DNA from: Candidatus Tepidiaquacellales bacterium OLB4/UTCHB1
Lineage (GTDB): Bacteria; Bacteroidota; Ignavibacteria; Tepidaquicellales; Tepidaquicellaceae
Assembly (NCBI GenBank): GCA_002050165.1
Contig: MWSW01000012.1
Span: forward strand, 62,001 to 126,000
Direction of reading: 5' to 3'
DNA length: 64,000 bases
The position numbers and the translations under genes are program-made. Positions 1-64,000 of this stretch are shown here, in pieces (position 1 is the stretch's first letter; each line of letters opens with the position of its first letter). Below the pieces are notes generated by a model. The model was not told the origin of the DNA. It searched no databases and saw only the letters and a program-made list of their open reading frames with translations.

Positions 1-313
1 CAACTCTATTTTTAAATGCTGCCTCAAGAACGTTCCTCGTACCGTCAACATTAGTTTCAAAAATATCTTTCTTTTTCCACAATGGAAGTGCAGCTGCACA
101 ATGAATAACTACATCAACATTTTTCATCATTTCATCCATTTGCTTTGCATCTCTTACATCTCCATATTTACAAATAATTTCTTTATTATACTCCCCTTCT
201 TCAAATGGCGCTATATCAAAAAATACTGTGTCCCTGTAATCAGCAATTTCATGAATTCTCTGTGCTATGTGGTAACCGAGAAATCCGGCTCCACCTGTAA
301 CAACAATTTTCAT
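1..313 (-). CDS. NAD-dependent epimerase/dehydratase, N-terminal part (cut by window edge)
   Basis: Reading from the ATG at 313 toward the window start gives about 104 residues of an extended short-chain dehydrogenase. The N-terminus has the Rossmann nucleotide motif TGGAGFLG (about residues 6-13), then a GDVRD acidic stretch and a VVIHCAA motif before N-x-D-G-T-x-N-V-L-E-A. This order is typical of NAD-dependent epimerases and dehydratases that act on sugar nucleotides or sterols. The catalytic Tyr-x-x-x-Lys part lies outside the window, so substrate cannot be predicted. It ends 16 bp upstream of the next minus-strand gene region and probably shares its direction of transcription. Confidence 0.85.
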   Translation of the reverse strand, partial: MKIVVTGGAGFLGYHIAQRIHEIADYRDTVFFDIAPFEEGEYNKEIICKYGDVRDAKQMDEMMKNVDVVIHCAAALPLWKKKDIFETNVDGTRNVLEAAFKNRV

Positions 314-328
314 CTTTCAATTTTAATT

Positions 329-1069
329 TTAAAATGAACCATAAACTTTAATAATACTTTCCCTAACAGAATCGTGATCCGGTTTCAGAAAATCTACGAT
401 TATATTTGCAATATCGGTTGGTTTAACCCATTTTTTAACCTCATCTTCTGAACCCCATTGTCTGTTTGCAGGAGTATCTATTATACCCGGAACGATTGTA
501 TTTGCGCGGATATTCAAATCTTTATTTTCACTGGAAATCGTATTCATCAGATTAATCACCGCTTGTTTGGAAACTGAATAGGCAAATTTTCCAACTGTTG
601 TTTGCAAGGCTGCAATTGCTCCGATTGAGACTATCCGACCGTAATTATTCTTTTGCATAATTTTCAATACTTCGCGTGAGAAAAAGAATGTACTGAAAAA
701 GTTCAAAGACATAAATTTATTGAAGTCATCCGTACTCAATGAATCAATACTGATATTCCCATGTATTCCGCCGACAGTGTTTATAAGAAAATCAATTCTG
801 TCTTGCTCCTGGACAGAAACTGATTCAACGAAATCCTTTACTGAATTCTCGTTAGTTGCATCGCAGACGAATGAAAAGATTTTTTTAACTTTAAATTCGC
901 CTCCATCATAATTTTGTGAATTATCGAATACATCATTAAAACTTTCCAGAGAAGTGGAAGGGACGTAAACTTTAGCGCCTTCATCAACAAATTTGTTTAC
1001 TATATGCCTCCCCAGTGCTCCCGTTCCGCCGGTTACGATAGCAATTTTATTTTCTAATTTGCCGGACAA
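329..1069 (-). CDS. SDR-family oxidoreductase
   Basis: A 246-residue classical short-chain dehydrogenase/reductase. The cofactor motif TGGTGALG is at residues 13-20, the NTVGG variant of the NNAG motif at 97-101, and the catalytic Ser148, Tyr164 and Lys168 are all present (SIGA and YSVSK contexts). Length is normal for the family. The start ATG lies inside the 3' end of anmK (16-bp overlap), so the two are probably co-transcribed and translationally coupled. The substrate is not evident; SDRs of this type reduce or oxidise small alcohols/ketones with NAD(P)H in the cytoplasm. Confidence 0.85.
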   Translation of the reverse strand: MSGKLENKIAIVTGGTGALGRHIVNKFVDEGAKVYVPSTSLESFNDVFDNSQNYDGGEFKVKKIFSFVCDATNENSVKDFVESVSVQEQDRIDFLINTVGGIHGNISIDSLSTDDFNKFMSLNFFSTFFFSREVLKIMQKNNYGRIVSIGAIAALQTTVGKFAYSVSKQAVINLMNTISSENKDLNIRANTIVPGIIDTPANRQWGSEDEVKKWVKPTDIANIIVDFLKPDHDSVRESIIKVYGSF

Positions 1070-2226
1070 ATTTTACCTAAGATTGTTTTTTTTATTGCCC
1101 CGGTCGCCGATGGAATATTGTTTTTTACACCTTTTAAAGTCTGATATGCCAAAAGCCCGAATAGAACCGCTTCTTTATTTTCAGCGGTAACATTTCCGGG
1201 GAAATCACATACAAATTTTGCATCAGAAAATTCCTTACCTAACCTGTCAATTAAATAATTATTGTTAGCTCCGCCACCACTTATTAGAAACTCAAATTCA
1301 TTTGTATCTTTCAAAACGTAACTTACACCATTCGTAATCCCGTAAACAGTGTATTCAGATACAGTTGCAATTATATCAACGGGAGTAATATTATTATCGT
1401 ACGAAAAATTTAAAATCTGTTCAACAAACTCTTTACCATACAACTCCCTACCGGTAGATTTCGGCGGCGGTTGATTAATGAAATCATCTAATGATTTTAT
1501 GTATTCAAATAAAATTTCTGACACTTTACCTTTGGAAGCGATTTCGCCGTTTTGATCGAATTCAAGATTGAAAAGTGCTTCGGAAACAGAATCAATTATC
1601 ATATTTCCCGGTCCACAATCGAAGGCAATAACATCTTCTACTTCGCAATCTTTTTTAAGGTATGTTAGATTTGCTATTCCACCGATATTAAGCAAAACTC
1701 TTGGATTTTCAGATTTGAATAGTATATAATCGAGATACGGAACGAGTGGCGCACCATGTCCGCCAATTGCAATATCCGCAGTTCTGAAATCTGCTACTGT
1801 ATCAATTCCCGTCTTCTTTGCAATCAGACAAGGCTCTCCTATTTGTAAGGTTGATCTTCCGTTATAATTTAGGAAATTTTCTATAGTTGGGATGTGGTGT
1901 ATAGTCTGACCGTGTGATCCGATACAATATATATCAGATGCGTCAATGTTGTAATTATGTAAAAAACTCAAGATACAGTCACTAAATAAATTACCGACAG
2001 CGAAATTCAATTTACAGATTAAATCAGTTTGTATTTTATCTTTTGAAGAACAAAGGAGCAAATAGTCTTTCAGTTCTTTATTTATCGGGTATGAGTCAAA
2101 TTTTTCAACATTGAGTTGTAACTTTTCCCCGCCTTTTATCTTTATAAGCGCAATATCTACAGCGTCTGCGGAGGTTCCGGATAAAATCCCCAAAACCAAC
2201 TTTTCATCGTCGCTTGGTTCAATCAT
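1054..2226 (-). CDS. anmK: Anhydro-N-acetylmuramic acid kinase
   Basis: This enzyme phosphorylates and opens 1,6-anhydro-N-acetylmuramic acid released in cell-wall turnover, giving MurNAc-6-phosphate for recycling. The ATP-binding GxLSGTSADAVD motif is near the N-terminus (the usual form is GxMSGTSxDGxD), followed by GGHGAPLVP and NIGGIANLTYL, then AFDCGPGN; the C-terminal phosphate loop ISGGGANN is also present. Length (390 residues) is normal. I chose the ATG at 2226; a TTG at 2238 would add four residues. Overlaps the SDR gene downstream. Other recycling genes such as murQ are not in the window. Confidence 0.92.
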   Translation of the reverse strand: MIEPSDDEKLVLGILSGTSADAVDIALIKIKGGEKLQLNVEKFDSYPINKELKDYLLLCSSKDKIQTDLICKLNFAVGNLFSDCILSFLHNYNIDASDIYCIGSHGQTIHHIPTIENFLNYNGRSTLQIGEPCLIAKKTGIDTVADFRTADIAIGGHGAPLVPYLDYILFKSENPRVLLNIGGIANLTYLKKDCEVEDVIAFDCGPGNMIIDSVSEALFNLEFDQNGEIASKGKVSEILFEYIKSLDDFINQPPPKSTGRELYGKEFVEQILNFSYDNNITPVDIIATVSEYTVYGITNGVSYVLKDTNEFEFLISGGGANNNYLIDRLGKEFSDAKFVCDFPGNVTAENKEAVLFGLLAYQTLKGVKNNIPSATGAIKKTILGKICPAN

Positions 2227-2360
2227 AATTTGAAACAAATATAACTTATATGCGAAAAATATACTATGAAATTAACCTTTCATGTTGTTTGGTTAAAATT
2301 TCGACACTAATGTATTTATTTTAGTTTTAAAATTTGAGATTTTGTAATAAAATTTAAAAT

Positions 2361-2717
2361 ATGGATGAATTCAAGATTATCCGTGAAGAGATAGACGGAG
2401 TTTCAATTTTAAATCTCGACGGGTTTCTCGATGCGCATACTTCTGTGGAACTTGAAAAAGCTTTTGAGGAACTGAAAAAAGAATCAAACTTTAAAGTTAT
2501 AGTAAACTTTTCCAGACTTACTTATATCAGTAGCGCTGGCTTGGGAGTTTTCATGGCATTTATTGAAGATATGAGAAGCAATAAGGGAGATATTAAACTA
2601 TCTGAAATGTCGGAGAAAATTTACAATATTTTCGACATGCTAGGATTTCCGGTACTTTTTGAAATCTATAAAGATCAGGATACTGCTTTAAAGAAATTTA
2701 ATGAGAGTGAAAATTGA
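2361..2717 (+). CDS. STAS-domain anti-sigma factor antagonist (SpoIIAA/RsbV-like)
   Basis: A 118-residue single STAS domain. The phosphorylatable serine region ISSAGLG is at residues 56-62 (Ser57/Ser58), matching the DSSGLG loop of SpoIIAA/RsbV. In partner switching the unphosphorylated form sequesters the kinase/anti-sigma factor. It is the first gene of a three-gene plus-strand operon: its stop codon overlaps the TTG start of the RsbW-like gene, which is followed immediately by the phosphatase gene. The sigma factor or effector it controls is not in the window. Confidence 0.88.
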   Translation: MDEFKIIREEIDGVSILNLDGFLDAHTSVELEKAFEELKKESNFKVIVNFSRLTYISSAGLGVFMAFIEDMRSNKGDIKLSEMSEKIYNIFDMLGFPVLFEIYKDQDTALKKFNESEN

Positions 2718-3133
2718 GCAAAGATGAAAAAATAATAGTTCACAGTTCAACGAAAAATCTTGTGCTCATCAGGAAATTTATTGAAGAGCAAGCATTGAAA
2801 CTTGGGTTTGATGAAAATGTGATAAATCAAATCATATTAGCGGTGGATGAAGCCTGCACCAATATTATGAAATATTCTCACTCCTTTAATGAAGAAAATA
2901 CCATTCAGATCTGTACTAAACTAATCGGCGACGATTTTAAAATTCAGATTAAATATAACGGGAAAAGTTTCGACCCGAACAATATACAAAATCCTGACAT
3001 GGATGAATATTTCAAGTCGTTCAGAGTTGGTGGACTCGGAATCCCGATGATGAAAAAGTTTATGAATAGAATTGAATACGATTATAAAATCCCAGACGAA
3101 AACTCACTCACCCTCATAAAATCAATTTCCTGA
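2714..3133 (+). CDS. RsbW/SpoIIAB-like serine kinase (anti-sigma factor)
   Basis: A 139-residue HATPase_c-type serine kinase. The N-box AVDEACTNIMKYS spans about 43-55 (Glu46, Asn50) and the G-box GGLGIPMM about 106-113. It should phosphorylate the STAS protein encoded just upstream. The start is a TTG in the four-base overlap TTGA with the previous stop codon, and its own stop TGA overlaps the ATG of the phosphatase gene, so the three proteins are translationally coupled. The output partner is unknown. Confidence 0.88.
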   Translation: MSKDEKIIVHSSTKNLVLIRKFIEEQALKLGFDENVINQIILAVDEACTNIMKYSHSFNEENTIQICTKLIGDDFKIQIKYNGKSFDPNNIQNPDMDEYFKSFRVGGLGIPMMKKFMNRIEYDYKIPDENSLTLIKSIS

Positions 3134-4848
3134 TGGAAACTTCCCACAGTGAAAAACTTGTCGAACTCGATTCGCTTATTGAGTTTTCACGACTGGTAAA
3201 TAGCAGTTACGACCTCAGGTTTATTCTCGGTAATATTCTCTTTACGATTATGGGAAAAATGATGATTACTAAAGGATTGATATTCCTGAAAAACGAAAAA
3301 GCAGATGTACTCAGACTTGAGATTGCCAAAGGGATTAAAGACGGCTCAGATGGTGATACAATACCAAACCGATTTCCTGTCGATGCAAATTTTACGTTGA
3401 GTGATTTTGATAATGCTCCGGACATTTTCATCAAGAATAAAATAAATTTCTTTTTTAAAATTTACTTCGACCGCAGGTTGTTAGGTGTGTTATGTCTCGG
3501 AGATAAATTTGTAAATTCGGATAACTCGCTTTCTAAAAGGGATGTGATTTTCATTGAGTCACTCCTGAGTATATCAGCTTCTGCAATCGAAAATAGCATT
3601 CGTTTCAACGAAATAACTAACTTGAACTCCAATCTTTCAACTAAAATCAGACAGCTGAATTCACTGTTCGAGTTATCGAAAGAATACAATTCTGTTTTAC
3701 TTGAATCTTCGAAAATTGTGAGATTGCTCGGTTATACCTTGAGAGGTTCGTTTGCCGTAAAGGATTTCTTCATTCTGAATTTTTCATCTGATAAAATTGA
3801 GTTTCTTTCTGAATCTAAAATAGACCTGACAGATGACGAAATCCGGTTTCTATCAGAGATAAAACATAACTATAAAACCGATGAAGTTAAACTTGAAAAA
3901 CTGCAAGAGAAACTTTCATCAAAAGAAATAATCCTTCTCGTACCCATATTCAATCATGGAAAGTTATCAAATATCGTTTTCCTTAGTGAGAAGCTGAACA
4001 AGCTTGATTTCACCAATGAGGATTTGAATTTTCTGGAATCAGTTCTGAATTTATCCGCAATTTCGATAGACAATTCGGTATTGGTAAAACAATATCTGGA
4101 GAAACAAAAAATCGAAAAAGAATTAAATATAGCACGTGAAATTCAATTAGGTTTATTGCCTGACGTTCTTCCGGAAATGAGTGGCTACGACCTGCACGCA
4201 CTCAACATTCCCGCGAGGTTTGTTGGTGGCGATTACTACGATGTCATTAAACTCAATGAATCCGAATGCGCTTTTATAATCGCGGATGTCTCTGGAAAAG
4301 GGATGCCCGCTTCCCTGCTGATGGCTAATATTCAATCCGCAGTTCATTCATTCCTTAGCATTTATTCTGATTCAAATCTTGAGCTGACAGAAGTTACCGC
4401 AAAATTAAATTCAATCATTTACGATAACACTGCTTCTGATAAATTCATCACGTTTTTCTGGGGTATCCTTAACAAGGAAAAGCATACTTTCAAATATATT
4501 AACGCAGGTCACAATCCGCCGTTTCATATATCAGGTGACAACATTTCTGAACTTAAAGAGGGAGGATTAATGATTGGTGTGATGAAAGATATGATTCCCT
4601 ATGAAAGCGGGGAAATAAATATCGGAGTTAACGATATTATTGTTTTGTTCACTGATGGAGTTTCTGAAGCTAAAAATGTAAACGATGATGAATTCTCTGA
4701 AGAAAGTATTCTAAACGTGATTAAGGAAAATAAAAATTCCGGTTCAAAGGAAATCACCGATAAACTTATTGAAGAGATTAACAACTTTTCAAGGGGTACT
4801 GCACAGTTCGACGATATAACCACAATCGTAATTAAGAGAACGGATTAA
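3133..4848 (+). CDS. SpoIIE/RsbU-type PP2C phosphatase with GAF-like sensor regions
   Basis: 571 residues. The first ~320 look like two GAF-type sensory modules, followed by a helical linker with AREIQLGLLP (about 333-342) and a PP2C/SpoIIE phosphatase domain to the C-terminus. Metal-binding and catalytic motifs are present: VGGDYYDV near 363, ADVSGKGMPA near 383, AGHNPP near 457, FTDGVSEA near 505 and DDITTIV near 558. It should dephosphorylate the STAS protein of the same operon in response to a signal sensed by the GAF modules. No signal peptide or membrane segments. It converges on the secreted nuclease gene with a 4-bp overlap of the 3' ends. Confidence 0.9.
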   Translation: METSHSEKLVELDSLIEFSRLVNSSYDLRFILGNILFTIMGKMMITKGLIFLKNEKADVLRLEIAKGIKDGSDGDTIPNRFPVDANFTLSDFDNAPDIFIKNKINFFFKIYFDRRLLGVLCLGDKFVNSDNSLSKRDVIFIESLLSISASAIENSIRFNEITNLNSNLSTKIRQLNSLFELSKEYNSVLLESSKIVRLLGYTLRGSFAVKDFFILNFSSDKIEFLSESKIDLTDDEIRFLSEIKHNYKTDEVKLEKLQEKLSSKEIILLVPIFNHGKLSNIVFLSEKLNKLDFTNEDLNFLESVLNLSAISIDNSVLVKQYLEKQKIEKELNIAREIQLGLLPDVLPEMSGYDLHALNIPARFVGGDYYDVIKLNESECAFIIADVSGKGMPASLLMANIQSAVHSFLSIYSDSNLELTEVTAKLNSIIYDNTASDKFITFFWGILNKEKHTFKYINAGHNPPFHISGDNISELKEGGLMIGVMKDMIPYESGEINIGVNDIIVLFTDGVSEAKNVNDDEFSEESILNVIKENKNSGSKEITDKLIEEINNFSRGTAQFDDITTIVIKRTD

Positions 4849-5831
4849 TCCATCCAGACCTGATCTGCGCTTTTAAGAATTATCTGAAGTTTCCCTTTAT
4901 ACTCAGTCAATTTACCCTTCGCGTAGATATTGTAATTTTCAAGCATCTCAAAATCCAACTCATCCATGAGTGATTGATATTCTTCAAAAATCACCAATTC
5001 AAACGATTCATTTCTTGTAACAGGAATACGAAGTAAATAGGGAAATTTTGATTTTTTAATTTCTGAAATGCTTCCGAAAACAGTAACGATTTCACCTAAA
5101 TAACCTTTGAGCCGCTCATATTCGCTTTGTTCGAGTAAATTAAAGCAGAGTAGATTGTCACGGTAATACGTTTCGTAGTTCTGGAGTTGGTCTGCCCGCT
5201 TGTTCCACCAAACCAATCTTTCTTCGTAGTCGGGATAGGCTTTATTTTTTTCCGCATCCCAGATACCAAGTTTATTTTCACGGGCGTAATTTTGGGCAGC
5301 AACGAATTCATCATGGAACCTTTCACTCCTGCCGTATTTATCGAAATATGGGCTGTATCCCTGTCGAACACATTCAATATTGTAGTTGACTTCTGAACCA
5401 TCAGGAAAAATTGCAATTACGTAAACAAGGTATCTGCCGTACATATCCCTGTCGCGTTTGAGGTTCTCCCTTTCCAGTCTGACAATTTCAACATCTTTAA
5501 AAAATTCTTCAGCCCATTTCCAAGCAGCGTAACCCATTGGAGAATCCGTCTTAACCGGAAATTTACTGTCACCTCTTTCAGTAGCATAAAATTGCTCCCA
5601 AATTTTAGCAATTTCATTTGTCTTCTGAAGCGCATCCTGATCTTTGAAAGTTTCTTCAGTGTCAATTCCGAGCAAGCGGGTTGAAGTGTCAAGACCTTCA
5701 AACCTGAAAGTATCACCGTCAATTATTTTAGTTATCTTGAATTCACCAATAACAAGGTCGGGATTTGTTTGTGCAAAAACTGCATTAATAGTGAAGGATA
5801 TTAATATTGAAAGTACAATTAACTTTTTCAT
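4845..5831 (-). CDS. Secreted thermonuclease-family (SNase-like) protein
   Basis: 328 residues with a clear signal peptide (residues 1-20, ending AVFA). Residues about 30-195 form a staphylococcal-nuclease fold: IDGDTF near 37-42, Arg52, GID at 55-57, Glu59/60 and a later RDMYGRYL stretch supply the usual metal-binding and catalytic residues. The C-terminal ~120 residues form an extra domain that I cannot assign; its beta-rich pattern (GEIVTVFGSI... ILKSADQVW) resembles a nucleic-acid-binding OB-fold. Likely role: extracellular or periplasmic nucleic-acid degradation. Confidence 0.83.
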   Translation of the reverse strand: MKKLIVLSILISFTINAVFAQTNPDLVIGEFKITKIIDGDTFRFEGLDTSTRLLGIDTEETFKDQDALQKTNEIAKIWEQFYATERGDSKFPVKTDSPMGYAAWKWAEEFFKDVEIVRLERENLKRDRDMYGRYLVYVIAIFPDGSEVNYNIECVRQGYSPYFDKYGRSERFHDEFVAAQNYARENKLGIWDAEKNKAYPDYEERLVWWNKRADQLQNYETYYRDNLLCFNLLEQSEYERLKGYLGEIVTVFGSISEIKKSKFPYLLRIPVTRNESFELVIFEEYQSLMDELDFEMLENYNIYAKGKLTEYKGKLQIILKSADQVWMD

Positions 5832-5844
5832 TTCGGAGTTATTA

Positions 5845-5885
5845 ATAAAAAAACTCCACTATCAATTGAAATGACAGCAGAGTTT
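5845..5885 (-). terminator. Possible terminator after rpsR
   Basis: On the minus strand, AAACTC and GAGTTT (complement of 5880-5885 and 5851-5856) can pair across a long loop and are followed by a run of U residues. It sits between rpsR and the nuclease gene. The stem is short, so this is only a candidate. Confidence 0.35.
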
Positions 5886-5909
5886 AAGTTCAGTACAATA
5901 AAACGTTCA

Positions 5910-6197
5910 TTAATATTTAGTGCCTTCGCTTACGAACGGGATAAAAGCGAGATGACGAGCCCTTTTAATTGCGGTTGTTAACTGCCTTTGCATTTTTGCG
6001 CTGGCACCGGTGATTCTTGCCGGAAGCAATTTACCCTGATCGTTACAGAAGCGTGTCAAAAGTTTTGTATCCCTGAAATCAATGTAATCTTTCACACCGC
6101 GCTCTTTAAAGGGATCGCGCTTCTTCGGTTGAACGTGCTTCTTCGCAGTTTGCTGCGTTAACTTGTATGTGTTATTCTTAATTAATTTTCTCTTCAT
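5910..6197 (-). CDS. rpsR: 30S ribosomal protein S18
   Basis: A 95-residue protein with the S18 signature: [27 protein letters not shown] followed in order by a Q-L-T-x-A-I-K-R-A-R-x-L-A-x-I-P-F stretch (the motif is given here in parts; residues about 38-85). The N-terminus is basic and extended. S18 binds S6 and 16S rRNA on the platform of the small subunit. In many bacteria it sits in an rpsF-ssb-rpsR-rplI operon; here it stands alone, with ssb found separately near 57.5 kb. Confidence 0.96.
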
Positions 6198-6254
6198 TAC
6201 AATTTTCGTTGTGAATATGCAATATATGAATTACCAAATTTTGAAACAATTCGA

Positions 6255-6437
6255 TTATTCGGCAAAATAAAAGATCAATGTAACGACAAAAATGATCGTT
6301 AAAGTAATTGAAGTAATTAATAAAATTCTATCACGAACCATTTTTTCCCGAACTTTTGAGTGTTCTTTATCTATTTCTGTTCTGTCAAAATCTCCCTTTG
6401 AAGGATCCCAATTATAATAGTGAAGTTTATCTTTCAT
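6255..6437 (-). CDS. Small single-pass membrane protein, unknown
   Basis: 60 residues: a charged N-terminal half and one hydrophobic segment (about residues 38-57, ILLITSITLTIIFVVTLIFY), probably anchoring it with the N-terminus in the cytoplasm. The start ATG overlaps the 3' end of ubiE by 11 bp, which supports it being a real translated gene of the same operon. I do not recognise the family. Confidence 0.6.
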   Translation of the reverse strand: MKDKLHYYNWDPSKGDFDRTEIDKEHSKVREKMVRDRILLITSITLTIIFVVTLIFYFAE

Positions 6438-7125
6438 GTTTTCTGAAACAAATAGTGTTTACGATTTTTAAAAAATTGTTTTTTACTTTAACCGGTCTAA
6501 AACCCAATCCTTTTCCGATATTTACAAATTCATCAAGTGAGTAATACCCGCTGACGGAGCTATATAAATAATTATATGCATAATTGCTTGCCGATATTTT
6601 ATTTCCAAATTTTGATAAAACTTTCCCGAAATATAGATTAGACAAACGCGAAGATATTCCTTCTGTGCGGAATATTTCCAGCACAAACAACGAGCCTCCT
6701 GGTTTGAGCAACGAATGCATTTTGGTAAACGCCCCCTCCTGATTTTTAAAATTTCTGAAACCGAATGATACTGTAATAATGTCGAAATAATTTTTCAACT
6801 CTATGTTCATGAAGTCTTCATTTATTATCTTTACTCTTTCAGATTTAATTTTTCTCCTCTGAATTTCGAGCATACCTTCGGAAATATCACAAGATAAAAT
6901 TTCTTGCGGATCTAAGCGAAGAAGTTCAACAGTCTGATCTCCGGTACCGGAAGCTACATCGAAGATTTTATCTTTTTGTATTCCATCCTGCTTAATCATT
7001 TCAATAATTCCCCTTCGCCATTTTTTATCAATGTTCAAAGTTGCTAAATGATTCACCTTGTCATAAACTCCCGAAATTTCATTGAACATTATGGCGATCT
7101 TTTCCGGAGACTTATTCTCTGTCAT
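6427..7125 (-). CDS. ubiE: Demethylmenaquinone/ubiquinone methyltransferase
   Basis: 232-residue class I SAM-dependent methyltransferase of the UbiE/MenG family. Family motifs are visible: YDKVNHLATLNIDKKWRR (21-38), SAM motif I DVASGTGDQT (56-65), and VSFGFRNF, the UbiE signature region. It performs the C-methylation that completes menaquinone (here probably menG function, as Ignavibacteria use menaquinone). It overlaps the permease gene upstream by 4 bp and the small membrane protein gene downstream by 11 bp. Confidence 0.93.
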   Translation of the reverse strand: MTENKSPEKIAIMFNEISGVYDKVNHLATLNIDKKWRRGIIEMIKQDGIQKDKIFDVASGTGDQTVELLRLDPQEILSCDISEGMLEIQRRKIKSERVKIINEDFMNIELKNYFDIITVSFGFRNFKNQEGAFTKMHSLLKPGGSLFVLEIFRTEGISSRLSNLYFGKVLSKFGNKISASNYAYNYLYSSVSGYYSLDEFVNIGKGLGFRPVKVKNNFLKIVNTICFRKHER

Positions 7126-8339
7126 GCGAATCTGATAGATTTAACCGGGTCCATTCTTGAAGCAAGATAAGACGGAATTACTGTTGCTATAAAGCACAGC
7201 GACATGCTTATTACTGCAACTAATACAATCATCAACGGGTCTATTAATATTGGTACCGAACTCATGTAATAAAAATCGGGAAGCTTAAAGAAATGAAATT
7301 CCATTTCAAGGAAAGATAAACCCAGCCCGATTGTAATTCCGATAAGCGTTCCTGTTAATCCGATTAACATTCCGTTATAAATAAAAATTGACATTATCCC
7401 GGTTTTACTAACCCCGAGTGATTTCAATATTCCGATGGATTGCGTTTTCTCTAATACCATCATTAGCAAAGTACTGATGATGTTGAATGTTGCGACAATA
7501 ATAATCAGACTCAATATCACAGGTGCCGGTGCCTTTTGAAGTTCAACCCAAGTAAAAAGTCCCCTGTACATAGTGAAAAGTGATTTCGGGTAATACGGAT
7601 ATCCAAGAATATTTTTCATCACATTTACAACAGTATCAGCCCTTTCAATGTTTCCAATATTTACTTCGATGCCCGTAACATTCTGCCCTAACTCAAATAA
7701 TTTTTGTGCCGATTGAATATCAGTATAGACAATCACATCATCGTAGTCCCTAAGACCTGTTTCATATAAACCGGTTACCCTGAATTGTCTGATTTTCGGG
7801 TGATTCAATGGCGACGGGATTCCGTTAATGCCAAACACAAATATTTTATCACCTACCTTAATTCCAAGTTTTTCGGCAAGCTTCTGTCCTATTAAAATTT
7901 TACTGATATTTGTATCCGTAGAGTGAAGATCGAATTCTCCATCCAGTATTTTATTCCTCGTTGTTGAAATATCAGTTTCAGGGTTGATTCCCTTAATCAA
8001 AATTCCTTCAACCATATCCGGCGTCCTTAGTACAGCCTCCTTTTGTACAAATGCAGACATCCGGGTTATCTCAGGTATATCCTCCCGCAATCGTTTCATT
8101 GCGTAATCGTAGTCATGTAATCCTTCTTTGCCAAATGATCCAATCTGAATGTGCGAAACTAAACCTGCGACTTTCTCTTTTATCTCCTTCTCAAAACCGC
8201 TCATGATGGATATTGTAATAATGAGAGCCGCCACACCCAATGCTACACCTGCAATTGAAACGTAAGTGATGAACGAAGTAAATTTTGAACCTTTCCTTGA
8301 AAATAAATATCTCTTTGCTATGAATAATTTGTAGTTCAC
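7122..8339 (-). CDS. LolC/LolE-type lipoprotein-releasing ABC transporter permease
   Basis: 405 residues with the MacB/FtsX permease plan: one N-terminal membrane segment (about 22-48), a large periplasmic domain (about 50-265), and three C-terminal membrane segments (about 272-300, 318-350, 370-398). [20 protein letters not shown] and [10 protein letters not shown]-type sequences ([13 protein letters not shown]) are typical of LolC/E. It should work with a LolD ATPase, not in the window, to extract lipoproteins from the inner membrane. The start overlaps the prfB stop codon (4 bp), so both are in one transcript. Confidence 0.88.
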
Positions 8340-9425
8340 GATAAAAGATACGATTTTATGAACTCGTCAATTTCGCCGTCCATGACGCCCTGTGTGTCGC
8401 TGGTTTCGTGGTTAGTCCTGTGATCTTTAACCATATTGTATGGATGGAAAACATAACTCCGGATCTGGCTCCCCCACTCAATTTTTTTCTTTGACTTTTC
8501 AATTGATTCGAGTTTGGAAAGTTCTTTTTCCTTTTCAATTGAATATAACTTTGATTTCAACATCTTCATTGCAATATCCCGGTTTTTACCCTGAGTTCTT
8601 TCAGTTTGACATGAAACAATTACACCGCTCGGAATATGAGTAAGCCTAACGGCAGTTTCAACTTTATTGACATTTTGCCCACCGGCTCCGCCTGATCTGA
8701 ATGTATCCATCTTGATATCGTTCGGATTGATTACGATGTCTATAGTATCATCAATTATTGGTGAAACATAAACAGCCGCGAATGATGTATGTCTTTTCTT
8801 ATTCGCATCGAAAGGTGAAATTCTCACAAGGCGATGCACCCCGTTCTCTGCTTTCAAAAATCCGTACGCGTATTCTCCAATAACTTCAATTGTAGCACTT
8901 TTAATCCCAGCACCATCACCATCGAGACGGTCAATTAACCTCGTCGAATAGCCGCTTCTTTCTGCATAACGAAGATACATCCTTAACAACATTTCTGCCC
9001 AATCCTGCGATTCAGTTCCACCCGCTCCTGAATTTATAGTAATAATAGCGTCCCTTACATCATCAGGATCGGAAAGCATCTTTTTTAGCTCTAAGTCCGC
9101 AAGCTCGTTCTCAAGCGATTTAATCTGACTTTCTATTTCTCCCATTGCGGATTCGTCGCTTTCAGTTTCAGAGAATTCTATCAATAAATCAATATCAGAT
9201 AGCTTTAACTCTACCTGCGAGAATTCCTCAATCAGTTTGGAATAATTTGATTTTTGCTGAAGTATTTTTTGAGCAGCAGTATTATCGTCCCAAAACCCTT
9301 CGGTTTCGATTTGTTGGTTTAATAACTCTACCTGTGATTTAAGGTTATCAATGTCAAAGGAACCTCCTCAGATTCAATATCTTTTCGCGCGAATCTTTTA
9401 ATCTGTACTTTTGCTGTTCAAACAT
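8336..9425 (-). CDS. prfB: Peptide chain release factor 2, with programmed +1 frameshift
   Basis: RF2 recognises UGA and UAA stop codons and triggers peptide release. Reading starts at the ATG at 9425; after 23 codons it meets an in-frame TGA (9356-9354) in the context CTT TGA C. A +1 shift at CTT continues at GAC (9355) in the frame that runs to the stop at 8336, giving about 362 residues, the normal RF2 length. The SPF tripeptide (in [10 protein letters not shown]) that reads the stop codon and the GGQ motif (in [10 protein letters not shown]) that acts in the peptidyl-transferase centre are both intact. The minus-strand gene downstream overlaps its stop codon. Confidence 0.95.
9353..9368 (-). 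promoter_or_regulatory. RF2 autoregulatory +1 frameshift site
   Basis: On the minus strand the sequence reads AGGAGG-TTC-CTT-TGA-C. The internal Shine-Dalgarno AGGAGG (9368-9363) sits 3 nt before the CTT slip codon, followed by UGA C, a poor termination context. This is the classical prfB arrangement in which low RF2 lets the ribosome slip to +1. Confidence 0.95.
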
Positions 9426-9455
9426 GATATTTTACGGTGTGAATTTAATTTAATT

Positions 9456-9767
9456 CTATTTTTCAATTTCCATTTTCAGTAATGCGGAAGCAAGTGTTTT
9501 ACCCTGTGCATCAAGCTTCAGCGATACCGTCCCTCCTCCGCCGAGTGTATTGTGCAAAATGAAATTTAGAGCGTTAATGTTCGGTAATTCGTAACGCTCA
9601 ACTTCACCTTCACAAATTCCGGTAAAAAACTCTTTCACTTTTTCAGCAGTTACCTCCCTCCGGATTAACTCGTAATCCTCTTTATTGTAGGCAATCAAAC
9701 CGATATTTGCAGCGTCGCCTTTATCACCACTCCTGCCGTGACAAATGTCTTTGAGTTTAATTTTCAT
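9456..9767 (-). CDS. AtuA-like C-terminal (ferredoxin-fold) domain protein
   Basis: 103 residues matching the small domain that follows the AtuA/DUF1446 acyclic-terpene-utilisation protein: ARSGDKGD-type signature (here HGRSGDKGDAANIGLIA, residues 9-25) and HNTLGGGGTVSL near 77-88. In many genomes this domain is a separate short gene next to the large AtuA gene; the partner is not in this window. The exact biochemical function is unknown. Confidence 0.75.
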   Translation of the reverse strand: MKIKLKDICHGRSGDKGDAANIGLIAYNKEDYELIRREVTAEKVKEFFTGICEGEVERYELPNINALNFILHNTLGGGGTVSLKLDAQGKTLASALLKMEIEK

Positions 9768-10066
9768 TTCCTTTGGTATGTTGCTTAAGTTAAAATCTGA
9801 TTAATCTACCGGATAGGAAGATAAAAATCAGAATTCACTTTCTTTAAATACTTTCGCAAAAAATGAGCGGACTCATTCAACTCCCTATTTATCCGGGTTT
9901 GTAACCTAAACCCAAAAATCTAAAAACAAACTTATAAAATACTAAAATTCTAAAATATCTGAAATATAACTTATCGTCCTAAAGTAAAATTCGATTTCAA
10001 TTTTTTTTTACCAATAACTCCCCTTTAATATTAAAGGATGATTAGATATTTTGTGTAAAAATCAAG

Positions 10067-11659
10067 ATGAAAACCATATTTCTAATATTTTTCCTCCTTT
10101 TATTTTCATCATCCGGAAATACTTTTTCCAAAACAAACGGTCTTAGCTTCGGTGATATCATCTGGCAGATTATTGTACCGGATAACCCTGGAACTTCGTT
10201 TCAGGACAAACAAATAAGGAGCCTGAAACAAATTCCGGACGTAAATAACGACGGTATAAATGAAGTTATCGTTGCTACTGAAAATTACTGGACACTTTGT
10301 TATGACGGGTCAAACGGAAATCTTATCTGGCAGTTCAGTACATACTTCGGCAGCATAAATACCGGATCAGTTGACTGGGAAGATGCGGTAGATATTTCTG
10401 ATGTCAATAACGATGGTATTTCTGACGTAGTAATCGGATGTGCCGGTGGAAATGAAATGGTTTACGCGTTGAACGGTTTAAACGGTAATGTCCTTTGGGA
10501 ATATGGAAATCCCAATAGCACAAGTGATGGCGATATTAAAGCAGTAAGCATAAAATACGATTTCAACGGTGATGGTGTAAAAGACGTACTTGTTTCAGCA
10601 AGCGGAACATCCAACGGCGGAAGGCACTCCGCTATTTGTTTAAACGCTTTAAACGGAAACGAAATATTTGTTCGTGTGTTGCAACAAACTTTCACTGATG
10701 ATGTTGTAGCTACTGAATCTGGTGGTGCTATCGGCGCAAATTATAATGGGGCACCGTACAGTATTACCGGTCTCGATTCTGCAGGAAATATTATTTGGAA
10801 CTCGCCTGCGCCGAGCGTTATTTGGAGCCTTAAAGAAATTCCGGATGTGAATAACGATAACGGTAAAGATATTCTCGGTCTTAGCGGATTTAACGCATCA
10901 ATATATTGTCTTACCGGAGATGCAGGTGCATCAGTCTGGAGCAATACGCTCGGTACCGGAAATAACGGTAAAATTGCTTTACTCGATGATGCCAATGGAA
11001 ATAATTCAATTGACTTCACGCTCTCAGCGCCTCAGGTTGCTTACCGGATTGATTCAAAAACCGGAACAACTATCTGGTCAAAAAGTCTCAATTCATCTTA
11101 TATCCGAGGAGTTGATAATTTAGGAGATGTTAACATTGATGGTATAGACGATATCGTTTTCGCAACCCAACTTCCACCACGATTGTTAGTCCTGAATGGC
11201 GCGGATGGTAATATATTATTTGATTATAGTTTCGGTAGCTCTATAAATGAACGAGGTGACAGGGCTACTGTGCTTAACGACATTAATTCTAACGGCATCA
11301 ATGAATTTCTCGGCGGCAATCGCGAAGGCAGAGTCATTTGTTTTTATGGTGGCAATGGTATTATCCAATCAGCTGCTTCCGGAGATGAACTCCCGGATGA
11401 ATTTAGTCTCAGACAAAATTATCCCAACCCGTTTAACCCTTCAACGGTGATTGAATTCGAACTCCCCCATCGTAGCTTCGTAACTTTAAAAGTTTTCAAT
11501 ACCATTGGAAAAGAGGTTAATACAATTGTCAGCTCTGAGTTGAATCACGGATTGCATAGGTTTACATTTGAAGCGGAAAATCTACCTGCCGGCTTATATT
11601 TCTATACTCTGAATGCAGATAATTTTCGGGAAACAAAAAGAATGATTTTAATAAAATAG
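10067..11659 (+). CDS. Secreted PQQ/FG-GAP-type beta-propeller with type A C-terminal sorting domain
   Basis: 530 residues. A signal peptide (about 1-20) is followed by repeated blades of the form DVNNDGINEV, LNGLNGNVLWEY, DFNGDGVKDVL, characteristic of FG-GAP/VCBS and PQQ-like propeller repeats with Asp/Asn calcium loops. The last ~85 residues are a type A sorting domain (SLRQNYPNPFNPSTVIEFELP ... GLYFYTL ... RMILIK, given in parts), the signal for type IX secretion and surface attachment or release. Its role is probably extracellular binding; no catalytic motif is seen. The 299 bp upstream (9768-10066) hold no gene. Confidence 0.85.
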   Translation: MKTIFLIFFLLLFSSSGNTFSKTNGLSFGDIIWQIIVPDNPGTSFQDKQIRSLKQIPDVNNDGINEVIVATENYWTLCYDGSNGNLIWQFSTYFGSINTGSVDWEDAVDISDVNNDGISDVVIGCAGGNEMVYALNGLNGNVLWEYGNPNSTSDGDIKAVSIKYDFNGDGVKDVLVSASGTSNGGRHSAICLNALNGNEIFVRVLQQTFTDDVVATESGGAIGANYNGAPYSITGLDSAGNIIWNSPAPSVIWSLKEIPDVNNDNGKDILGLSGFNASIYCLTGDAGASVWSNTLGTGNNGKIALLDDANGNNSIDFTLSAPQVAYRIDSKTGTTIWSKSLNSSYIRGVDNLGDVNIDGIDDIVFATQLPPRLLVLNGADGNILFDYSFGSSINERGDRATVLNDINSNGINEFLGGNREGRVICFYGGNGIIQSAASGDELPDEFSLRQNYPNPFNPSTVIEFELPHRSFVTLKVFNTIGKEVNTIVSSELNHGLHRFTFEAENLPAGLYFYTLNADNFRETKRMILIK

Positions 11660-11789
11660 TCTCATTTTTCGGACACGGTAAAAATTATTTGATTTTTAAG
11701 TAAACGTTATTAACGGGATTTCGGACATATGAAATTTTATAAACTAAATTAATTTCAACAAAGGGATAAACAAAAGGAAAGGTTTCAAA

Positions 11790-12224
11790 ATGGATTTGTT
11801 CATGAAAGCTGCTATTGATGAAGCTAAAAAAAGCTTGGGAACGGGTGGAATACCAATAGGTTCGGTTTTGGTTAAAGGCGGAGAGATAATCGGCAGGGGT
11901 CACAACAAACGGGTTCAGGAAAACAATCCGGTGATGCACGCAGAAACCGATGCACTGCATAACGCAGGACGGATTGGGTCATACCGAAACACAGTTTTAT
12001 ATTCAACTTTGATGCCTTGTTATTTCTGCGCCGGCGCTGCCGTTCAATTCGGTATAAGCAAAGTGGTTGTTGGAGAATCTAAAACATTCACTGGAGCGCG
12101 GAAGTTTATGGAAGACCACGGAATCACTGTTGTTGATTTGAATTTACCGGAGTGCATCGAAATGATGGAAAAATTTATTAACGAAAACCCAAAATTATGG
12201 CAGGAAGATATAGGTGAATTGTAG
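11790..12224 (+). CDS. Cytosine deaminase, yeast FCY1-like
   Basis: 144-residue zinc deaminase: His50-x-Glu52 (MHAET) and Cys77-x-x-Cys80 (MPCYFC) bind zinc and activate water. Beyond the general tadA/CDA fold, the order GRGHNKR, VVVGES and a C-terminal NPKLWQEDIGEL resembles fungal cytosine deaminase (which ends similarly with a D/W-x-E-D-I-G-E stretch), more than tRNA adenosine deaminase. Likely reaction: cytosine to uracil in base salvage; guanine deaminase is an alternative. A good Shine-Dalgarno (AAAGGAAAGG) precedes the ATG. It is the last backbone gene before the foreign block. Confidence 0.8.
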   Translation: MDLFMKAAIDEAKKSLGTGGIPIGSVLVKGGEIIGRGHNKRVQENNPVMHAETDALHNAGRIGSYRNTVLYSTLMPCYFCAGAAVQFGISKVVVGESKTFTGARKFMEDHGITVVDLNLPECIEMMEKFINENPKLWQEDIGEL

Positions 12225-12274
12225 ATCTCTAATTTGACAAAAATAATCCAACCCGTTTTCATGAACATGTTCAC

Positions 12275-12520
12275 CTAATCAGATATCACGATGTGTTTAG
12301 AGATTTGTTTCCACCATTGTTGTAATGGAGCAAATTCAAAGAACATGTTGTACAGCATTGACCTCACCCGCCCCACGGCACCAAATACAAGATTGCTGGC
12401 GCCGATTGTACCGAACTGTGCATCCGCTGTTACGATAATTTTTATTCCCGCCTCGCGCGCAGCATTTAGCATTTCGTTTATATGATCGTAATCAGAACGC
12501 AAGTCACCTTCCGTTCGCAC
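12275..12520 (-). pseudogene. Unrecognised gene fragment next to the xanthine dehydrogenase cassette
   Basis: About 81 codons (GTG start at 12520 if any) encoding an alpha/beta-looking stretch (LNAAREAGIKIIVTADAQFG, then SNLVFGAVG) without a recognisable family. Just upstream, a different frame is open (beginning MYVNHEWLLVRAEL near 12565), so a frameshift or a splice between two pieces is likely. Its C-terminal codons run through the left copy of the 25-nt direct repeat described separately. Base composition here moves from AT-rich backbone to the GC-richer cassette. Confidence 0.35.
12317..12341 (+). repeat. Left copy of short direct repeat flanking the xdh cassette
   Basis: 25 nt (TTGTTGTAATGGAGCAAATT and CAAAG) that recur in direct orientation at 16577-16600 with one substitution and one missing A. 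The pair brackets a 4.2-kb block of different base composition. It could be a target-site or recombination scar, or chance. Confidence 0.45.
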
Positions 12521-12560
12521 AGTTCAGCCCGAACCAGCAACCATTCGTGGTTAACATACA

Positions 12561-14873
12561 TCAGGACGCTGACCTTGCTTTCGTGATCGCGCGCAATACC
12601 TCTTCCGGCGTTGCCGGGGCATTGAGGACTATGGGGCCTTTCCCCGTGGCAGCTATGGCATCCTTTATTGCCAGAAACACCGATACGCTCAGCATCAGGG
12701 GTGGCTCACCAACAGCCTTGGAGCGGTAAACAGTGTTTTCTTGATTTTCACGATCAAACAGGGCAACGCGAAAATCATCGGGAATATCGCGGCTTGTAGG
12801 AATTTTGTAAGTGCTGGGAGCATGAGTTTTGAGCACACCCTTCTCATCCCAATATAGCTCCTCCGACGTCAGCCAGCCCGTCCCCTGCACAAAGCCACCC
12901 TCGATCTGGCCGATATCGATAGCCGGATTTAACGAATTACCGACATCGTGCAGGATATCGGTGCGCAAAATATTATACTCACCGGTCAATGTGTCGATAA
13001 TAACCTCGGATATCGCGGCGCCGTAAGCAAAATAAAAAAAGGGCCGACCTTTTGCCGCTTCCTTATCCCAATGCAGTTTGGGTGTTCTGTAATACCCGGT
13101 TGAAGACAGTGAAACACGGTTCTCATAGGCGTGGGAGACCAATTCCGCAAAATTAACAAGCTGGCTGCCTATGCGGACGCCCTCTTTTTCAAAGCGGATA
13201 GCATCTTTTTCAACATCAAAATGCCTGGCAGCAAAATCAACCAGGCGCTCCTTAATAATCCGAGCCGCAGCCTGCGCTGCCTTACCGTTCAAATCCGAAC
13301 CGCTGGATGCTGCTGTTGCCGATGTATTGGGTACCTTGCCCGTACTCGTTGCGGTAATTTTAACCCGGCTAATATCGACATTGAATTCCGCGGCAACGAC
13401 CTGGGCGACCTTGGTATGAAGCCCCTGCCCCATTTCTGTTCCGCCGTGATTGAGATGAATGCTTCCATCCTTGTAAACATGAATTAAGGCACCTGCCTGA
13501 TTGAGCATTTTTAGAGTAAAGCTGATGCCGAATTTCACCGGGGTTAAGGCGATACCTTTTTTCAGGATCCTGTTCCTATCATTGAAGGTGCGGATATCCT
13601 CAATGCGCCTTGCATATTCGCCTGTTGCTTCCAGACGGGCAAGGATATCGGGGAGGATATTATCTTCCACCGTCATGCCGTAATGTGTGGTGCAGCGGTT
13701 TTCAAGCGCTCCGGCGGCGTCATAAAGATTGATTTTCCGTACAGCCAGCGGGTCTTTGCCAAGATATCTTGCGATTTCATCGATAATATTCTCAATGACC
13801 AGCAGACCCTGCGGGCCGCCGAAACCACGGAACGCCGTGTGCGAAACCATATTGGTCTTGCAGCGATATGCCGTTATGCGGGCATTGCCCAAATAATAGG
13901 CATTGTCAGAATGAAACATGGCGCGATCTACAACCGCATTTGAAAGATCCGCCGACATACCGCAATTAGCGGCAAGATCGATCTCAATTCCCTCTATCCG
14001 ACCTTGTTCGTCAAACCCTACCTTCCAGGCTGCATGAAAGGGATGACGCTTGCCGGTCAGGGTCATGTCATCGTCCCTGTCCAGCCGCAACTTGACTGGG
14101 CTGCCGGTTTTGCTTGCAAGCAGTGCGGCGATACAAGCAATCAGCGAGGCCTGGCTCTCTTTCCCCCCAAATGCACCGCCCATCCGCCGTACATCAACCG
14201 TAACCGCATGATCCGAAAGGCCAAGCACCCGCGCGATCAGATGTTGCACCTCGGAGGGGTGCTGCGTTGATGACCAGCAGTGCATGTCACCGCTTTCCTG
14301 CGGCGTCGCCATGGCGATCTGACCTTCAAGGTAGAAATGATCCTGACCGCCAATCTCAAGTTCTCCCTGCAGGCGGTGAGCCGCTTTTTCTATGCCTGCA
14401 GTACTGTCGCCAATTTGCATCGTACAGGTTTCGCCGACAAAGGATTGCGCCTTGATGGCATCGCGCACGTTCAAAAGCGCCGGCAACTCCTCATATTCGA
14501 TAACGGCTTTATGCGCGGCCTTTCGGGCAAGCTCTCTCGTCGTTGCCGCCACTGCCAGTACGGCCTGACCCGCGTAAAAGACCTCATCTTCGGCAAAAAC
14601 CGGATCACCACTGAATACTGGTGCAACATCATTTATACCGGGAATATCCGCTGCCGTAATTACGGCATGGACGCCATCGCTGTAACATTCAGATATATCT
14701 ATTTTCCTGATGCGGGCGTGGGCATAAGAACTTTGCAGCACATATGCATGAAGACATCCCTGCGGCTCCCGGATATCGTCTGTGTAAACAGCTTCCCCCG
14801 ATACATGCAGCGTCGCGCTGTCATGGGGAATCGCTTCCCCGACGCCGCCCTTTATTACCGTCTTATCCGTCAT
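12561..14873 (-). CDS. xdhB: Xanthine dehydrogenase, molybdenum-binding subunit
   Basis: 770 residues, full length for XdhB. The fold opens with GEAVYTDDI, followed by molybdopterin contacts GGAFGGKE (about 229), RGFGGPQG (about 346) and GTEMGQG (about 478). The catalytic glutamate lies in KAVGEPPLM near 723. The enzyme oxidises hypoxanthine and xanthine to uric acid at a Mo-sulfido centre, passing electrons to the XdhA subunit. The gene starts inside the last codons of xdhA (11-bp overlap). Codon and base use are clearly GC-richer than the flanking backbone, and the sequence reads like a proteobacterial XdhB, so transfer or misassembly is likely. No xdhC chaperone gene is in the window. Confidence 0.92.
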   Translation of the reverse strand: MTDKTVIKGGVGEAIPHDSATLHVSGEAVYTDDIREPQGCLHAYVLQSSYAHARIRKIDISECYSDGVHAVITAADIPGINDVAPVFSGDPVFAEDEVFYAGQAVLAVAATTRELARKAAHKAVIEYEELPALLNVRDAIKAQSFVGETCTMQIGDSTAGIEKAAHRLQGELEIGGQDHFYLEGQIAMATPQESGDMHCWSSTQHPSEVQHLIARVLGLSDHAVTVDVRRMGGAFGGKESQASLIACIAALLASKTGSPVKLRLDRDDDMTLTGKRHPFHAAWKVGFDEQGRIEGIEIDLAANCGMSADLSNAVVDRAMFHSDNAYYLGNARITAYRCKTNMVSHTAFRGFGGPQGLLVIENIIDEIARYLGKDPLAVRKINLYDAAGALENRCTTHYGMTVEDNILPDILARLEATGEYARRIEDIRTFNDRNRILKKGIALTPVKFGISFTLKMLNQAGALIHVYKDGSIHLNHGGTEMGQGLHTKVAQVVAAEFNVDISRVKITATSTGKVPNTSATAASSGSDLNGKAAQAAARIIKERLVDFAARHFDVEKDAIRFEKEGVRIGSQLVNFAELVSHAYENRVSLSSTGYYRTPKLHWDKEAAKGRPFFYFAYGAAISEVIIDTLTGEYNILRTDILHDVGNSLNPAIDIGQIEGGFVQGTGWLTSEELYWDEKGVLKTHAPSTYKIPTSRDIPDDFRVALFDRENQENTVYRSKAVGEPPLMLSVSVFLAIKDAIAATGKGPIVLNAPATPEEVLRAITKARSAS

Positions 14874-16305
14874 TGCCGTAGATTCTTAATTTAGTTCCGG
14901 GCTCGCTGGTTTCGATATAGAAACGATAAAGCAGATTTTGCGCGCTCACCATGCGGTATTCAGCCGATGCCCGCATATCCTTAATGGGAGTGTAATCCTG
15001 CGCCAGAAATTGCATTGCCTCCCGCACGGTTTCATCAGTCCACTGCCTGCCCGTAAGGTATTTTTCGACATTAAGGGCGCGCTTCGGGGTCGCCGCCATA
15101 CCGCCAAAAGCTATTCTGGCGCTTTTAATGGTTTTGCCGTCCATCGTCAGGGCAAAGGCGGAGCAAACAGCCGAGATATCCTGATCGAACCGTTTGGATA
15201 ACTTGTAAGTTTTAAACAGGACATTAGCCGCTTTACCCGGAACGATGATTTTTTCAATGAATTCACCCGGCATCCGGTCCTGTTTACCGTAGGAGATAAA
15301 ATAATCTTCCAAAGCAATCATCCTCACGCCCGCAGCAGAGCGCAAAACCAGCTTCGCGCCCAGAGCGATCAATGGCGGCATGCCATCACCGATGGGCGAA
15401 CCGTTGGCAATATTGCCGCCAACAGTACCAGAATTCCTTATCTGGGTCGAGGCAAAGCGCTGCAGCAGCACCTCCATGCTTTCATCATAAGCCGCCAGTT
15501 TTTCAAATGCCTGCGTATAACTTACCGCTGCGCCAATCTCCAGATTGCCGTCGGTTTCATTTATTTCATGCAGTTCTGCAATGGCGCCCGTGTAAATCAG
15601 GGTCATAAGGAGCTTATGCTGCTTCGTTACCCACAGCCCGACATCCGTACCGCCGGCAAGAAGTATCGCCTCAGGATTTTCGGTAACAAGGCCGGCAAGT
15701 TCATCCGCCGTCCGGGGCGCAAAATATTTCTGCCCTTGCACCTCATAGGTCAACAGCGCATCTCGTTGCAGCGAACGAAGAAGCTGCGCATCTGACGGCA
15801 AGTGAACTTTCCCCTTGCGGGCAGCAATGCTTGCGGCATCGAGGATCGGGCGATAACCGGTGCAACGGCATAAATTTCCAGCAAGTGAATCCTGAATATC
15901 TTCCTTCGAGGGAACGGGTGTGTTCTCGAGCAATCCGACCAGCGACATGACAAAGCCCGGTGTACAAAAACCACATTGCGAGCCGTGACAATCCACCATG
16001 GCTTGTTGCACCGGATGAAGACTGCCACCAGCCAGTACCTTTAAATATTCGACAGTAATAAGGTGCTTGCCGTCCAGCACGGGCAAAAACATAATACAGC
16101 TATTCACCGTATGATATCTGATTGCGCCATTTGCCAGCGTACCGACAATGACTGTGCAGGCGCCGCAATCCCCTTCCGCGCAGCCTTCCTTGGTGCCGGT
16201 TAAATGTTCGACGGTCCGCAAATACTGCAGAACGGTTGTGGTCGGAGACAAATCCGCGACCTCCCGTAATTTTCCGTTAAGTATAAACCTGATCGTGTCG
16301 GCCAT
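14863..16305 (-). CDS. xdhA: Xanthine dehydrogenase, FeS/FAD subunit
   Basis: 480 residues. The N-terminal [2Fe-2S] domain has Cys42, Cys47, Cys50 and Cys70; the second cluster domain has Cys111, Cys114, Cys146 and Cys148 (CGFCTPG and CRCTGYRP). The FAD domain follows with LLAGGTDVGLW (215-225) and NSGTVGGNIANGSPIGD (291-307). Electrons go from the Mo centre in XdhB through both clusters to FAD and NAD. This is the XdhA/XdhB two-subunit arrangement of Proteobacteria such as Rhodobacter. Transcribed first, with xdhB overlapping downstream. It belongs to the same GC-rich foreign block. Confidence 0.92.
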   Translation of the reverse strand: MADTIRFILNGKLREVADLSPTTTVLQYLRTVEHLTGTKEGCAEGDCGACTVIVGTLANGAIRYHTVNSCIMFLPVLDGKHLITVEYLKVLAGGSLHPVQQAMVDCHGSQCGFCTPGFVMSLVGLLENTPVPSKEDIQDSLAGNLCRCTGYRPILDAASIAARKGKVHLPSDAQLLRSLQRDALLTYEVQGQKYFAPRTADELAGLVTENPEAILLAGGTDVGLWVTKQHKLLMTLIYTGAIAELHEINETDGNLEIGAAVSYTQAFEKLAAYDESMEVLLQRFASTQIRNSGTVGGNIANGSPIGDGMPPLIALGAKLVLRSAAGVRMIALEDYFISYGKQDRMPGEFIEKIIVPGKAANVLFKTYKLSKRFDQDISAVCSAFALTMDGKTIKSARIAFGGMAATPKRALNVEKYLTGRQWTDETVREAMQFLAQDYTPIKDMRASAEYRMVSAQNLLYRFYIETSEPGTKLRIYGNDG

Positions 16306-16594
16306 CTTTAATTGCTAATACATTTAAACCTAATAAGGAGTTTTATCTTAGTTGTCGTGCCACGCTTCAAAACCCTGATCGATTTACCATGCAATGATGG
16401 TGTGAGCCGGACGGTATATGCTTTGCCGGGCATGGCGATCTGCTGATATAAAAAGACATCGTCAAATTTATTGTTGCGGTATCAAGCTGATGTTGGTATA
16501 AAAACCCCTGACGATACGCGCCCAGTAAATAGCTACCAGACATATCGGGATTGCTTGCAACTGCTGGCATCAATCCTTGTTGTAGTGGAGCAAT
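16306..16594. other. Spacer region upstream of xdhA with gene scraps
   Basis: AT-rich just upstream of xdhA (16306-16350), then about 230 bp of mixed composition. On the minus strand, 16367-16600 is open and encodes a peptide with SNPDMSGSYLLGAYRQGFLY, which looks protein-like but is not recognisable and has no clear start. I see no intact gene, RNA or terminator here. Confidence 0.4.
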
Positions 16595-16600
16595 TCAAAG
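16577..16600 (+). repeat. Right copy of short direct repeat flanking the xdh cassette
   Basis: 24 nt (TTGTTGTAGTGGAGCAATTC AAAG), matching 12317-12341 with one substitution and one deletion. In the minus direction both copies can be read as FE-(F/L)-APLQQ if one base is restored, so they might be remnants of the same coding sequence. Confidence 0.45.
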
Positions 16601-16764
16601 GATGAGCGGGGTTTTGTCTGACCAGTCAATAGGTTTTTTACCATAAGTCATTCGATTCAATGAATATAGAAGAGCGACTATAGCTACCATAATAGGAATC
16701 ACAACAATATATGTCAGTACTTCAATAATTCTATAACTTAATACAATTATTGTAATATTTCAAC
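16595..16764 (-). pseudogene. C-terminal scrap of a membrane protein
   Basis: On the minus strand an open stretch of about 55 codons ends at a TGA (16597-16595). It encodes a hydrophobic helix (RIIEVLTYIVVIPIMVAIVA) followed by a polar tail with KKPIDWSDKTPLIL. No convincing start codon is present and the frame is closed just upstream, so it appears to be the tail of a larger gene. AT-rich, unlike xdhA next to it. Family unknown. Confidence 0.35.
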
Positions 16765-16852
16765 ACATTGGCAAAACTTGACGACATATCACTTGAACTC
16801 CTCTTTAATACAAAGGACTTTTTTGAAGGCATCAAGTCCGGCAACTATCAAT

Positions 16853-16899
16853 GTCTTGATTTGCTTTCAAAATGTTATTTGACGATTTTTGATTACAAT
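16853..16899 (+). repeat. Outlying degenerate CRISPR repeat
   Basis: A 47-nt sequence identical to the array repeat except at positions 3 and 4 (GTCT instead of GTTG), in the same orientation as the array but 3.5 kb to its left. No second repeat lies beside it. Sequence on both sides looks like pieces of unrelated coding DNA. Degenerate end repeats are common at the terminus of arrays, so this may be a true end of the array separated by insertions, or a join made through the repeat. Confidence 0.9.
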
Positions 16900-17043
16900 T
16901 TCCCGTCCTACGACTACAATTGCGATAATTCCCAGACCGGCGGTTGGGGGAACAACGAGGAAACTCCCGCATCGGTTACTGACGTATATATCGAGCTCTC
17001 GATGGGTGAAGATGGTTTTAATGATATGTCGCCTAATTGCTGA
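16900..17043 (+). other. Foreign coding scrap between outlying repeat and IS256 element
   Basis: Directly after the outlying repeat the plus strand stays open to a TGA at 17041-17043, encoding about 47 residues (FPSYDYNCDNSQTGGWGNNE, then EETPASVTDVYIELSMGEDG) of plausible protein composition and higher GC. The frame is joined to codons read from the CRISPR repeat, so it has no start of its own. I do not recognise it. It ends next to the broken 3' end of the transposase. Confidence 0.35.
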
Positions 17044-17044
17044 C

Positions 17045-18055
17045 TCATTTGTATTGAACCCGGTTTGGAAATGTCTCGGCTACTTCCTTATTTGTCTGGT
17101 AATAAACGTTTCTAATCTTTTCAAGCACTCTGCTTCTATGTTCATCAGGTAACTTGTTGGCTATGTTACGTAGCTTATGGGCTATACATCTTTGATGTTT
17201 CGTTGTGGTTAATACTTCCGATATTGCTTTTTTTAATCCTGTCGAACCGTCACTGATAATAAGCAGTGGTTCTCTTAATCCTCTGTCAAGCATGTGTCTG
17301 AAAAACTCTTTCCATGTCTGTGTGTTTTCTTTATTACCTAATGAGAGATGAAGCATTTGTTTGGTTCCGTCAGAAAGTATTGCCCAGGCACATAGTATAG
17401 CTTCCTTCCTGCTCTTTTGTTTTCGCATACTTTCATAAACTCCATCTACAAATAAATAAACCACGTCGAGATCACTGAGGTCTCGTGTTGAAAATTCTTC
17501 ATATTCCCTCTGGAGACTTTGATTGATCATGCTTACCGAACTCCTGCTTAAGATTGGTGATCCGGTTTGGTCAACCAATACTTTCTCAAGGTCTCGTGTC
17601 GAACATCCTCTCAAATACATCTGGGTTATCATCTTTTCAAACTCAGGACAAATTCGTTTGTTGTTTTGCATAAACACACTTCGGTATGGCTCATCGGTGT
17701 TGCGTAACTGGGGAACGTCTATCGGAATTTTGCCTACCTGAGTTTTGATTGTATAGTTCTCATATCCGTTACGGTATATCGGTTTAGCGGATTTTTCATA
17801 AGTCAAAGCTGAGTCATTGGAATCGTAATCGTCATGATCTTGACGATTCCCTTGTTTATTCTCAGGGCTTTCAATTCGTTGGTAATAATCCCTTCCTAAA
17901 TAACTTTTTACTTCCTCTTCAAGAATTAATTGAATTTCCTTTTTTAAGGTCTTTCTGATTAACTCCGAGATGATATTCTCAGAATTGTTACGACTCTCAA
18001 GCAAGAGTTGAATTAACTCATTGCTAATTTGTGTTGATGGTTTTAATTTACCCAT
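17045..18055 (-). pseudogene. IS256-family transposase, 3' truncated
   Basis: 336 residues of a mutator/IS256 DDE transposase; family members are usually about 400. The N-terminal region, VPQLRNTDEPYRS, the GCSTRDLEKVL motif and CIAHKLRNIANKL are typical. The first two catalytic aspartates are visible as Asp204 (FVDGVY) and Asp269 (ISDGSTG), but the protein stops (NRVQYK-stop) before the region holding the catalytic glutamate. The break is at the junction with unrelated DNA at about 17,045-17,060. It should be inactive. AT-rich, like the backbone, so it may be native to this lineage. Confidence 0.88.
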
Positions 18056-18379
18056 GCGGTGTTGTTCTTTCTTTTAATTTGTATTTACAAAAAGGGTTTA
18101 TACAAATTTAAGAAAAGCAGCACCGTTTTTTTATGCCGATTTTTTACACCGGCAATCTTTTTACAGGAAATTTAAGACTTCACCATCGGGGCGAAGCATA
18201 TTTGACTTCCGGTTCATGTGGTATGGCTGGAAGGACCCTAAATCTAAGTAGATTTATCACCCCTATTCACATACCAGCTCATAAAACTTTCTTTCAGGGT
18301 GGAATAATATAGACAGAATAGAATTAAAATAATTTTTATTAAATAAAAATAAAGCAGTAACTCAGAAAGGATATGCAAA
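18056..18379. other. Upstream end of the IS256 element and promoter region of the next gene
   Basis: No gene. 18115-18165 has short inverted GCCG/CGGC motifs around a TTTTTTACACC stretch, plausibly the left terminal region of the insertion sequence, but I cannot fix the inverted repeat without its partner. 18300-18380 is very AT-rich and ends in an AGAAAGGA Shine-Dalgarno ahead of the plus-strand gene. Confidence 0.35.
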
Positions 18380-19801
18380 ATGAAATCAATTATTTTGGCA
18401 ATATTTGCCATCATGGTTGTTACCTCAGCTGTAGAAAGCCAGGTATGGACAACCGAGATTAATATGCACCCATCCTATAATGTAAACGATTTCTTCTCCA
18501 TTGCAATTGGTAATGGCGGAAATCTTTTCATCACCGGGTATGAGGGCAATGCTTCGGTGAGTCACCTTATATCCACAAAGATAAGTCCTTCGGGACAAAT
18601 CCTGTGGTTGAAAGAAGACGCAGCACCGACCCGCATCACAAGCTTTTTCTCCCTTGCAACATTAAATGGGAAGGACAAGTTTGTTGAAAGATATAATGTG
18701 GGCACATCCCACTATCTCCGGTTTTGGTCTCAAAACGGAGATACCCTAAGCACCGTATCACTTCCCTCCCGGGTTATGCTGGGAAGTTATGGGGATAGCG
18801 TCATAGCTACCTCTATAGGAAACGGAAGCCAGGGATTTATCTTTGACGAGAATGGGGTGATGAAAACCTCATTCACCGCCATCCCTTCGGGTATGACGGT
18901 ATACTATGCGGATCCCAGAGTACTTGGAGATACCTTATGGCTCTTCGGAACGTGTTTTTCCGGAGGAAACAATAAAGGTTATATTTCCAAGGTAAATCTC
19001 CGCACCAAAGCCCAGCTTTGGACGGTGATTTTCACCCCGGTCGTTTCCCGAGCAATGGGAGACATCGATTTGAATGGTAATGCCTATATCGGCATGACCG
19101 CTCAGATAAACGGGATGTGGGTATTTAGAATGGTAAGGGTGAATTCGAACGGGGACACCACCTGGACCAAGGATTTGGCTCCGAATGGATCCACTGATGC
19201 AAATCAGGAAAACTTTGTGAATGGGCTGCGCGTCAGCACCGCTCATGACCGAGTAATCCTGGTGGGCTCATCAGAAAGAGATTTTCTTTCTAACACCCCC
19301 AACTCTGCGGGATATGTGCTCGCAAGAAGGTTAAATGGCGATTCAATACAAGCATTTAAAGTGGTCCATGATTCTACTGCAAAGTTGAATCCCATCCAAG
19401 CTCTCACCTTTGACTCTGCCGGAAACCTTTTCGTTCTTGGAAAAAGTTTTTTCCAAGTCGGAGCAACCTACGGATGGGTCAAGAGATATCCATTAAGTCT
19501 CCTAACTGGTGTTTCCGGTAATCAGAATAATATCCCCGAGGGATATGTTCTCTACCAGAACTACCCCAATCCGTTCAATCCGAAGACTAAGATTTCTTTC
19601 TCAATTCCGAAATCAGGATTTGTGCGCCTTACCGTGTACGACATTCTCGGAAGAGAAATTGAAACCTTGGTCGCAGAGAAGATGACCGCAGGAATGCATG
19701 AAGTTGGATTCGATGGCAAAAACCTTGCAAGCGGTGTGTACTTTTACAGATTGGATACTGATAATTTCACTGAAACGCGGAAAATGATGTTAGTTAAATA
19801 A
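18380..19801 (+). CDS. Secreted protein with type A C-terminal sorting domain
   Basis: 473 residues. Signal peptide 1-20 (ending AVESQ), then a repetitive beta-rich body with blade-like units (GNGGNLFITGY, DLNGNAYIGMT, DSAGNLFVLGK) that suggest a beta-propeller, and a final ~90-residue sorting domain (YQNYPNPFNPKTKISFSIP ... GVYFYRLDT ... RKMMLVK, given in parts). Same export route as the proteins at 10.1 and 47.7 kb, but GC-richer, so it may come from a related but different organism. A strong terminator follows. Confidence 0.82.
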   Translation: MKSIILAIFAIMVVTSAVESQVWTTEINMHPSYNVNDFFSIAIGNGGNLFITGYEGNASVSHLISTKISPSGQILWLKEDAAPTRITSFFSLATLNGKDKFVERYNVGTSHYLRFWSQNGDTLSTVSLPSRVMLGSYGDSVIATSIGNGSQGFIFDENGVMKTSFTAIPSGMTVYYADPRVLGDTLWLFGTCFSGGNNKGYISKVNLRTKAQLWTVIFTPVVSRAMGDIDLNGNAYIGMTAQINGMWVFRMVRVNSNGDTTWTKDLAPNGSTDANQENFVNGLRVSTAHDRVILVGSSERDFLSNTPNSAGYVLARRLNGDSIQAFKVVHDSTAKLNPIQALTFDSAGNLFVLGKSFFQVGATYGWVKRYPLSLLTGVSGNQNNIPEGYVLYQNYPNPFNPKTKISFSIPKSGFVRLTVYDILGREIETLVAEKMTAGMHEVGFDGKNLASGVYFYRLDTDNFTETRKMMLVK

Positions 19802-19821
19802 GTAAGATTTTATGAATACAT

Positions 19822-19856
19822 AAACCCCTCAATTTGAGGGGTTTTCGCTTTTTTTG
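19822..19856 (+). terminator. Rho-independent terminator
   Basis: AAACCCCTC-AATTT-GAGGGGTTT forms a perfect 9-bp stem with a 5-nt loop (19822-19844), followed by TCGCTTTTTTT. It ends the transcript of the sorted secreted protein. Confidence 0.9.
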
Positions 19857-19908
19857 ATTTATCCCCCCAGCGGGGGGATTGCGAATTTGCTATAATAATC
19901 GTAAAGCT

Positions 19909-20460
19909 ATGAAAAACAAAAAGGCCTTTTTGTTCGTTTCAGTCGGCGTACTCTCCTTGGCGGTTCTTTTCACCGCAGGCGAAGCGTTTGGTCAGCGGAG
20001 CAATTCTTGGACTCCTCCGACGCAGCAATTCCCCGGAGGCAATACCACTCCGCCGGTGGATGTCGGAGATATTGATCAATCGAAAAGTGCACGACTTACC
20101 ACCACAGGGTTTCTCACAACAGCACCAGGTGCGAGTCTCTCTACGGTTGATGGTGGTTATATAAGAGGTGGAAATAATGTATTCTACCCCTCCGCGAGCG
20201 GCGCTTCTCTTCTTCTGAATTTCACCTCCCCCTTCATCGTGAAAACGAAAGGCCTCGTGCTCCCGAATTATTCCACGACCGCGCTTGGGAACAGCGTGCC
20301 GCCGGGAACCATCACATACAACAGCGGACAGGCATGGCTCTTCACGGGTCCCTTGCCGCCTCCCGGAGGAGGAGGAAACCAGAATCAGGGCAACAACGGT
20401 TTGTTGAATGGCGCAAACGCGCAGGCGAATGTTGTGATTTGCTTTCAAAATGTTATTTGA
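19909..20460 (+). CDS. Patescibacteria-like surface protein, fused at its 3' end to CRISPR repeat 1
   Basis: The ATG at 19909 opens a protein with an N-terminal membrane/signal segment (MKNKKAFLFVSVGVLSLAVL), then GGNTTPPVDVGDIDQSKSA, which resembles the TPAPINVG..Q.K segment found in many Patescibacteria (CPR) secreted or pilin-like proteins. A low-complexity PPPGGGGNQNQGNN tail follows. The frame runs without a stop into repeat 1 at 20431 and ends after codons VVICFQNVI read from the repeat, so the native C-terminus is missing. A TATAAT box (19891-19896) sits 12 nt before the ATG with no clear Shine-Dalgarno, as in a near-leaderless mRNA. GC-rich compared with the backbone. Confidence 0.55.
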   Translation: MKNKKAFLFVSVGVLSLAVLFTAGEAFGQRSNSWTPPTQQFPGGNTTPPVDVGDIDQSKSARLTTTGFLTTAPGASLSTVDGGYIRGGNNVFYPSASGASLLLNFTSPFIVKTKGLVLPNYSTTALGNSVPPGTITYNSGQAWLFTGPLPPPGGGGNQNQGNNGLLNGANAQANVVICFQNVI

Positions 20461-20862
20461 CGATTTTTGATTACAATGAGCGGATTCTGGACACTCTTAT
20501 AGGGATAGTTGTGATTTGCTTTCAAAATGTTATTTGACGATTTTTGATTACAATATTTATAACGCTTTTAATTATGGGTTGTTCGTTGTGATTTGCTTTC
20601 AAAATGTTATTTGACGATTTTTGATTACAATAATTAGAGTTCGTGTCATCGTCTAATAATAGTTGTGATTTGCTTTCAAAATGTTATTTGACGATTTTTG
20701 ATTACAATATTATCCCAAATGGATATACCTGAAATAGGGTTGTGATTTGCTTTCAAAATGTTATTTGACGATTTTTGATTACAATCAATACCTGTCATAA
20801 TCAAAATGTATTAAGGTTGTGATTTGCTTTCAAAATGTTATTTGACGATTTTTGATTACAAT

Positions 20863-21451
20863 AGTAATGGGGGCATTAACACCAGAAGTGCAAGATTCCA
20901 CCATAGCGGGTATGTTTGTAGAATCAGGGAGCGATGGTCACAACGCAGATAAAGTAGAAGTGGAAGTGGATAATCCGGCACTGGCATTCAAGGCTCTTAC
21001 AGAAGCAGGGTTTGTGCAAGATGGATATACCCTTACAGGGGGAATGGTACATTTATTTGATTTTTCTAAAGGGGAAGATGCAGAATTTAAACAGAAATAT
21101 GTTAACTTTATAAACAAATTTAAACAATATGGCGGACAAATCAAATCAAAAGAAACATGGGCAATCAGGTCAGAATACATCGACTCTGAGCGAAGGGGAA
21201 AAATCTTGGAACGAATTGAGGGCACAAGGTTACAGCACGGGCAGGGAAGGTCAAGCCTTCATAATGCCATTAGGGATGCCAAAGCCAGAAACGAAGCCTA
21301 CCAAAAGTTCAGAGAAACGTTAGATTCTCCAGAGCGAAAACGGCTTACTGAACTATGGACTAAACAGATTGATGGTGCTATTTTATCTTTAGAGGAAAGA
21401 AGAGAGATTAGCAGGTTAGAAAAGGAATTAGCCAAACCTCTCGAATTATAG
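20863..21451 (+). pseudogene. Phage polyvalent-protein fragment, copy A
   Basis: About 196 codons open from the end of repeat 6 to a TAG created at the junction with copy B (21449-21451). The sequence (GSDGHNADKVEVEVDNPALA, then FDFSKG and INKFKQYGGQIKSKE) has the charged, loosely structured look of the large polyvalent proteins injected by phages and conjugative elements. The last residues (ISRLEKELAKPLEL) match copy B exactly. No proper start or end, so it should be non-functional here. Function of this segment is unknown. Confidence 0.6.
20903..21449 (+). repeat. 545-bp tandem duplication, copy A
   Basis: 20903-21449 and 21448-21994 are the same sequence offset by 545 bp with no net insertion or deletion. 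By eye there are about 35 substitutions, clustered in the middle; the last 150 bp or so are identical. Because 545 is not a multiple of three, the junction shifts the frame. Confidence 0.92.
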
Positions 21452-21994
21452 CGGGTATGTTTATAGAATCAGGGAGCGATGGCCACAACGCAGATAAAGT
21501 AGAAGTGGAAGTGGATAATCCGGCACTGGCATTCAAGTCTCTTACAGAAGCAGGGTTTGTGCAAGATGGATATACCCTTACAGGAAAAACAGTGCATTTA
21601 TTTGATTTTTCTAAAGGGGGAGATGTAGAATTTAAACAGAAATTAGTTAACTTTATAAACAAATTTAAACAATATGGCGGACAAATCAAATCAAAAGAAA
21701 GAAACGCAATCAGGTCAGAATACCTCACCGCTGAGCGAAGGGGAAAAATTTTGGAACGAATTGATGGCACAAGGTTACAACAACAGCAAAGTGGGTCAAG
21801 CCTTCATAATGCCATTAGGGAGGCTAAAGCCAGAAATGAAGCCTACCAAAAGTTCAAAGAAACGTTAGATTCTCCAGAGCGAAAACGGCTTACTGAACTA
21901 TGGACTAAACAGATTGATGGTGCTATTTTATCTTTAGAGGAAAGAAGAGAGATTAGCAGGTTAGAAAAGGAATTAGCCAAACCTCTCGAATTAT
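21448..21994 (+). repeat. 545-bp tandem duplication, copy B
   Basis: Second copy of the unit at 20903-21449. The join reads CGAATTAT/AGCGGG with only two or three bases of microhomology. Confidence 0.92.
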
Positions 21995-22470
21995 TTTTCA
22001 CTACTGACAAGGGGCGTTATGAACGTGCAAAGGTTGAAATAGAAGCCATAGCGAAGGATTTGGTTGGTATTGTTAAAAATGCTTTTGTTTCCCCATCAGG
22101 CATTAAGCGTTCTAAAAGAGCATCTATAAAGTCTGTAAGATGGTACGAATCGCAAGTGAATAAATTAGGCGATGGTGCAAGGGTGAACATCATTGTGGAC
22201 AACAATAAGGATGCTGATTTTCTGTATAGTGAAATAAAAAGGAGGTTTTCAACCACATTAGACCGTTCAGAGTTTTTTCCTGAAGGTACAGAACTTGGTT
22301 ATCCAAAGAGACTTATTGAGATAAGAACGCCAAGCGGGAAGATAGCTGAAATACAGGTAATGACTCCTGAAGGTTATCTTGCTAAGGATGGTGTTGTGGG
22401 TTTTCCAAAAGACAAGATATTTATAGCCAAAACCGAACTAGTTGTGATTTGCTTTCAAAATGTTATTTGA
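21457..22470 (+). pseudogene. Phage polyvalent-protein fragment, copy B, with RelA/SpoT-like domain
   Basis: Open from ATG 21457 through 22440 and on into repeat 7, where it ends after VVICFQNVI. The first ~180 residues parallel copy A. The rest (about 185-325) contains ARVNIIVDNNKDADFLYSEI, then GYPKRLIEIRTPSGKIAEIQ and VMTPEGYLAKDG, which resembles the nucleotidyltransferase fold of RelA/SpoT-type domains in phage polyvalent proteins (typical pattern GYRD.....LPNGHIAEIQ). The native C-terminus is missing. It shares no base-composition break with the backbone large enough to judge origin. Confidence 0.6.
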
Positions 22471-23942
22471 CGATTTTTGACTACAATTTTCCTCGTTGTA
22501 AACCCTAATGCCAAAGCGTTGTGATTTGCTTTCAAAATGTTATTTGACGATTTTTGATTACAATATACCTCATCCTTAAAATGAGCCTCTATAGGTTGTG
22601 ATTTGCTTTCAAAATGTTATTTGACGATTTTTGATTACAATAACGTAGATTTAGAGAAAAGATATGGGCAGGTTGTGATTTGCTTTCAAAATGTTATTTG
22701 ACGATTTTTGATTACAATGGTGGCTGTAGTAATTCTATTCAGCTTCGGGTTGTGATTTGCTTTCAAAATGTTATTTGACGATTTTTGATTACAATAATCC
22801 GAATTGAAAGTATATCTGTCAACGTGTTGTGATTTGCTTTCAAAATGTTATTTGACGATTTTTGATTACAATATTTTTTAAAACTTACCGGCATTACCCG
22901 CGTTGTGATTTGCTTTCAAAATGTTATTTGACGATTTTTGATTACAATACCCGGCAAGCAGGTCTTTACGATTTTTTCGTTGTGATTTGCTTTCAAAATG
23001 TTATTTGACGATTTTTGATTACAATCATATCAGTCAAGGGAACATTGAACTAATGTTGTGATTTGCTTTCAAAATGTTATTTGACGATTTTTGATTACAA
23101 TTGCTTTGTTAAATCGTACGACTTTGCAGCGTTGTGATTTGCTTTCAAAATGTTATTTGACGATTTTTGATTACAATGCTAATATGTCTTGTAACTGATA
23201 CCCTGATGTTGTGATTTGCTTTCAAAATGTTATTTGACGATTTTTGATTACAATCTGCGAGTTCTTTTATTTCGTTGTATGTTAGTTGTGATTTGCTTTC
23301 AAAATGTTATTTGACGATTTTTGATTACAATCGTACGACTTTGGGGAATGTTCAAGATTGAGTTGTGATTTGCTTTCAAAATGTTATTTGACGATTTTTG
23401 ATTACAATGGAATAGCGTTGCTTACGTTCGACAATATGTTGTGATTTGCTTTCAAAATGTTATTTGACGATTTTTGATTACAATTCATTCATAGACTCCG
23501 CCGTCCAATAAATAGTTGTGATTTGCTTTCAAAATGTTATTTGACGATTTTTGATTACAATTATGCCTTTTCTCTTAACTGCTCTTAGTATGTTGTGATT
23601 TGCTTTCAAAATGTTATTTGACGATTTTTGATTACAATATTAACTCGTCATATTTTATTGTCCTTATGTTGTGATTTGCTTTCAAAATGTTATTTGACGA
23701 TTTTTGATTACAATAAGCTATTGCACAGTTCCCAAGTCATTCATGTTGTGATTTGCTTTCAAAATGTTATTTGACGATTTTTGATTACAATTTAACTGGA
23801 GCTAATATTTGGCAAAGAACAGTTGTGATTTGCTTTCAAAATGTTATTTGACGATTTTTGATTACAATCTTAATCGTCTAAGTGTATTCAATAGAATAGT
23901 GTTACGTAATTTTTCCAAGGGAAAAAAATCGTCAATAAAATA

Positions 23943-23975
23943 CCGCAGTGAATCGTTTTGCTGCGGTTTTTTTTT
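23943..23975 (+). terminator. Terminator downstream of the CRISPR array
   Basis: CCGCAG (23943-23948) pairs with CTGCGG (23961-23966) around a 12-nt loop, followed by nine T. The orientation ends plus-strand transcripts, supporting plus-strand transcription of the array toward cas2. Confidence 0.8.
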
Positions 23976-23990
23976 AGAAAATATAAATCG

Positions 23991-25293
<1,303 letters not shown>

Positions 25294-25297
<4 letters not shown>

Positions 25298-28200
25298 AAT
25301 TCAATCTCCCCTAAATTGTTTACTTTTACTTTTCGAGGATTTAATTTGTCAAATGCACCAATACTCCTTACAGAATAAAATCGTTTTATTAACTTTGAAC
25401 TTTCAGTATAGTCATTAATATCGGATTCAATGTGATTTCTAAATACATAGTTAAAAGATGATATCTTCTGGACTCTGTACAAATATTCGCTTAAAAGTTT
25501 TTTGTTTCTATCTTTTATTGCTTGTTTAATTATATCGTCTTTTAAGCCAATTATAAACATTTCATTTTGTTGCATACTTTCAACGAAAACCCATCCGTCT
25601 TTTGGTAACTTTGCCAGAAATTTCTCGTCGTATTCAATTTCGTTTTTTGTGTCTGATATTTTCCTCCATACCTCTTTCGGATTTTTGATAATAACCGGTA
25701 ACCCGAATTTTTTTCTTTCAACAGCATGCCAAAACGTACAGATATGTTCTATTTTCTTATCTTTTTCATTCTCATTTATATAAAAAGCGACATGGTGATT
25801 ATTACCAGGTTTAACAAATCCAATCTCCCTATTGCTATCATCTCTCTTTACGGGTTCAACGCTTGATAAGCCTGTTAACATTCGGACTGATTTAATTGGT
25901 ATCTTTTTCTCCACGTTAAAGTACAATGGTTCTTTAAAAGCTTCTTTTGCATTTTTAAATTTCGATAACCTGTCTTCAACAATTTTCTTTACTTTATTGT
26001 CAACAATGTATTTTACATCTTGAGGCATAATAGACTCAAGCGGATATTTGATTACATATTCTTCTTTGTAACAGGTTGCATGTTCTAAAACGACATTTTT
26101 ATTTTCGTTGAGATAAATCGGATTTTTCTTCAAAGATGCAAGTGCTTTTTTCGAGTTACCATTATATTTGCTAATTCTTTCTTCAACCATTTTTCTTATA
26201 TATGTTTTAAATATCAAATGTGGTTTTGCAAAAATAAATTTAAGGTCTTTATTCTTTTCAATCACTTTTATTTTACCATAAACACTTTCCTCGCTCAAAG
26301 GTCCGCGTGGTACAATGATATTACTTTGCACGACAATCTTTTTACCATCTTTTTTGATTTTCCGTACACCTAACGTTGCTACCTTTTTACCGGGTTTAAA
26401 TGAAACTAAAATTTTAGAAGCTTCCTCCTGCACATATTTTGTTTCAAATGGTTTTTGAGATAGCAGGTAATTTTCCAACAAGCTTAATTTAGAGTTAGTT
26501 ATGATAGAATTATTCTTTAAAGCACGAAACATTTCGTCCCTAGTGAGTTTTGAACTAAGCGTATTTATTCTTTGAACATATCCCATTTTGGTACAAGCTA
26601 TAGTAAGGGCATCAATTGCATGATGCCTGTAGTCGATTCGTTTTGTCCAACCGATAATTTTTTCTACTTTTCCTTTAGAGCCATCTCCCGCTTCCCACTC
26701 TATCATTTCAGTTAAACTATTTTTTTTAAACTTCGGTAACTGAATATTTAATAAGACATCATCCCAACCCCAGAGATATCTTAGCCTTGATGTTACACTC
26801 CCTGTTGTTGCGGTTACAGTTTTTGAAACTTCACTTAATAATTTCTTCGACTTTTTCGTTATATATTGAGTTTCTCTTAATTGTCTTTGGATAAAATCCT
26901 GTGGTATTTTATTTTCAGACATTAAAAATTTATTTCTCTTATTTATCCCAATAACTTTATTTTTGAAAAGGAATTCAATTCTCTCTATGTAATCATTCAA
27001 CGCTTTTTCACCTTTACTTTGCATGAAATCGAATGCAGTTCTATTGCCCTTTCTTGAATTGCAGTTCCTGTGTGTTAAAGTTTTATTGCTTTGAGAATCA
27101 TCGTACAATAATGATCTTGGGATGATATGTTCAATATCTACCTCATTACCATTTAATGCATCCGATAATCCAAAAAAATTACCACAATATATACATGTTG
27201 CATTAACTTTATTTGTACCTTCTACAATTTCATGGAACAATTTCCATTTAATTACATTATTTCTTGTAGCTCTAACCTTGTATTCTTCTTCAAGACGTTT
27301 CCGGATTTTTTCATTTTCATTTTCAGTCTTAATTAGAGCTTTAAGTGTTTCATCCCTCTCCTGGCGGTTTTGTTTCAATTCTCTTGCTAATTCAATATTT
27401 ATCTCAAATGAACCGTTATTTCTCTCTTCATTTGTAACAAAGCCATTTTTTTCATCAATTATTGCATTTACTAAATTGATCAATTGATTTAAAATTTTCT
27501 CAACTACTGGTTGCCTTAGAGAATTTTTGGGTAGGTTTTCAATTTTATCACTCAGTTTTCGCTCAGCATTTTCTTCTATTGTTAGTGATCCGGTTGGATT
27601 GTAACCGGCAAATTCACACGCATCGCTGTAACCATAGCCATCCATTAGATACGGGAGTATTTTTCTTATTGCCTTAACCGACTTATTCCCGAACGTAAAT
27701 CTCGAAAAGTCAATTTTGGCCAGTTTTGAAGCTGCCTCTTTACCAATGTTAAATTTATTTACTAAAGTATTTACACAGTCCTCATAATCCGGTATAGAAT
27801 AAATAACATGCCATAGCTTATGTAAATTCTGTTTTTCAATTACAGGTGATATCACTTTTTTTATTTGCTCATCTAATACTTCACCAGTCTTACGATCTTT
27901 TAAGAATGTAATTGTCTCAGGGAATTGTTCGATTATCAAATCGAATTTTAGAAGTTCATGATCAAATTCCAATCCCGATACAGTTTTAAGAATTTCAGAC
28001 TTTAAGATGTTGCCTTGAATTCCTCTCGTTAACATTTTATTCCCTAACCAGCCATCTTCTTTTTTTAATTCAAGGATTTTAAAAAGTTCTGTTTGAGTCA
28101 ATTTATTATTGTTGTCGAGATATTCAAATATCTCTCTCTTCTTATCAATCGGAATTGCATAAATCTCACCTTTTTTATTAATAAGTGTAATATTATTTAT

Positions 28201-29025
28201 AGTTTCCCAGATTTTACAAACCTGAAATAAAGGTGAGCTCTTATGAGCTACTCTGGGTCCGACAAAGAAAGTTTTACCATTTTCAGTCTGTCTAGTGATC
28301 TTCTCCATTTCACAAATACTAACCAATCCTTTTTGTGATTTTAATCTTCTTTGATAATAGATTATTTCATTCTTCAGTTTAGATTTAAATTCATCCGTGA
28401 TTATATCCGAATAATGTTTTTGCTGTTGGTTCATTATTTTATCAAACTCTTCCATATAAGCTTCTCTAGGAAATACTTGTTGCTTTACGCGGTAATAATG
28501 ATTGTCTTTCAATTCATTATAGAATTTCTGGCCAATTGTTAATCCTTCTTCTTTCAATTTTTCATAACGACTCTTTACTTCTGCTAAATACTCAGTATCT
28601 TCCATATCCAGTTTTGAGTCCGATCGGTTGCTTTTATATCCACGTTTTTGATTAAGATGAAATAATATTCGCCCCAACTCTTTTAATGATACTTTTTCTG
28701 TAACAGCTTTAGATCTTAATTCCCATAATTTAATCTGATTCAAATTTGTTAAATTTTTATCTAACATTTCTCGTTTCGCCAATTCATTTACTAAAGCTTG
28801 TCTCCTCAGCCGATATCTGTCGTAACATTTTCTTTGCGATCTTTTTTGCGTCCTTTTCTGATTCTTTGATATTTTGTTCCCTCTGGTAAATTCTTTATTA
28901 TCATCTGTGCTTAATGGAATAATTCTGCAACCCATACCAAGTATTTTTTTCGTATTTTTGTTTTCAGAAATCATAGCCCAACCAATCGAGGCTACTCCCA
29001 AATCAATTCCAAGAATTTTTTTCAT
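25294..29025 (-). CDS. cas9: Cas9 endonuclease, type II-C
   Basis: 1,243 residues, in the range of II-C Cas9. RuvC-I with Asp8 (GIDLGVASIGWAM), Arg-rich bridge helix (KRTQKRSQRKCYDRYRLRRQ, about 57-76), RuvC-II glutamate near 544 (INIELARE), an HNH domain with a CxxC zinc-like pair (CIYC) and the catalytic DIEHIIPRS near 631 and NCNSRKGN near 660, and RuvC-III HHAIDA near 800-804. All nuclease residues are intact, so it should be an active crRNA/tracrRNA-guided double-strand nuclease. The C-terminal ~350 residues form the wedge and PAM-interacting region; PAM cannot be predicted from the sequence. AT-rich like the backbone. Confidence 0.98.
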
Positions 29026-29029
29026 TGCA

Positions 29030-29060
29030 TTTGTTTTATAATTTAAGATTATTATATTTG
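29030..29060 (+). promoter_or_regulatory. Bacteroidota-type promoter for tracrRNA
   Basis: TTTG (29030-29033), 19 nt, then TATATTTG (29053-29060), matching the -33 TTTG / -7 TAnnTTTG consensus of the Bacteroidota primary sigma factor. The expected start is at about 29064, at the beginning of the anti-repeat. Confidence 0.65.
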
Positions 29061-29078
29061 TATAACATTTTGATGCAA
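29051..29078 (-). promoter_or_regulatory. Possible cas9 promoter overlapping the tracrRNA promoter
   Basis: On the minus strand TTGCAT (29078-29073) and TATAAT (29056-29051) are 16 nt apart, about 19-25 nt upstream of the cas9 ATG at 29025. The -35 box is inside the tracrRNA anti-repeat and the -10 overlaps the tracrRNA -7 box. This sigma-70-like form may not be the main one used by this lineage. Confidence 0.45.
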
Positions 29079-29148
29079 ATCACAATAAGGATTATTCCGT
29101 TGTGAAAACATTTACTGCGGTTCCGAAAAGCGGAATCGCTTTTTTTTT
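29062..29148 (+). ncRNA. tracrRNA
   Basis: Anti-repeat 29062-29085 (ATAACATTTTGA, T, GCAAATCACAA) pairs with repeat positions 2-12 and 15-26; two repeat bases (13-14) face one anti-repeat base, giving the usual asymmetric bulge. The nexus TAAGGATTATTCCGTTG (29086-29102) closely follows the AAGGCTAGTCCGTT plan of known tracrRNAs. It ends in a terminator hairpin GCGGTTCCG/CGGAATCGC (29117-29125 with 29131-29139, one G-U pair) and nine T. It is transcribed divergently from cas9 and is needed for crRNA maturation and Cas9 loading. Confidence 0.95.
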
Positions 29149-29451
29149 AATTTATAATTTTTTAATCTTTCCTAAAATATAATTGTTTGTATAAATCCAC
29201 TTATTTAACACTAATATTTATCCGTCATCGGTTATTCTTTTCTCATTAAATCTGCTATAACAACCCTCAATTTTTCATCCGAAATATTTCGGTATTACAA
29301 AATAACAACTTTTTTGTGCAAAATGATATTTGATAAAACAATATATTTCGAACTTAACTACTCCCCTGTGAAAATTATCATTTGAAAATTCCCCCTGACA
29401 CAAACTTAAATGCTTTTTCAAAGTGTATTGATGAACTCCTGTTTTACTCTA
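29149..29451. other. Gene-free AT-rich stretch between tracrRNA and tRNA-Thr
   Basis: No coding region. It contains a perfect 14-bp palindrome CCGAAATATTTCGG (29279-29292), a possible protein-binding site, and otherwise only AT-rich sequence. Confidence 0.5.
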
Positions 29452-29482
29452 TAAAAAAAACCCCGGATTACTTCCGGGGTTT
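29452..29482 (-). terminator. Terminator of tRNA-Thr
   Basis: On the minus strand, directly 3' of the tRNA, AACCCCGGAAG-TAA-T-CCGGGGTT forms a strong stem followed by a run of T. Stem arms are CCCCGG and CCGGGG. Confidence 0.88.
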
Positions 29483-29484
29483 GA

Positions 29485-29556
29485 GCTGACGACCGGACTT
29501 GAACCGGTGACCTGTTCATTACGAGTGAACTGCTCTACCAACTGAGCTACGTCAGC
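29485..29556 (-). tRNA. tRNA-Thr (anticodon CGT)
   Basis: 72-nt cloverleaf on the minus strand: acceptor arms GCTGACG/CGTCAGC, D-arm GCTC/GAGC with AGTTGGTA loop, anticodon stem GTTCA/TGAAC with loop CTCGTAA (anticodon CGT, reading ACG), T-arm ACCGG/CCGGT with loop TTCAAGT. CCA is not encoded. Confidence 0.97.
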
Positions 29557-29986
29557 AATTCAATTGACAATGTTCAAAGGAAAATATTCAAACGTTTTCT
29601 TTTAATGCTGGAATTATCTTTCCTAAAATTTCCTTTAACTCTTCACAACATTCAGGAATGGAATCAACCTATTAACTTTTAATATTATCTGAACCTCTTA
29701 ATGTTTTTATCCGATAATCAGTTTAATGAGCCTAACGATGTGCAATCTGTGATTTCGAAAAAAATCTTTCTTTGATCTTGATTCACCCGAGTTCTAAACA
29801 ATTGCACCAATTGATGTTCCATTTCTTACATAACTTTTTTGAGGAAATATGATCTATGCGTCTTTAACTAAATACTTGCCAGGTTTAATTTTTCTTAATG
29901 CAAAATCAAAGGATTTAGATTAAATTATATTGTCCTTCAAAATGATAATTTTAAGTGACAATTGATACCTGCCAATTGTTAATTGT
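29557..29986. other. Gene-free AT-rich stretch between tRNA-Thr and ahcY
   Basis: 430 bp without a convincing reading frame, RNA fold or repeat on either strand. It should hold the promoter of tRNA-Thr (near 29557-29610) and the 3' end of the ahcY transcript. Confidence 0.5.
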
Positions 29987-31312
29987 TTAGTATCTGTACA
30001 TTTCAGGCTTATACGGTCCGTCTATTTCCACTCCGATATACTTTGCCTGTTCCTCTGAAAGTTTATCCAGTTTAACGCCTATTTTCTCGAGGTGCAACCT
30101 TGCCACTTTTTCATCGAGGTGTTTCGGCAAAACATAAACTTTATTATCATATTTATCACCACTATTCCAGAGCTCAATTTGCGCGAGGACCTGATTCGTA
30201 AAGGAATTTGACATTACGAAAGACGGGTGTCCCATTGCGCAACCGAGGTTAACCAATCGCCCTTCTGCAAGGAGAATAATTTCTTTACCATCAATGTTGT
30301 ATAAATCAACCTGAGGTTTAATTTCCTGTTTCGTTTCTCCGTAGTTATCGTTCAGCCATGCAACATCAATTTCGTTGTCGAAGTGTCCGATATTACAAAC
30401 GATGGTTTTATCTTTCATTGCCCGGAAATGTTTTTCCGTAACGATATTGAGGTTACCCGTTGCAGTTACAACTATATTTGCTTCTTTGACTGCATTTTCC
30501 ATAGTAGTAACCTTATAACCGTCCATTGCTGCCTGCAATGCGCAAATCGGATCAATCTCAGTAACAATAACCCTTGCACCAGCGCCCCTGAGTGAAGCAG
30601 CTGAGCCTTTGCCAACATCACCATAACCTGCTACCACTGCCACTTTTCCTGCCAACATTATATCCGTTGCCCGTCTGATAGCGTCAACGCACGATTCCTT
30701 GCAGCCGTATTTGTTATCAAATTTTGATTTCGTTACTGAATCATTTACGTTAATTGCAGGTACCGGCAAAGTCCCCTTCTTCATTCTCTCATACAGTCTC
30801 ATAACACCGGTTGTGGTTTCTTCAGATATTCCTTTAATTCCATCAACAAGTTCGGGATAATTATCGAGCACCATATTTGTCAGGTCTCCGCCATCATCAA
30901 GAATCATATTAAGCGGTTTACGATCTTCACCGAAAAAAAGTGTTTGCTCAATACACCAGTCGAACTCTTCGTTCGTCATTCCTTTCCATGCGTACACCGG
31001 AACACCTGCAGCGGCGATTGCTGCGGCTGCGTGATCCTGTGTCGAGAAAATATTGCACGATGACCACGTAACTTCGGCGCCAAGTTCGATGAGAGTTTCA
31101 ATTAATACTGCTGTTTGTATTGTCATGTGAAGACAACCCGCTATCCGTGCGCCTTGTAGCGGTTTCTTATCCCGGTATTCTTCCCGAATTGACATTAGTC
31201 CGGGCATCTCGGCTTCCGCAAGGCGAATTTCCTTCCTGCCCCATTCTGCTAAAGATATATCTTTTACTTTATACGGTATATATTTAACCGGCTTCTCCAA
31301 TGTATCTGTCAT
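29987..31312 (-). CDS. ahcY: Adenosylhomocysteinase
   Basis: 441 residues. Splits S-adenosylhomocysteine to adenosine and homocysteine, keeping methyltransferases uninhibited. The NAD-binding [15 protein letters not shown] motif, the substrate region [16 protein letters not shown], and the C-terminal [17 protein letters not shown] block and terminal YKPEMYRY are all characteristic. Single gene, AT-rich backbone composition. Confidence 0.97.
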
Positions 31313-31387
31313 TTTATTGTGATTATTTTTTCTAAAAATTTATTTCAACTATGCACAAATATATAAATGTTATAAACAGTATTTGAG

Positions 31388-33166
31388 TCAATATTTAATA
31401 ACGATTCCGAGATCGTCAAGTTGCTTTTGCTCAACTGATCCCGGTGACCCGTCCATCAGGCTCAATGCACTTGTAGTTTTCGGAAAGGCTATCGTCTCCC
31501 TGATATCCTTCGTTCCACAAAGTGTAGCTACAATTCTGTCAAAACCGAATGCAAATCCGCCGTGTGGTGGAGCGCCGTATTCGAACGCTTTTAAAAGAAA
31601 TCCAAACTTCTGTTCGACCTCCTGCTTATCAAGCTTGAGTATGTTGAATACTTTCTCCTGAATGTCTCGCCTGTGAATCCGTATGCTCCCGCTACCGAAC
31701 TCGGAACCGTTACAAACCAGGTCATAACAATTGGCGCGGATTGAGGTTATCGTTTCAATATCGCACTTATCTGAATCAAGTTTATAGAGTTCTTCACCCT
31801 TCGGCATTGTAAACATGTGATGTTCTGCGATGATCTGATTTGCTTCATCATCAAACGCAAATAACGGGAAATCGTTTATCCAGATGAACCGGTCAACCGA
31901 TTCGTCAATCAACATGAAATCAGTTGCAAGTTTCAAGCGCAGATTCCCAAGTGCTAGCAGAGTTCTTTTCTTTTCACCGGATAGCAGAAAAACCGTATCG
32001 CCGTTTTTCGCATCGAACTTTTCCCTGATATTGTTTTGAACTGTTTCACTTATAAATTTGGATACCGGAGATTGAACTGAGCCATCAGAGTTGAACCTGA
32101 AGTACGCAAGTCCGCCCATGCCAAGTGATTTCACGTATTCCGTCAGATTATCAATCACCTTTCTTGTAACTTCCCTGCCTTCGAGTTTCAAGCCTGCAAC
32201 CATACCGCCGGAATTCACAACATCATCGAACACCTTAAACCCACAATCCTCAACAGTTCCGGTAACGTCGGTTATCTTCATATCGCCTTTAATCCTTAGT
32301 TCAGGTTTATCGCTTCCGTAGGTTAAAAGAGCTTCATCATAAGACATTACGGGGAAACTTTCTAACTCAATTCCCTTAATTTCCTTCCAGATTTCCCTTA
32401 TCATATTTTCGCAAACATTAAAGACATCGGATTCCGAAACAAAGCTCATCTCAAGGTCAATCTGCGTAAACTCGGGTTGCCTGTCTGCCCTCAAATCTTC
32501 ATCCCTGAAGCACTTGCAAATCTGAATGTATTTATCCATCCCGGCAACCATCAGCACCTGCTTGTATGTTTGTGGCGATTGTGGTAATGCATAAAATTTC
32601 CCTTTGTGGATTCTCGAGGGGACGAGGTAATCTCTCGCTCCTTCAGGTGTGGATTTCATTAAAATCGGGGTTTCAATCACAAGAAATCCTTCTGAATCAA
32701 AATAGCGGTAAACCGTCTGAAATACTCTGCTCCTTAAAACAATATTATCGGAAATTTTCTTTCGGCGCATATCGAGGTATCGGAATTTGAAGCGAAGTTC
32801 CTCAGATGCTTTGATATCTTCTTCAACTACAAATGGTGTAACTGCCGATTTGTTTAAAACTGTCAGCTCAGATACATCAATTTCAATTTCACCGGTCGGG
32901 ATGTTCCTGTTCGGGTTCTCCCTCGCAATTACTTTTCCGGAAGACGAGATTACAAACTCAAGTCCGATCCTCGACGCAACATCGTATGGTTCACCGTTCT
33001 CAGGGACGATACGGAGTTGAGTAATACCGTACCTGTCGCGGATATCAATAAAATAAATTCCGCCGAGATCACGAACTGATGATACCCAGCCGTTAAGCAC
33101 TACCGTTTCATCAACATTGGAAATATTAAGATCCCCACAAGTGTGAGTCCTTTTTTTGAAGGTCAT
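31388..33166 (-). CDS. aspS: Aspartyl-tRNA synthetase
   Basis: 592 residues, the bacterial-type length with a GAD insertion domain. The N-terminal OB anticodon-binding domain (VVLNGWVSSVRDLGGIYFID) is followed by class II motif 2 (FRDEDLRADRQPEFTQIDLE, about residues 213-232) and motif 3 (GLD/GFDR: FAFGFDRIV near the C-terminus). Charges tRNA-Asp; whether it is also misacylating tRNA-Asn cannot be told here. Confidence 0.97.
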   Translation of the reverse strand: MTFKKRTHTCGDLNISNVDETVVLNGWVSSVRDLGGIYFIDIRDRYGITQLRIVPENGEPYDVASRIGLEFVISSSGKVIARENPNRNIPTGEIEIDVSELTVLNKSAVTPFVVEEDIKASEELRFKFRYLDMRRKKISDNIVLRSRVFQTVYRYFDSEGFLVIETPILMKSTPEGARDYLVPSRIHKGKFYALPQSPQTYKQVLMVAGMDKYIQICKCFRDEDLRADRQPEFTQIDLEMSFVSESDVFNVCENMIREIWKEIKGIELESFPVMSYDEALLTYGSDKPELRIKGDMKITDVTGTVEDCGFKVFDDVVNSGGMVAGLKLEGREVTRKVIDNLTEYVKSLGMGGLAYFRFNSDGSVQSPVSKFISETVQNNIREKFDAKNGDTVFLLSGEKKRTLLALGNLRLKLATDFMLIDESVDRFIWINDFPLFAFDDEANQIIAEHHMFTMPKGEELYKLDSDKCDIETITSIRANCYDLVCNGSEFGSGSIRIHRRDIQEKVFNILKLDKQEVEQKFGFLLKAFEYGAPPHGGFAFGFDRIVATLCGTKDIRETIAFPKTTSALSLMDGSPGSVEQKQLDDLGIVIKY

Positions 33167-33244
33167 TAATACAAATAATAATTTCGGTAAGAGATTAAAA
33201 TACTTAAAAGTAATTTAATCTTACAGAGAGAAATGCGATACCGG

Positions 33245-36200
33245 TTAACTGATTTCGAGCAATTCCTTCTTTGTCAGATTGTATATATCGGTCAACCTGT
33301 CAATAATTTTCTCAAGCTCATAATGGTTAACTGAAGAATCAACTTTTTCAAGTTTCAAACATATCTCAGCTAGCCTTTTTGCGCCGATATTGTAGCTCGC
33401 GCGTCTGAGGTTGTTAGTTGCCCTGATAAATTTCGGGATATTTTTTGTCCGTCTTGCAATCTTTATATCGTTGAGAATAACAGGTGAAACGTTCAGGTAA
33501 ATATCAACCAACTCTTTAAATCCGCCGTTAAGTTTTTTTGAAGCCTTTAGGTCGGAAATCATGTTAATATCGAGCAACACGCTTGATTTCGGGAGCACTG
33601 TTCCGCTTACCCGGTCAGTTGACATTTTGCCCGACCATTTCAGAATCATGTTTTTTAATTCCTCCTGTATGATTGGTTTGCTAACGTAATCATCCAGACC
33701 ATTCGCAATAAAATTTTCCTTATCGCCTTGCATTGCATTGGCTGTCATTGCAATAATTAATGGTCGTTTCTTACCCCTGAACTTTCTCAATAATTCTTTC
33801 GTTGCCTGTAAACCGTCCATCTCCGGCATCTGAATATCCATGAAAATAAGATCGTATGTTTTTCTTGATACCGCATCTAAAACTTCGAGTCCGTTATTAA
33901 CTATATCGGGGTAATAGCCAATTTGTTGCAAAATTTTCTCTGCAAGCTTTTGATTGATAACGTTGTCTTCCGCCACGAGGATTTTCAATGAGGTAGGAAC
34001 CGTGCGCTTTTGAACCAATGCTTGTTGTTTTTGGAGATTAATCTGATCCTGCTCAGAGGTCAATACATCTGAAATTACATCAAGCAAATATGATTGTTTA
34101 ACGGGTTTTGTTAAGTACGAGTTGAACAGTTCAGAAAACTCGTTCTGATCTATTTCGTTAAGGCCGATTGAAGTAAGCATAATTACTGGTAACTCCGTTT
34201 TGGATTTAAATTTTCTAATTTGTCTTGTCAGCTCAAGTCCATCCATCCCGGGCATTTGCATATCAACAATTGCCAGATCAAACGGGATATCGTCTTTTAT
34301 AAGGGCTAAAGCTTCTTTTCCGTTTGATGCATACCTTGATTTCATTCCCCACATCTGAGTCTGAAGCGTTAGAATTTGTCTGTTCGTTTTATTGTCATCC
34401 ACTATCAGTAGTCGCTTATTCTCAAGCTGAGACATTGTGGATTTCACGTATAATTTGGATGGTGTGATATCTGATATTTTTGCCTTAATTGTGAAGTGAA
34501 AAACAGAACCGGTACCGGGTTTACTTTCAACCCAGATTTTACCATTCATCAGAGATACAAGTTTTGACGATATTGACAACCCTAATCCGGTACCGCCGTA
34601 TTTTCTGGTTGTGGACGAATCCACCTGTGAGAATGATTCAAATATTTTCTCAAATTTATCTTCAGGAATACCAATACCGCTGTCTTTTACCGAGAACTGG
34701 ATTTCAACATTGCCATTTTCATCTTCGTTTAATTTTTTTGCAGAAATGAAAATCTCACCCGAATCAGTGAATTTAATCGCATTGCTGATTAAGTTTACCA
34801 ACACCTGTTTGAGTCTTGTTACATCCCCAATAAGGTACGGCGGTACATTTTGGTCAATGAGGTGAAGAATGTCGAGTTTCTTTTCTACAGCTTTAACAGC
34901 AAGCAGGTCAATTGAATCTTCAATGCAGGATTTTATCTCAAACGGTGACTCTTCAAGTTCAAGCTTTCCGGATTCTATTTTTGAGTAATCAAGTATATCG
35001 TTCAACAGAGTTAAAAGCGTATCGCCGCTATTTCGAATTGTTTCAACATATTCGCGTTGTTCGGCTTCAAGGTCGGTCTCAAGTAATAACCCTGTTATTC
35101 CGATTACAGCATTCATTGGTGTCCTGATTTCATGGCTCATTACAGCAAAGAAATCCGATTTGACTTTTGTAATCTCCTCTGCAGCGTCTTTCGCTTTCAA
35201 TAATTCCTGATACATGCTGTCTTTCTCTGTAATATCAAGTAATGATACAACCGAACCGGTTAATTGACCCATCACATCGTAATTGAAAACCCGGTTAAAT
35301 TCAAACTTTTTCTCACCGTAAAGTGTGTTAAAAATAAAGGTACCACAATCTCCACCGACTTTTTTCGATGTGAGTTTAGAAATGTAATCGGAATTAAAAT
35401 ATTCCCCGTTTAATTTTAAAATATCAGATTGATTCTTGCCCTTAATATCGTTGATTTTCATTCCTGTGATATTTTCCCAGATGTCATTTACATACTCAAT
35501 AGCCCCGGACGCGTCTGTTGTAAATATTATTTCCCTGATGCTGTTTAACAGTTTACCGGAATTTTCAACTACTTGACCAGGAGAGTTTCCCTGCACCTGT
35601 TGCCCTCTGAACAAATAGAAAACCTCATTCTGAATTTTGAAATGTTGTTGAATATCAAGTTCAATAATCTCTTTGGATTTACAGACAATCTTAAATGTTG
35701 AATTCTTCGGGTTCCCTGAAATTATTGAAGCAATGGATTCGCTGTCGTCATCTGTAAATTTCAGAATAGAAAATCCCTGCATCTCTTTTGAGGAGTAACC
35801 TGCCGTAGCTAAAAATGAATGGTTTACGAAGGATATTTTATCATCAATAATCGAAAAAGAAGGATCAGAGATGTTGGTCAGTATTGATAAAATCCCGGCG
35901 CTTCCCGAATCATCCGGGTTGAGAAGGTTTCTTTTAAGTATATCTGAAATATAGGCCCGAATTTCATATACGTCCTGAAGATCGTCAAGCGAATTATCGT
36001 CCGGATTAAGAGATTTGGCGATTTCAATCAACCCTTGTCGAAGTTTCTCAAATTTTCTGGACTCCCTGACGAGAAGCTCGTTGAGTAACTTTAGTTCCTG
36101 CAATCTTGTATTGAGGTTGGATACTTTCTCTTCCAATTCTTTCACTTTCGGTACACCCTCAATGAAAGAATCTGTATCCATGGAGAACTGTTTTAAATCC

Positions 36201-36316
36201 TGAATTGAATTGTTTACAAAATCGGGTATTTTTACAAGTCCCCTGATTTCATTTAACCAATCAATGGTTTTTTCGGCATTTGATTGCAGGAATTGTATTT
36301 TAGTTATCTCGTTCAA
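33245..36316 (-). CDS. Hybrid sensor histidine kinase with two receivers and a degenerate HPt
   Basis: 1,023 residues, no membrane segments. Order: N-terminal helical region (1-120), PAS (about 130-240), PAS (about 255-370), HisKA with FFAVMSHEIRTPMNAVIG (His393), HATPase with G-boxes (to about 620), receiver 1 (VDMQMPG aspartate near 683), receiver 2 (MDIQMPE aspartate near 823), and a C-terminal HPt-like domain (about 925-1020). In the HPt the phosphate-accepting His is replaced by Asn968 (ATNNLRRAS where AHTLKGAS is expected). The next two genes provide a complete HPt and a receiver. Confidence 0.9.
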   Translation of the reverse strand: MNEITKIQFLQSNAEKTIDWLNEIRGLVKIPDFVNNSIQDLKQFSMDTDSFIEGVPKVKELEEKVSNLNTRLQELKLLNELLVRESRKFEKLRQGLIEIAKSLNPDDNSLDDLQDVYEIRAYISDILKRNLLNPDDSGSAGILSILTNISDPSFSIIDDKISFVNHSFLATAGYSSKEMQGFSILKFTDDDSESIASIISGNPKNSTFKIVCKSKEIIELDIQQHFKIQNEVFYLFRGQQVQGNSPGQVVENSGKLLNSIREIIFTTDASGAIEYVNDIWENITGMKINDIKGKNQSDILKLNGEYFNSDYISKLTSKKVGGDCGTFIFNTLYGEKKFEFNRVFNYDVMGQLTGSVVSLLDITEKDSMYQELLKAKDAAEEITKVKSDFFAVMSHEIRTPMNAVIGITGLLLETDLEAEQREYVETIRNSGDTLLTLLNDILDYSKIESGKLELEESPFEIKSCIEDSIDLLAVKAVEKKLDILHLIDQNVPPYLIGDVTRLKQVLVNLISNAIKFTDSGEIFISAKKLNEDENGNVEIQFSVKDSGIGIPEDKFEKIFESFSQVDSSTTRKYGGTGLGLSISSKLVSLMNGKIWVESKPGTGSVFHFTIKAKISDITPSKLYVKSTMSQLENKRLLIVDDNKTNRQILTLQTQMWGMKSRYASNGKEALALIKDDIPFDLAIVDMQMPGMDGLELTRQIRKFKSKTELPVIMLTSIGLNEIDQNEFSELFNSYLTKPVKQSYLLDVISDVLTSEQDQINLQKQQALVQKRTVPTSLKILVAEDNVINQKLAEKILQQIGYYPDIVNNGLEVLDAVSRKTYDLIFMDIQMPEMDGLQATKELLRKFRGKKRPLIIAMTANAMQGDKENFIANGLDDYVSKPIIQEELKNMILKWSGKMSTDRVSGTVLPKSSVLLDINMISDLKASKKLNGGFKELVDIYLNVSPVILNDIKIARRTKNIPKFIRATNNLRRASYNIGAKRLAEICLKLEKVDSSVNHYELEKIIDRLTDIYNLTKKELLEIS

Positions 36317-36363
36317 AATTTCAATTGTCTAATGAATAGCAGACAAAAAGCGTGCCAGATATT

Positions 36364-36720
36364 TTAACCAGCGAGGTCTAACAGTGCGGATTTAGTAATG
36401 GCAAATAATTCATCTAATTTCAAGAGATTATTTGCAACATCGGAGAGGTTGTTGTTTTTGCCATCAAGCTCTATCGCTTTACAGACTTCAGCAAAAACTT
36501 TGGCGCCAACGTTTAAACTGGCGCCTTTTAATGTATGTGCAGATTTACCCATTTTTTCGGCATCGGCTGAAAAAGCATTAGTTTTAATTTCCTTGATAAG
36601 ACCCGGAGCCTGTTCGAGGTATAGATCAATAACTTCTTTGAAAAAATCTTCTTCACCACTACCAAGTTCCTTTAACCCGGCTATTATTTCAAGGTCTAAT
36701 ATATCGGAATATTTATCCAT
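36364..36720 (-). CDS. Stand-alone HPt phosphotransfer protein
   Basis: 118 residues, single HPt four-helix domain. The phosphorylatable His62 is in the canonical SAHTLKGASLNVGA. It sits between the receiver protein gene (1-bp overlap of start and stop) and the hybrid kinase gene, and probably relays phosphate from the kinase receivers. Confidence 0.9.
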   Translation of the reverse strand: MDKYSDILDLEIIAGLKELGSGEEDFFKEVIDLYLEQAPGLIKEIKTNAFSADAEKMGKSAHTLKGASLNVGAKVFAEVCKAIELDGKNNNLSDVANNLLKLDELFAITKSALLDLAG

Positions 36721-37085
36721 TATGATTCAGGCTTCCACTTATTGAGTTTCTCTTCGAGAATATCCATCATAATCGGTTTTGCAATGTAGTCATCCATCCC
36801 TGCCTCCAGACATTTCTGCATATCAGATTGCAGTGCGCTCGCAGTCAATGCAATTATCTTCGGTCTGTTCTCCCCCATTGTTTCCACTATCTCGCGTGTA
36901 GTTTCAAAGCCATCTTTTACCGGCATTTGAACGTCCATAAATATTACGTCAACTTTGTTTTCATTCAAAAAGTCCAGCACTTCCTGACCGTTTTCACAGA
37001 CCTCTGCTTCAAAACCGAGATGATTTAACATTCGTCGCAGCAATTTTTGGTTGATATAATTATCTTCAGCAATAAGTATCTTCAA
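36720..37085 (-). CDS. Single-domain response regulator (receiver only)
   Basis: 121 residues from a TTG start at 37085, which I prefer because CGGAGGAAAC, a good Shine-Dalgarno, lies directly upstream and the receiver fold starts exactly there (MKILIAEDN). A longer frame to 37148 is open but adds a polar, unrelated tail. Phospho-accepting Asp is in FMDVQMPV, Lys in IAKPI. No output domain, so it acts as a phosphate shuttle or by protein contact, in CheY/Spo0F style. Confidence 0.87.
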   Translation of the reverse strand: MKILIAEDNYINQKLLRRMLNHLGFEAEVCENGQEVLDFLNENKVDVIFMDVQMPVKDGFETTREIVETMGENRPKIIALTASALQSDMQKCLEAGMDDYIAKPIMMDILEEKLNKWKPES

Positions 37086-37160
37086 GCTGTTTCCTCCGTG
37101 AGCTTTTTCTTTATATTGTTTAATTTCATAACTCTTAACATCAAACAACTTAACCCAAAC

Positions 37161-38303
37161 TTAAAGCGTGCCACGGAGTTCCTGTTCCCTCTCAATTGCC
37201 TCAAAGAGAGCCTTAAAATTCCCTTTTCCGAAACTTCTTGCGCCTTTACGTTGAATTATCTCAAAAAATAAAGTCGGTCTGTCAACTAATGGTTTCGTAA
37301 AAATCTGCAACAGGTATCCATCTTCATCTCTGTCCACAAGTATGCCAAGTTTTGCGAGTTCATCAACCGGTTCATCAATCTTCCCGACTCTTCCCTCAAG
37401 TTCTTTGTAATATGATGCTGGTACGTTCAGGAATTCTATTCCCCTCGCAATAAGCTCCGAAACCGTAGAAACGATATCGGGTGTAGTTAATGCAATGTGT
37501 TGAACTCCACCGCTCTTGTAAAAATCAATGTACTCCTCAATTTGTGATTTCTTTTTACCCTTTGCGGGCTCATTAATCGGAAATTTAATTTTTCCTGTTC
37601 CGTTCTGCATTACTTTGCTCATAAGCGCTGTGTAGTCAGTCGAGATATCATTATCGTCGAAAGAAATGAGTTGATTGAAGCCCATAACTTTTGCGTAAAA
37701 TTCAACCCATTCGTTCATATATCCGAGTTCAACATTTCCAACCATATGGTCAATTGATCTCAGGTTAACATCAGTAATTGCTTTAACTCCGCGATGTTCA
37801 GCATTTACGTATCCCGGCAGAAATACTCCTGTATAGTTGTTCCTTTCAATGAAGGAATGTATGGTATCACCGTAAACTTTGATAGCAGACTTTACCACGT
37901 ATCCGTTTTCATCTTCGATTTTCGTAGGTTCAAGAACACCTGTCGCACCGCGTTTTGTTGTTTCATTGTATGCGCTGGTCGCATCGTCAACTTCAATCGC
38001 AATATCTTTTACTCCATCACCGTGCAATTTGTGGTGTTCTGCGATCGGTGAATCATTTGTTAACGCTCCTGTTAGCACAAACCTGATTTTCCCCTGTTCA
38101 AGGACGTAAGATACTTTCTCCTTTGATCCGGTTTCCAATCCGGCGTATGCTTTCAGTTTAAAACCGAATGCATATTGGTAGAATAAAGCTGATTGTTTTG
38201 CGTTACCCACATAGAATTCAACGTGGTCAATTCTCTTTAACGGCAAGAAATCCTTTAATTCACTTCTTGCGGTTCCTGATTTTTCCTCTTTAAGTGTATC
38301 CAT
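37161..38303 (-). CDS. hppD: 4-hydroxyphenylpyruvate dioxygenase
   Basis: 380 residues, two vicinal-oxygen-chelate domains. The Fe(II) ligands are His186 (IDHMVGN), His269 (GVQHIAL) and Glu348 (LFFEIIQR), and the C-terminal RKGARSFGKGNFKALFEAIE helix closes the active site. Converts 4-hydroxyphenylpyruvate to homogentisate in tyrosine breakdown. Later homogentisate genes are not in the window. Confidence 0.96.
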   Translation of the reverse strand: MDTLKEEKSGTARSELKDFLPLKRIDHVEFYVGNAKQSALFYQYAFGFKLKAYAGLETGSKEKVSYVLEQGKIRFVLTGALTNDSPIAEHHKLHGDGVKDIAIEVDDATSAYNETTKRGATGVLEPTKIEDENGYVVKSAIKVYGDTIHSFIERNNYTGVFLPGYVNAEHRGVKAITDVNLRSIDHMVGNVELGYMNEWVEFYAKVMGFNQLISFDDNDISTDYTALMSKVMQNGTGKIKFPINEPAKGKKKSQIEEYIDFYKSGGVQHIALTTPDIVSTVSELIARGIEFLNVPASYYKELEGRVGKIDEPVDELAKLGILVDRDEDGYLLQIFTKPLVDRPTLFFEIIQRKGARSFGKGNFKALFEAIEREQELRGTL

Positions 38304-38315
38304 GATATTATTGAT

Positions 38316-39734
38316 TTATTTTTGACTTTTAAACTCACTCGGTTTAATCCCAAGTTTCTTTATCTTTTGTCTGAGGCTGACCGGATGAAAGTTTATCGCT
38401 TTGGCAGTCGCCTCCACATTTCCGCTATGTTTGCTTAAATGTTTAGTAATGAAATCAAGGTCGAATCTCCTTATGAAATCATCTTTAGATTTATTGTAAT
38501 TGCTTGAAAAATTATCCCCAAAAATATCAGGCTCAATATCAACTTCCCTAGCAGAACTTTCCCTGAGATTTAACGGAAGTAAATCGTACGTTATAGTTCC
38601 GGTTTCACAAAGGATTGTAACCCGTTCGGCAATGTTTTTCAGCTCTCGTATATTCCCCGGCCAATGGTAAGTTTTTAAAACCTTGATAACTCTTTCTTCA
38701 ATTTTTTTGATATTCTTTTTGTTGGCAACCGCAAAATCTTTTACAAACTTTTCAAAGTAAAACATAATATCCTCCGGGCGCTCTTTTAAACTCGGCAGAT
38801 GAAACTCGAAAACATTCAACCTGTAATAGAGGTCTTCACGGAATTTATTATCTGCAATTAAATCTTTTAATACTCGGTTAGTTGCAGCTATAACCCGAAC
38901 ATTGGTAGTAATAATCCGAGTATCTCCGACCCTGCTAAACTCCTTTTCCTGCAAGACTCTCAGGAGTTTAACCTGAAGCAATGGTTCAAGATCACCAATT
39001 TCATCTAGGAAAAGAGTACCGTTATTTGCAACTTCGAAATATCCTTTGTGGTCTTTTATTGCGCCTGTAAAAGATCCCCTGGCGTGGCCGAACAATTCGG
39101 ATTCAAGCAACTGGGATGGAATTGCAGCACAGTTAATGACAACAAAAGGTTGTTCGCTGCGGTGGCTTTTCTTATAAATGTAATTTGCGAGAACTTCTTT
39201 TCCTGTTCCGTTTTCACCTGTAATTAAAATTACTGAATCAGATTTTGCAGCCTTGTCAACATCTTTTAAAATTTTCTTAAGCTTTTTACTTGAGGTAAGA
39301 TAACCCGGAGATTCGCTCTCAGGGTTTGCTTTCTCAACTTTCTTTTTCAGAATTAAGTTCTCATTGACAAGCTGAAGTTTTTCCAAACCTCGTTCAACGG
39401 TTAATTTCAGTTCTTCCTTGTTTATTGGTTTGGTAAGGTAATCGAATGCGCCGAGTTTCACAGCTTCAACTACAGATTTGATAGTGAAAAAAGCAGTTAT
39501 CAAAATAACGATTATATCCTGCTCTTTATCAAGGACTTCTTTGGTGAGATCAATCCCCGTCATCCCGGGCATATTGAAATCAGTTACCATTACATCAAAC
39601 TTGAATTTAGTAATCCTGTCCAATGCAGCTTTTCCGGATGAAACAGATACAACATCATGCCCGCTATCTTCAAGAACTTTCCTCATGATAGCGACTGAAG
39701 TTACATCATCGTCAACTACTAAGATCTTCGCCAA
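38316..39734 (-). CDS. NtrC-family sigma-54-dependent response regulator
   Basis: 472 residues: receiver (1-120, Asp52 in VTDFNMPG), AAA+ ATPase (about 145-380) with Walker A GENGTGKE, the sigma-54 contact loop GSFTGA, Walker B FLDEIGDL, and a C-terminal Fis-type helix-turn-helix (KHSGNVEATAKAINFHPVSLRQKIKKL, given as a region near 435-465). It should activate sigma-54 promoters when phosphorylated. Its cognate kinase is not obvious; the phosphorelay at 33-37 kb is a candidate. Confidence 0.93.
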   Translation of the reverse strand: MAKILVVDDDVTSVAIMRKVLEDSGHDVVSVSSGKAALDRITKFKFDVMVTDFNMPGMTGIDLTKEVLDKEQDIIVILITAFFTIKSVVEAVKLGAFDYLTKPINKEELKLTVERGLEKLQLVNENLILKKKVEKANPESESPGYLTSSKKLKKILKDVDKAAKSDSVILITGENGTGKEVLANYIYKKSHRSEQPFVVINCAAIPSQLLESELFGHARGSFTGAIKDHKGYFEVANNGTLFLDEIGDLEPLLQVKLLRVLQEKEFSRVGDTRIITTNVRVIAATNRVLKDLIADNKFREDLYYRLNVFEFHLPSLKERPEDIMFYFEKFVKDFAVANKKNIKKIEERVIKVLKTYHWPGNIRELKNIAERVTILCETGTITYDLLPLNLRESSAREVDIEPDIFGDNFSSNYNKSKDDFIRRFDLDFITKHLSKHSGNVEATAKAINFHPVSLRQKIKKLGIKPSEFKSQK

Positions 39735-39798
39735 AATCGGATTTTTTTAAAGATAAGTGAAAGAGAATTAAATTATAATTCTATAAAAAAGGTTACGA

Positions 39799-41055
39799 TT
39801 ATTTCACACGCTTAATCACTACGAGCGTCTTGTCATCAGCGTATTGTCCGTGTGCAGAAAATATCTGCACGTCTTCAATAATTTGTTCGCAAATCTTTTT
39901 AGCCGAGAGATCCTTTAATTTCACGAGCAACTTTTGTAAACGCTTTTCACCGTAAAACTGAAACTTCTTATTGGCAGCTTCAATGATTCCGTCAGTAAAC
40001 AGAATCATAACATCGCCTTTGTTAAAGCAACAGGTTTTGTAATTGTAAGTCTGATGCGGTGATGGTCCGAGAACCGGTCCGGTAGTTTGAAGAATCTTGA
40101 TTTTTTTCGTCTGACTACAATAGAAAATCGGCAGGTTATGACCGGCATTCATATAGAGGCACAATCCATCCTCATCTTTGAATAACGTACAATAAAATAA
40201 TGTAACGAATCTTTCAAACGGAAAGATTTCGTAAATGAGTTTATTTATCTTGTTGAATAGTGTAGAAACCCTTATATCAAACTCCACTCCCATTTTCAAC
40301 GCACCGCTTACGTAGAGCGCCTGCGCCGCCGCCGAGATACCCTTTGAAGCCGCGTCTCCTATTGCAATCCCCAAAGTTTCGTTATCTGAAGATGGTATGT
40401 AATCGAAAAAATCTCCACCTACAATCATCTCCGGAATTGATACCCCGAATACTTCGTAATTACCAAATGTATATTCGTGTTCAGGGAGAATATTCTTCTG
40501 AATCTCCCTTGCCTTCTCGAGCTCTGCAATGTTCAGCTTTGCTTTAGATTCAATGTTCTTTGACCTCAAAATTGAACTGACTGTTGTGCTGATTATATTG
40601 AGAGTGTTTAAGAATTCATCACTTGGATTTTTTGTGTTCAGTGCAATCAGATACTGATAGAGGTAATAGAACCCCTGTTCTTTTTCTTTCGACCTTATTT
40701 TAAACCTTAATCCTACACCTGTAGCTGAATAGTGATTGATTCCTTTCTTAATCAGGTACTGATCGGTTTCTTTTGACATAACCGATCTAAACTTACCAAT
40801 CTCTTTGAACATCGGGTATTTATTAACATTCACTTCATATCCTGATTCAATCATATCCACATCGCCCTTTTGTTCGATCAGCTTGTAACCAGTCTTTTGC
40901 GGATTTAATTTCCAGATGCGTCCGCCAATAATATCAATTTCTTCATTACTTATAATCTGCTCCAGCGCGTATGTCAGAAGCTGTTCGGTAGACTTGAATT
41001 TCGGTGCTTCGGCGAAAAAGCTTTCGATAGTTTTAAAAAGTCTCTTTTGTTCCAT
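39799..41055 (-). CDS. SpoIIE/RsbU-type PP2C phosphatase
   Basis: 418 residues. N-terminal ~180 residues look like a sensor (GAF-like), then a helical linker (ELEKAREIQKNILPEH) and a PP2C domain with VGGDFFDYIP, IGDAASKGISAA, AGHNLPIF, LFTDGIIEA and ADDKTLVVI. It is a second partner-switching phosphatase, separate from the one at 3.1-4.8 kb; no STAS or kinase gene lies beside it. The stop and start codons overlap with the membrane protein gene upstream. Confidence 0.88.
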   Translation of the reverse strand: MEQKRLFKTIESFFAEAPKFKSTEQLLTYALEQIISNEEIDIIGGRIWKLNPQKTGYKLIEQKGDVDMIESGYEVNVNKYPMFKEIGKFRSVMSKETDQYLIKKGINHYSATGVGLRFKIRSKEKEQGFYYLYQYLIALNTKNPSDEFLNTLNIISTTVSSILRSKNIESKAKLNIAELEKAREIQKNILPEHEYTFGNYEVFGVSIPEMIVGGDFFDYIPSSDNETLGIAIGDAASKGISAAAQALYVSGALKMGVEFDIRVSTLFNKINKLIYEIFPFERFVTLFYCTLFKDEDGLCLYMNAGHNLPIFYCSQTKKIKILQTTGPVLGPSPHQTYNYKTCCFNKGDVMILFTDGIIEAANKKFQFYGEKRLQKLLVKLKDLSAKKICEQIIEDVQIFSAHGQYADDKTLVVIKRVK

Positions 41056-41900
41056 CAGTTTAATTTAATTTTTCTATAACGCATCAGTGCAATTCTATAT
41101 TCAACGCTCAGATACAATAAAAATGAAAAGTAAAACAACATTACAAACGTGATAAAAAATATTTCAACTATTCCCGTTATTCTGAACGGTCTCGAGATGT
41201 AAAAAATATAATACAAATAAAATACTTTGAATATCTCAAACGTAAATACTGTCAGCAATACAGGAATTATTCCACCTTGGGATAAATTCCGGAATAACGG
41301 CTGGTGGAGCAAACTAAATAACAGAAACGATACTCCAAGGGTTGCAACAAAAATCGGAATTCTTACTCCAGCGCTAATCCCCATTGTTTCTTTTACGAAC
41401 GAAAACGGATCAAATATAATTGCAGTCATCGCAAACGATACTATAAAGAGAAAAAATGATATTCCGACTATCGTCGAAAATTTTCTGAACCTCAAATCAA
41501 CATTACTCAACTCCTCAATACCATCTGTAACAGAACTTCTAAGATAATTTGTCAGATAATAAAAAATTAAACCGAAACAAATAATTCCCGATATAAGAAT
41601 AGTAAGATAATTTGCTGTTAGTTGCTCGGAGACAATAAATACATTATTAAGTATTGCTTCTTTATAATCCTTTTCAACAGGAAGAATCTCGTAAAGGTAA
41701 TTGTTTACTCTTACTACCGCGTTGAACTTAGTAATCAAATATCCCCCAATTCCTAAGATCAAAAGTAAAGCGGGAAATAGGTTTATTACCAACAAATAAG
41801 ATAATCCAAGTGATTTTAAATAAACTTTCCTTTCACGTATGCCGTCCCCAAGAATTCTCAGATATAAAGATGCTTTGTTTACCAGTCCAACACGCCGCAT
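41055..41900 (-). CDS. YihY/BrkB-like inner-membrane protein
   Basis: 281 residues with about six hydrophobic segments (approx. 30-60, 98-125, 140-170, 180-200, 212-235, 240-268). The pattern KSLGLSYLLVINLFPALLLILGIGGYL early and SVTDGIEELSNVD between segments fits the YihY/virulence factor BrkB family. Substrate and role are not established for the family. It overlaps hutH by 22 bp upstream. Confidence 0.75.
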   Translation of the reverse strand: MRRVGLVNKASLYLRILGDGIRERKVYLKSLGLSYLLVINLFPALLLILGIGGYLITKFNAVVRVNNYLYEILPVEKDYKEAILNNVFIVSEQLTANYLTILISGIICFGLIFYYLTNYLRSSVTDGIEELSNVDLRFRKFSTIVGISFFLFIVSFAMTAIIFDPFSFVKETMGISAGVRIPIFVATLGVSFLLFSLLHQPLFRNLSQGGIIPVLLTVFTFEIFKVFYLYYIFYISRPFRITGIVEIFFITFVMLFYFSFLLYLSVEYRIALMRYRKIKLN

Positions 41901-43411
41901 GAGTTTTCAATCTGTGAAATGAATTCAGGGTTAAATACGACAGCGGATATTTTTTCGATCACTTCAGAAACAATAACATCCCTTTTTAAATGAGGAACAG
42001 CAGATCGTATTAAAGTATATGCAACTTCAGCACCTCTGCCACTTTTCAGAGGTCGGTGGTAATCAATCCCCTGCGTGGCACAAAGTATTTCAATAGCAAG
42101 AATACTTTTAACGTTATTTACAACCGCAAATAAATTTCTTGATGCAATCGAGCCCATTGAATTATGGTCCTCCTGATTTGCGCTTGTAGGGATTGAATCA
42201 ACCGAAGCGGGATGACACAGAATTTTATTCTCGCTTGCAAGGGCAGCGGTTGTATATTGCGCTATCATCAAACCAGAATTCAATCCACCTGAATCAGTGA
42301 GGAATCGCGGCAATCCGCTCAGGCTGCCGTCAACTAACCTGGCAATCCGCCTTTCGGAAATATTACCAAGTTCACTTACGCCGATTTTAAGAAAATCCGA
42401 TGCGAGCGCTACGGGTTGTCCGTGAAAATTTCCACCCTCGATGTGTTCGCCGGTTTCCGGGAAAATCAGCGGGTTATCGGTTGCCGAGTTAATTTCAATT
42501 TCAGTTACATTTTTACAATAGGCAATAATATCCTTTGTCGCGCCATGAACCTGTGGCATACACCTTAATGAATATGCATCCTGAACCTTACCACAGTCTT
42601 TGTGTGAGTCCATAATTTCACTTTTCGCAAGGAGTTTTCGTAGATTTGATGCTGTTTTACTCTGACCCTTATGCGGGCGAGCACGTTGTAGTTTCGGATC
42701 GAACGCTCTTGAAGTTCCAAGCATTGCCTCAAGTGAAAGGCTACCAGAAATATCAGCAAGTTTCGAGAGGTACATTGAATCAAATACCGATTTGCAAAGG
42801 AATGCACTCATCATCTGAGTTCCGTTAATTAATGCGAGCCCTTCTTTGGCGGTTAGCTTAACCGGTTTTAAACCTGCGAGCTCCAGCGCCTGCGAAGAAG
42901 TCATAATTTCATTGTTAAACTTTGCATACCCTTCTCCAATAAAACAAAGGGCGAGATGAGAGAGCGGCGCAAGGTCTCCAGAACTACCAACTGAACCACG
43001 CGAAGGGATAACCGGTACGATACCGCTATTGAAAAATTCCACCATGAAATTTATAAGCGAAAGTCGTACACCGCTGAAACCCTTTACCAATGCATTTATC
43101 CTGAAAAGTAACATTAACCGGACGATGTTATCGGGCAAATAACTCCCTACTCCCGCAGAATGTGACAATATGAGATTTCTTTGAAGAATCTCAATTTCAT
43201 TAAAAGGAATTTTTACATCTTTGAATTCCCCGAATCCAGTTGTGATACCATAAATTACTTCACCCTGTTCAAGCCATTTTTCCACTAAATCCCTTGAAGA
43301 TTTAATTTTGCTTCTTGCACCTGACGAGAGTGATATTTTTTCATTACCCTCAATTATTGAAACGGCTGATTGTACAGTAAGGTCTGAGCCGTTGATTCTG
43401 ACAGTTTTCAA
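41879..43411 (-). CDS. hutH: Histidine ammonia-lyase family protein
   Basis: 510 residues, standard length. Deaminates histidine to urocanate using an MIO cofactor formed autocatalytically from an internal tripeptide. Tyr54 (YGITTGFG), His84 (LSHSAG, the Ser-His pair of HAL) and NQEDHNSMGS fit histidine rather than tyrosine specificity. The MIO tripeptide reads Ser143-Ser144-Gly145 (GSVGSSGDLAP) instead of the usual Ala-Ser-Gly, so cofactor formation may differ. Other hut genes are absent from the window. Confidence 0.88.
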   Translation of the reverse strand: MKTVRINGSDLTVQSAVSIIEGNEKISLSSGARSKIKSSRDLVEKWLEQGEVIYGITTGFGEFKDVKIPFNEIEILQRNLILSHSAGVGSYLPDNIVRLMLLFRINALVKGFSGVRLSLINFMVEFFNSGIVPVIPSRGSVGSSGDLAPLSHLALCFIGEGYAKFNNEIMTSSQALELAGLKPVKLTAKEGLALINGTQMMSAFLCKSVFDSMYLSKLADISGSLSLEAMLGTSRAFDPKLQRARPHKGQSKTASNLRKLLAKSEIMDSHKDCGKVQDAYSLRCMPQVHGATKDIIAYCKNVTEIEINSATDNPLIFPETGEHIEGGNFHGQPVALASDFLKIGVSELGNISERRIARLVDGSLSGLPRFLTDSGGLNSGLMIAQYTTAALASENKILCHPASVDSIPTSANQEDHNSMGSIASRNLFAVVNNVKSILAIEILCATQGIDYHRPLKSGRGAEVAYTLIRSAVPHLKRDVIVSEVIEKISAVVFNPEFISQIENSCGVLDW

Positions 43412-43466
43412 TTTGGGGAGATTTTATATTGAATTGACGAATTTATAAAAGGTTGTATGATTAACC

Positions 43467-43733
43467 CTATAAAATTTTAGTTTTGTAATGTCTGAACTCC
43501 TGAGTTTTTCCATATTCCGGAAGCGCTCTGAGATTTCCGTCAGTGTTACGCAACTTTTCAAAGTAATCGAATGCCTGATCTTTATCGTTAAACCATTTCG
43601 AAGAAATCATTTTTTTGAAAAATAAAATCTTCTTATACTTCCTGACAACCCACATGATTGGATCAGATGAAAGGTTGAACACCTCAATAGAGTGACCGGA
43701 AGAATCTTTATCGGTTTTGATGATTTCGTTCAT
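43467..43733 (-). CDS. Hypothetical protein
   Basis: 88 residues, basic, rich in Lys and aromatic residues (VVRKYKKILFFKKMI; SSKWFNDKDQAFDYFEKL). No signal peptide or known motif. The last part resembles short DUF domains that fold on WF..K..A..YF.KL but I cannot name one. Lies alone between hutH and the methyltransferase gene. Confidence 0.55.
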   Translation of the reverse strand: MNEIIKTDKDSSGHSIEVFNLSSDPIMWVVRKYKKILFFKKMISSKWFNDKDQAFDYFEKLRNTDGNLRALPEYGKTQEFRHYKTKIL

Positions 43734-43911
43734 AGTTTATATAATGTTTAAAATTACTACAATCATACTTCAAATGAAAGTTACAGATGGCTCTGAAATA
43801 TGCTTAAAACTTAAAATATCAATTTTCAGCGCTGCATTTGAAGCAACTTCATAGTATATATTTAAAGAATCATTGATTTCGGATTGCTAAAAACAAATAT
43901 AATCAAACTTT

Positions 43912-45081
43912 CTATATAACTCTCAGCACATATCCTTTCAGATATTTCGTTTCTCCCATCTGAAGCAATACCGGGTGATCGTACGAAACCAAATGTTTGT
44001 GAATCATCTGGATTTTCCTATTAGCCTTCATAGCGCTTTTTATCAATACTTCCTCAAACGCGGATTCAGTAACATGATGTGAGCACGAGTATGTAAACAG
44101 CAAGGCGTTGTAATTCAGCAATCTCAGACATTTCGAATTCAGGGTAATATATCCGTTCAATGCAGAGTTGAGAGTTTTGCGCGATTTTGTAAACGAAGGG
44201 GGATCAAGGATAATTAAATCATACTTGGCGGTACTTTGAAATTGTGAATTGAGAAAATCAAAAACATCTTGCGCAATAAATCTGATATTATTGAAGCCGT
44301 TCAACCTGGCATTTTTTTGTGCCACGCATATAGAATGTTCTGAAATATCCACCGCAGTAATATTCGCTGCACCCATATAAGCGGCATTAAGCGCAAATCC
44401 GCCTTCGTTGCAAAACAAATCAAGTACTTTGTGATTCTTTTTAATGTACTCTCTTAACAATCTGCGGTTATCAATCTGGTCAATGTAAAATCCGCTCTTC
44501 TGTCCTTTCAAAAGGTCAATATTGTATTTTATGTCATCAATGGAAATTTCAAATGTACCGGCGTTTCCTTTAAGAACTCTTTCAATAAGCTCAAGCCCTT
44601 CAAGATTTCTCAATTCATTTTTATTTTTCTCCACTATTAATGCTGCGTTAAATTCCGATGACAAAATTTCAACTATATCGCTTTTAAATAATTCCATTCC
44701 CGATGAAAAAATCTGGAACGAATATTTGTCCCCAAATTTATCAATTATAAGTCCTGGCAAAAAATCACTCTCGCTATTTACCAATCTGAATACTTCCCTG
44801 TTACGATTGGATTTTTTGCGGAGTTCAAAAGCTCTGATTATTCTGCGCCTGAAAAAATCCGTGTTGATCTCCTCATCACGATCCGTCAGATGCCTGTAAG
44901 AAATAAGCGAATGCCCGTTGTAGAATCCCTTTCCGAGATATTTCCCTCCGGATGTGTACAGGTTCACTACGCATACATCATCTGAAATATCATCCTTTGA
45001 ACCAATTTCATTGCTGAAGATCCACTGATGACCTTTGGTTAATCTTTTCTCCTCATTCTTTTTCAGGTAAACTGAGGCCAT
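43912..45081 (-). CDS. RlmI-like rRNA cytosine methyltransferase (PUA domain)
   Basis: 389 residues. N-terminal PUA-type region (RLTKGHQWIFSNEI) followed by an EEHUD-like linker and a Rossmann methyltransferase: motif I DLFCNEGGFALNA, the NPPY-type DPPSF (ILDPPSFTKSR) and a TYSCSHH motif. RlmI makes 5-methylcytosine 1962 in 23S rRNA; orthology is probable but not certain. It lies 3 bp from the glycosyltransferase gene. Confidence 0.87.
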   Translation of the reverse strand: MASVYLKKNEEKRLTKGHQWIFSNEIGSKDDISDDVCVVNLYTSGGKYLGKGFYNGHSLISYRHLTDRDEEINTDFFRRRIIRAFELRKKSNRNREVFRLVNSESDFLPGLIIDKFGDKYSFQIFSSGMELFKSDIVEILSSEFNAALIVEKNKNELRNLEGLELIERVLKGNAGTFEISIDDIKYNIDLLKGQKSGFYIDQIDNRRLLREYIKKNHKVLDLFCNEGGFALNAAYMGAANITAVDISEHSICVAQKNARLNGFNNIRFIAQDVFDFLNSQFQSTAKYDLIILDPPSFTKSRKTLNSALNGYITLNSKCLRLLNYNALLFTYSCSHHVTESAFEEVLIKSAMKANRKIQMIHKHLVSYDHPVLLQMGETKYLKGYVLRVI

Positions 45082-45084
45082 GAT

Positions 45085-45993
45085 TTACATTAATTCAATT
45101 TCCTTCATGCATCTGAAATGTTTTTCTGGGCAACTCTCCCTGCCAATATGCGAACAGGGCCTGCATTTCAATCCATTGACTTCTAACACAATTGAATTTT
45201 TATTCTGGGGATAAAATCCAAATTGTTTTACCGTGCTCCCAAATATTGCAGTAACCGGTTTTCCCAATGCCTCCGACAAATGAAGAATTGCGCTATCGTT
45301 CGTTATAATTTTATCCGCATTGTAAATAAGATTACACAATTCTGCGTATCCTGTTTTACCACATAGATTAAGTACGTTGTCACATTCACCTGCTATGTAA
45401 TTGCAGATTGAAATATCAACCGAATCATTTGAACCTAAGAGTATGAACTCTCTATCCGAATGTGATTGCATAAATTTTACAAATTTTTCCTTTGGATATG
45501 TTTTTGTGTAATGTTTTGACGATGGGGCAATAATCGTATAATTATAGTCAAATCTAATGTTCTTGTCGAAAGATAAATCTGCAGGTTCAAAATTGTAATC
45601 TGAAATTAATCCGTTAGTGCACCTAATATATCGCTCGAAAACAGGAATGACTTTTTTAAAGCAATCAATTTTAAATTTCACCAACAAAAACTTCTTTGTG
45701 TTATTTTTATCAAATCTAAATGTCTTACCTCGAAGCTTCCTCAGCATTGCTCTTGAACGAAAATTATTCTGGAGGTCAATTATGAAATCATACTTTACAT
45801 TAATATCTATGCTGTCGGGAGTCGCAATTTTATTTACACAGTTGTTCAATTTTAATAAATCTGAATATTGTTCTTTTGTAAGAAATGTTATTTCCGATTC
45901 CGGAAATTTTCTTTTTAACTTTGCAATAAGAGGGAACGAAAGGATAACATCGCCCATGGATGATAATCTTGTGATGAGTACCCGGGGTTTCAT
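45085..45993 (-). CDS. Glycosyltransferase family 9 (heptosyltransferase-like)
   Basis: 302 residues. N-terminal TRLSSMGDVILSFPLIAKLK is the GT9 signature (usual form R..SLGDV), and the C-terminal domain carries NLCGKTG, NDSAILHLSEALGKPVTAIFG, the ADP-heptose-binding region. It probably transfers heptose (or a related sugar) to lipopolysaccharide core in the cytoplasmic face of the inner membrane. Two base pairs from bshC. Confidence 0.9.
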   Translation of the reverse strand: MKPRVLITRLSSMGDVILSFPLIAKLKRKFPESEITFLTKEQYSDLLKLNNCVNKIATPDSIDINVKYDFIIDLQNNFRSRAMLRKLRGKTFRFDKNNTKKFLLVKFKIDCFKKVIPVFERYIRCTNGLISDYNFEPADLSFDKNIRFDYNYTIIAPSSKHYTKTYPKEKFVKFMQSHSDREFILLGSNDSVDISICNYIAGECDNVLNLCGKTGYAELCNLIYNADKIITNDSAILHLSEALGKPVTAIFGSTVKQFGFYPQNKNSIVLEVNGLKCRPCSHIGRESCPEKHFRCMKEIELM

Positions 45994-45995
45994 GG

Positions 45996-47660
45996 TTAAC
46001 GTGAATCAACGGTTTTCAAGGATAGGTCAATAAGCTGATGATTGAAATCAAACAAGTTCAGTTTTTCGAAGATGAAATCTATTGTATCGAGATTGTACTT
46101 ATTTAAAAAATAAAGAATGTTAATTGTACGCTCCTGAAGTTTATCGCCCGGGAATAGGTTATTGCGAATATTGTTTAATTTATTCGTAACACTTTCATTT
46201 TGTTTCATCATTGAATTTATAAACTTAGCTTGCATCTGATCAAAAGTATCGTCAAACTTTTCTGCCCTGTTTTTAAAGTTTTGTGTCAGGTTTCTATCAA
46301 TCGGTTCAAGTTTTTCTATAAACTCAAAATTCAATGACCGGAATTCGTCACGATACGTTGTAAATATTTTCTCGATATCAGTATTATCAATATCTGACAA
46401 AATTTTCTTTGCAACATCAGATAAATTTATCATATCAGTAAATGATACAGAATACCTTTCAAAAAAATTCTTAACTTTGCTTTCAATAAAAGTAACAGAA
46501 ACTCTGGGGAAAATAACAGGCATAGTTACATTGAAATGTTTATATACTCCCTTAAGCTGGGCAAAGTATGACACTTCAGAAGGACCGCCAATATAAGCGA
46601 CTGTGGGTAGCACGTAGTCCTGGAGTATAGGGCGTAGAACAACATTAGAACTGAATTTTTCAGGCTCTGATTTTAAGCGTTCGATTAATTCATCCCTGTG
46701 AAAGCGAATTTTAAGATTTCTCAAACCAAGTAACTCATCCTCTTTAGGTTCAACAACATAACGCTGATCATTGTGAATGTAAAACATATTGAGCGCTCTC
46801 GGTTTAATCTGAAGCTCGTACTCGTTTTCAATATCTGCGGAAGTTTTCACTACTTCTTCACAAGCAGTCGGGTAGGATGCAATTTCCTTACTAAAAATGT
46901 ACGAAAAGAAATTTTTAATTTTTCTGTCTGAAGGGTCGCAAAAAATCAAACCTTGATTTTTTAGAATCGAATTCATAAATCCGGCAAAGGAATCCTTTAG
47001 TAAACTGCCCTCAATGTAATGTTTCCTGACGATTGATATTATATTTGATGTGAAATCTGTCGGTTGCAGTTCATTGGCAAGTGAGTCAATAAAATCATTT
47101 ATGAATTCGTCTGATTTAATAATGCTTACCGGTTTTGTGTACTTGTCCTTTTGCTCGCCTTTTTCAAAATAGGATATTTTCTTAAGCTCGTTAGTACGGT
47201 TAAAAATATTAATGTGATTGATCTCAAGAAAGTCGTGATCTTCATCTTCCATCCAGAAAACGGGAACGAAATTGTATGACGGAAACATTGACCCGAGCTC
47301 ATCGGACAGTTTAACTGCACACAGTGCCTTTAATATCGTATAACAATTTCCCGATAGCATCCCAACTTGTTGCCCGGTTAGTACAGCGAATGTATTTTCT
47401 TTGCGAAGCAATTCAATGTTCTCAAATGTTTTTGAGGAAACATCGAAATTTATATTTTGATCACGAAGTACATCGGCAACCTCATCCCTTGTGAAAAGCG
47501 CTTCTTTAATGTAATTTCGCTTCTTCTCCTCAATGCATGATTCAAATCCCGATTCACTCCTGTAATCGAAGGCATACAGTTCCCTGACTTTATCGAATGA
47601 ATAAAGATAGTCTGTAAACAATTTGCTTATACCAGGAATTTCATTAAACGAAATTGACAT
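45996..47660 (-). CDS. bshC: Putative cysteine ligase BshC (bacillithiol biosynthesis)
   Basis: 554 residues, normal for BshC. The Rossmann-like core has the conserved FAVLTGQQVGMLSGNCYTI, PVFWMEDEDHDFLEINHI and PTVAYIGGPSEVSYFAQLKG blocks. BshC attaches cysteine to GlcN-malate in the last step of bacillithiol synthesis. The bshA and bshB genes are not here. Shares a probable operon with the glycosyltransferase and methyltransferase. Its start lies divergently opposite the secreted beta-helix gene. Confidence 0.94.
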   Translation of the reverse strand: MSISFNEIPGISKLFTDYLYSFDKVRELYAFDYRSESGFESCIEEKKRNYIKEALFTRDEVADVLRDQNINFDVSSKTFENIELLRKENTFAVLTGQQVGMLSGNCYTILKALCAVKLSDELGSMFPSYNFVPVFWMEDEDHDFLEINHINIFNRTNELKKISYFEKGEQKDKYTKPVSIIKSDEFINDFIDSLANELQPTDFTSNIISIVRKHYIEGSLLKDSFAGFMNSILKNQGLIFCDPSDRKIKNFFSYIFSKEIASYPTACEEVVKTSADIENEYELQIKPRALNMFYIHNDQRYVVEPKEDELLGLRNLKIRFHRDELIERLKSEPEKFSSNVVLRPILQDYVLPTVAYIGGPSEVSYFAQLKGVYKHFNVTMPVIFPRVSVTFIESKVKNFFERYSVSFTDMINLSDVAKKILSDIDNTDIEKIFTTYRDEFRSLNFEFIEKLEPIDRNLTQNFKNRAEKFDDTFDQMQAKFINSMMKQNESVTNKLNNIRNNLFPGDKLQERTINILYFLNKYNLDTIDFIFEKLNLFDFNHQLIDLSLKTVDSR

Positions 47661-47733
47661 AGATTGGACAAGAGTAATTTATTACCTTTGCAAAGTAATT
47701 ATTGAAGCAGTAAGTTTAAATTTAAAAAGAAAC

Positions 47734-49239
47734 ATGAAACATTTCATATTATATCTGTTAATGTTTTTCGTTACACTACCTACGTTTGTATTCGGCATTT
47801 ATTCAACTCCGGGGAATAACTCCTCATTTACATTGCAGGACCTTGTTGCTGTTTCATCCGGAGCGGTAACGTTTTCCTCAGGTGAATTTCAGATGAACGA
47901 CACAATAATTATTTCAAACAGCGATACGCTTAAAATTATTACAGATGAAACTGTCAGATTTGCAACAAGTACTTATCTCGGTATTTCCGGCACACTGATT
48001 ATTGATCCACCAATGCAGGTTCTTTTCAGTGCAATTGATACAACTGCCAGATACCTTGGGGTGAGAGTTGATGAGAGTAATTCATCAGTAGTAAGGAATC
48101 TTATTTTTGAATACGCAAATTCATTCAGGATTTTTAATTGCAATATGCTCATTGATAGTTGCACGTTCCGTTATAATACTTCAAATACATCTTTCGGAAA
48201 TGCAGCGATCTCTTTATTTAATGCCAAACCTGTAATCACAAATTCCGAATTCATTTACAACAGGCGAGCTGCAATCCAGGGCGGAGCTAATATAGCTAAC
48301 GCGCCAATTATTTCAGGTAACACCTTTATGTATAATAATACCGGTAATTCAAACGTTCCACAAATTAATCTCGGCAGTACCGGCAATGACACGACTTTTA
48401 TAATCAATAACCAAATACTGCGAGCATCTACAAATTCAGGTGGAATTGCTTTTCTACCAATCGGTAATGCTAATATAGTTATTTCGGGGAACACTATTAA
48501 AAATAACAGATACGGATTGACACTTCAGGGCGGGAGCAATATTAATGCAAGGATATTCTCGAATATTATTGACAGCAATAACACTCAGAACAATCCTAAC
48601 CTTGGAGGAAGTGGCTTGAACTTTATTGGTAGCAGCCCGCAAAATACCGTTGTAACCGGCAATGTAATCCGATGGAATTTGTGGGGAATAACAATTCAAA
48701 ACCAGGCGAAACCCAATATCGGTAATATTGTTAACAGTGATACTTCGGATAACGGGAAAAATTATTTTTTCGCAAACGGTAACAGCGGACAATTGTTCGA
48801 TCTCTATAACAATACACCGGATTCCATTTATGCGCAAAATAATAACTGGGGTGTTGATAATCCCGATTCTGTTGAAGCACGTATATTTCATAAACCGGAT
48901 GACCCGTCACTCGGTTTTGTCAATTATCTCCCCATCATGGTTACAGGCATTTCCAATGAAAATTTAAATTATACGGACGGTTTCAAACTTTTACAAAATT
49001 ATCCAAATCCGTTTAATCCGGAGACAACTATAAAATTTTCCATACCGGAATATACAGCTGTTACCCTTGAAGTCTTTGACGTTACCGGAAAACTCTTGTA
49101 CACTTTAATTTCAACTGAGCTACAAGCGGGCTCGTACTCAATGAAATTTAACGCAAATAGTCTCGCTTCGGGAATTTACTTTTACAAGCTGACAGCCGGG
49201 AATTATCAGGCTACAAGACGATTCATACTGTTGAAGTAA
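47734..49239 (+). CDS. Secreted right-handed beta-helix protein with type A sorting domain
   Basis: 501 residues from the ATG at 47734, where a signal peptide (MKHFILYLLMFFVTLPTFVF) begins; the frame is open further upstream but that part overlaps bshC. The body is rich in Asn/Ile/Thr repeats of the type ISGNTIKNNRYGL and NVIRWNLWGI, typical of parallel beta-helix (pectate-lyase-like) folds. The final ~90 residues are a sorting domain (NYPNPFNPETTIKFSIP ... SGIYFYKLTAGN ... RRFILLK). Exported by type IX secretion; no catalytic site is evident. Confidence 0.85.
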   Translation: MKHFILYLLMFFVTLPTFVFGIYSTPGNNSSFTLQDLVAVSSGAVTFSSGEFQMNDTIIISNSDTLKIITDETVRFATSTYLGISGTLIIDPPMQVLFSAIDTTARYLGVRVDESNSSVVRNLIFEYANSFRIFNCNMLIDSCTFRYNTSNTSFGNAAISLFNAKPVITNSEFIYNRRAAIQGGANIANAPIISGNTFMYNNTGNSNVPQINLGSTGNDTTFIINNQILRASTNSGGIAFLPIGNANIVISGNTIKNNRYGLTLQGGSNINARIFSNIIDSNNTQNNPNLGGSGLNFIGSSPQNTVVTGNVIRWNLWGITIQNQAKPNIGNIVNSDTSDNGKNYFFANGNSGQLFDLYNNTPDSIYAQNNNWGVDNPDSVEARIFHKPDDPSLGFVNYLPIMVTGISNENLNYTDGFKLLQNYPNPFNPETTIKFSIPEYTAVTLEVFDVTGKLLYTLISTELQAGSYSMKFNANSLASGIYFYKLTAGNYQATRRFILLK

Positions 49240-49316
49240 ACTTTATTGAAGCCCGGAAATTCGTTCTTGATTTTTACCTTATACTACCTTAAATTATTAA
49301 GGTATATTAAGGAGCA

Positions 49317-49571
49317 ATGAAAAATACAATTTTTAAACCCGTAGAGGTCATCTCCTATTTCTGCAACCTTGAAATGAAGGTGCTGAGATTCAGAAAAGAT
49401 AATACTGTCTACAAAGTTTCAGAGGTGGTATCTAAATGGAAAGTTCATGAAGGCGAAAGGATCATAACTCATTTCACCGTGATATGCAGGGAGCAGAATA
49501 TCGTTTGTGAACTTGCATTCTGTCACAACGATTTCAAGTGGGAATTCATCCAGTATGAAAATCTGGATTGA
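49317..49571 (+). CDS. Hypothetical protein, pair member 1
   Basis: 84 residues with a C-rich spread (MKNTIFKPVEVISYFCNLEM; CREQNIVCELAF). Mixed alpha/beta composition without signal peptide or membrane segment. Preceded by an AAGGAG Shine-Dalgarno. Its stop overlaps the start of the next small gene, so they form a small operon. Not recognised. Confidence 0.6.
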   Translation: MKNTIFKPVEVISYFCNLEMKVLRFRKDNTVYKVSEVVSKWKVHEGERIITHFTVICREQNIVCELAFCHNDFKWEFIQYENLD

Positions 49572-49771
49572 TGCGAAACACCAATTTCAGACTAAAAAGT
49601 GAAGATGAACTTTACGATGAAATACTTACAAACATTGTAAGATATAAATTCAACTACGAGTTTACTGAAGATGCGGTAAATATTTATTGCCGGAACAGGG
49701 TAACTATGACGTACAGGTTTACAGGTTTATCGGAGAAGTTTTTCAATTATCTCAAGCGAAGATTCGGATAA
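49571..49771 (+). CDS. Hypothetical protein, pair member 2
   Basis: 66 residues from an ATG that overlaps the previous stop codon (TGATG). Basic and aromatic (IVRYKFNYEFTEDAV; TYRFTGLSEKFFNYLKRRF). No motif recognised; the tight coupling to its partner argues that both are expressed. Confidence 0.58.
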   Translation: MRNTNFRLKSEDELYDEILTNIVRYKFNYEFTEDAVNIYCRNRVTMTYRFTGLSEKFFNYLKRRFG

Positions 49772-49943
49772 AATATCTCTTCAAAATTTCAATTTCAGTA
49801 AATATTCCATAGTTACGAAAACCAAAATTGAGATGATCTGATACCAGCTTTTCTGTGTTTCAAATCGCAAGTTTGAAGTGGATGAATATTAATTAAAATT
49901 TATCTTGTGAATCGTTTGTAATTTTAAAATAAATTCTCATACA

Positions 49944-51050
49944 ATGAAAAAGGTTTTAACTTCCCTGTTATTCTTTTCAATACAAATCGGTCTATACGCA
50001 AATGATGGAGTTTTTCTTGCACGCGGTAACCAGCTTATTCCTGTTTTCGAAACCGATGTATCCCTTAGAAAGGAAATTTTGGAGATTAAAAAAGTTGACG
50101 ATAAGATAATTCAAGTTGATGTCAGGTACGAAATATTCAACAGTTCGGAGGAGAAAGATCTTACGATAGGATTTGAGGCGCTTTCACCGAACGGCGACGT
50201 AAACGCCACTCCTGTCAAAGGTAAGCATCCATACATACATGATTTCGCTGTAAAATTTAATGACGTTAATCTACCATTCAAGATTGCTTATGTTCATGAT
50301 TCTCTTTATGCACAATCAGGAGAAATTAGGTCAACACCACTGAATGAAATTTTAGGTTCGATTACGAATGTAAATTACGTTGATTTCTTTTACGTATATT
50401 ACTTCACCGCAAATGTCAAACCCGGTTTAAATGTAATAGAACATAAATATAATTACGATATATCTTCATCGGTAGAATACCATTACTATTTCGAATACGT
50501 ACTAACTGCAGCTAACAGGTGGGCAAACAGGCAGATCGATGATTTCAGGATGATACTTGATATGGGTAGTTATGAAGATTTTTATATTTCAAAATCATTT
50601 TTCCAAAACGACAACTTTTGGAAACTAAACGGCAAAGGAAATTATTCGGTAGTATCCGAAGAAGTAGATTTGGAACAATCTCCTGAGTTATTAAATTTCA
50701 GAATCCATTCGGGAACAATTGAATACTCACAGAAAAACTTCAAGCCTACCGGTGAACTCTTTTTGTTCAGTAAAAATTTAATTTCGTATGACGGCTATTT
50801 CGATTACAAAATACATCAACTTCCATTTTCATACCACCAACAATACAATGTGCAGTTACCAGTGGATGAAATCAGTAAAGAGATAATTCTTGCATTACCT
50901 TATGCAAGGAGAGGATTTGTATTTAACGATAAAATAATTCAACGTTATTACGAAAGTACCGTTTGGTACATTCCTGACCCCGATTATAAAATTGACTTTG
51001 AATCGCTAACCGGCAAAGAGAAAGAATGGCTTGAAGAGATGAAGCAATAA
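49944..51050 (+). CDS. Secreted DUF4424-like protein
   Basis: 368 residues with a signal peptide (1-20, ending LYAN). NDGVFLARGNQLIPVFETDV followed by SLRKEILEIKK matches the start of DUF4424 proteins (usual form NDG.....GN.L.P..E..I...KE.L.I). Beta-rich, probably periplasmic or outer-membrane associated. Function unknown. Confidence 0.7.
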   Translation: MKKVLTSLLFFSIQIGLYANDGVFLARGNQLIPVFETDVSLRKEILEIKKVDDKIIQVDVRYEIFNSSEEKDLTIGFEALSPNGDVNATPVKGKHPYIHDFAVKFNDVNLPFKIAYVHDSLYAQSGEIRSTPLNEILGSITNVNYVDFFYVYYFTANVKPGLNVIEHKYNYDISSSVEYHYYFEYVLTAANRWANRQIDDFRMILDMGSYEDFYISKSFFQNDNFWKLNGKGNYSVVSEEVDLEQSPELLNFRIHSGTIEYSQKNFKPTGELFLFSKNLISYDGYFDYKIHQLPFSYHQQYNVQLPVDEISKEIILALPYARRGFVFNDKIIQRYYESTVWYIPDPDYKIDFESLTGKEKEWLEEMKQ

Positions 51051-51147
51051 ATGTAAATGCTTTCATATCTCCAATCACCCTGTATTACCAAATTAACATT
51101 AACGAATTAGAGTTTAATTAATTTCGGATAAAAATCAAACCGTCGTT

Positions 51148-51693
51148 TCAAGGAATCATTACAGCTGCCGCGATTACAGTTGTCCATAAACCATCTTTAT
51201 GGCCGGTTGCAGATTGAGTTATATTGAACGTTTTAAAAATTCTTCCACTTTGTTTGTAAACTTTCTCCCTTTCAACCCAAGCTTTTTCAGGGTCAAAATC
51301 AACACCGAGAGTAGTAGCCAACATTGTTGCAGCAAGGTCTTCAGCATATTCACCTGAAACTATTTCTTTCTCGCCAAACGGGTGGTGCTCTGAGATATAA
51401 CCGTAATGTGAACCGTCTGAAGGTAGTGCAACTCCGATCGAAGAGGCAATCAATCTGTTCGGTTCATTTGTAAAATTTCTCGCCATAACACAAAATGTAA
51501 TCGAACCTGGTTCAAGATATTTCAAGGCTTCTGCTTTTCCGATTCTTTTACAACCAGCAGGATAAATACTGGATACAGTAACAAGATTGCACTTCTCAAT
51601 ACTCGCCTGCCTTAATGCAAGTTCAAATGATTGAAGATAATCTTTGTGTCTCCCGACACCTTTAGTAAAAAATATTTTACTTGGTTTAAACAA
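51148..51693 (-). CDS. pdaD: Pyruvoyl-dependent arginine decarboxylase
   Basis: About 181 residues from a TTG at 51693, favoured because AAAGGAG lies 8-10 nt upstream; a longer frame starts at 51723. The self-cleavage site is the Ser-Ser in [10 protein letters not shown], where the second serine becomes the pyruvoyl group, and [22 protein letters not shown] and [11 protein letters not shown] are family blocks. It converts arginine to agmatine without pyridoxal phosphate, feeding polyamine synthesis. Stands just downstream of tyrS on the same strand. Confidence 0.93.
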
Positions 51694-51728
51694 TTTGAAA
51701 TCTCCTTTCTGCTTGTGATGCAAAGAGT

Positions 51729-52943
51729 TTATGATATAACGATTTTAATGAACTTACGTTTTCCAAGCTTAACTGTCATCCCGGATTTTAATTTTACTTC
51801 ATAGTTTACATCTGATATCCTTTCTCCGTCAATACTTACTCCACCTTGTTGTATTAGCCTTCTCGCCGCACTGTTCGATTCAATGAGACCGGCTTCCTTA
51901 AGAAGGTTTACTAATTTATAAACTTCCTTCTTCGTTTTAAATTCGGGGATTTCATCCGGAATTTCTTTTTTAATGAATAACTTATCAAATTCTTCAATTG
52001 CATTGTGTGCTGCGGCTTCATCATAATATAATTTTACTATTTCTAAACCGAGCTTCCTTTTAATATCACGGGGGTTTGTCGTAGGATTTTCCAACTCCTT
52101 TTTAATTGATGCAAGTTCGGTTGGAGTAAGTCTCGTCGCGAGTTCAAAATATTTATAAATTAGTAAATCCGGAATGCTCATTATTTTTCCGAAAATATCC
52201 TGCGGTGTATCTGTTATACCTACGTAATTATTGAGAGATTTGCTCATCTTTTCCGTTCCATCCGTACCTTCAAGTAACGGCATCGTGATCACAATTTGCG
52301 GTTCCTCGTTAAACCGCTTTTGCATATCTCGACCAATTAGATTGTTAAACTTCTGGTCAGTCCCGCCAAGCTCAATATCTGATTTAATTACGTACGAATC
52401 GTAACCCTGCATAATAGGGTAAAGAATTTCATGTAGTGAAATTTCCTGATGGTCTCTTAGTCTGTTCGTAAAATCATCTCGTTCGATAATCCGCTGTAAT
52501 GTAAATTTTCCAAGAACCTTAATTAAGTCTTCAATTGTCAATTTACTCAACCATTCTGAATTATAAACGAATTTCGTTTTATTAACATCAAGGACTTTCG
52601 TTGCCTGTTGAAGGTATGTTTCACCATTCCGCCTCGCTTCGTCGAACGAAAGTTGTGGTCTCGTTTTTTTCTTTCCAGTCGGATCGCCAATCATTGCGGT
52701 AAAATCACCGATTATCAAAGTAACCTCATGACCTAGGTCCTGAAACTCTCTCATTTTATTGAGGATTACTGCATGTCCGATGTGAAGATCTGAAGAAGAA
52801 GGATCGCATCCAAGTTTCACTTTTAACGGTTTAGATTGTTCAATTGACCGTTCAAGTTTTTTAATTAATTCCTCTTCAGGGATAATTTCAACCACACCTT
52901 TGCGGATTACGTCAAGTTGTTCATTTAAAGATGGAAATTTCAT
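51729..52943 (-). CDS. tyrS: Tyrosyl-tRNA synthetase
   Basis: 404 residues. The class I signatures are LHIGHAVIL (HIGH) near 52-60 and EKMSKSL (KMSKS) near 232-238, and the C-terminus is an S4-like domain ([17 protein letters not shown]). The TyrZ-like length and S4 tail are normal. It overlaps smpB by 4 bp and lies just upstream of pdaD. Confidence 0.96.
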
Positions 52944-53392
52944 CTCAGCCTCTGTAAGTTTCTGTCAGTTTCCCTTTTCTTGATAGTTTCCCGTTTATCG
53001 TAAATTTTCTTTCCGCGTGCAAGTGCAAGCTCAACCTTTATTTTTGAATCTTTTAAATATATTTTCAACGGAATTAATGTGAGTCCCTTTTGTTCAACTT
53101 GAGCTTTCAGTTTCCTGATTTCCTTTTTATTCAATAAAAGTTTGCGCGGTCTGGTAGGCTCGTGATTATTTATATTTCCGTGTTTGTATTCGCTGATGTG
53201 AGCATTGGTAAGCCAAATTTCACCTCCCGTTATCCTTGCGAAAGCATCCTGAAGGTTGATTTTGGAGTCCCGTATGGATTTAACTTCTGTACCGAGCAAT
53301 ACTATTCCTGCTTCAACCTTTGAAATTGTTTCGTATTCAAAATTAGCTTTACGATTGTTCGCAAGAATTTTAATTTTACCTTGCTCACTCAT
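52940..53392 (-). CDS. smpB: SsrA-binding protein SmpB
   Basis: 150 residues: ILANNRKANFEYETISKVEAG, VLLGTEVKSIRDSKINLQDA and the C-terminal RGKKIYDKRETIKKRETDR tail that inserts into the ribosomal A site. Works with tmRNA in rescue of stalled ribosomes. No ssrA gene is visible within the window. Confidence 0.97.
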   Translation of the reverse strand: MSEQGKIKILANNRKANFEYETISKVEAGIVLLGTEVKSIRDSKINLQDAFARITGGEIWLTNAHISEYKHGNINNHEPTRPRKLLLNKKEIRKLKAQVEQKGLTLIPLKIYLKDSKIKVELALARGKKIYDKRETIKKRETDRNLQRLR

Positions 53393-53446
53393 TATTAAAA
53401 AAACTCAAATTATTTATATTAATCTCTAAATTCAATCAATATTAAA

Positions 53447-54103
53447 ATGGAAATAATCAGGCTTCCCCTTAACCCCTTTCAGATGAATTGTTATATTTGT
53501 TACGATAAATCAACACTCGATTGTTTCATCTTCGATCCGGGAGTTTACTACAAAGAAGAAAAGGAAAAACTCAAAAACATTATAGAATCAAAAACATTGA
53601 AAGTTAAAAAAATCTTCAATACACACGGTCATCTTGATCACATACTTGGCAATGAATATGCAATTAAACTGACCGGAGCACCTGTTTATGCTCATGAATC
53701 TGATATTTATTTTTTCGACAATGCTGTTGAACAAGCCCGATTATTTAACATTGAAATTGACGTTCCCTCACAACCTGACAAGTTAATTTCTGTAGATGAC
53801 GTTTACAATCTTGGTGAATCAACTTTCAGAATATTACACACGCCGGGACACTCTGATGGCAGTTTAAGTTTCATTAATGATGAAAACAAATTCATTATCT
53901 GCGGCGACCTTGTGTTCCAAGGTTCTGTCGGGAGGACTGATTTACCGGGTGGGAATATGGAACTATTACTTGATTCTGTTAAAAAACTATTTAATTCAGT
54001 TGACGACGATTATACATTGTTACCCGGACACATGTCTGAAACTACCGTTGGAAATGAAAGAAATTACAATCAATTCCTAATTGGTTTATATGGTAAAGAT
54101 TAA
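53447..54103 (+). CDS. MBL-fold metallo-hydrolase (glyoxalase II-like)
   Basis: 218 residues with the zinc motif THGHLDH (HxHxDH) near 64-70, HTPGHSDGS near 135-143, and CGDLVFQGSVGRTDLPGG, then LPGHMSETTVGNER. This order matches the small hydroxyacylglutathione-hydrolase-like group. Substrate is not fixed; thioesterase or persulfide dioxygenase activity are alternatives. Transcribed divergently from smpB. Confidence 0.88.
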   Translation: MEIIRLPLNPFQMNCYICYDKSTLDCFIFDPGVYYKEEKEKLKNIIESKTLKVKKIFNTHGHLDHILGNEYAIKLTGAPVYAHESDIYFFDNAVEQARLFNIEIDVPSQPDKLISVDDVYNLGESTFRILHTPGHSDGSLSFINDENKFIICGDLVFQGSVGRTDLPGGNMELLLDSVKKLFNSVDDDYTLLPGHMSETTVGNERNYNQFLIGLYGKD

Positions 54104-54135
54104 ATGAAATCAGGTGAAAATACTACTAAGGTGTT

Positions 54136-54663
54136 TCACTGTACCGGCTTAAAACTATCTGCAATTTCCTTGATTTCAGTTTTCATCTTTTCACTTAGTG
54201 CATCTTTCGGAGTGATGAACCTCACGACATATGCAAAGTTGGAATTTGTATCTGTATATTTAGTTCTGAAATAATATATTGACTCCCTGAAATTGTCATC
54301 AGAATAAAACATCTGCATTCCATCGTAATAACCTTCATCAAACTTAAGGTAAACCTCGCTATCCTTTTGCGGGATATTTAATGTTACATCCTTTTCAATT
54401 GTCCAGACAAAATCTGTCAAGTCCTTAATGTTGTTTACTTTGAAAGCAAGAATTAAAATGGCAGATTTTTCATCGAACCGGTTTATAGAATACGAAATTG
54501 CATCCTTCTTTTCAGCTTCCTGAATTTTAGGTTCACTCCAACCGGAAGGTAAAGTGATTTCAAATTTGTAGTCATCATCTTTTATGTCGCTTGCGAACAA
54601 ATTCCCAGATAAAAAGATAATCAGGAAAACTTTTAATATTACTTTCGTCATTTTCTTTTTCAT
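54136..54663 (-). CDS. Secreted protein of unknown function
   Basis: 175 residues with a signal peptide (1-24, ending LFAS) and a compact domain containing FEITLPSGWSEP and SFKPVQ at the C-terminus. The LPSGW motif is common in small exported beta-sandwich domains, but I cannot name a family. It lies 3 bp from the M48 peptidase gene and is probably co-transcribed with it. Confidence 0.65.
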   Translation of the reverse strand: MKKKMTKVILKVFLIIFLSGNLFASDIKDDDYKFEITLPSGWSEPKIQEAEKKDAISYSINRFDEKSAILILAFKVNNIKDLTDFVWTIEKDVTLNIPQKDSEVYLKFDEGYYDGMQMFYSDDNFRESIYYFRTKYTDTNSNFAYVVRFITPKDALSEKMKTEIKEIADSFKPVQ

Positions 54664-54666
54664 TAA

Positions 54667-55515
54667 TTATGGTAAAAGTGATTTTATTTTTTGATACTCT
54701 TCAACGTACAATCCTTTAGTAGGATCAGGATTAATATTTAACTTCTTTAGTTGTTCTTTAGCATTATCAATTCTATCCTGCGGAAGCGGGTGCGTAGAGA
54801 GTAACCTGTCAAGTCCACCCGGCGTTGTTCCCAAACGTCGTTGCTCTTCCCTGATTTTATCAAAGAAAAACATTATTGATCCCGGGTACCATTTTGTTGA
54901 CATCAAATATCTAATTGACATATTGTCAGATTCCGTTTCGTCAGAACGGCTATTGGCAAGGAAACCCAATCCGACAAACAGATTTGCCGCTATATTAGCA
55001 GCAGTGTTAGGGTTACCACCAAGGACTAAACTTAAGACAGCACTAACTCCGTAATATGAAGTAATTCGTTGCGTCATGTGACGTTTTTCAGCATGCGCTA
55101 TTTCGTGACCAATTACCCCGGCTAAAGACGCTTCGTTATCAAGAAATTTTATCAATCCGGTGTAAACGTAAATAAATCCTCCCGGAGTGCAAAATGCATT
55201 TACGATTGTGTCGTTAATAACCTCAAACTTGTAGGGAAAAACATCCTTATACTTTATCAAAGATGATTTATTCAGGATTTCACGTCCGAGACTGCTGACG
55301 TAATCTTTAACTTTTTGATTCCCCTTTAAGATCGGAAAATCCCGAGGGTTTGCCCTTATCTCTTTGTCAATGTCCTGCCCGAGTTTCACATCATCTTCTA
55401 CAGAAAAAATATTTGCTCCACAACTGTAAAGTACTGAAATGGAAAACAACATCATTAACGAAGTGATAGCTATAATGAGAGATGAACTAAAACTATTTTT
55501 ATATCTTTTGGTCAT
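54667..55515 (-). CDS. M48-family zinc metalloprotease, lipoprotein
   Basis: 282 residues. Signal peptide with a lipobox LYSC (Cys32) indicates lipid anchoring in the outer membrane or periplasm. The catalytic GHEIAHAEKRH has HExxH at 137-141 and the downstream Glu in SRSDETESDNM. The domain plan matches BepA/YcaL-like periplasmic M48 proteases that assist or clear outer-membrane proteins. Confidence 0.9.
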   Translation of the reverse strand: MTKRYKNSFSSSLIIAITSLMMLFSISVLYSCGANIFSVEDDVKLGQDIDKEIRANPRDFPILKGNQKVKDYVSSLGREILNKSSLIKYKDVFPYKFEVINDTIVNAFCTPGGFIYVYTGLIKFLDNEASLAGVIGHEIAHAEKRHMTQRITSYYGVSAVLSLVLGGNPNTAANIAANLFVGLGFLANSRSDETESDNMSIRYLMSTKWYPGSIMFFFDKIREEQRRLGTTPGGLDRLLSTHPLPQDRIDNAKEQLKKLNINPDPTKGLYVEEYQKIKSLLP

Positions 55516-55551
55516 TTCGTCAAATTTAACAACATAAAGTTTTTATAGTTC

Positions 55552-56328
55552 CTATTTTCCTTTAAAAACCGGTTTTCGTTTCTCGAGAAACGAATTAACT
55601 CCCTCTCGGAAGTCATCAGTTGCACCGGCAATTTCCTGATATTTACTCTCAAGATCCAGCATTTCGCTCAACGATGATTCAAACGATTTCTTTAAAAGTG
55701 ATTTTATCATAGCAACAGATTTCGTTGGTTTTTCTGAAATAGCCTTTACGTACCTCACAAAGTAATCACGAAACAATCCGGCATTGACTAGTTTGTTTAC
55801 CAAGCCCATTCTGTACGCATCTCTTGCGGATATTTTTTCAGCTGTGAGACATAATTCAAATGCTTTGGCGAATCCTACCAAGCGCGGCAAATAAAAGCTT
55901 GACCCGCTATCCGGAACCAATCCGACGTTAATGAATACTTCAGTCATACTTGCACTTTCAGAAGCAATTCTTATATCGCAGGCAAGTGCGAGTGACATAC
56001 CTGCACCTGCAGCAACTCCATTCAAACCACATACAACAGGTTTATCTAAATCCGCGATGCTCCTTATCAGCGGATTGTAACGGTTATCCAGTGCATCCTT
56101 GAAACCAGAATTTTTTTCATTGAAAGATTTCAAATCCTGTCCTGAACTAAATGCCTTACCTTCACCTGTTAAACCAACAGCACGAATATTATTGTCTTCA
56201 CTTATCTTTTTGAAAGCATCCTGCAACTCATTTAACATTTCTTCATTGAATGCATTGTAAACTTCAGGTCTGTTAAGCGTTATAAAGCAACAGGGACCAT
56301 CAATATCAAATTTTATGAATTTAAACAT
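55552..56328 (-). CDS. Enoyl-CoA hydratase/isomerase (PaaG-like)
   Basis: 258 residues from the ATG at 56328 (an open stretch upstream to 56382 is not family-like). Crotonase-fold features: oxyanion-hole AFSSGQDL and CGLNGVAAGAGMSLALACDIRI, and FINVGLVPDSGSSF-YLPR. The Asp in VPDSG and the SGQDL context resemble 2-(1,2-epoxyphenyl)acetyl-CoA isomerase PaaG more than short-chain hydratase EchA. Role probably in fatty-acid or aromatic degradation. Confidence 0.87.
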   Translation of the reverse strand: MFKFIKFDIDGPCCFITLNRPEVYNAFNEEMLNELQDAFKKISEDNNIRAVGLTGEGKAFSSGQDLKSFNEKNSGFKDALDNRYNPLIRSIADLDKPVVCGLNGVAAGAGMSLALACDIRIASESASMTEVFINVGLVPDSGSSFYLPRLVGFAKAFELCLTAEKISARDAYRMGLVNKLVNAGLFRDYFVRYVKAISEKPTKSVAMIKSLLKKSFESSLSEMLDLESKYQEIAGATDDFREGVNSFLEKRKPVFKGK

Positions 56329-56442
56329 TGTCAATTTTACTAAATTTAATGATACTGTTATTTTAAAAAAGTTCATTTCCATATCTTTTAAATTGTCATT
56401 ATTCTTTAATAATTTTGTATAACTAAAATAAAATTTTAATAT

Positions 56443-57270
56443 ATGAGACCAGATAAAATATTAATGTGCCCGCCGGATTATTTCACTGTTGAATACGAGG
56501 GCAATATGTTTATGGATTTAAAAAACCCACCTGATATCAGAAAGGCAAAAGAACAATGGAACAATTTGAAGTTAATTTATACTAAACTTGGATTCGAAGT
56601 TATTTTAATTCCACCAGCGAAAGGTTTTCCCGACATGGTATTTACTGCTAATCAGTCCTTTCCGTTTGTGAATGAGAATGGAAAATTGCAGGTCATACTT
56701 AGCAAAATGAAAAATTCTCAACGCAAAGATGAGGTCAAATACTTTAAAGATTTTTATGAACAGCGGGGATACGAAATATTAAATCTCCCTGAAGAAATTG
56801 AATTCTTTGAATCAATGGGAGATGCAATAATGGATTACAAGAGGAATAAAATATTTGGTGGCTATGGACAACGGTCGCAAAGAGAAGCTTACAGGATAAT
56901 AGAAAATTATACAGGTTTGGAAGTCGTTACGCTCGAATTAATAAATCCATATCTTTATCATCTCGATACCTGTTTTTCAATTCTTGATAACAACAATGTT
57001 GTAATTGATGAGACAGCATTCTCATCGGATGATCTGAAGAAAATTCAATCGTATTTTAAGAATGTAATTGTAATTGATCGTAAGGAAAATATGAATTCTT
57101 TCGCATGCAATTGTCATTGCCCTGACGGGAAAAACGTAATTGTTCAATCAGGTGCTGACAATTTCACGCATAAACTTCAAACTGAAGGATTCAATATTAT
57201 TGAAACAGATACATCGGAATTCATAAAATCCGGTGGTAGTGTATTTTGTATGAAAATGATGTTATGGTGA
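56443..57270 (+). CDS. DDAH-like amidinohydrolase (guanidino-modifying family)
   Basis: 275 residues of the pentein fold: VFTANQSF, FESMGDAIMD, the catalytic His near 172 (YHLDTCFSIL) and catalytic Cys269 (SGGSVFCMKM) at the C-terminus. Closest to dimethylarginine dimethylaminohydrolase or related arginine/ornithine-modifying enzymes. Possible physiological link with the arginine decarboxylase at 51.5 kb, but the two are not adjacent. Confidence 0.85.
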   Translation: MRPDKILMCPPDYFTVEYEGNMFMDLKNPPDIRKAKEQWNNLKLIYTKLGFEVILIPPAKGFPDMVFTANQSFPFVNENGKLQVILSKMKNSQRKDEVKYFKDFYEQRGYEILNLPEEIEFFESMGDAIMDYKRNKIFGGYGQRSQREAYRIIENYTGLEVVTLELINPYLYHLDTCFSILDNNNVVIDETAFSSDDLKKIQSYFKNVIVIDRKENMNSFACNCHCPDGKNVIVQSGADNFTHKLQTEGFNIIETDTSEFIKSGGSVFCMKMMLW

Positions 57271-57305
57271 AAATCAGGATAAACCACTAAAACTGAAAAC
57301 AAATT

Positions 57306-57707
57306 TCAGAATGGTAAATCATCTTCTTTTCCCTCTTGGCTGGGTTCCGGTTCAGGCTTATCAGGTCCCAACCCTGTTTTTTTGGTATCCAAAAATTTAA
57401 AATTATCCACAACAACTTTAGTAAAATACTTTTTCTCTCTATCTTTCTCCCAAACGTCCGTCTTAAGCTTTCCCTCGAAATAGGCGAGACTTCCCTTCTC
57501 TAAATAAGTCTTAGCTGTTTCGGCCATCTTGCCCCAAATTTCAATGTTGTGCCAATCAGTTAATTCTTTTTTTTCACCTTTATCATCCTTGTAATATTCA
57601 TTTGTTGCAATGGAAAATTTTACTACGGCAGTACCTTTAGGTGTATAAGTGATTTCAGGATCTCTGCCAAGGCGACCGATTAGAATTACTTTATTTAAAC
57701 TTGCCAT
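57306..57707 (-). CDS. ssb: Single-stranded DNA-binding protein
   Basis: 133 residues: MASLNKVILIGRLGRDPEIT start, OB-fold with TDWHNIEIWGKMAE and KGSLAYFEGKL, and the acidic tail ending in DDLPF that recruits partner proteins. Short linker compared with enterobacterial SSB. Isolated from rpsF and rpsR. Confidence 0.96.
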   Translation of the reverse strand: MASLNKVILIGRLGRDPEITYTPKGTAVVKFSIATNEYYKDDKGEKKELTDWHNIEIWGKMAETAKTYLEKGSLAYFEGKLKTDVWEKDREKKYFTKVVVDNFKFLDTKKTGLGPDKPEPEPSQEGKEDDLPF

Positions 57708-57718
57708 TTTAGCCTCCT

Positions 57719-58570
57719 TTATTGTTCAAGTTTCCAGGAACTTAAACTTTTGTGAGTTAAAAGTAAATACATATTTCGGTTATAAACTAAAAAATCCGTT
57801 ATTTTTTTTACGTTAATTTCATGCGGTATTGAAATTACAGAATCAAACTGATTGCTAATTGTATTGAACAGCCAAACTTCTTCATCGAGCAATATATAGA
57901 GTATGTTGTCATACATTGAAATTGAAATAATGTTATCTTTTTCAATTTTACCGCGGAAATTTCCGAAATTGTCAAATTTCATTATCGAATTTCTTCCTTT
58001 GTCAAGAATGAACAAAAGGTTATCACCATTCTTAAGAATTTTATGCGGCTCAATGAGCTCGGCATCACCCGAACCGAAACCACCGAAAACTGAAACCGGA
58101 GTTTGCCCGTTTTTGAAAATTACAACTCTGGGATTGTTTCCATCTATCACGTAAATATCTTTTGAATTTACGACTAAAGTTGCTTTTGGAAATCTTACCT
58201 TATATTCGTCAGGAAATGTAAGTTCTTCAGTATTAAGCTCTGATACAAATGATAGCTTCAGATCAAGGCGCTGAATACGGTTATTCTGATAATCAGACAC
58301 GAGGATATCCAAACCTGAAGATGCATCAATATATTCAGGTGATACGAACTGGTTTTGTCCCCAACCGATTCCACCTGATTTTGTCAGCAGATTTAAATCC
58401 TTATCAAACTTTGATATCTCGCTTGTTTCACGGTCTAAAACGAAAATCGAACCACGCCCATCAACAGTAACTGATTTAGCATACTTGAACCCGGTTACTT
58501 CCTTACTTAGAACAAGCAAAGAAGAATCCGGAAAAGATATTAAATTTAAAACTAATGCTATAAGCAACAT
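57719..58570 (-). CDS. Secreted NHL/6-bladed beta-propeller protein
   Basis: 283 residues. An N-terminal hydrophobic stretch (about 1-18) suggests export. Repeated blades with DGRGSIFVLD, DYQNNRIQRL, DGNNPRVVIFKNG and DKGRNSIMKFD are characteristic of NHL-type six-bladed propellers. Likely a binding or structural protein; substrate unknown. Eleven bp from ssb. Confidence 0.75.
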   Translation of the reverse strand: MLLIALVLNLISFPDSSLLVLSKEVTGFKYAKSVTVDGRGSIFVLDRETSEISKFDKDLNLLTKSGGIGWGQNQFVSPEYIDASSGLDILVSDYQNNRIQRLDLKLSFVSELNTEELTFPDEYKVRFPKATLVVNSKDIYVIDGNNPRVVIFKNGQTPVSVFGGFGSGDAELIEPHKILKNGDNLLFILDKGRNSIMKFDNFGNFRGKIEKDNIISISMYDNILYILLDEEVWLFNTISNQFDSVISIPHEINVKKITDFLVYNRNMYLLLTHKSLSSWKLEQ

Positions 58571-58632
58571 AATACAAATTTTAAATCGTAAGATTAGAGG
58601 TGATTATCAAATCACAAATTCGATATCAGAGT

Positions 58633-59463
58633 TTAGATATCAACTTTAAATCCGATTGCTTTATACGATATCATGTTCATAAAATATTGACCCTTATAAT
58701 CCTGTCCATCGTAGTAATTAAAATATATAACCAATCCTCTGCTTTGCGGATATCCTAATTTCAATCCGAGTTCAAAATTATTATTTACATTTGTTTCGTC
58801 CAATACTGTCCTGATTGATACTTCATTTGAAACGTAAAATAAAATTGGTTGCATGGTGTTAAAAGACATTTCAACTCCAAACGAAGGTGTAAAAGTCCCG
58901 AAATTATCCGGATGTGTGCTGAACAAAAACTCTAACCTTCCCATGGTTCTTAAAGATAATGAAGTTGTAAGTTGTCTTATATAGTTCAGCTCAATATCAG
59001 TAAATTCCCTGCTGTAAACGGAAGGTGTAAAAATCGTATCGGTTACTTCATAAATATGACCATCCTGCAAGTGGGATGAGATATGCGATAATCTCAACCG
59101 CGCGGTTAATTTGTCATCGCCGATTTTTTTTCTGAAATTAAAATTTACACCGAACAAATAATCGATTGCATCAACCGGAAATTTAAAATTCGTCTCTGTT
59201 CTGATATTGGAAAATGTAAAGAAATCAACGCCTGCAGAAAATTCCAATTTATCTTTTTCGAATTTAATAATTTCTGCCGATGCGCCGATATCTAATCTGA
59301 GGTTATCTTCATTGAGATTCTTAATCGCACCCATCCTCGACTCAAAAATTGATGCTCTTAACGGTGAATAAATTTTTTCTACAGGGAAAAATGTGGTTTT
59401 TATTTGTGATATGGAGTTGTTGGCACAAATCAGAATGATGATTAAAATAAAAACAGATTTCAA
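58633..59463 (-). CDS. Exported outer-membrane-like protein (DUF1207-like)
   Basis: 276 residues with a signal peptide (1-19) and alternating beta-strand pattern with aromatic ends. KIYSPLRASIFESRMG resembles the start of DUF1207 proteins (usual F.PLLADPREPRF), and HISSHLQDGHIYE also fits that family. Probably a beta-barrel or barrel-associated protein in the outer membrane. Function unknown. Confidence 0.6.
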   Translation of the reverse strand: MKSVFILIIILICANNSISQIKTTFFPVEKIYSPLRASIFESRMGAIKNLNEDNLRLDIGASAEIIKFEKDKLEFSAGVDFFTFSNIRTETNFKFPVDAIDYLFGVNFNFRKKIGDDKLTARLRLSHISSHLQDGHIYEVTDTIFTPSVYSREFTDIELNYIRQLTTSLSLRTMGRLEFLFSTHPDNFGTFTPSFGVEMSFNTMQPILFYVSNEVSIRTVLDETNVNNNFELGLKLGYPQSRGLVIYFNYYDGQDYKGQYFMNMISYKAIGFKVDI

Positions 59464-59467
59464 AGCG

Positions 59468-60553
59468 TTAACCGTTTTTCCTCCTTATATAATCCGTAAA
59501 AATCATTTGTCCAAGCCTGTTTAAATCCGAAAAATACGCATGTCCGTTATTTGCTTTCGTAAATTCATTGATGAAATCCCTGAGGTAATAATCCTGTGCC
59601 ACCATGAAAGTTGTAATTCTAATTCCTTCACGGCGGCATTTTACAGCTTCATCAAGAGTTTTATTTACAATCCTTGGGTCGAGTCCGAATGAATTTTTAT
59701 ATAACCTACCGTCATCTGTAAATATTGCGCTCGGTTTTCCGTCAGTAATCATGAAAATCTGTTTATTGAATCTACCTTTGCGTTTAAGAATATTTCTCGA
59801 TAATTTTAAACCTGCTTTCGTGTTAGTGTGAAATGGTCCCACTGATAAAAATGGTAAATCCTTAATATCTACTTCCTTTGCATCGTCACCAAATACAACT
59901 ATGTTTAACTTGTCTTTTTTATATCTCGAAATGATTAACTCCGCCAAACCCAGTGCGACTTCTTTGGCGGGGGTAATTCGGTCTTCGCCATAAAGTACCA
60001 TACTGTGAGATATGTCTATCATCAGCACTGTTGCGCAGGAAGAGAGATGCTCAGTTTCAAAAACTTCAATATCATCTTCGGTTAGATTAAAACCAGACGG
60101 GTTTGTCCTCCTGTAAACATTTTTAATCGTTGAAGTCATATCAACATTACTAAGATTATCACCAAATGAAAAATATTTAAGTTCACTCAATCTCTCAATA
60201 CCATTTCCGGATTTATTCGTTTCATGGTAACCGTTAGTATCGAGTTTTAATCCGGAAAAAATTTTTGCAAGTGAATCGGTTCGAATCCTGCTATTTCCTT
60301 TAGCGGTGAGAATTAACTGACCATTTTTTTTTGCAATGTATCCTTTTTTCTTAAGCTCATCAACGAATTCTGAGAACGACAGGTTGTCGTCGAATAGTTG
60401 ATACTCAACGCTAAGTTTTTCAAGCCAATTTAACGCGTCTTCAACATCACCGTCTGTTTGGATTAGCAGGTAGGAGAAAAGTGCAAACATATTTTCAAGT
60501 CGCTCATCATCTGTAAGCGACCAGGGCTTCCATTTTGAATATTGTACTTTCAT
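59468..60553 (-). CDS. VWA-domain protein (CoxE-like)
   Basis: 361 residues, no signal peptide. C-terminal half is a von Willebrand factor A fold with MIDAS motif DISHS (VLMIDISHSMVLYGED) and a downstream ITDGKPSA; the N-terminal half is helical and basic (LENMFALFSYLL; FVDELKKKGYIAKKNGQ). Such proteins often assist AAA+ MoxR-type chaperones, but no MoxR gene is in the window. Five bp from nuoN. Confidence 0.83.
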   Translation of the reverse strand: MKVQYSKWKPWSLTDDERLENMFALFSYLLIQTDGDVEDALNWLEKLSVEYQLFDDNLSFSEFVDELKKKGYIAKKNGQLILTAKGNSRIRTDSLAKIFSGLKLDTNGYHETNKSGNGIERLSELKYFSFGDNLSNVDMTSTIKNVYRRTNPSGFNLTEDDIEVFETEHLSSCATVLMIDISHSMVLYGEDRITPAKEVALGLAELIISRYKKDKLNIVVFGDDAKEVDIKDLPFLSVGPFHTNTKAGLKLSRNILKRKGRFNKQIFMITDGKPSAIFTDDGRLYKNSFGLDPRIVNKTLDEAVKCRREGIRITTFMVAQDYYLRDFINEFTKANNGHAYFSDLNRLGQMIFTDYIRRKNG

Positions 60554-60557
60554 TTAA

Positions 60558-61976
60558 TCAGTAAAACCTGATCAATTCAAAAAAGATTTCAGGGAACAGC
60601 CCAAAGAATATAGTGCCTGCAATCGAAAGTATAATGGCTGTTGTGCCCAGCGGAGACATAATATAAGTTTCATCGGTTTCGGGATCGGTGAACCACATAT
60701 AAACAATAACCTTAAGGTAATAATAAATTCCTATAACGCTGAGTAAAATCGCTACGATGGAGAGCCAAATCAGATTAGCTTTTATAGCTGCGACAAATAA
60801 GTAATACTTGCCCCAGAAGCCGGCAAAAGGCGGAATACCCGCAAGTGAGAAGAGGAAAAGAGTAAATATCGTCGCAAGTACAGGATTTCGTTTTGCGAGA
60901 CCTTTGTAAGAATCGAGAGATATATTTGAAAAATCTTTATTATCACTTGAACTTTTTTCGATGATTCCAACAACGATGAACGCTCCAAGTTGCATAAAAG
61001 AGTACGCGAGCGTGTAAAATAATATTCCCCGAAGCGCCATATCATTAAACGCTGCCAGACCGACGAGAAGATAACCCGCACTTGCGATAGAAGAATAAGC
61101 GAGTAGTCGCTTGATGTTCGTTTGAGCAAGTGCTATAATATTACCAAACATCATTGTTAACACTGAAACGACTGATATGATGATCCGGTAATCGAGAATA
61201 TTGAGTTTTAATATAATGGGGAAAATGGTAGCAACGGCTGCAATTTTTCCTGCAGTTGACATAAAACCGCTGACAATCGTGGGTGCACCGTCATATACAT
61301 CAGGTACCCACATGTGAAACGGAAATGCTCCGATCTTAAATAAAAAGCCAATCAAAAATAATCCAACCCCAATCAGGAACAATGGTTCTTGGTGCAATAA
61401 TGTATTACTAAAAAGAACCATAAGGTTCGTCGTTCCACTAACTCCGTAAATCAAAGTAATGCCATACAGGAGAAAGCCTGTCATGAACGCACCAAGCAGA
61501 AAATATTTTAACGCGCTTTCGTTGGATTTTATTCGCTTTCTCATAAATCCTGCAAGTATATAAAAGCAAATTGACATCATCTCCAAACCGAGAAATACAA
61601 TCAGCAGGTCATTAGCCATTACCATTAACATCATCCCAATCAACGAAAAAAGTATAATCGCATAATACTCGCCAAAATTTATCTGTTTCTTTATTAGATA
61701 AGACCTTGACTCCAGCAGGCTAAGGAGAACCGACAACAATACAACAATATTGAATCCGGATGAGACGTTATTTATGTTTATAAAATTGTTCAAAATTATT
61801 GTACTATAACTAATATCACGAATCGTAATTATAAGTGCTACAAATACCGAAAGTGTAGTTACAGCAAACACCACTTCCCTGTTCCTTGAAAACACTTCCA
61901 CTATTAATACCAGAACAGAGGCGACACAAATTGTGATTAAGGGAATAATAAATTGAAGTTCGTGAAGTTGTATCAT
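60558..61976 (-). CDS. nuoN: NADH-quinone oxidoreductase subunit N
   Basis: 472 residues, about 13-14 transmembrane helices, the antiporter-like subunit of complex I. Conserved blocks ALKYFLLGAFMTGFLLYGI, GAFPFHMWVPDVYDGAPT and KRLLAYSSIASAGYLLVGLA are diagnostic. Other nuo genes usually precede it; here the upstream neighbours are the VanZ fusion and nnr genes, so this copy stands apart from the rest of complex I in this window. Confidence 0.93.
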   Translation of the reverse strand: MIQLHELQFIIPLITICVASVLVLIVEVFSRNREVVFAVTTLSVFVALIITIRDISYSTIILNNFININNVSSGFNIVVLLSVLLSLLESRSYLIKKQINFGEYYAIILFSLIGMMLMVMANDLLIVFLGLEMMSICFYILAGFMRKRIKSNESALKYFLLGAFMTGFLLYGITLIYGVSGTTNLMVLFSNTLLHQEPLFLIGVGLFLIGFLFKIGAFPFHMWVPDVYDGAPTIVSGFMSTAGKIAAVATIFPIILKLNILDYRIIISVVSVLTMMFGNIIALAQTNIKRLLAYSSIASAGYLLVGLAAFNDMALRGILFYTLAYSFMQLGAFIVVGIIEKSSSDNKDFSNISLDSYKGLAKRNPVLATIFTLFLFSLAGIPPFAGFWGKYYLFVAAIKANLIWLSIVAILLSVIGIYYYLKVIVYMWFTDPETDETYIMSPLGTTAIILSIAGTIFFGLFPEIFFELIRFY

Positions 61977-61979
61977 TCT

Positions 61980-62837
61980 TTAATAAACTTTTTTAATTTG
62001 AATCCCGCCGGTGTTGAAATTTCCAACGAGTGTATTTGCGTAGAAAACGTTGAAAGAAAAAACTGCATTTTCAAAAATTACATCAACAGAAGGTGAATAA
62101 ATTTCGTTCAGATTATGGTATATCATTAAATCCCGGTTTAGTCCGGTGCCTTCAAGCCGAGTTTCTATCAATTTGTTCTTCACAATTAAATCGGGAAACT
62201 TTATTTCAAAATCTCTTACCTCTAAAAGTTTTGAATCAAAATACTTTGATATTGCCGAATTAATTGACACTGATAGCGAAATTGTAAAACGAAATTTTTC
62301 CTGCTTATCACCAACAACCGGACTTAAATCATACCATGCATCTGCACTTGAAATATTCATTGTTACAGCTGCTCCGCTATCAGATTCGGTCTTTTGGGGT
62401 GAACTACAAGCAATGTTCAAAATTAACGGGAGCAGGAGAAGATATAAAGAAACTTTCACTGTTGATTTATTACGATAAACTTTTAGAAACAGGTAAACCA
62501 TCATTGAACCGATTGCATCCGCCAGCATATCTTCTAATTCAAAACTTCTGCCAGGTGTAATTGTTTGGTGAAACTCATCCGCTATTCCATACAAGACTGA
62601 AAACAAGAATGCAAATTCGAGCGAAAAACGCTTTAAAATAACACTTTTATTCTGATTATTTAATGAATAAAAAAATAAGTAACATAATATGCCATATAAT
62701 AAAATGTGGACAATTTTATCTGTAAAGCTGAGTTCAATATCTGGAAAATCATTGCCGGGAATAGAAGATAATACAAAAATGAAAACACAAAATGTAATAA
62801 CAGGTAAATGGTATCTTATGAATTTCGATTGGATCAA
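61980..62837 (-). CDS. VanZ-family membrane protein fused to a lipoprotein-like domain
   Basis: 285 residues in one frame. Residues 1-120 match the VanZ-like family (four hydrophobic segments, ending GIADEFHQTITPGRSFELEDMLADAIGS, stated as a region). From residue 127 the same frame encodes a complete lipoprotein signal (MKVSLYLLLLPLILNIACSS if read from the GTG at 62459, lipobox Cys144) and a ~140-residue beta-rich domain. It could be one fused protein or a second gene nested in frame. Neither domain's function is known. Confidence 0.7.
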   Translation of the reverse strand: MIQSKFIRYHLPVITFCVFIFVLSSIPGNDFPDIELSFTDKIVHILLYGILCYLFFYSLNNQNKSVILKRFSLEFAFLFSVLYGIADEFHQTITPGRSFELEDMLADAIGSMMVYLFLKVYRNKSTVKVSLYLLLLPLILNIACSSPQKTESDSGAAVTMNISSADAWYDLSPVVGDKQEKFRFTISLSVSINSAISKYFDSKLLEVRDFEIKFPDLIVKNKLIETRLEGTGLNRDLMIYHNLNEIYSPSVDVIFENAVFSFNVFYANTLVGNFNTGGIQIKKVY

Positions 62838-64000
62838 AGGTTAAACTTCTTTTTGACTTCCGGTATTACTTCCAATAAATCTGATGCGACCATTGAACTT
62901 GAACCAAACTTATCCACGAGTAAATCAGAGCAATATCCGTGTAAGTATGTACCTGCGACTGCAGACGTGAAAGGATTTTCCCCCCGCGAAACTAAACTTG
63001 TTATAATGCCTGCAAGAACATCACCACTACCGAAGGTTGAAAGATTTTCCGAACCGGTGGAGTTTATTACAAAACTATCACCATTAGTTATTATCGTCGT
63101 AGAGCATTTTAAGGTTACGATGACATTATTCATTCCGGCAAATCCTTTAGATAAACTATAAAAATTTTTTTTAACAGCATCTGATGTACAATTAAGAATC
63201 CTCGCGAACTCTCCAATATGTGGTGTAAGAATAAGTTTGGCAGGTGAAGACCGGAGGTTGTTCATGTTTATATATCTCAAAGCATCGCCATCAACAACTA
63301 CAGGCACTTCAGCATTGGCGAGTACAAGATCAAGAAGCTTTTTTGTATAATCAGAAATTCCACAACCTGACCCGATTAAAACCGCATCAGCCCATTTGAT
63401 TTTCTCCATTACCGAATCAACATCCTTCTGCGAGCTGATATCTACCGAGAGTTTTACAGGTTCAGTTAAAATCGAACACATTATTTCATTAACTTCATCG
63501 GGAAATGCTACAATTACCGCACCGGAACCCATTCGCATTGCTGAAAGTGTACACAATCTTGCTGCACCGGTATAACCTGCGGAACCTGCTATTATCAATA
63601 ATTTTCCGGTATCATATTTGTTCGATAACTTGTCTCTAACCTTAATATTCTTACTGATATCAATAAACTCTGATCTAAAAATTTTTTCACGATTGAACTG
63701 CGAAAACACTTCACTACCAGTTCCTATTTCAGCAACCTTTATCTCTCCTGAATATATTTTACCTTTTTCAAACAGAGTATCAAATTTATACACACCCATA
63801 CTTATAGTAACATCACATTTTAAAACGGGATTATCCGTATTATACCTATCAAGACACGATGGTATATCAATTGCACAAACGAATTTTGATTTAATTGAGT
63901 TAATGTGAGATATAATTTTTTTAACATGATTATCTGGCGATCCCCGAAACCCGATTCCAAATATTGCATCAACAATTAACGAATTTTCAACAGATGGGAG
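62834..64000 (-). CDS. nnrD: Bifunctional NAD(P)HX epimerase/dehydratase, N-terminus outside window
   Basis: Read from the window end the frame is open through the C-terminal NnrE part (VDAIFGIGFRG, CAIDIPSCLD) and continues into the ADP-dependent dehydratase NnrD (GSAGYTGAARLCTLSAMRMG, LTPHIGEFARIL, and the catalytic GSGDVLAGIITSL). The fused NnrE-NnrD enzyme repairs hydrated NAD(P)H. The usual DIPSG has Cys in place of Gly here. The start of NnrE is beyond the window. An internal ATG at 63799 is not the real start. Confidence 0.92.
   Translation of the reverse strand, partial: LPSVENSLIVDAIFGIGFRGSPDNHVKKIISHINSIKSKFVCAIDIPSCLDRYNTDNPVLKCDVTISMGVYKFDTLFEKGKIYSGEIKVAEIGTGSEVFSQFNREKIFRSEFIDISKNIKVRDKLSNKYDTGKLLIIAGSAGYTGAARLCTLSAMRMGSGAVIVAFPDEVNEIMCSILTEPVKLSVDISSQKDVDSVMEKIKWADAVLIGSGCGISDYTKKLLDLVLANAEVPVVVDGDALRYINMNNLRSSPAKLILTPHIGEFARILNCTSDAVKKNFYSLSKGFAGMNNVIVTLKCSTTIITNGDSFVINSTGSENLSTFGSGDVLAGIITSLVSRGENPFTSAVAGTYLHGYCSDLLVDKFGSSSMVASDLLEVIPEVKKKFNL

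Follow-up and report, generated by a model that had tools for sequence, protein, structure and literature searches.

How does a position in a CRISPR array that should hold a spacer of about 30 nt come to contain 1,578 bp of a phage gene? The question is raised by the array of Candidatus Tepidiaquacellales bacterium OLB4/UTCHB1 (assembly GCA_002050165.1), which lies in the window that we analysed, a stretch of 64,000 nucleotides of contig MWSW01000012.1 (positions 62,001 to 126,000). Coordinates below refer to this window unless another contig is named.

The type II-C locus and its array

Judging from its genes and repeats, the window appears to carry a complete type II-C locus, the tracrRNA of which is predicted. 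Cas9, a type II Cas1 and Cas2 are all present:

23991..24338, minus strand: Cas2 (PF09827, TIGR01573)
24323..25297, minus strand: Cas1, type II (PF01867; TIGR03639 cas1_NMENI, 7e-89)
25294..29025, minus strand: Cas9 (Csn1), 1,243 aa (TIGR01865, 3e-136; PF18541; PF13395)
about 29062..29150, plus strand: predicted tracrRNA, read from the sequence, with a terminator-like hairpin and a T run

The likely tracrRNA is found directly upstream of cas9 on the opposite strand, and its candidate anti-repeat at about 29062-29087 looks complementary to the repeat when read by eye. Neither Csn2 nor Cas4 is encoded in the locus, and the interval from the array to cas9 holds no other substantial ORF.

As expected of a type II-C locus (repeats of about 36-48 nt, spacers of about 30 nt), the array is regular. 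It consists of 25 repeats of 47 nt on the plus strand (20431-23868), with the sequence GTTGTGATTTGCTTTCAAAATGTTATTTGACGATTTTTGATTACAAT. All but one of them are exact, the exception being repeat 7 (22441-22487), in which a single change converts GATTACAAT to GACTACAAT. In all, 26 matches to the repeat pattern were found in the window (the 25 of the array and a lone one), as against 0 expected in shuffled sequences, so these matches are not due to chance. Among the 24 gaps between array repeats, 23 measure 29-30 nt, and the remaining one, at 20863-22440, measures 1,578 bp.

Such an organisation resembles the type II-C systems of other Bacteroidota (the Flavobacterium, Riemerella and Bacteroides fragilis type), with which it shares the Cas9-Cas1-Cas2 set and, by prediction, a tracrRNA, repeats of 46-47 nt beginning with GTTGTGATTTGCTTTCA, spacers of 29-30 nt, an array adjoining cas2 and old, degenerate repeats at the 5' end. 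Unlike in those systems, one phage-derived interval of 1,578 bp here takes the place of a spacer.

The crRNA strand of the array was deduced from the repeat sequence together with the tracrRNA anti-repeat. In related arrays, it is the left (5') end of the crRNA strand that has degenerate repeats, and II-C arrays are reported to acquire spacers at the 3' end (PMC12638026; PMC8092290); from this we infer that the right end, adjoining cas2, is the acquisition end. Counted from the presumed old end, the insert thus lies between the sixth and seventh repeats. The only base change among the 25 array repeats (position 22480) sits in the repeat directly to the right of the insert; it probably arose after the later repeats had been added, since these do not carry it.

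On the left side of the array, 3.53 kb away, there is a lone, slightly degenerate copy of the repeat (16853-16899). The intervening stretch (16900-20430) contains genes for an IS256-type transposase and a T9SS-sorted secreted protein, as well as an ORF (19879-20430) that continues without a break into the array's first repeat. With a lone repeat, intervening genes and an ORF reaching the array in this arrangement, 16900-20430 may be a second kilobase-scale interval at the old end.

Structure and origin of the interval

The features of the interval and its borders are as follows:

20816..20862, plus strand: repeat 6, intact, with the repeat sequence; left border of the insert
20863..22440, plus strand: insert, in which two pieces of a single phage gene overlap; non-coding when taken together
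20863..21447, plus strand: left piece (allele A), 585 bp, with a frame from 20864 to the TAG at 21449-21451
20863..20892, plus strand: first 30 nt, putative genuine spacer, encoding ..VMGALTPEV, colinear with the phage protein
20903..21447, plus strand: copy A of a 545-bp tandem overlap
21448..22440, plus strand: right piece (allele B), 993 bp, its frame open to the right edge
21448..21992, plus strand: copy B of the 545-bp tandem overlap
22411..22440, plus strand: last 30 nt, putative genuine spacer
22441..22487, plus strand: repeat 7, the sole array repeat with a base change; right border of the insert

The initial annotation described 1,578 bp of a polyvalent-protein gene, with a single open frame reaching both edges, in a spacer slot of about 30 nt between two complete 47-nt repeats. 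Its coordinates proved exact, and both the size, far from the 29-30 nt of an ordinary spacer, and the phage origin are borne out. The gene, in turn, is not contiguous: the interval is made of two allele pieces overlapping by 545 bp, and there are two different frames instead of one, the first running from the left edge to the TAG at 21449-21451 and the second from about 21448 to the right edge. As 545 is not a multiple of three, the gene is broken. The insert therefore consists of two alleles of one gene placed side by side and contains no working gene.

Copies A and B are 93.6% identical (35 differences over 545 bp); the differences fall in patches, and the last 137 nt are the same in both. 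At the junction between the two pieces (21447/21448), the shared sequence amounts to only 2 nt (AT). The copies differ from one another with dN 0.064 and dS 0.083, while a comparison of copy B with the nearest outside homologue gives dN 0.11 and dS 0.54; from the latter values, the gene family seems to be under purifying selection. Divergence of A and B after insertion is rejected, for they differ by 6.4% while 24 of the 25 array repeats have stayed unchanged, so the two alleles must have differed before they were joined. Homology to the phage protein reaches to about 6 nt from repeat 6 and 3 nt from repeat 7. This leaves no room for the remnants of a split spacer, and we consequently discarded an insertion into the middle of a spacer. 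There are no Ns in or near the insert. On the whole, each piece seems to be tied to its own edge, as though a genuine spacer there continued into the surroundings of its protospacer.

Over 328 aa, the protein encoded by the insert shares 47% identity with part of a 3,073-aa protein found on the IMG/VR contigs 3300027741_002057 and 3300027749_000093, which are identical over the 10,990 bases compared. The gene for this protein adjoins those for a terminase large subunit and a tail-fibre protein. A profile built from the homologues matches the RelA/SpoT-type synthetase Tas1 (6ox6) with E 5.2e-8; accordingly, the right piece encodes a RelA/SpoT-like domain with its C-terminus cut short. A search of Pfam gave no significant match for this domain of the insert. 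RelA/SpoT domains are known in phage polyvalent proteins (PMC5512222), and the insert corresponds to the RelA/SpoT-like portion of such a giant protein, encoded by an uncultured tailed phage. Like the proteins described in that work, the source protein is giant and multidomain, with an alarmone-synthetase-like domain; unlike them, it is represented here by no more than a fragment that combines two alleles, has broken frames and lies in the array of a host.

Several other sources were considered and rejected. The host genome contains neither a second copy of the insert nor any other part of the polyvalent gene, which argues against a prophage elsewhere in the genome. When the other ORFs of the locus labelled L002 were compared with the host by tblastn, only one of them (17950-18945) gave matches (22-29% identity). 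No plasmid or known phage could be named as the source among 72,556 plasmids and 50,697 phage records, and, apart from the window's own genome, nothing matching the insert turned up among 59 relatives and 395 genomes from the phylum.

A parallel fragment and the related arrays

Among 84,980 genomes, the sole close homologue of the insert comes from a Chitinophagales MAG (locus L005; 83% nucleotide and 80% amino acid identity). The MAG carries 1,341 bp of this phage gene in an intergenic position beside ordinary chromosomal genes (JAIXKI010000015.1, 9949-11389 with the flanks); the fragment contains one TAG, and its ends are different from those of our insert. It is flanked by hairpin-rich direct repeats of 50 nt, identical to each other at 49 of 50 nt, and a search for a 30-nt core of these repeats, with up to 3 mismatches allowed, gave no further copy in that genome. 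The flanks are not CRISPR repeats, the genome's own repeat being 47 nt long. Two Cas1 genes are encoded in the same genome. Through the isolate name UW1SPNA, we link this MAG ourselves to a study in which 2x250 PCR-free Illumina reads were assembled with SPAdes (PMC9202391). As this case suggests, host assemblies do contain dead fragments of genes from this phage group. The mechanism need not be the same as that behind the insert in the spacer slot, given flanks of 50 nt that are no CRISPR repeats and a CRISPR repeat of 47 nt in that genome.

The related II-C arrays, about 25 in number and with roughly 690 readable repeats, showed no internal kilobase-scale gap. The one kilobase-scale gap that they contain, of 2.5 kb (genome G059, locus L027), is situated at a degenerate old end and includes masked sequence. 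This old array end (L027, 3114-5768), from the same Chitinophagales genome as L005, has two repeats each with a hairpin of about 26 nt inside; they lie 2.5 kb apart, the partly masked stretch between them carrying a DUF559 gene. In the host genome itself, we recognised no general pattern of direct repeats of about 50 nt around inserts besides CRISPR and longer repeated regions.

How phage DNA could have come to occupy a spacer slot

Searches for the phage behind the array gave no protospacer. It had been proposed that the edges of the insert, if it is an assembly join, would identify a targeted phage; in IMG/VR, the edge 30-mers (20863-20892 and 22411-22440) had 0 exact matches, and so had the two leader-end spacers. 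A blastn search of the array against phages and plasmids, plus 148 relatives, did not reveal a protospacer either. The PAM of F. columnare is NNNNNTAAA (PMC8092290), and it is absent after the left 30-mer, where AGATTCCAC is found; this Cas9 may use another PAM. We also considered a crossover through homology between the repeat and phage sequence beyond the edges, and rejected it because the similarity was no better than that of 27% of random phage windows.

Borders that coincide exactly with repeats imply that either the spacer-integration machinery or homology at the spacers was involved. If arms of 585 and 993 bp were each anchored at an edge, at points 1,033 bp apart in the phage gene, their overlap would have to be 545 bp. 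Thus, an edge-anchored double junction into two phage molecules would yield a two-allele overlap naturally, while a single captured fragment would not, unless the duplication pre-existed in the phage. The initial annotation had offered a giant acquired or recombined segment or, alternatively, an assembler that walked into the phage; the two-allele overlap fits better with the spacer-anchored version of either reading than with a contiguous giant spacer.

We tentatively favour, at slightly less than an even chance, a real block of non-functional phage DNA resident in the host, placed in one spacer slot by a repair or recombination event. In such a scenario, two neighbouring old spacers would have matched one polyvalent-protein gene of a phage at sites about 1 kb apart. 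The trigger could have been repair or recombination, for example after Cas9 had cut the phage at both protospacers. One phage molecule would have been joined to the array at the left spacer and a second one, from a slightly different strain, at the right spacer; both loose ends would then have been sealed through the 2-nt homology, with loss of whatever repeat or repeats had separated the spacers. The identity of the edge 30-mers as spacers, the existence of these junctions in cells and the order of events are what we infer. Of the insert, at most the right ~24 nt beside repeat 7 could still be used as a guide. Other II-C arrays have been reported with promoters carried by their repeats; if the repeats of this array likewise carry their own promoters, the newer spacers would stay usable.

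What speaks for a real insert is that its borders lie at intact repeats, that an overlap of alleles on the same strand is expected when each piece is anchored at an edge, that there are no Ns in or near it and that the same phage gene is present as dead host DNA in L005, an independent case. Against it stand the failure of the searches to tie any spacer or edge 30-mer to a protospacer, the lack of such an internal insert in the related arrays and, concerning the support from L005, flanks that are not CRISPR repeats, so the mechanism may differ.

A serious contender, which we rate only a little lower, is a join made during metagenome assembly. The true array would then have contained two adjacent 30-nt spacers matching an abundant phage; starting at each spacer, contigs or gap filling would have run into two co-existing strains of that phage, and the chimeric ends would have been concatenated. 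This would give the same layout as a real event with no rare cellular event needed. A mixture of strains also puts two alleles in tandem in assemblies, here with a 137-nt identical block, and the repeats of CRISPR arrays are known to give rise to chimeric contigs (PMC6617893). Moreover, the genome is a scaffolded draft of 19 contigs that contains N gaps at other places (of 80 and 91 N in contig C6), and related arrays are free of such inserts. However, at 30 nt, the stretch shared by array and phage would fall below the length that final k-mers usually have, and pruning would have had to be asymmetric at both edges. The 2-nt overlap of A and B, which carries no N, is too small for a k-mer overlap and would not be made by a k-mer assembler, so the join looks as if it had been made in a DNA molecule. 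Finally, in L005, which comes from the assembly of another study, this phage gene stands in host DNA with no matching spacer. That the first and last 30 nt of the insert were true spacers would be predicted both by an assembly join and by repair or recombination.

That Cas1-Cas2 integrated a single kilobase-scale piece of phage DNA as a giant spacer, with the repeat duplicated around it, seems improbable to us. The idea agrees with the exact repeat-fragment-repeat structure and with the intact type II Cas1 and Cas2 adjoining the array, and in L005 a fragment of the same gene lies between 50-nt direct duplications in a genome with two Cas1 genes. Ectopic acquisition within type II-A arrays is also known (PMC7999890), being likewise an unusual acquisition inside an array; but in what that source describes of it, the spacers are ordinary units and no kilobase-scale interval figures. 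Unless the broken duplication came with the phage, two overlapping tandem alleles would stay unexplained; the 50-nt duplication in L005 differs from the 47-nt repeat of that genome, and no spacer of this scale is seen in the roughly 25 related arrays.

Insertion of a transposon, an IS or some different mobile element into a spacer is most improbable: IS elements such as ISC1359 of Sulfolobus (PMC3025118) are known to bring kilobase-scale foreign DNA into arrays, but our insert, bordered exactly by repeats, has no transposase, integrase, terminal inverted repeats (as the initial annotation had rightly noted of transposon ends) or split spacer, its ends are not fixed, being different from those of the L005 fragment, and the genome holds no other copy.

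Returning to capture through repair or recombination, it is tempting to extend it to a general process, although we consider this extension rather unlikely. Phage DNA of kilobase size would be captured in bacterial chromosomes at CRISPR spacers (other short direct repeats in the case of L005) through recombination between the broken ends of a phage and the very spacer that had directed its cutting. In addition to 30-nt records, the array would then store entire pieces of the attackers' genes, possibly from two strains at a time. If the junctions are real, the array itself would be a recombination target for the phage DNA that it cuts and a route for viral gene pieces into host chromosomes, one that is easily missed because array searches usually limit spacer length. 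If the insert is an assembly join, the edge 30-mers would be true spacers that name the targeted phage, and the case would serve as a warning for spacer-host links drawn from metagenomes.

One more observation concerns another part of the genome. In contig C9 (6,373 bp), about 290 nt near the start recur 6,056 bp further on, near the end; owing to this recurrence, the contig may be a small circular element or have a duplicated gene end.
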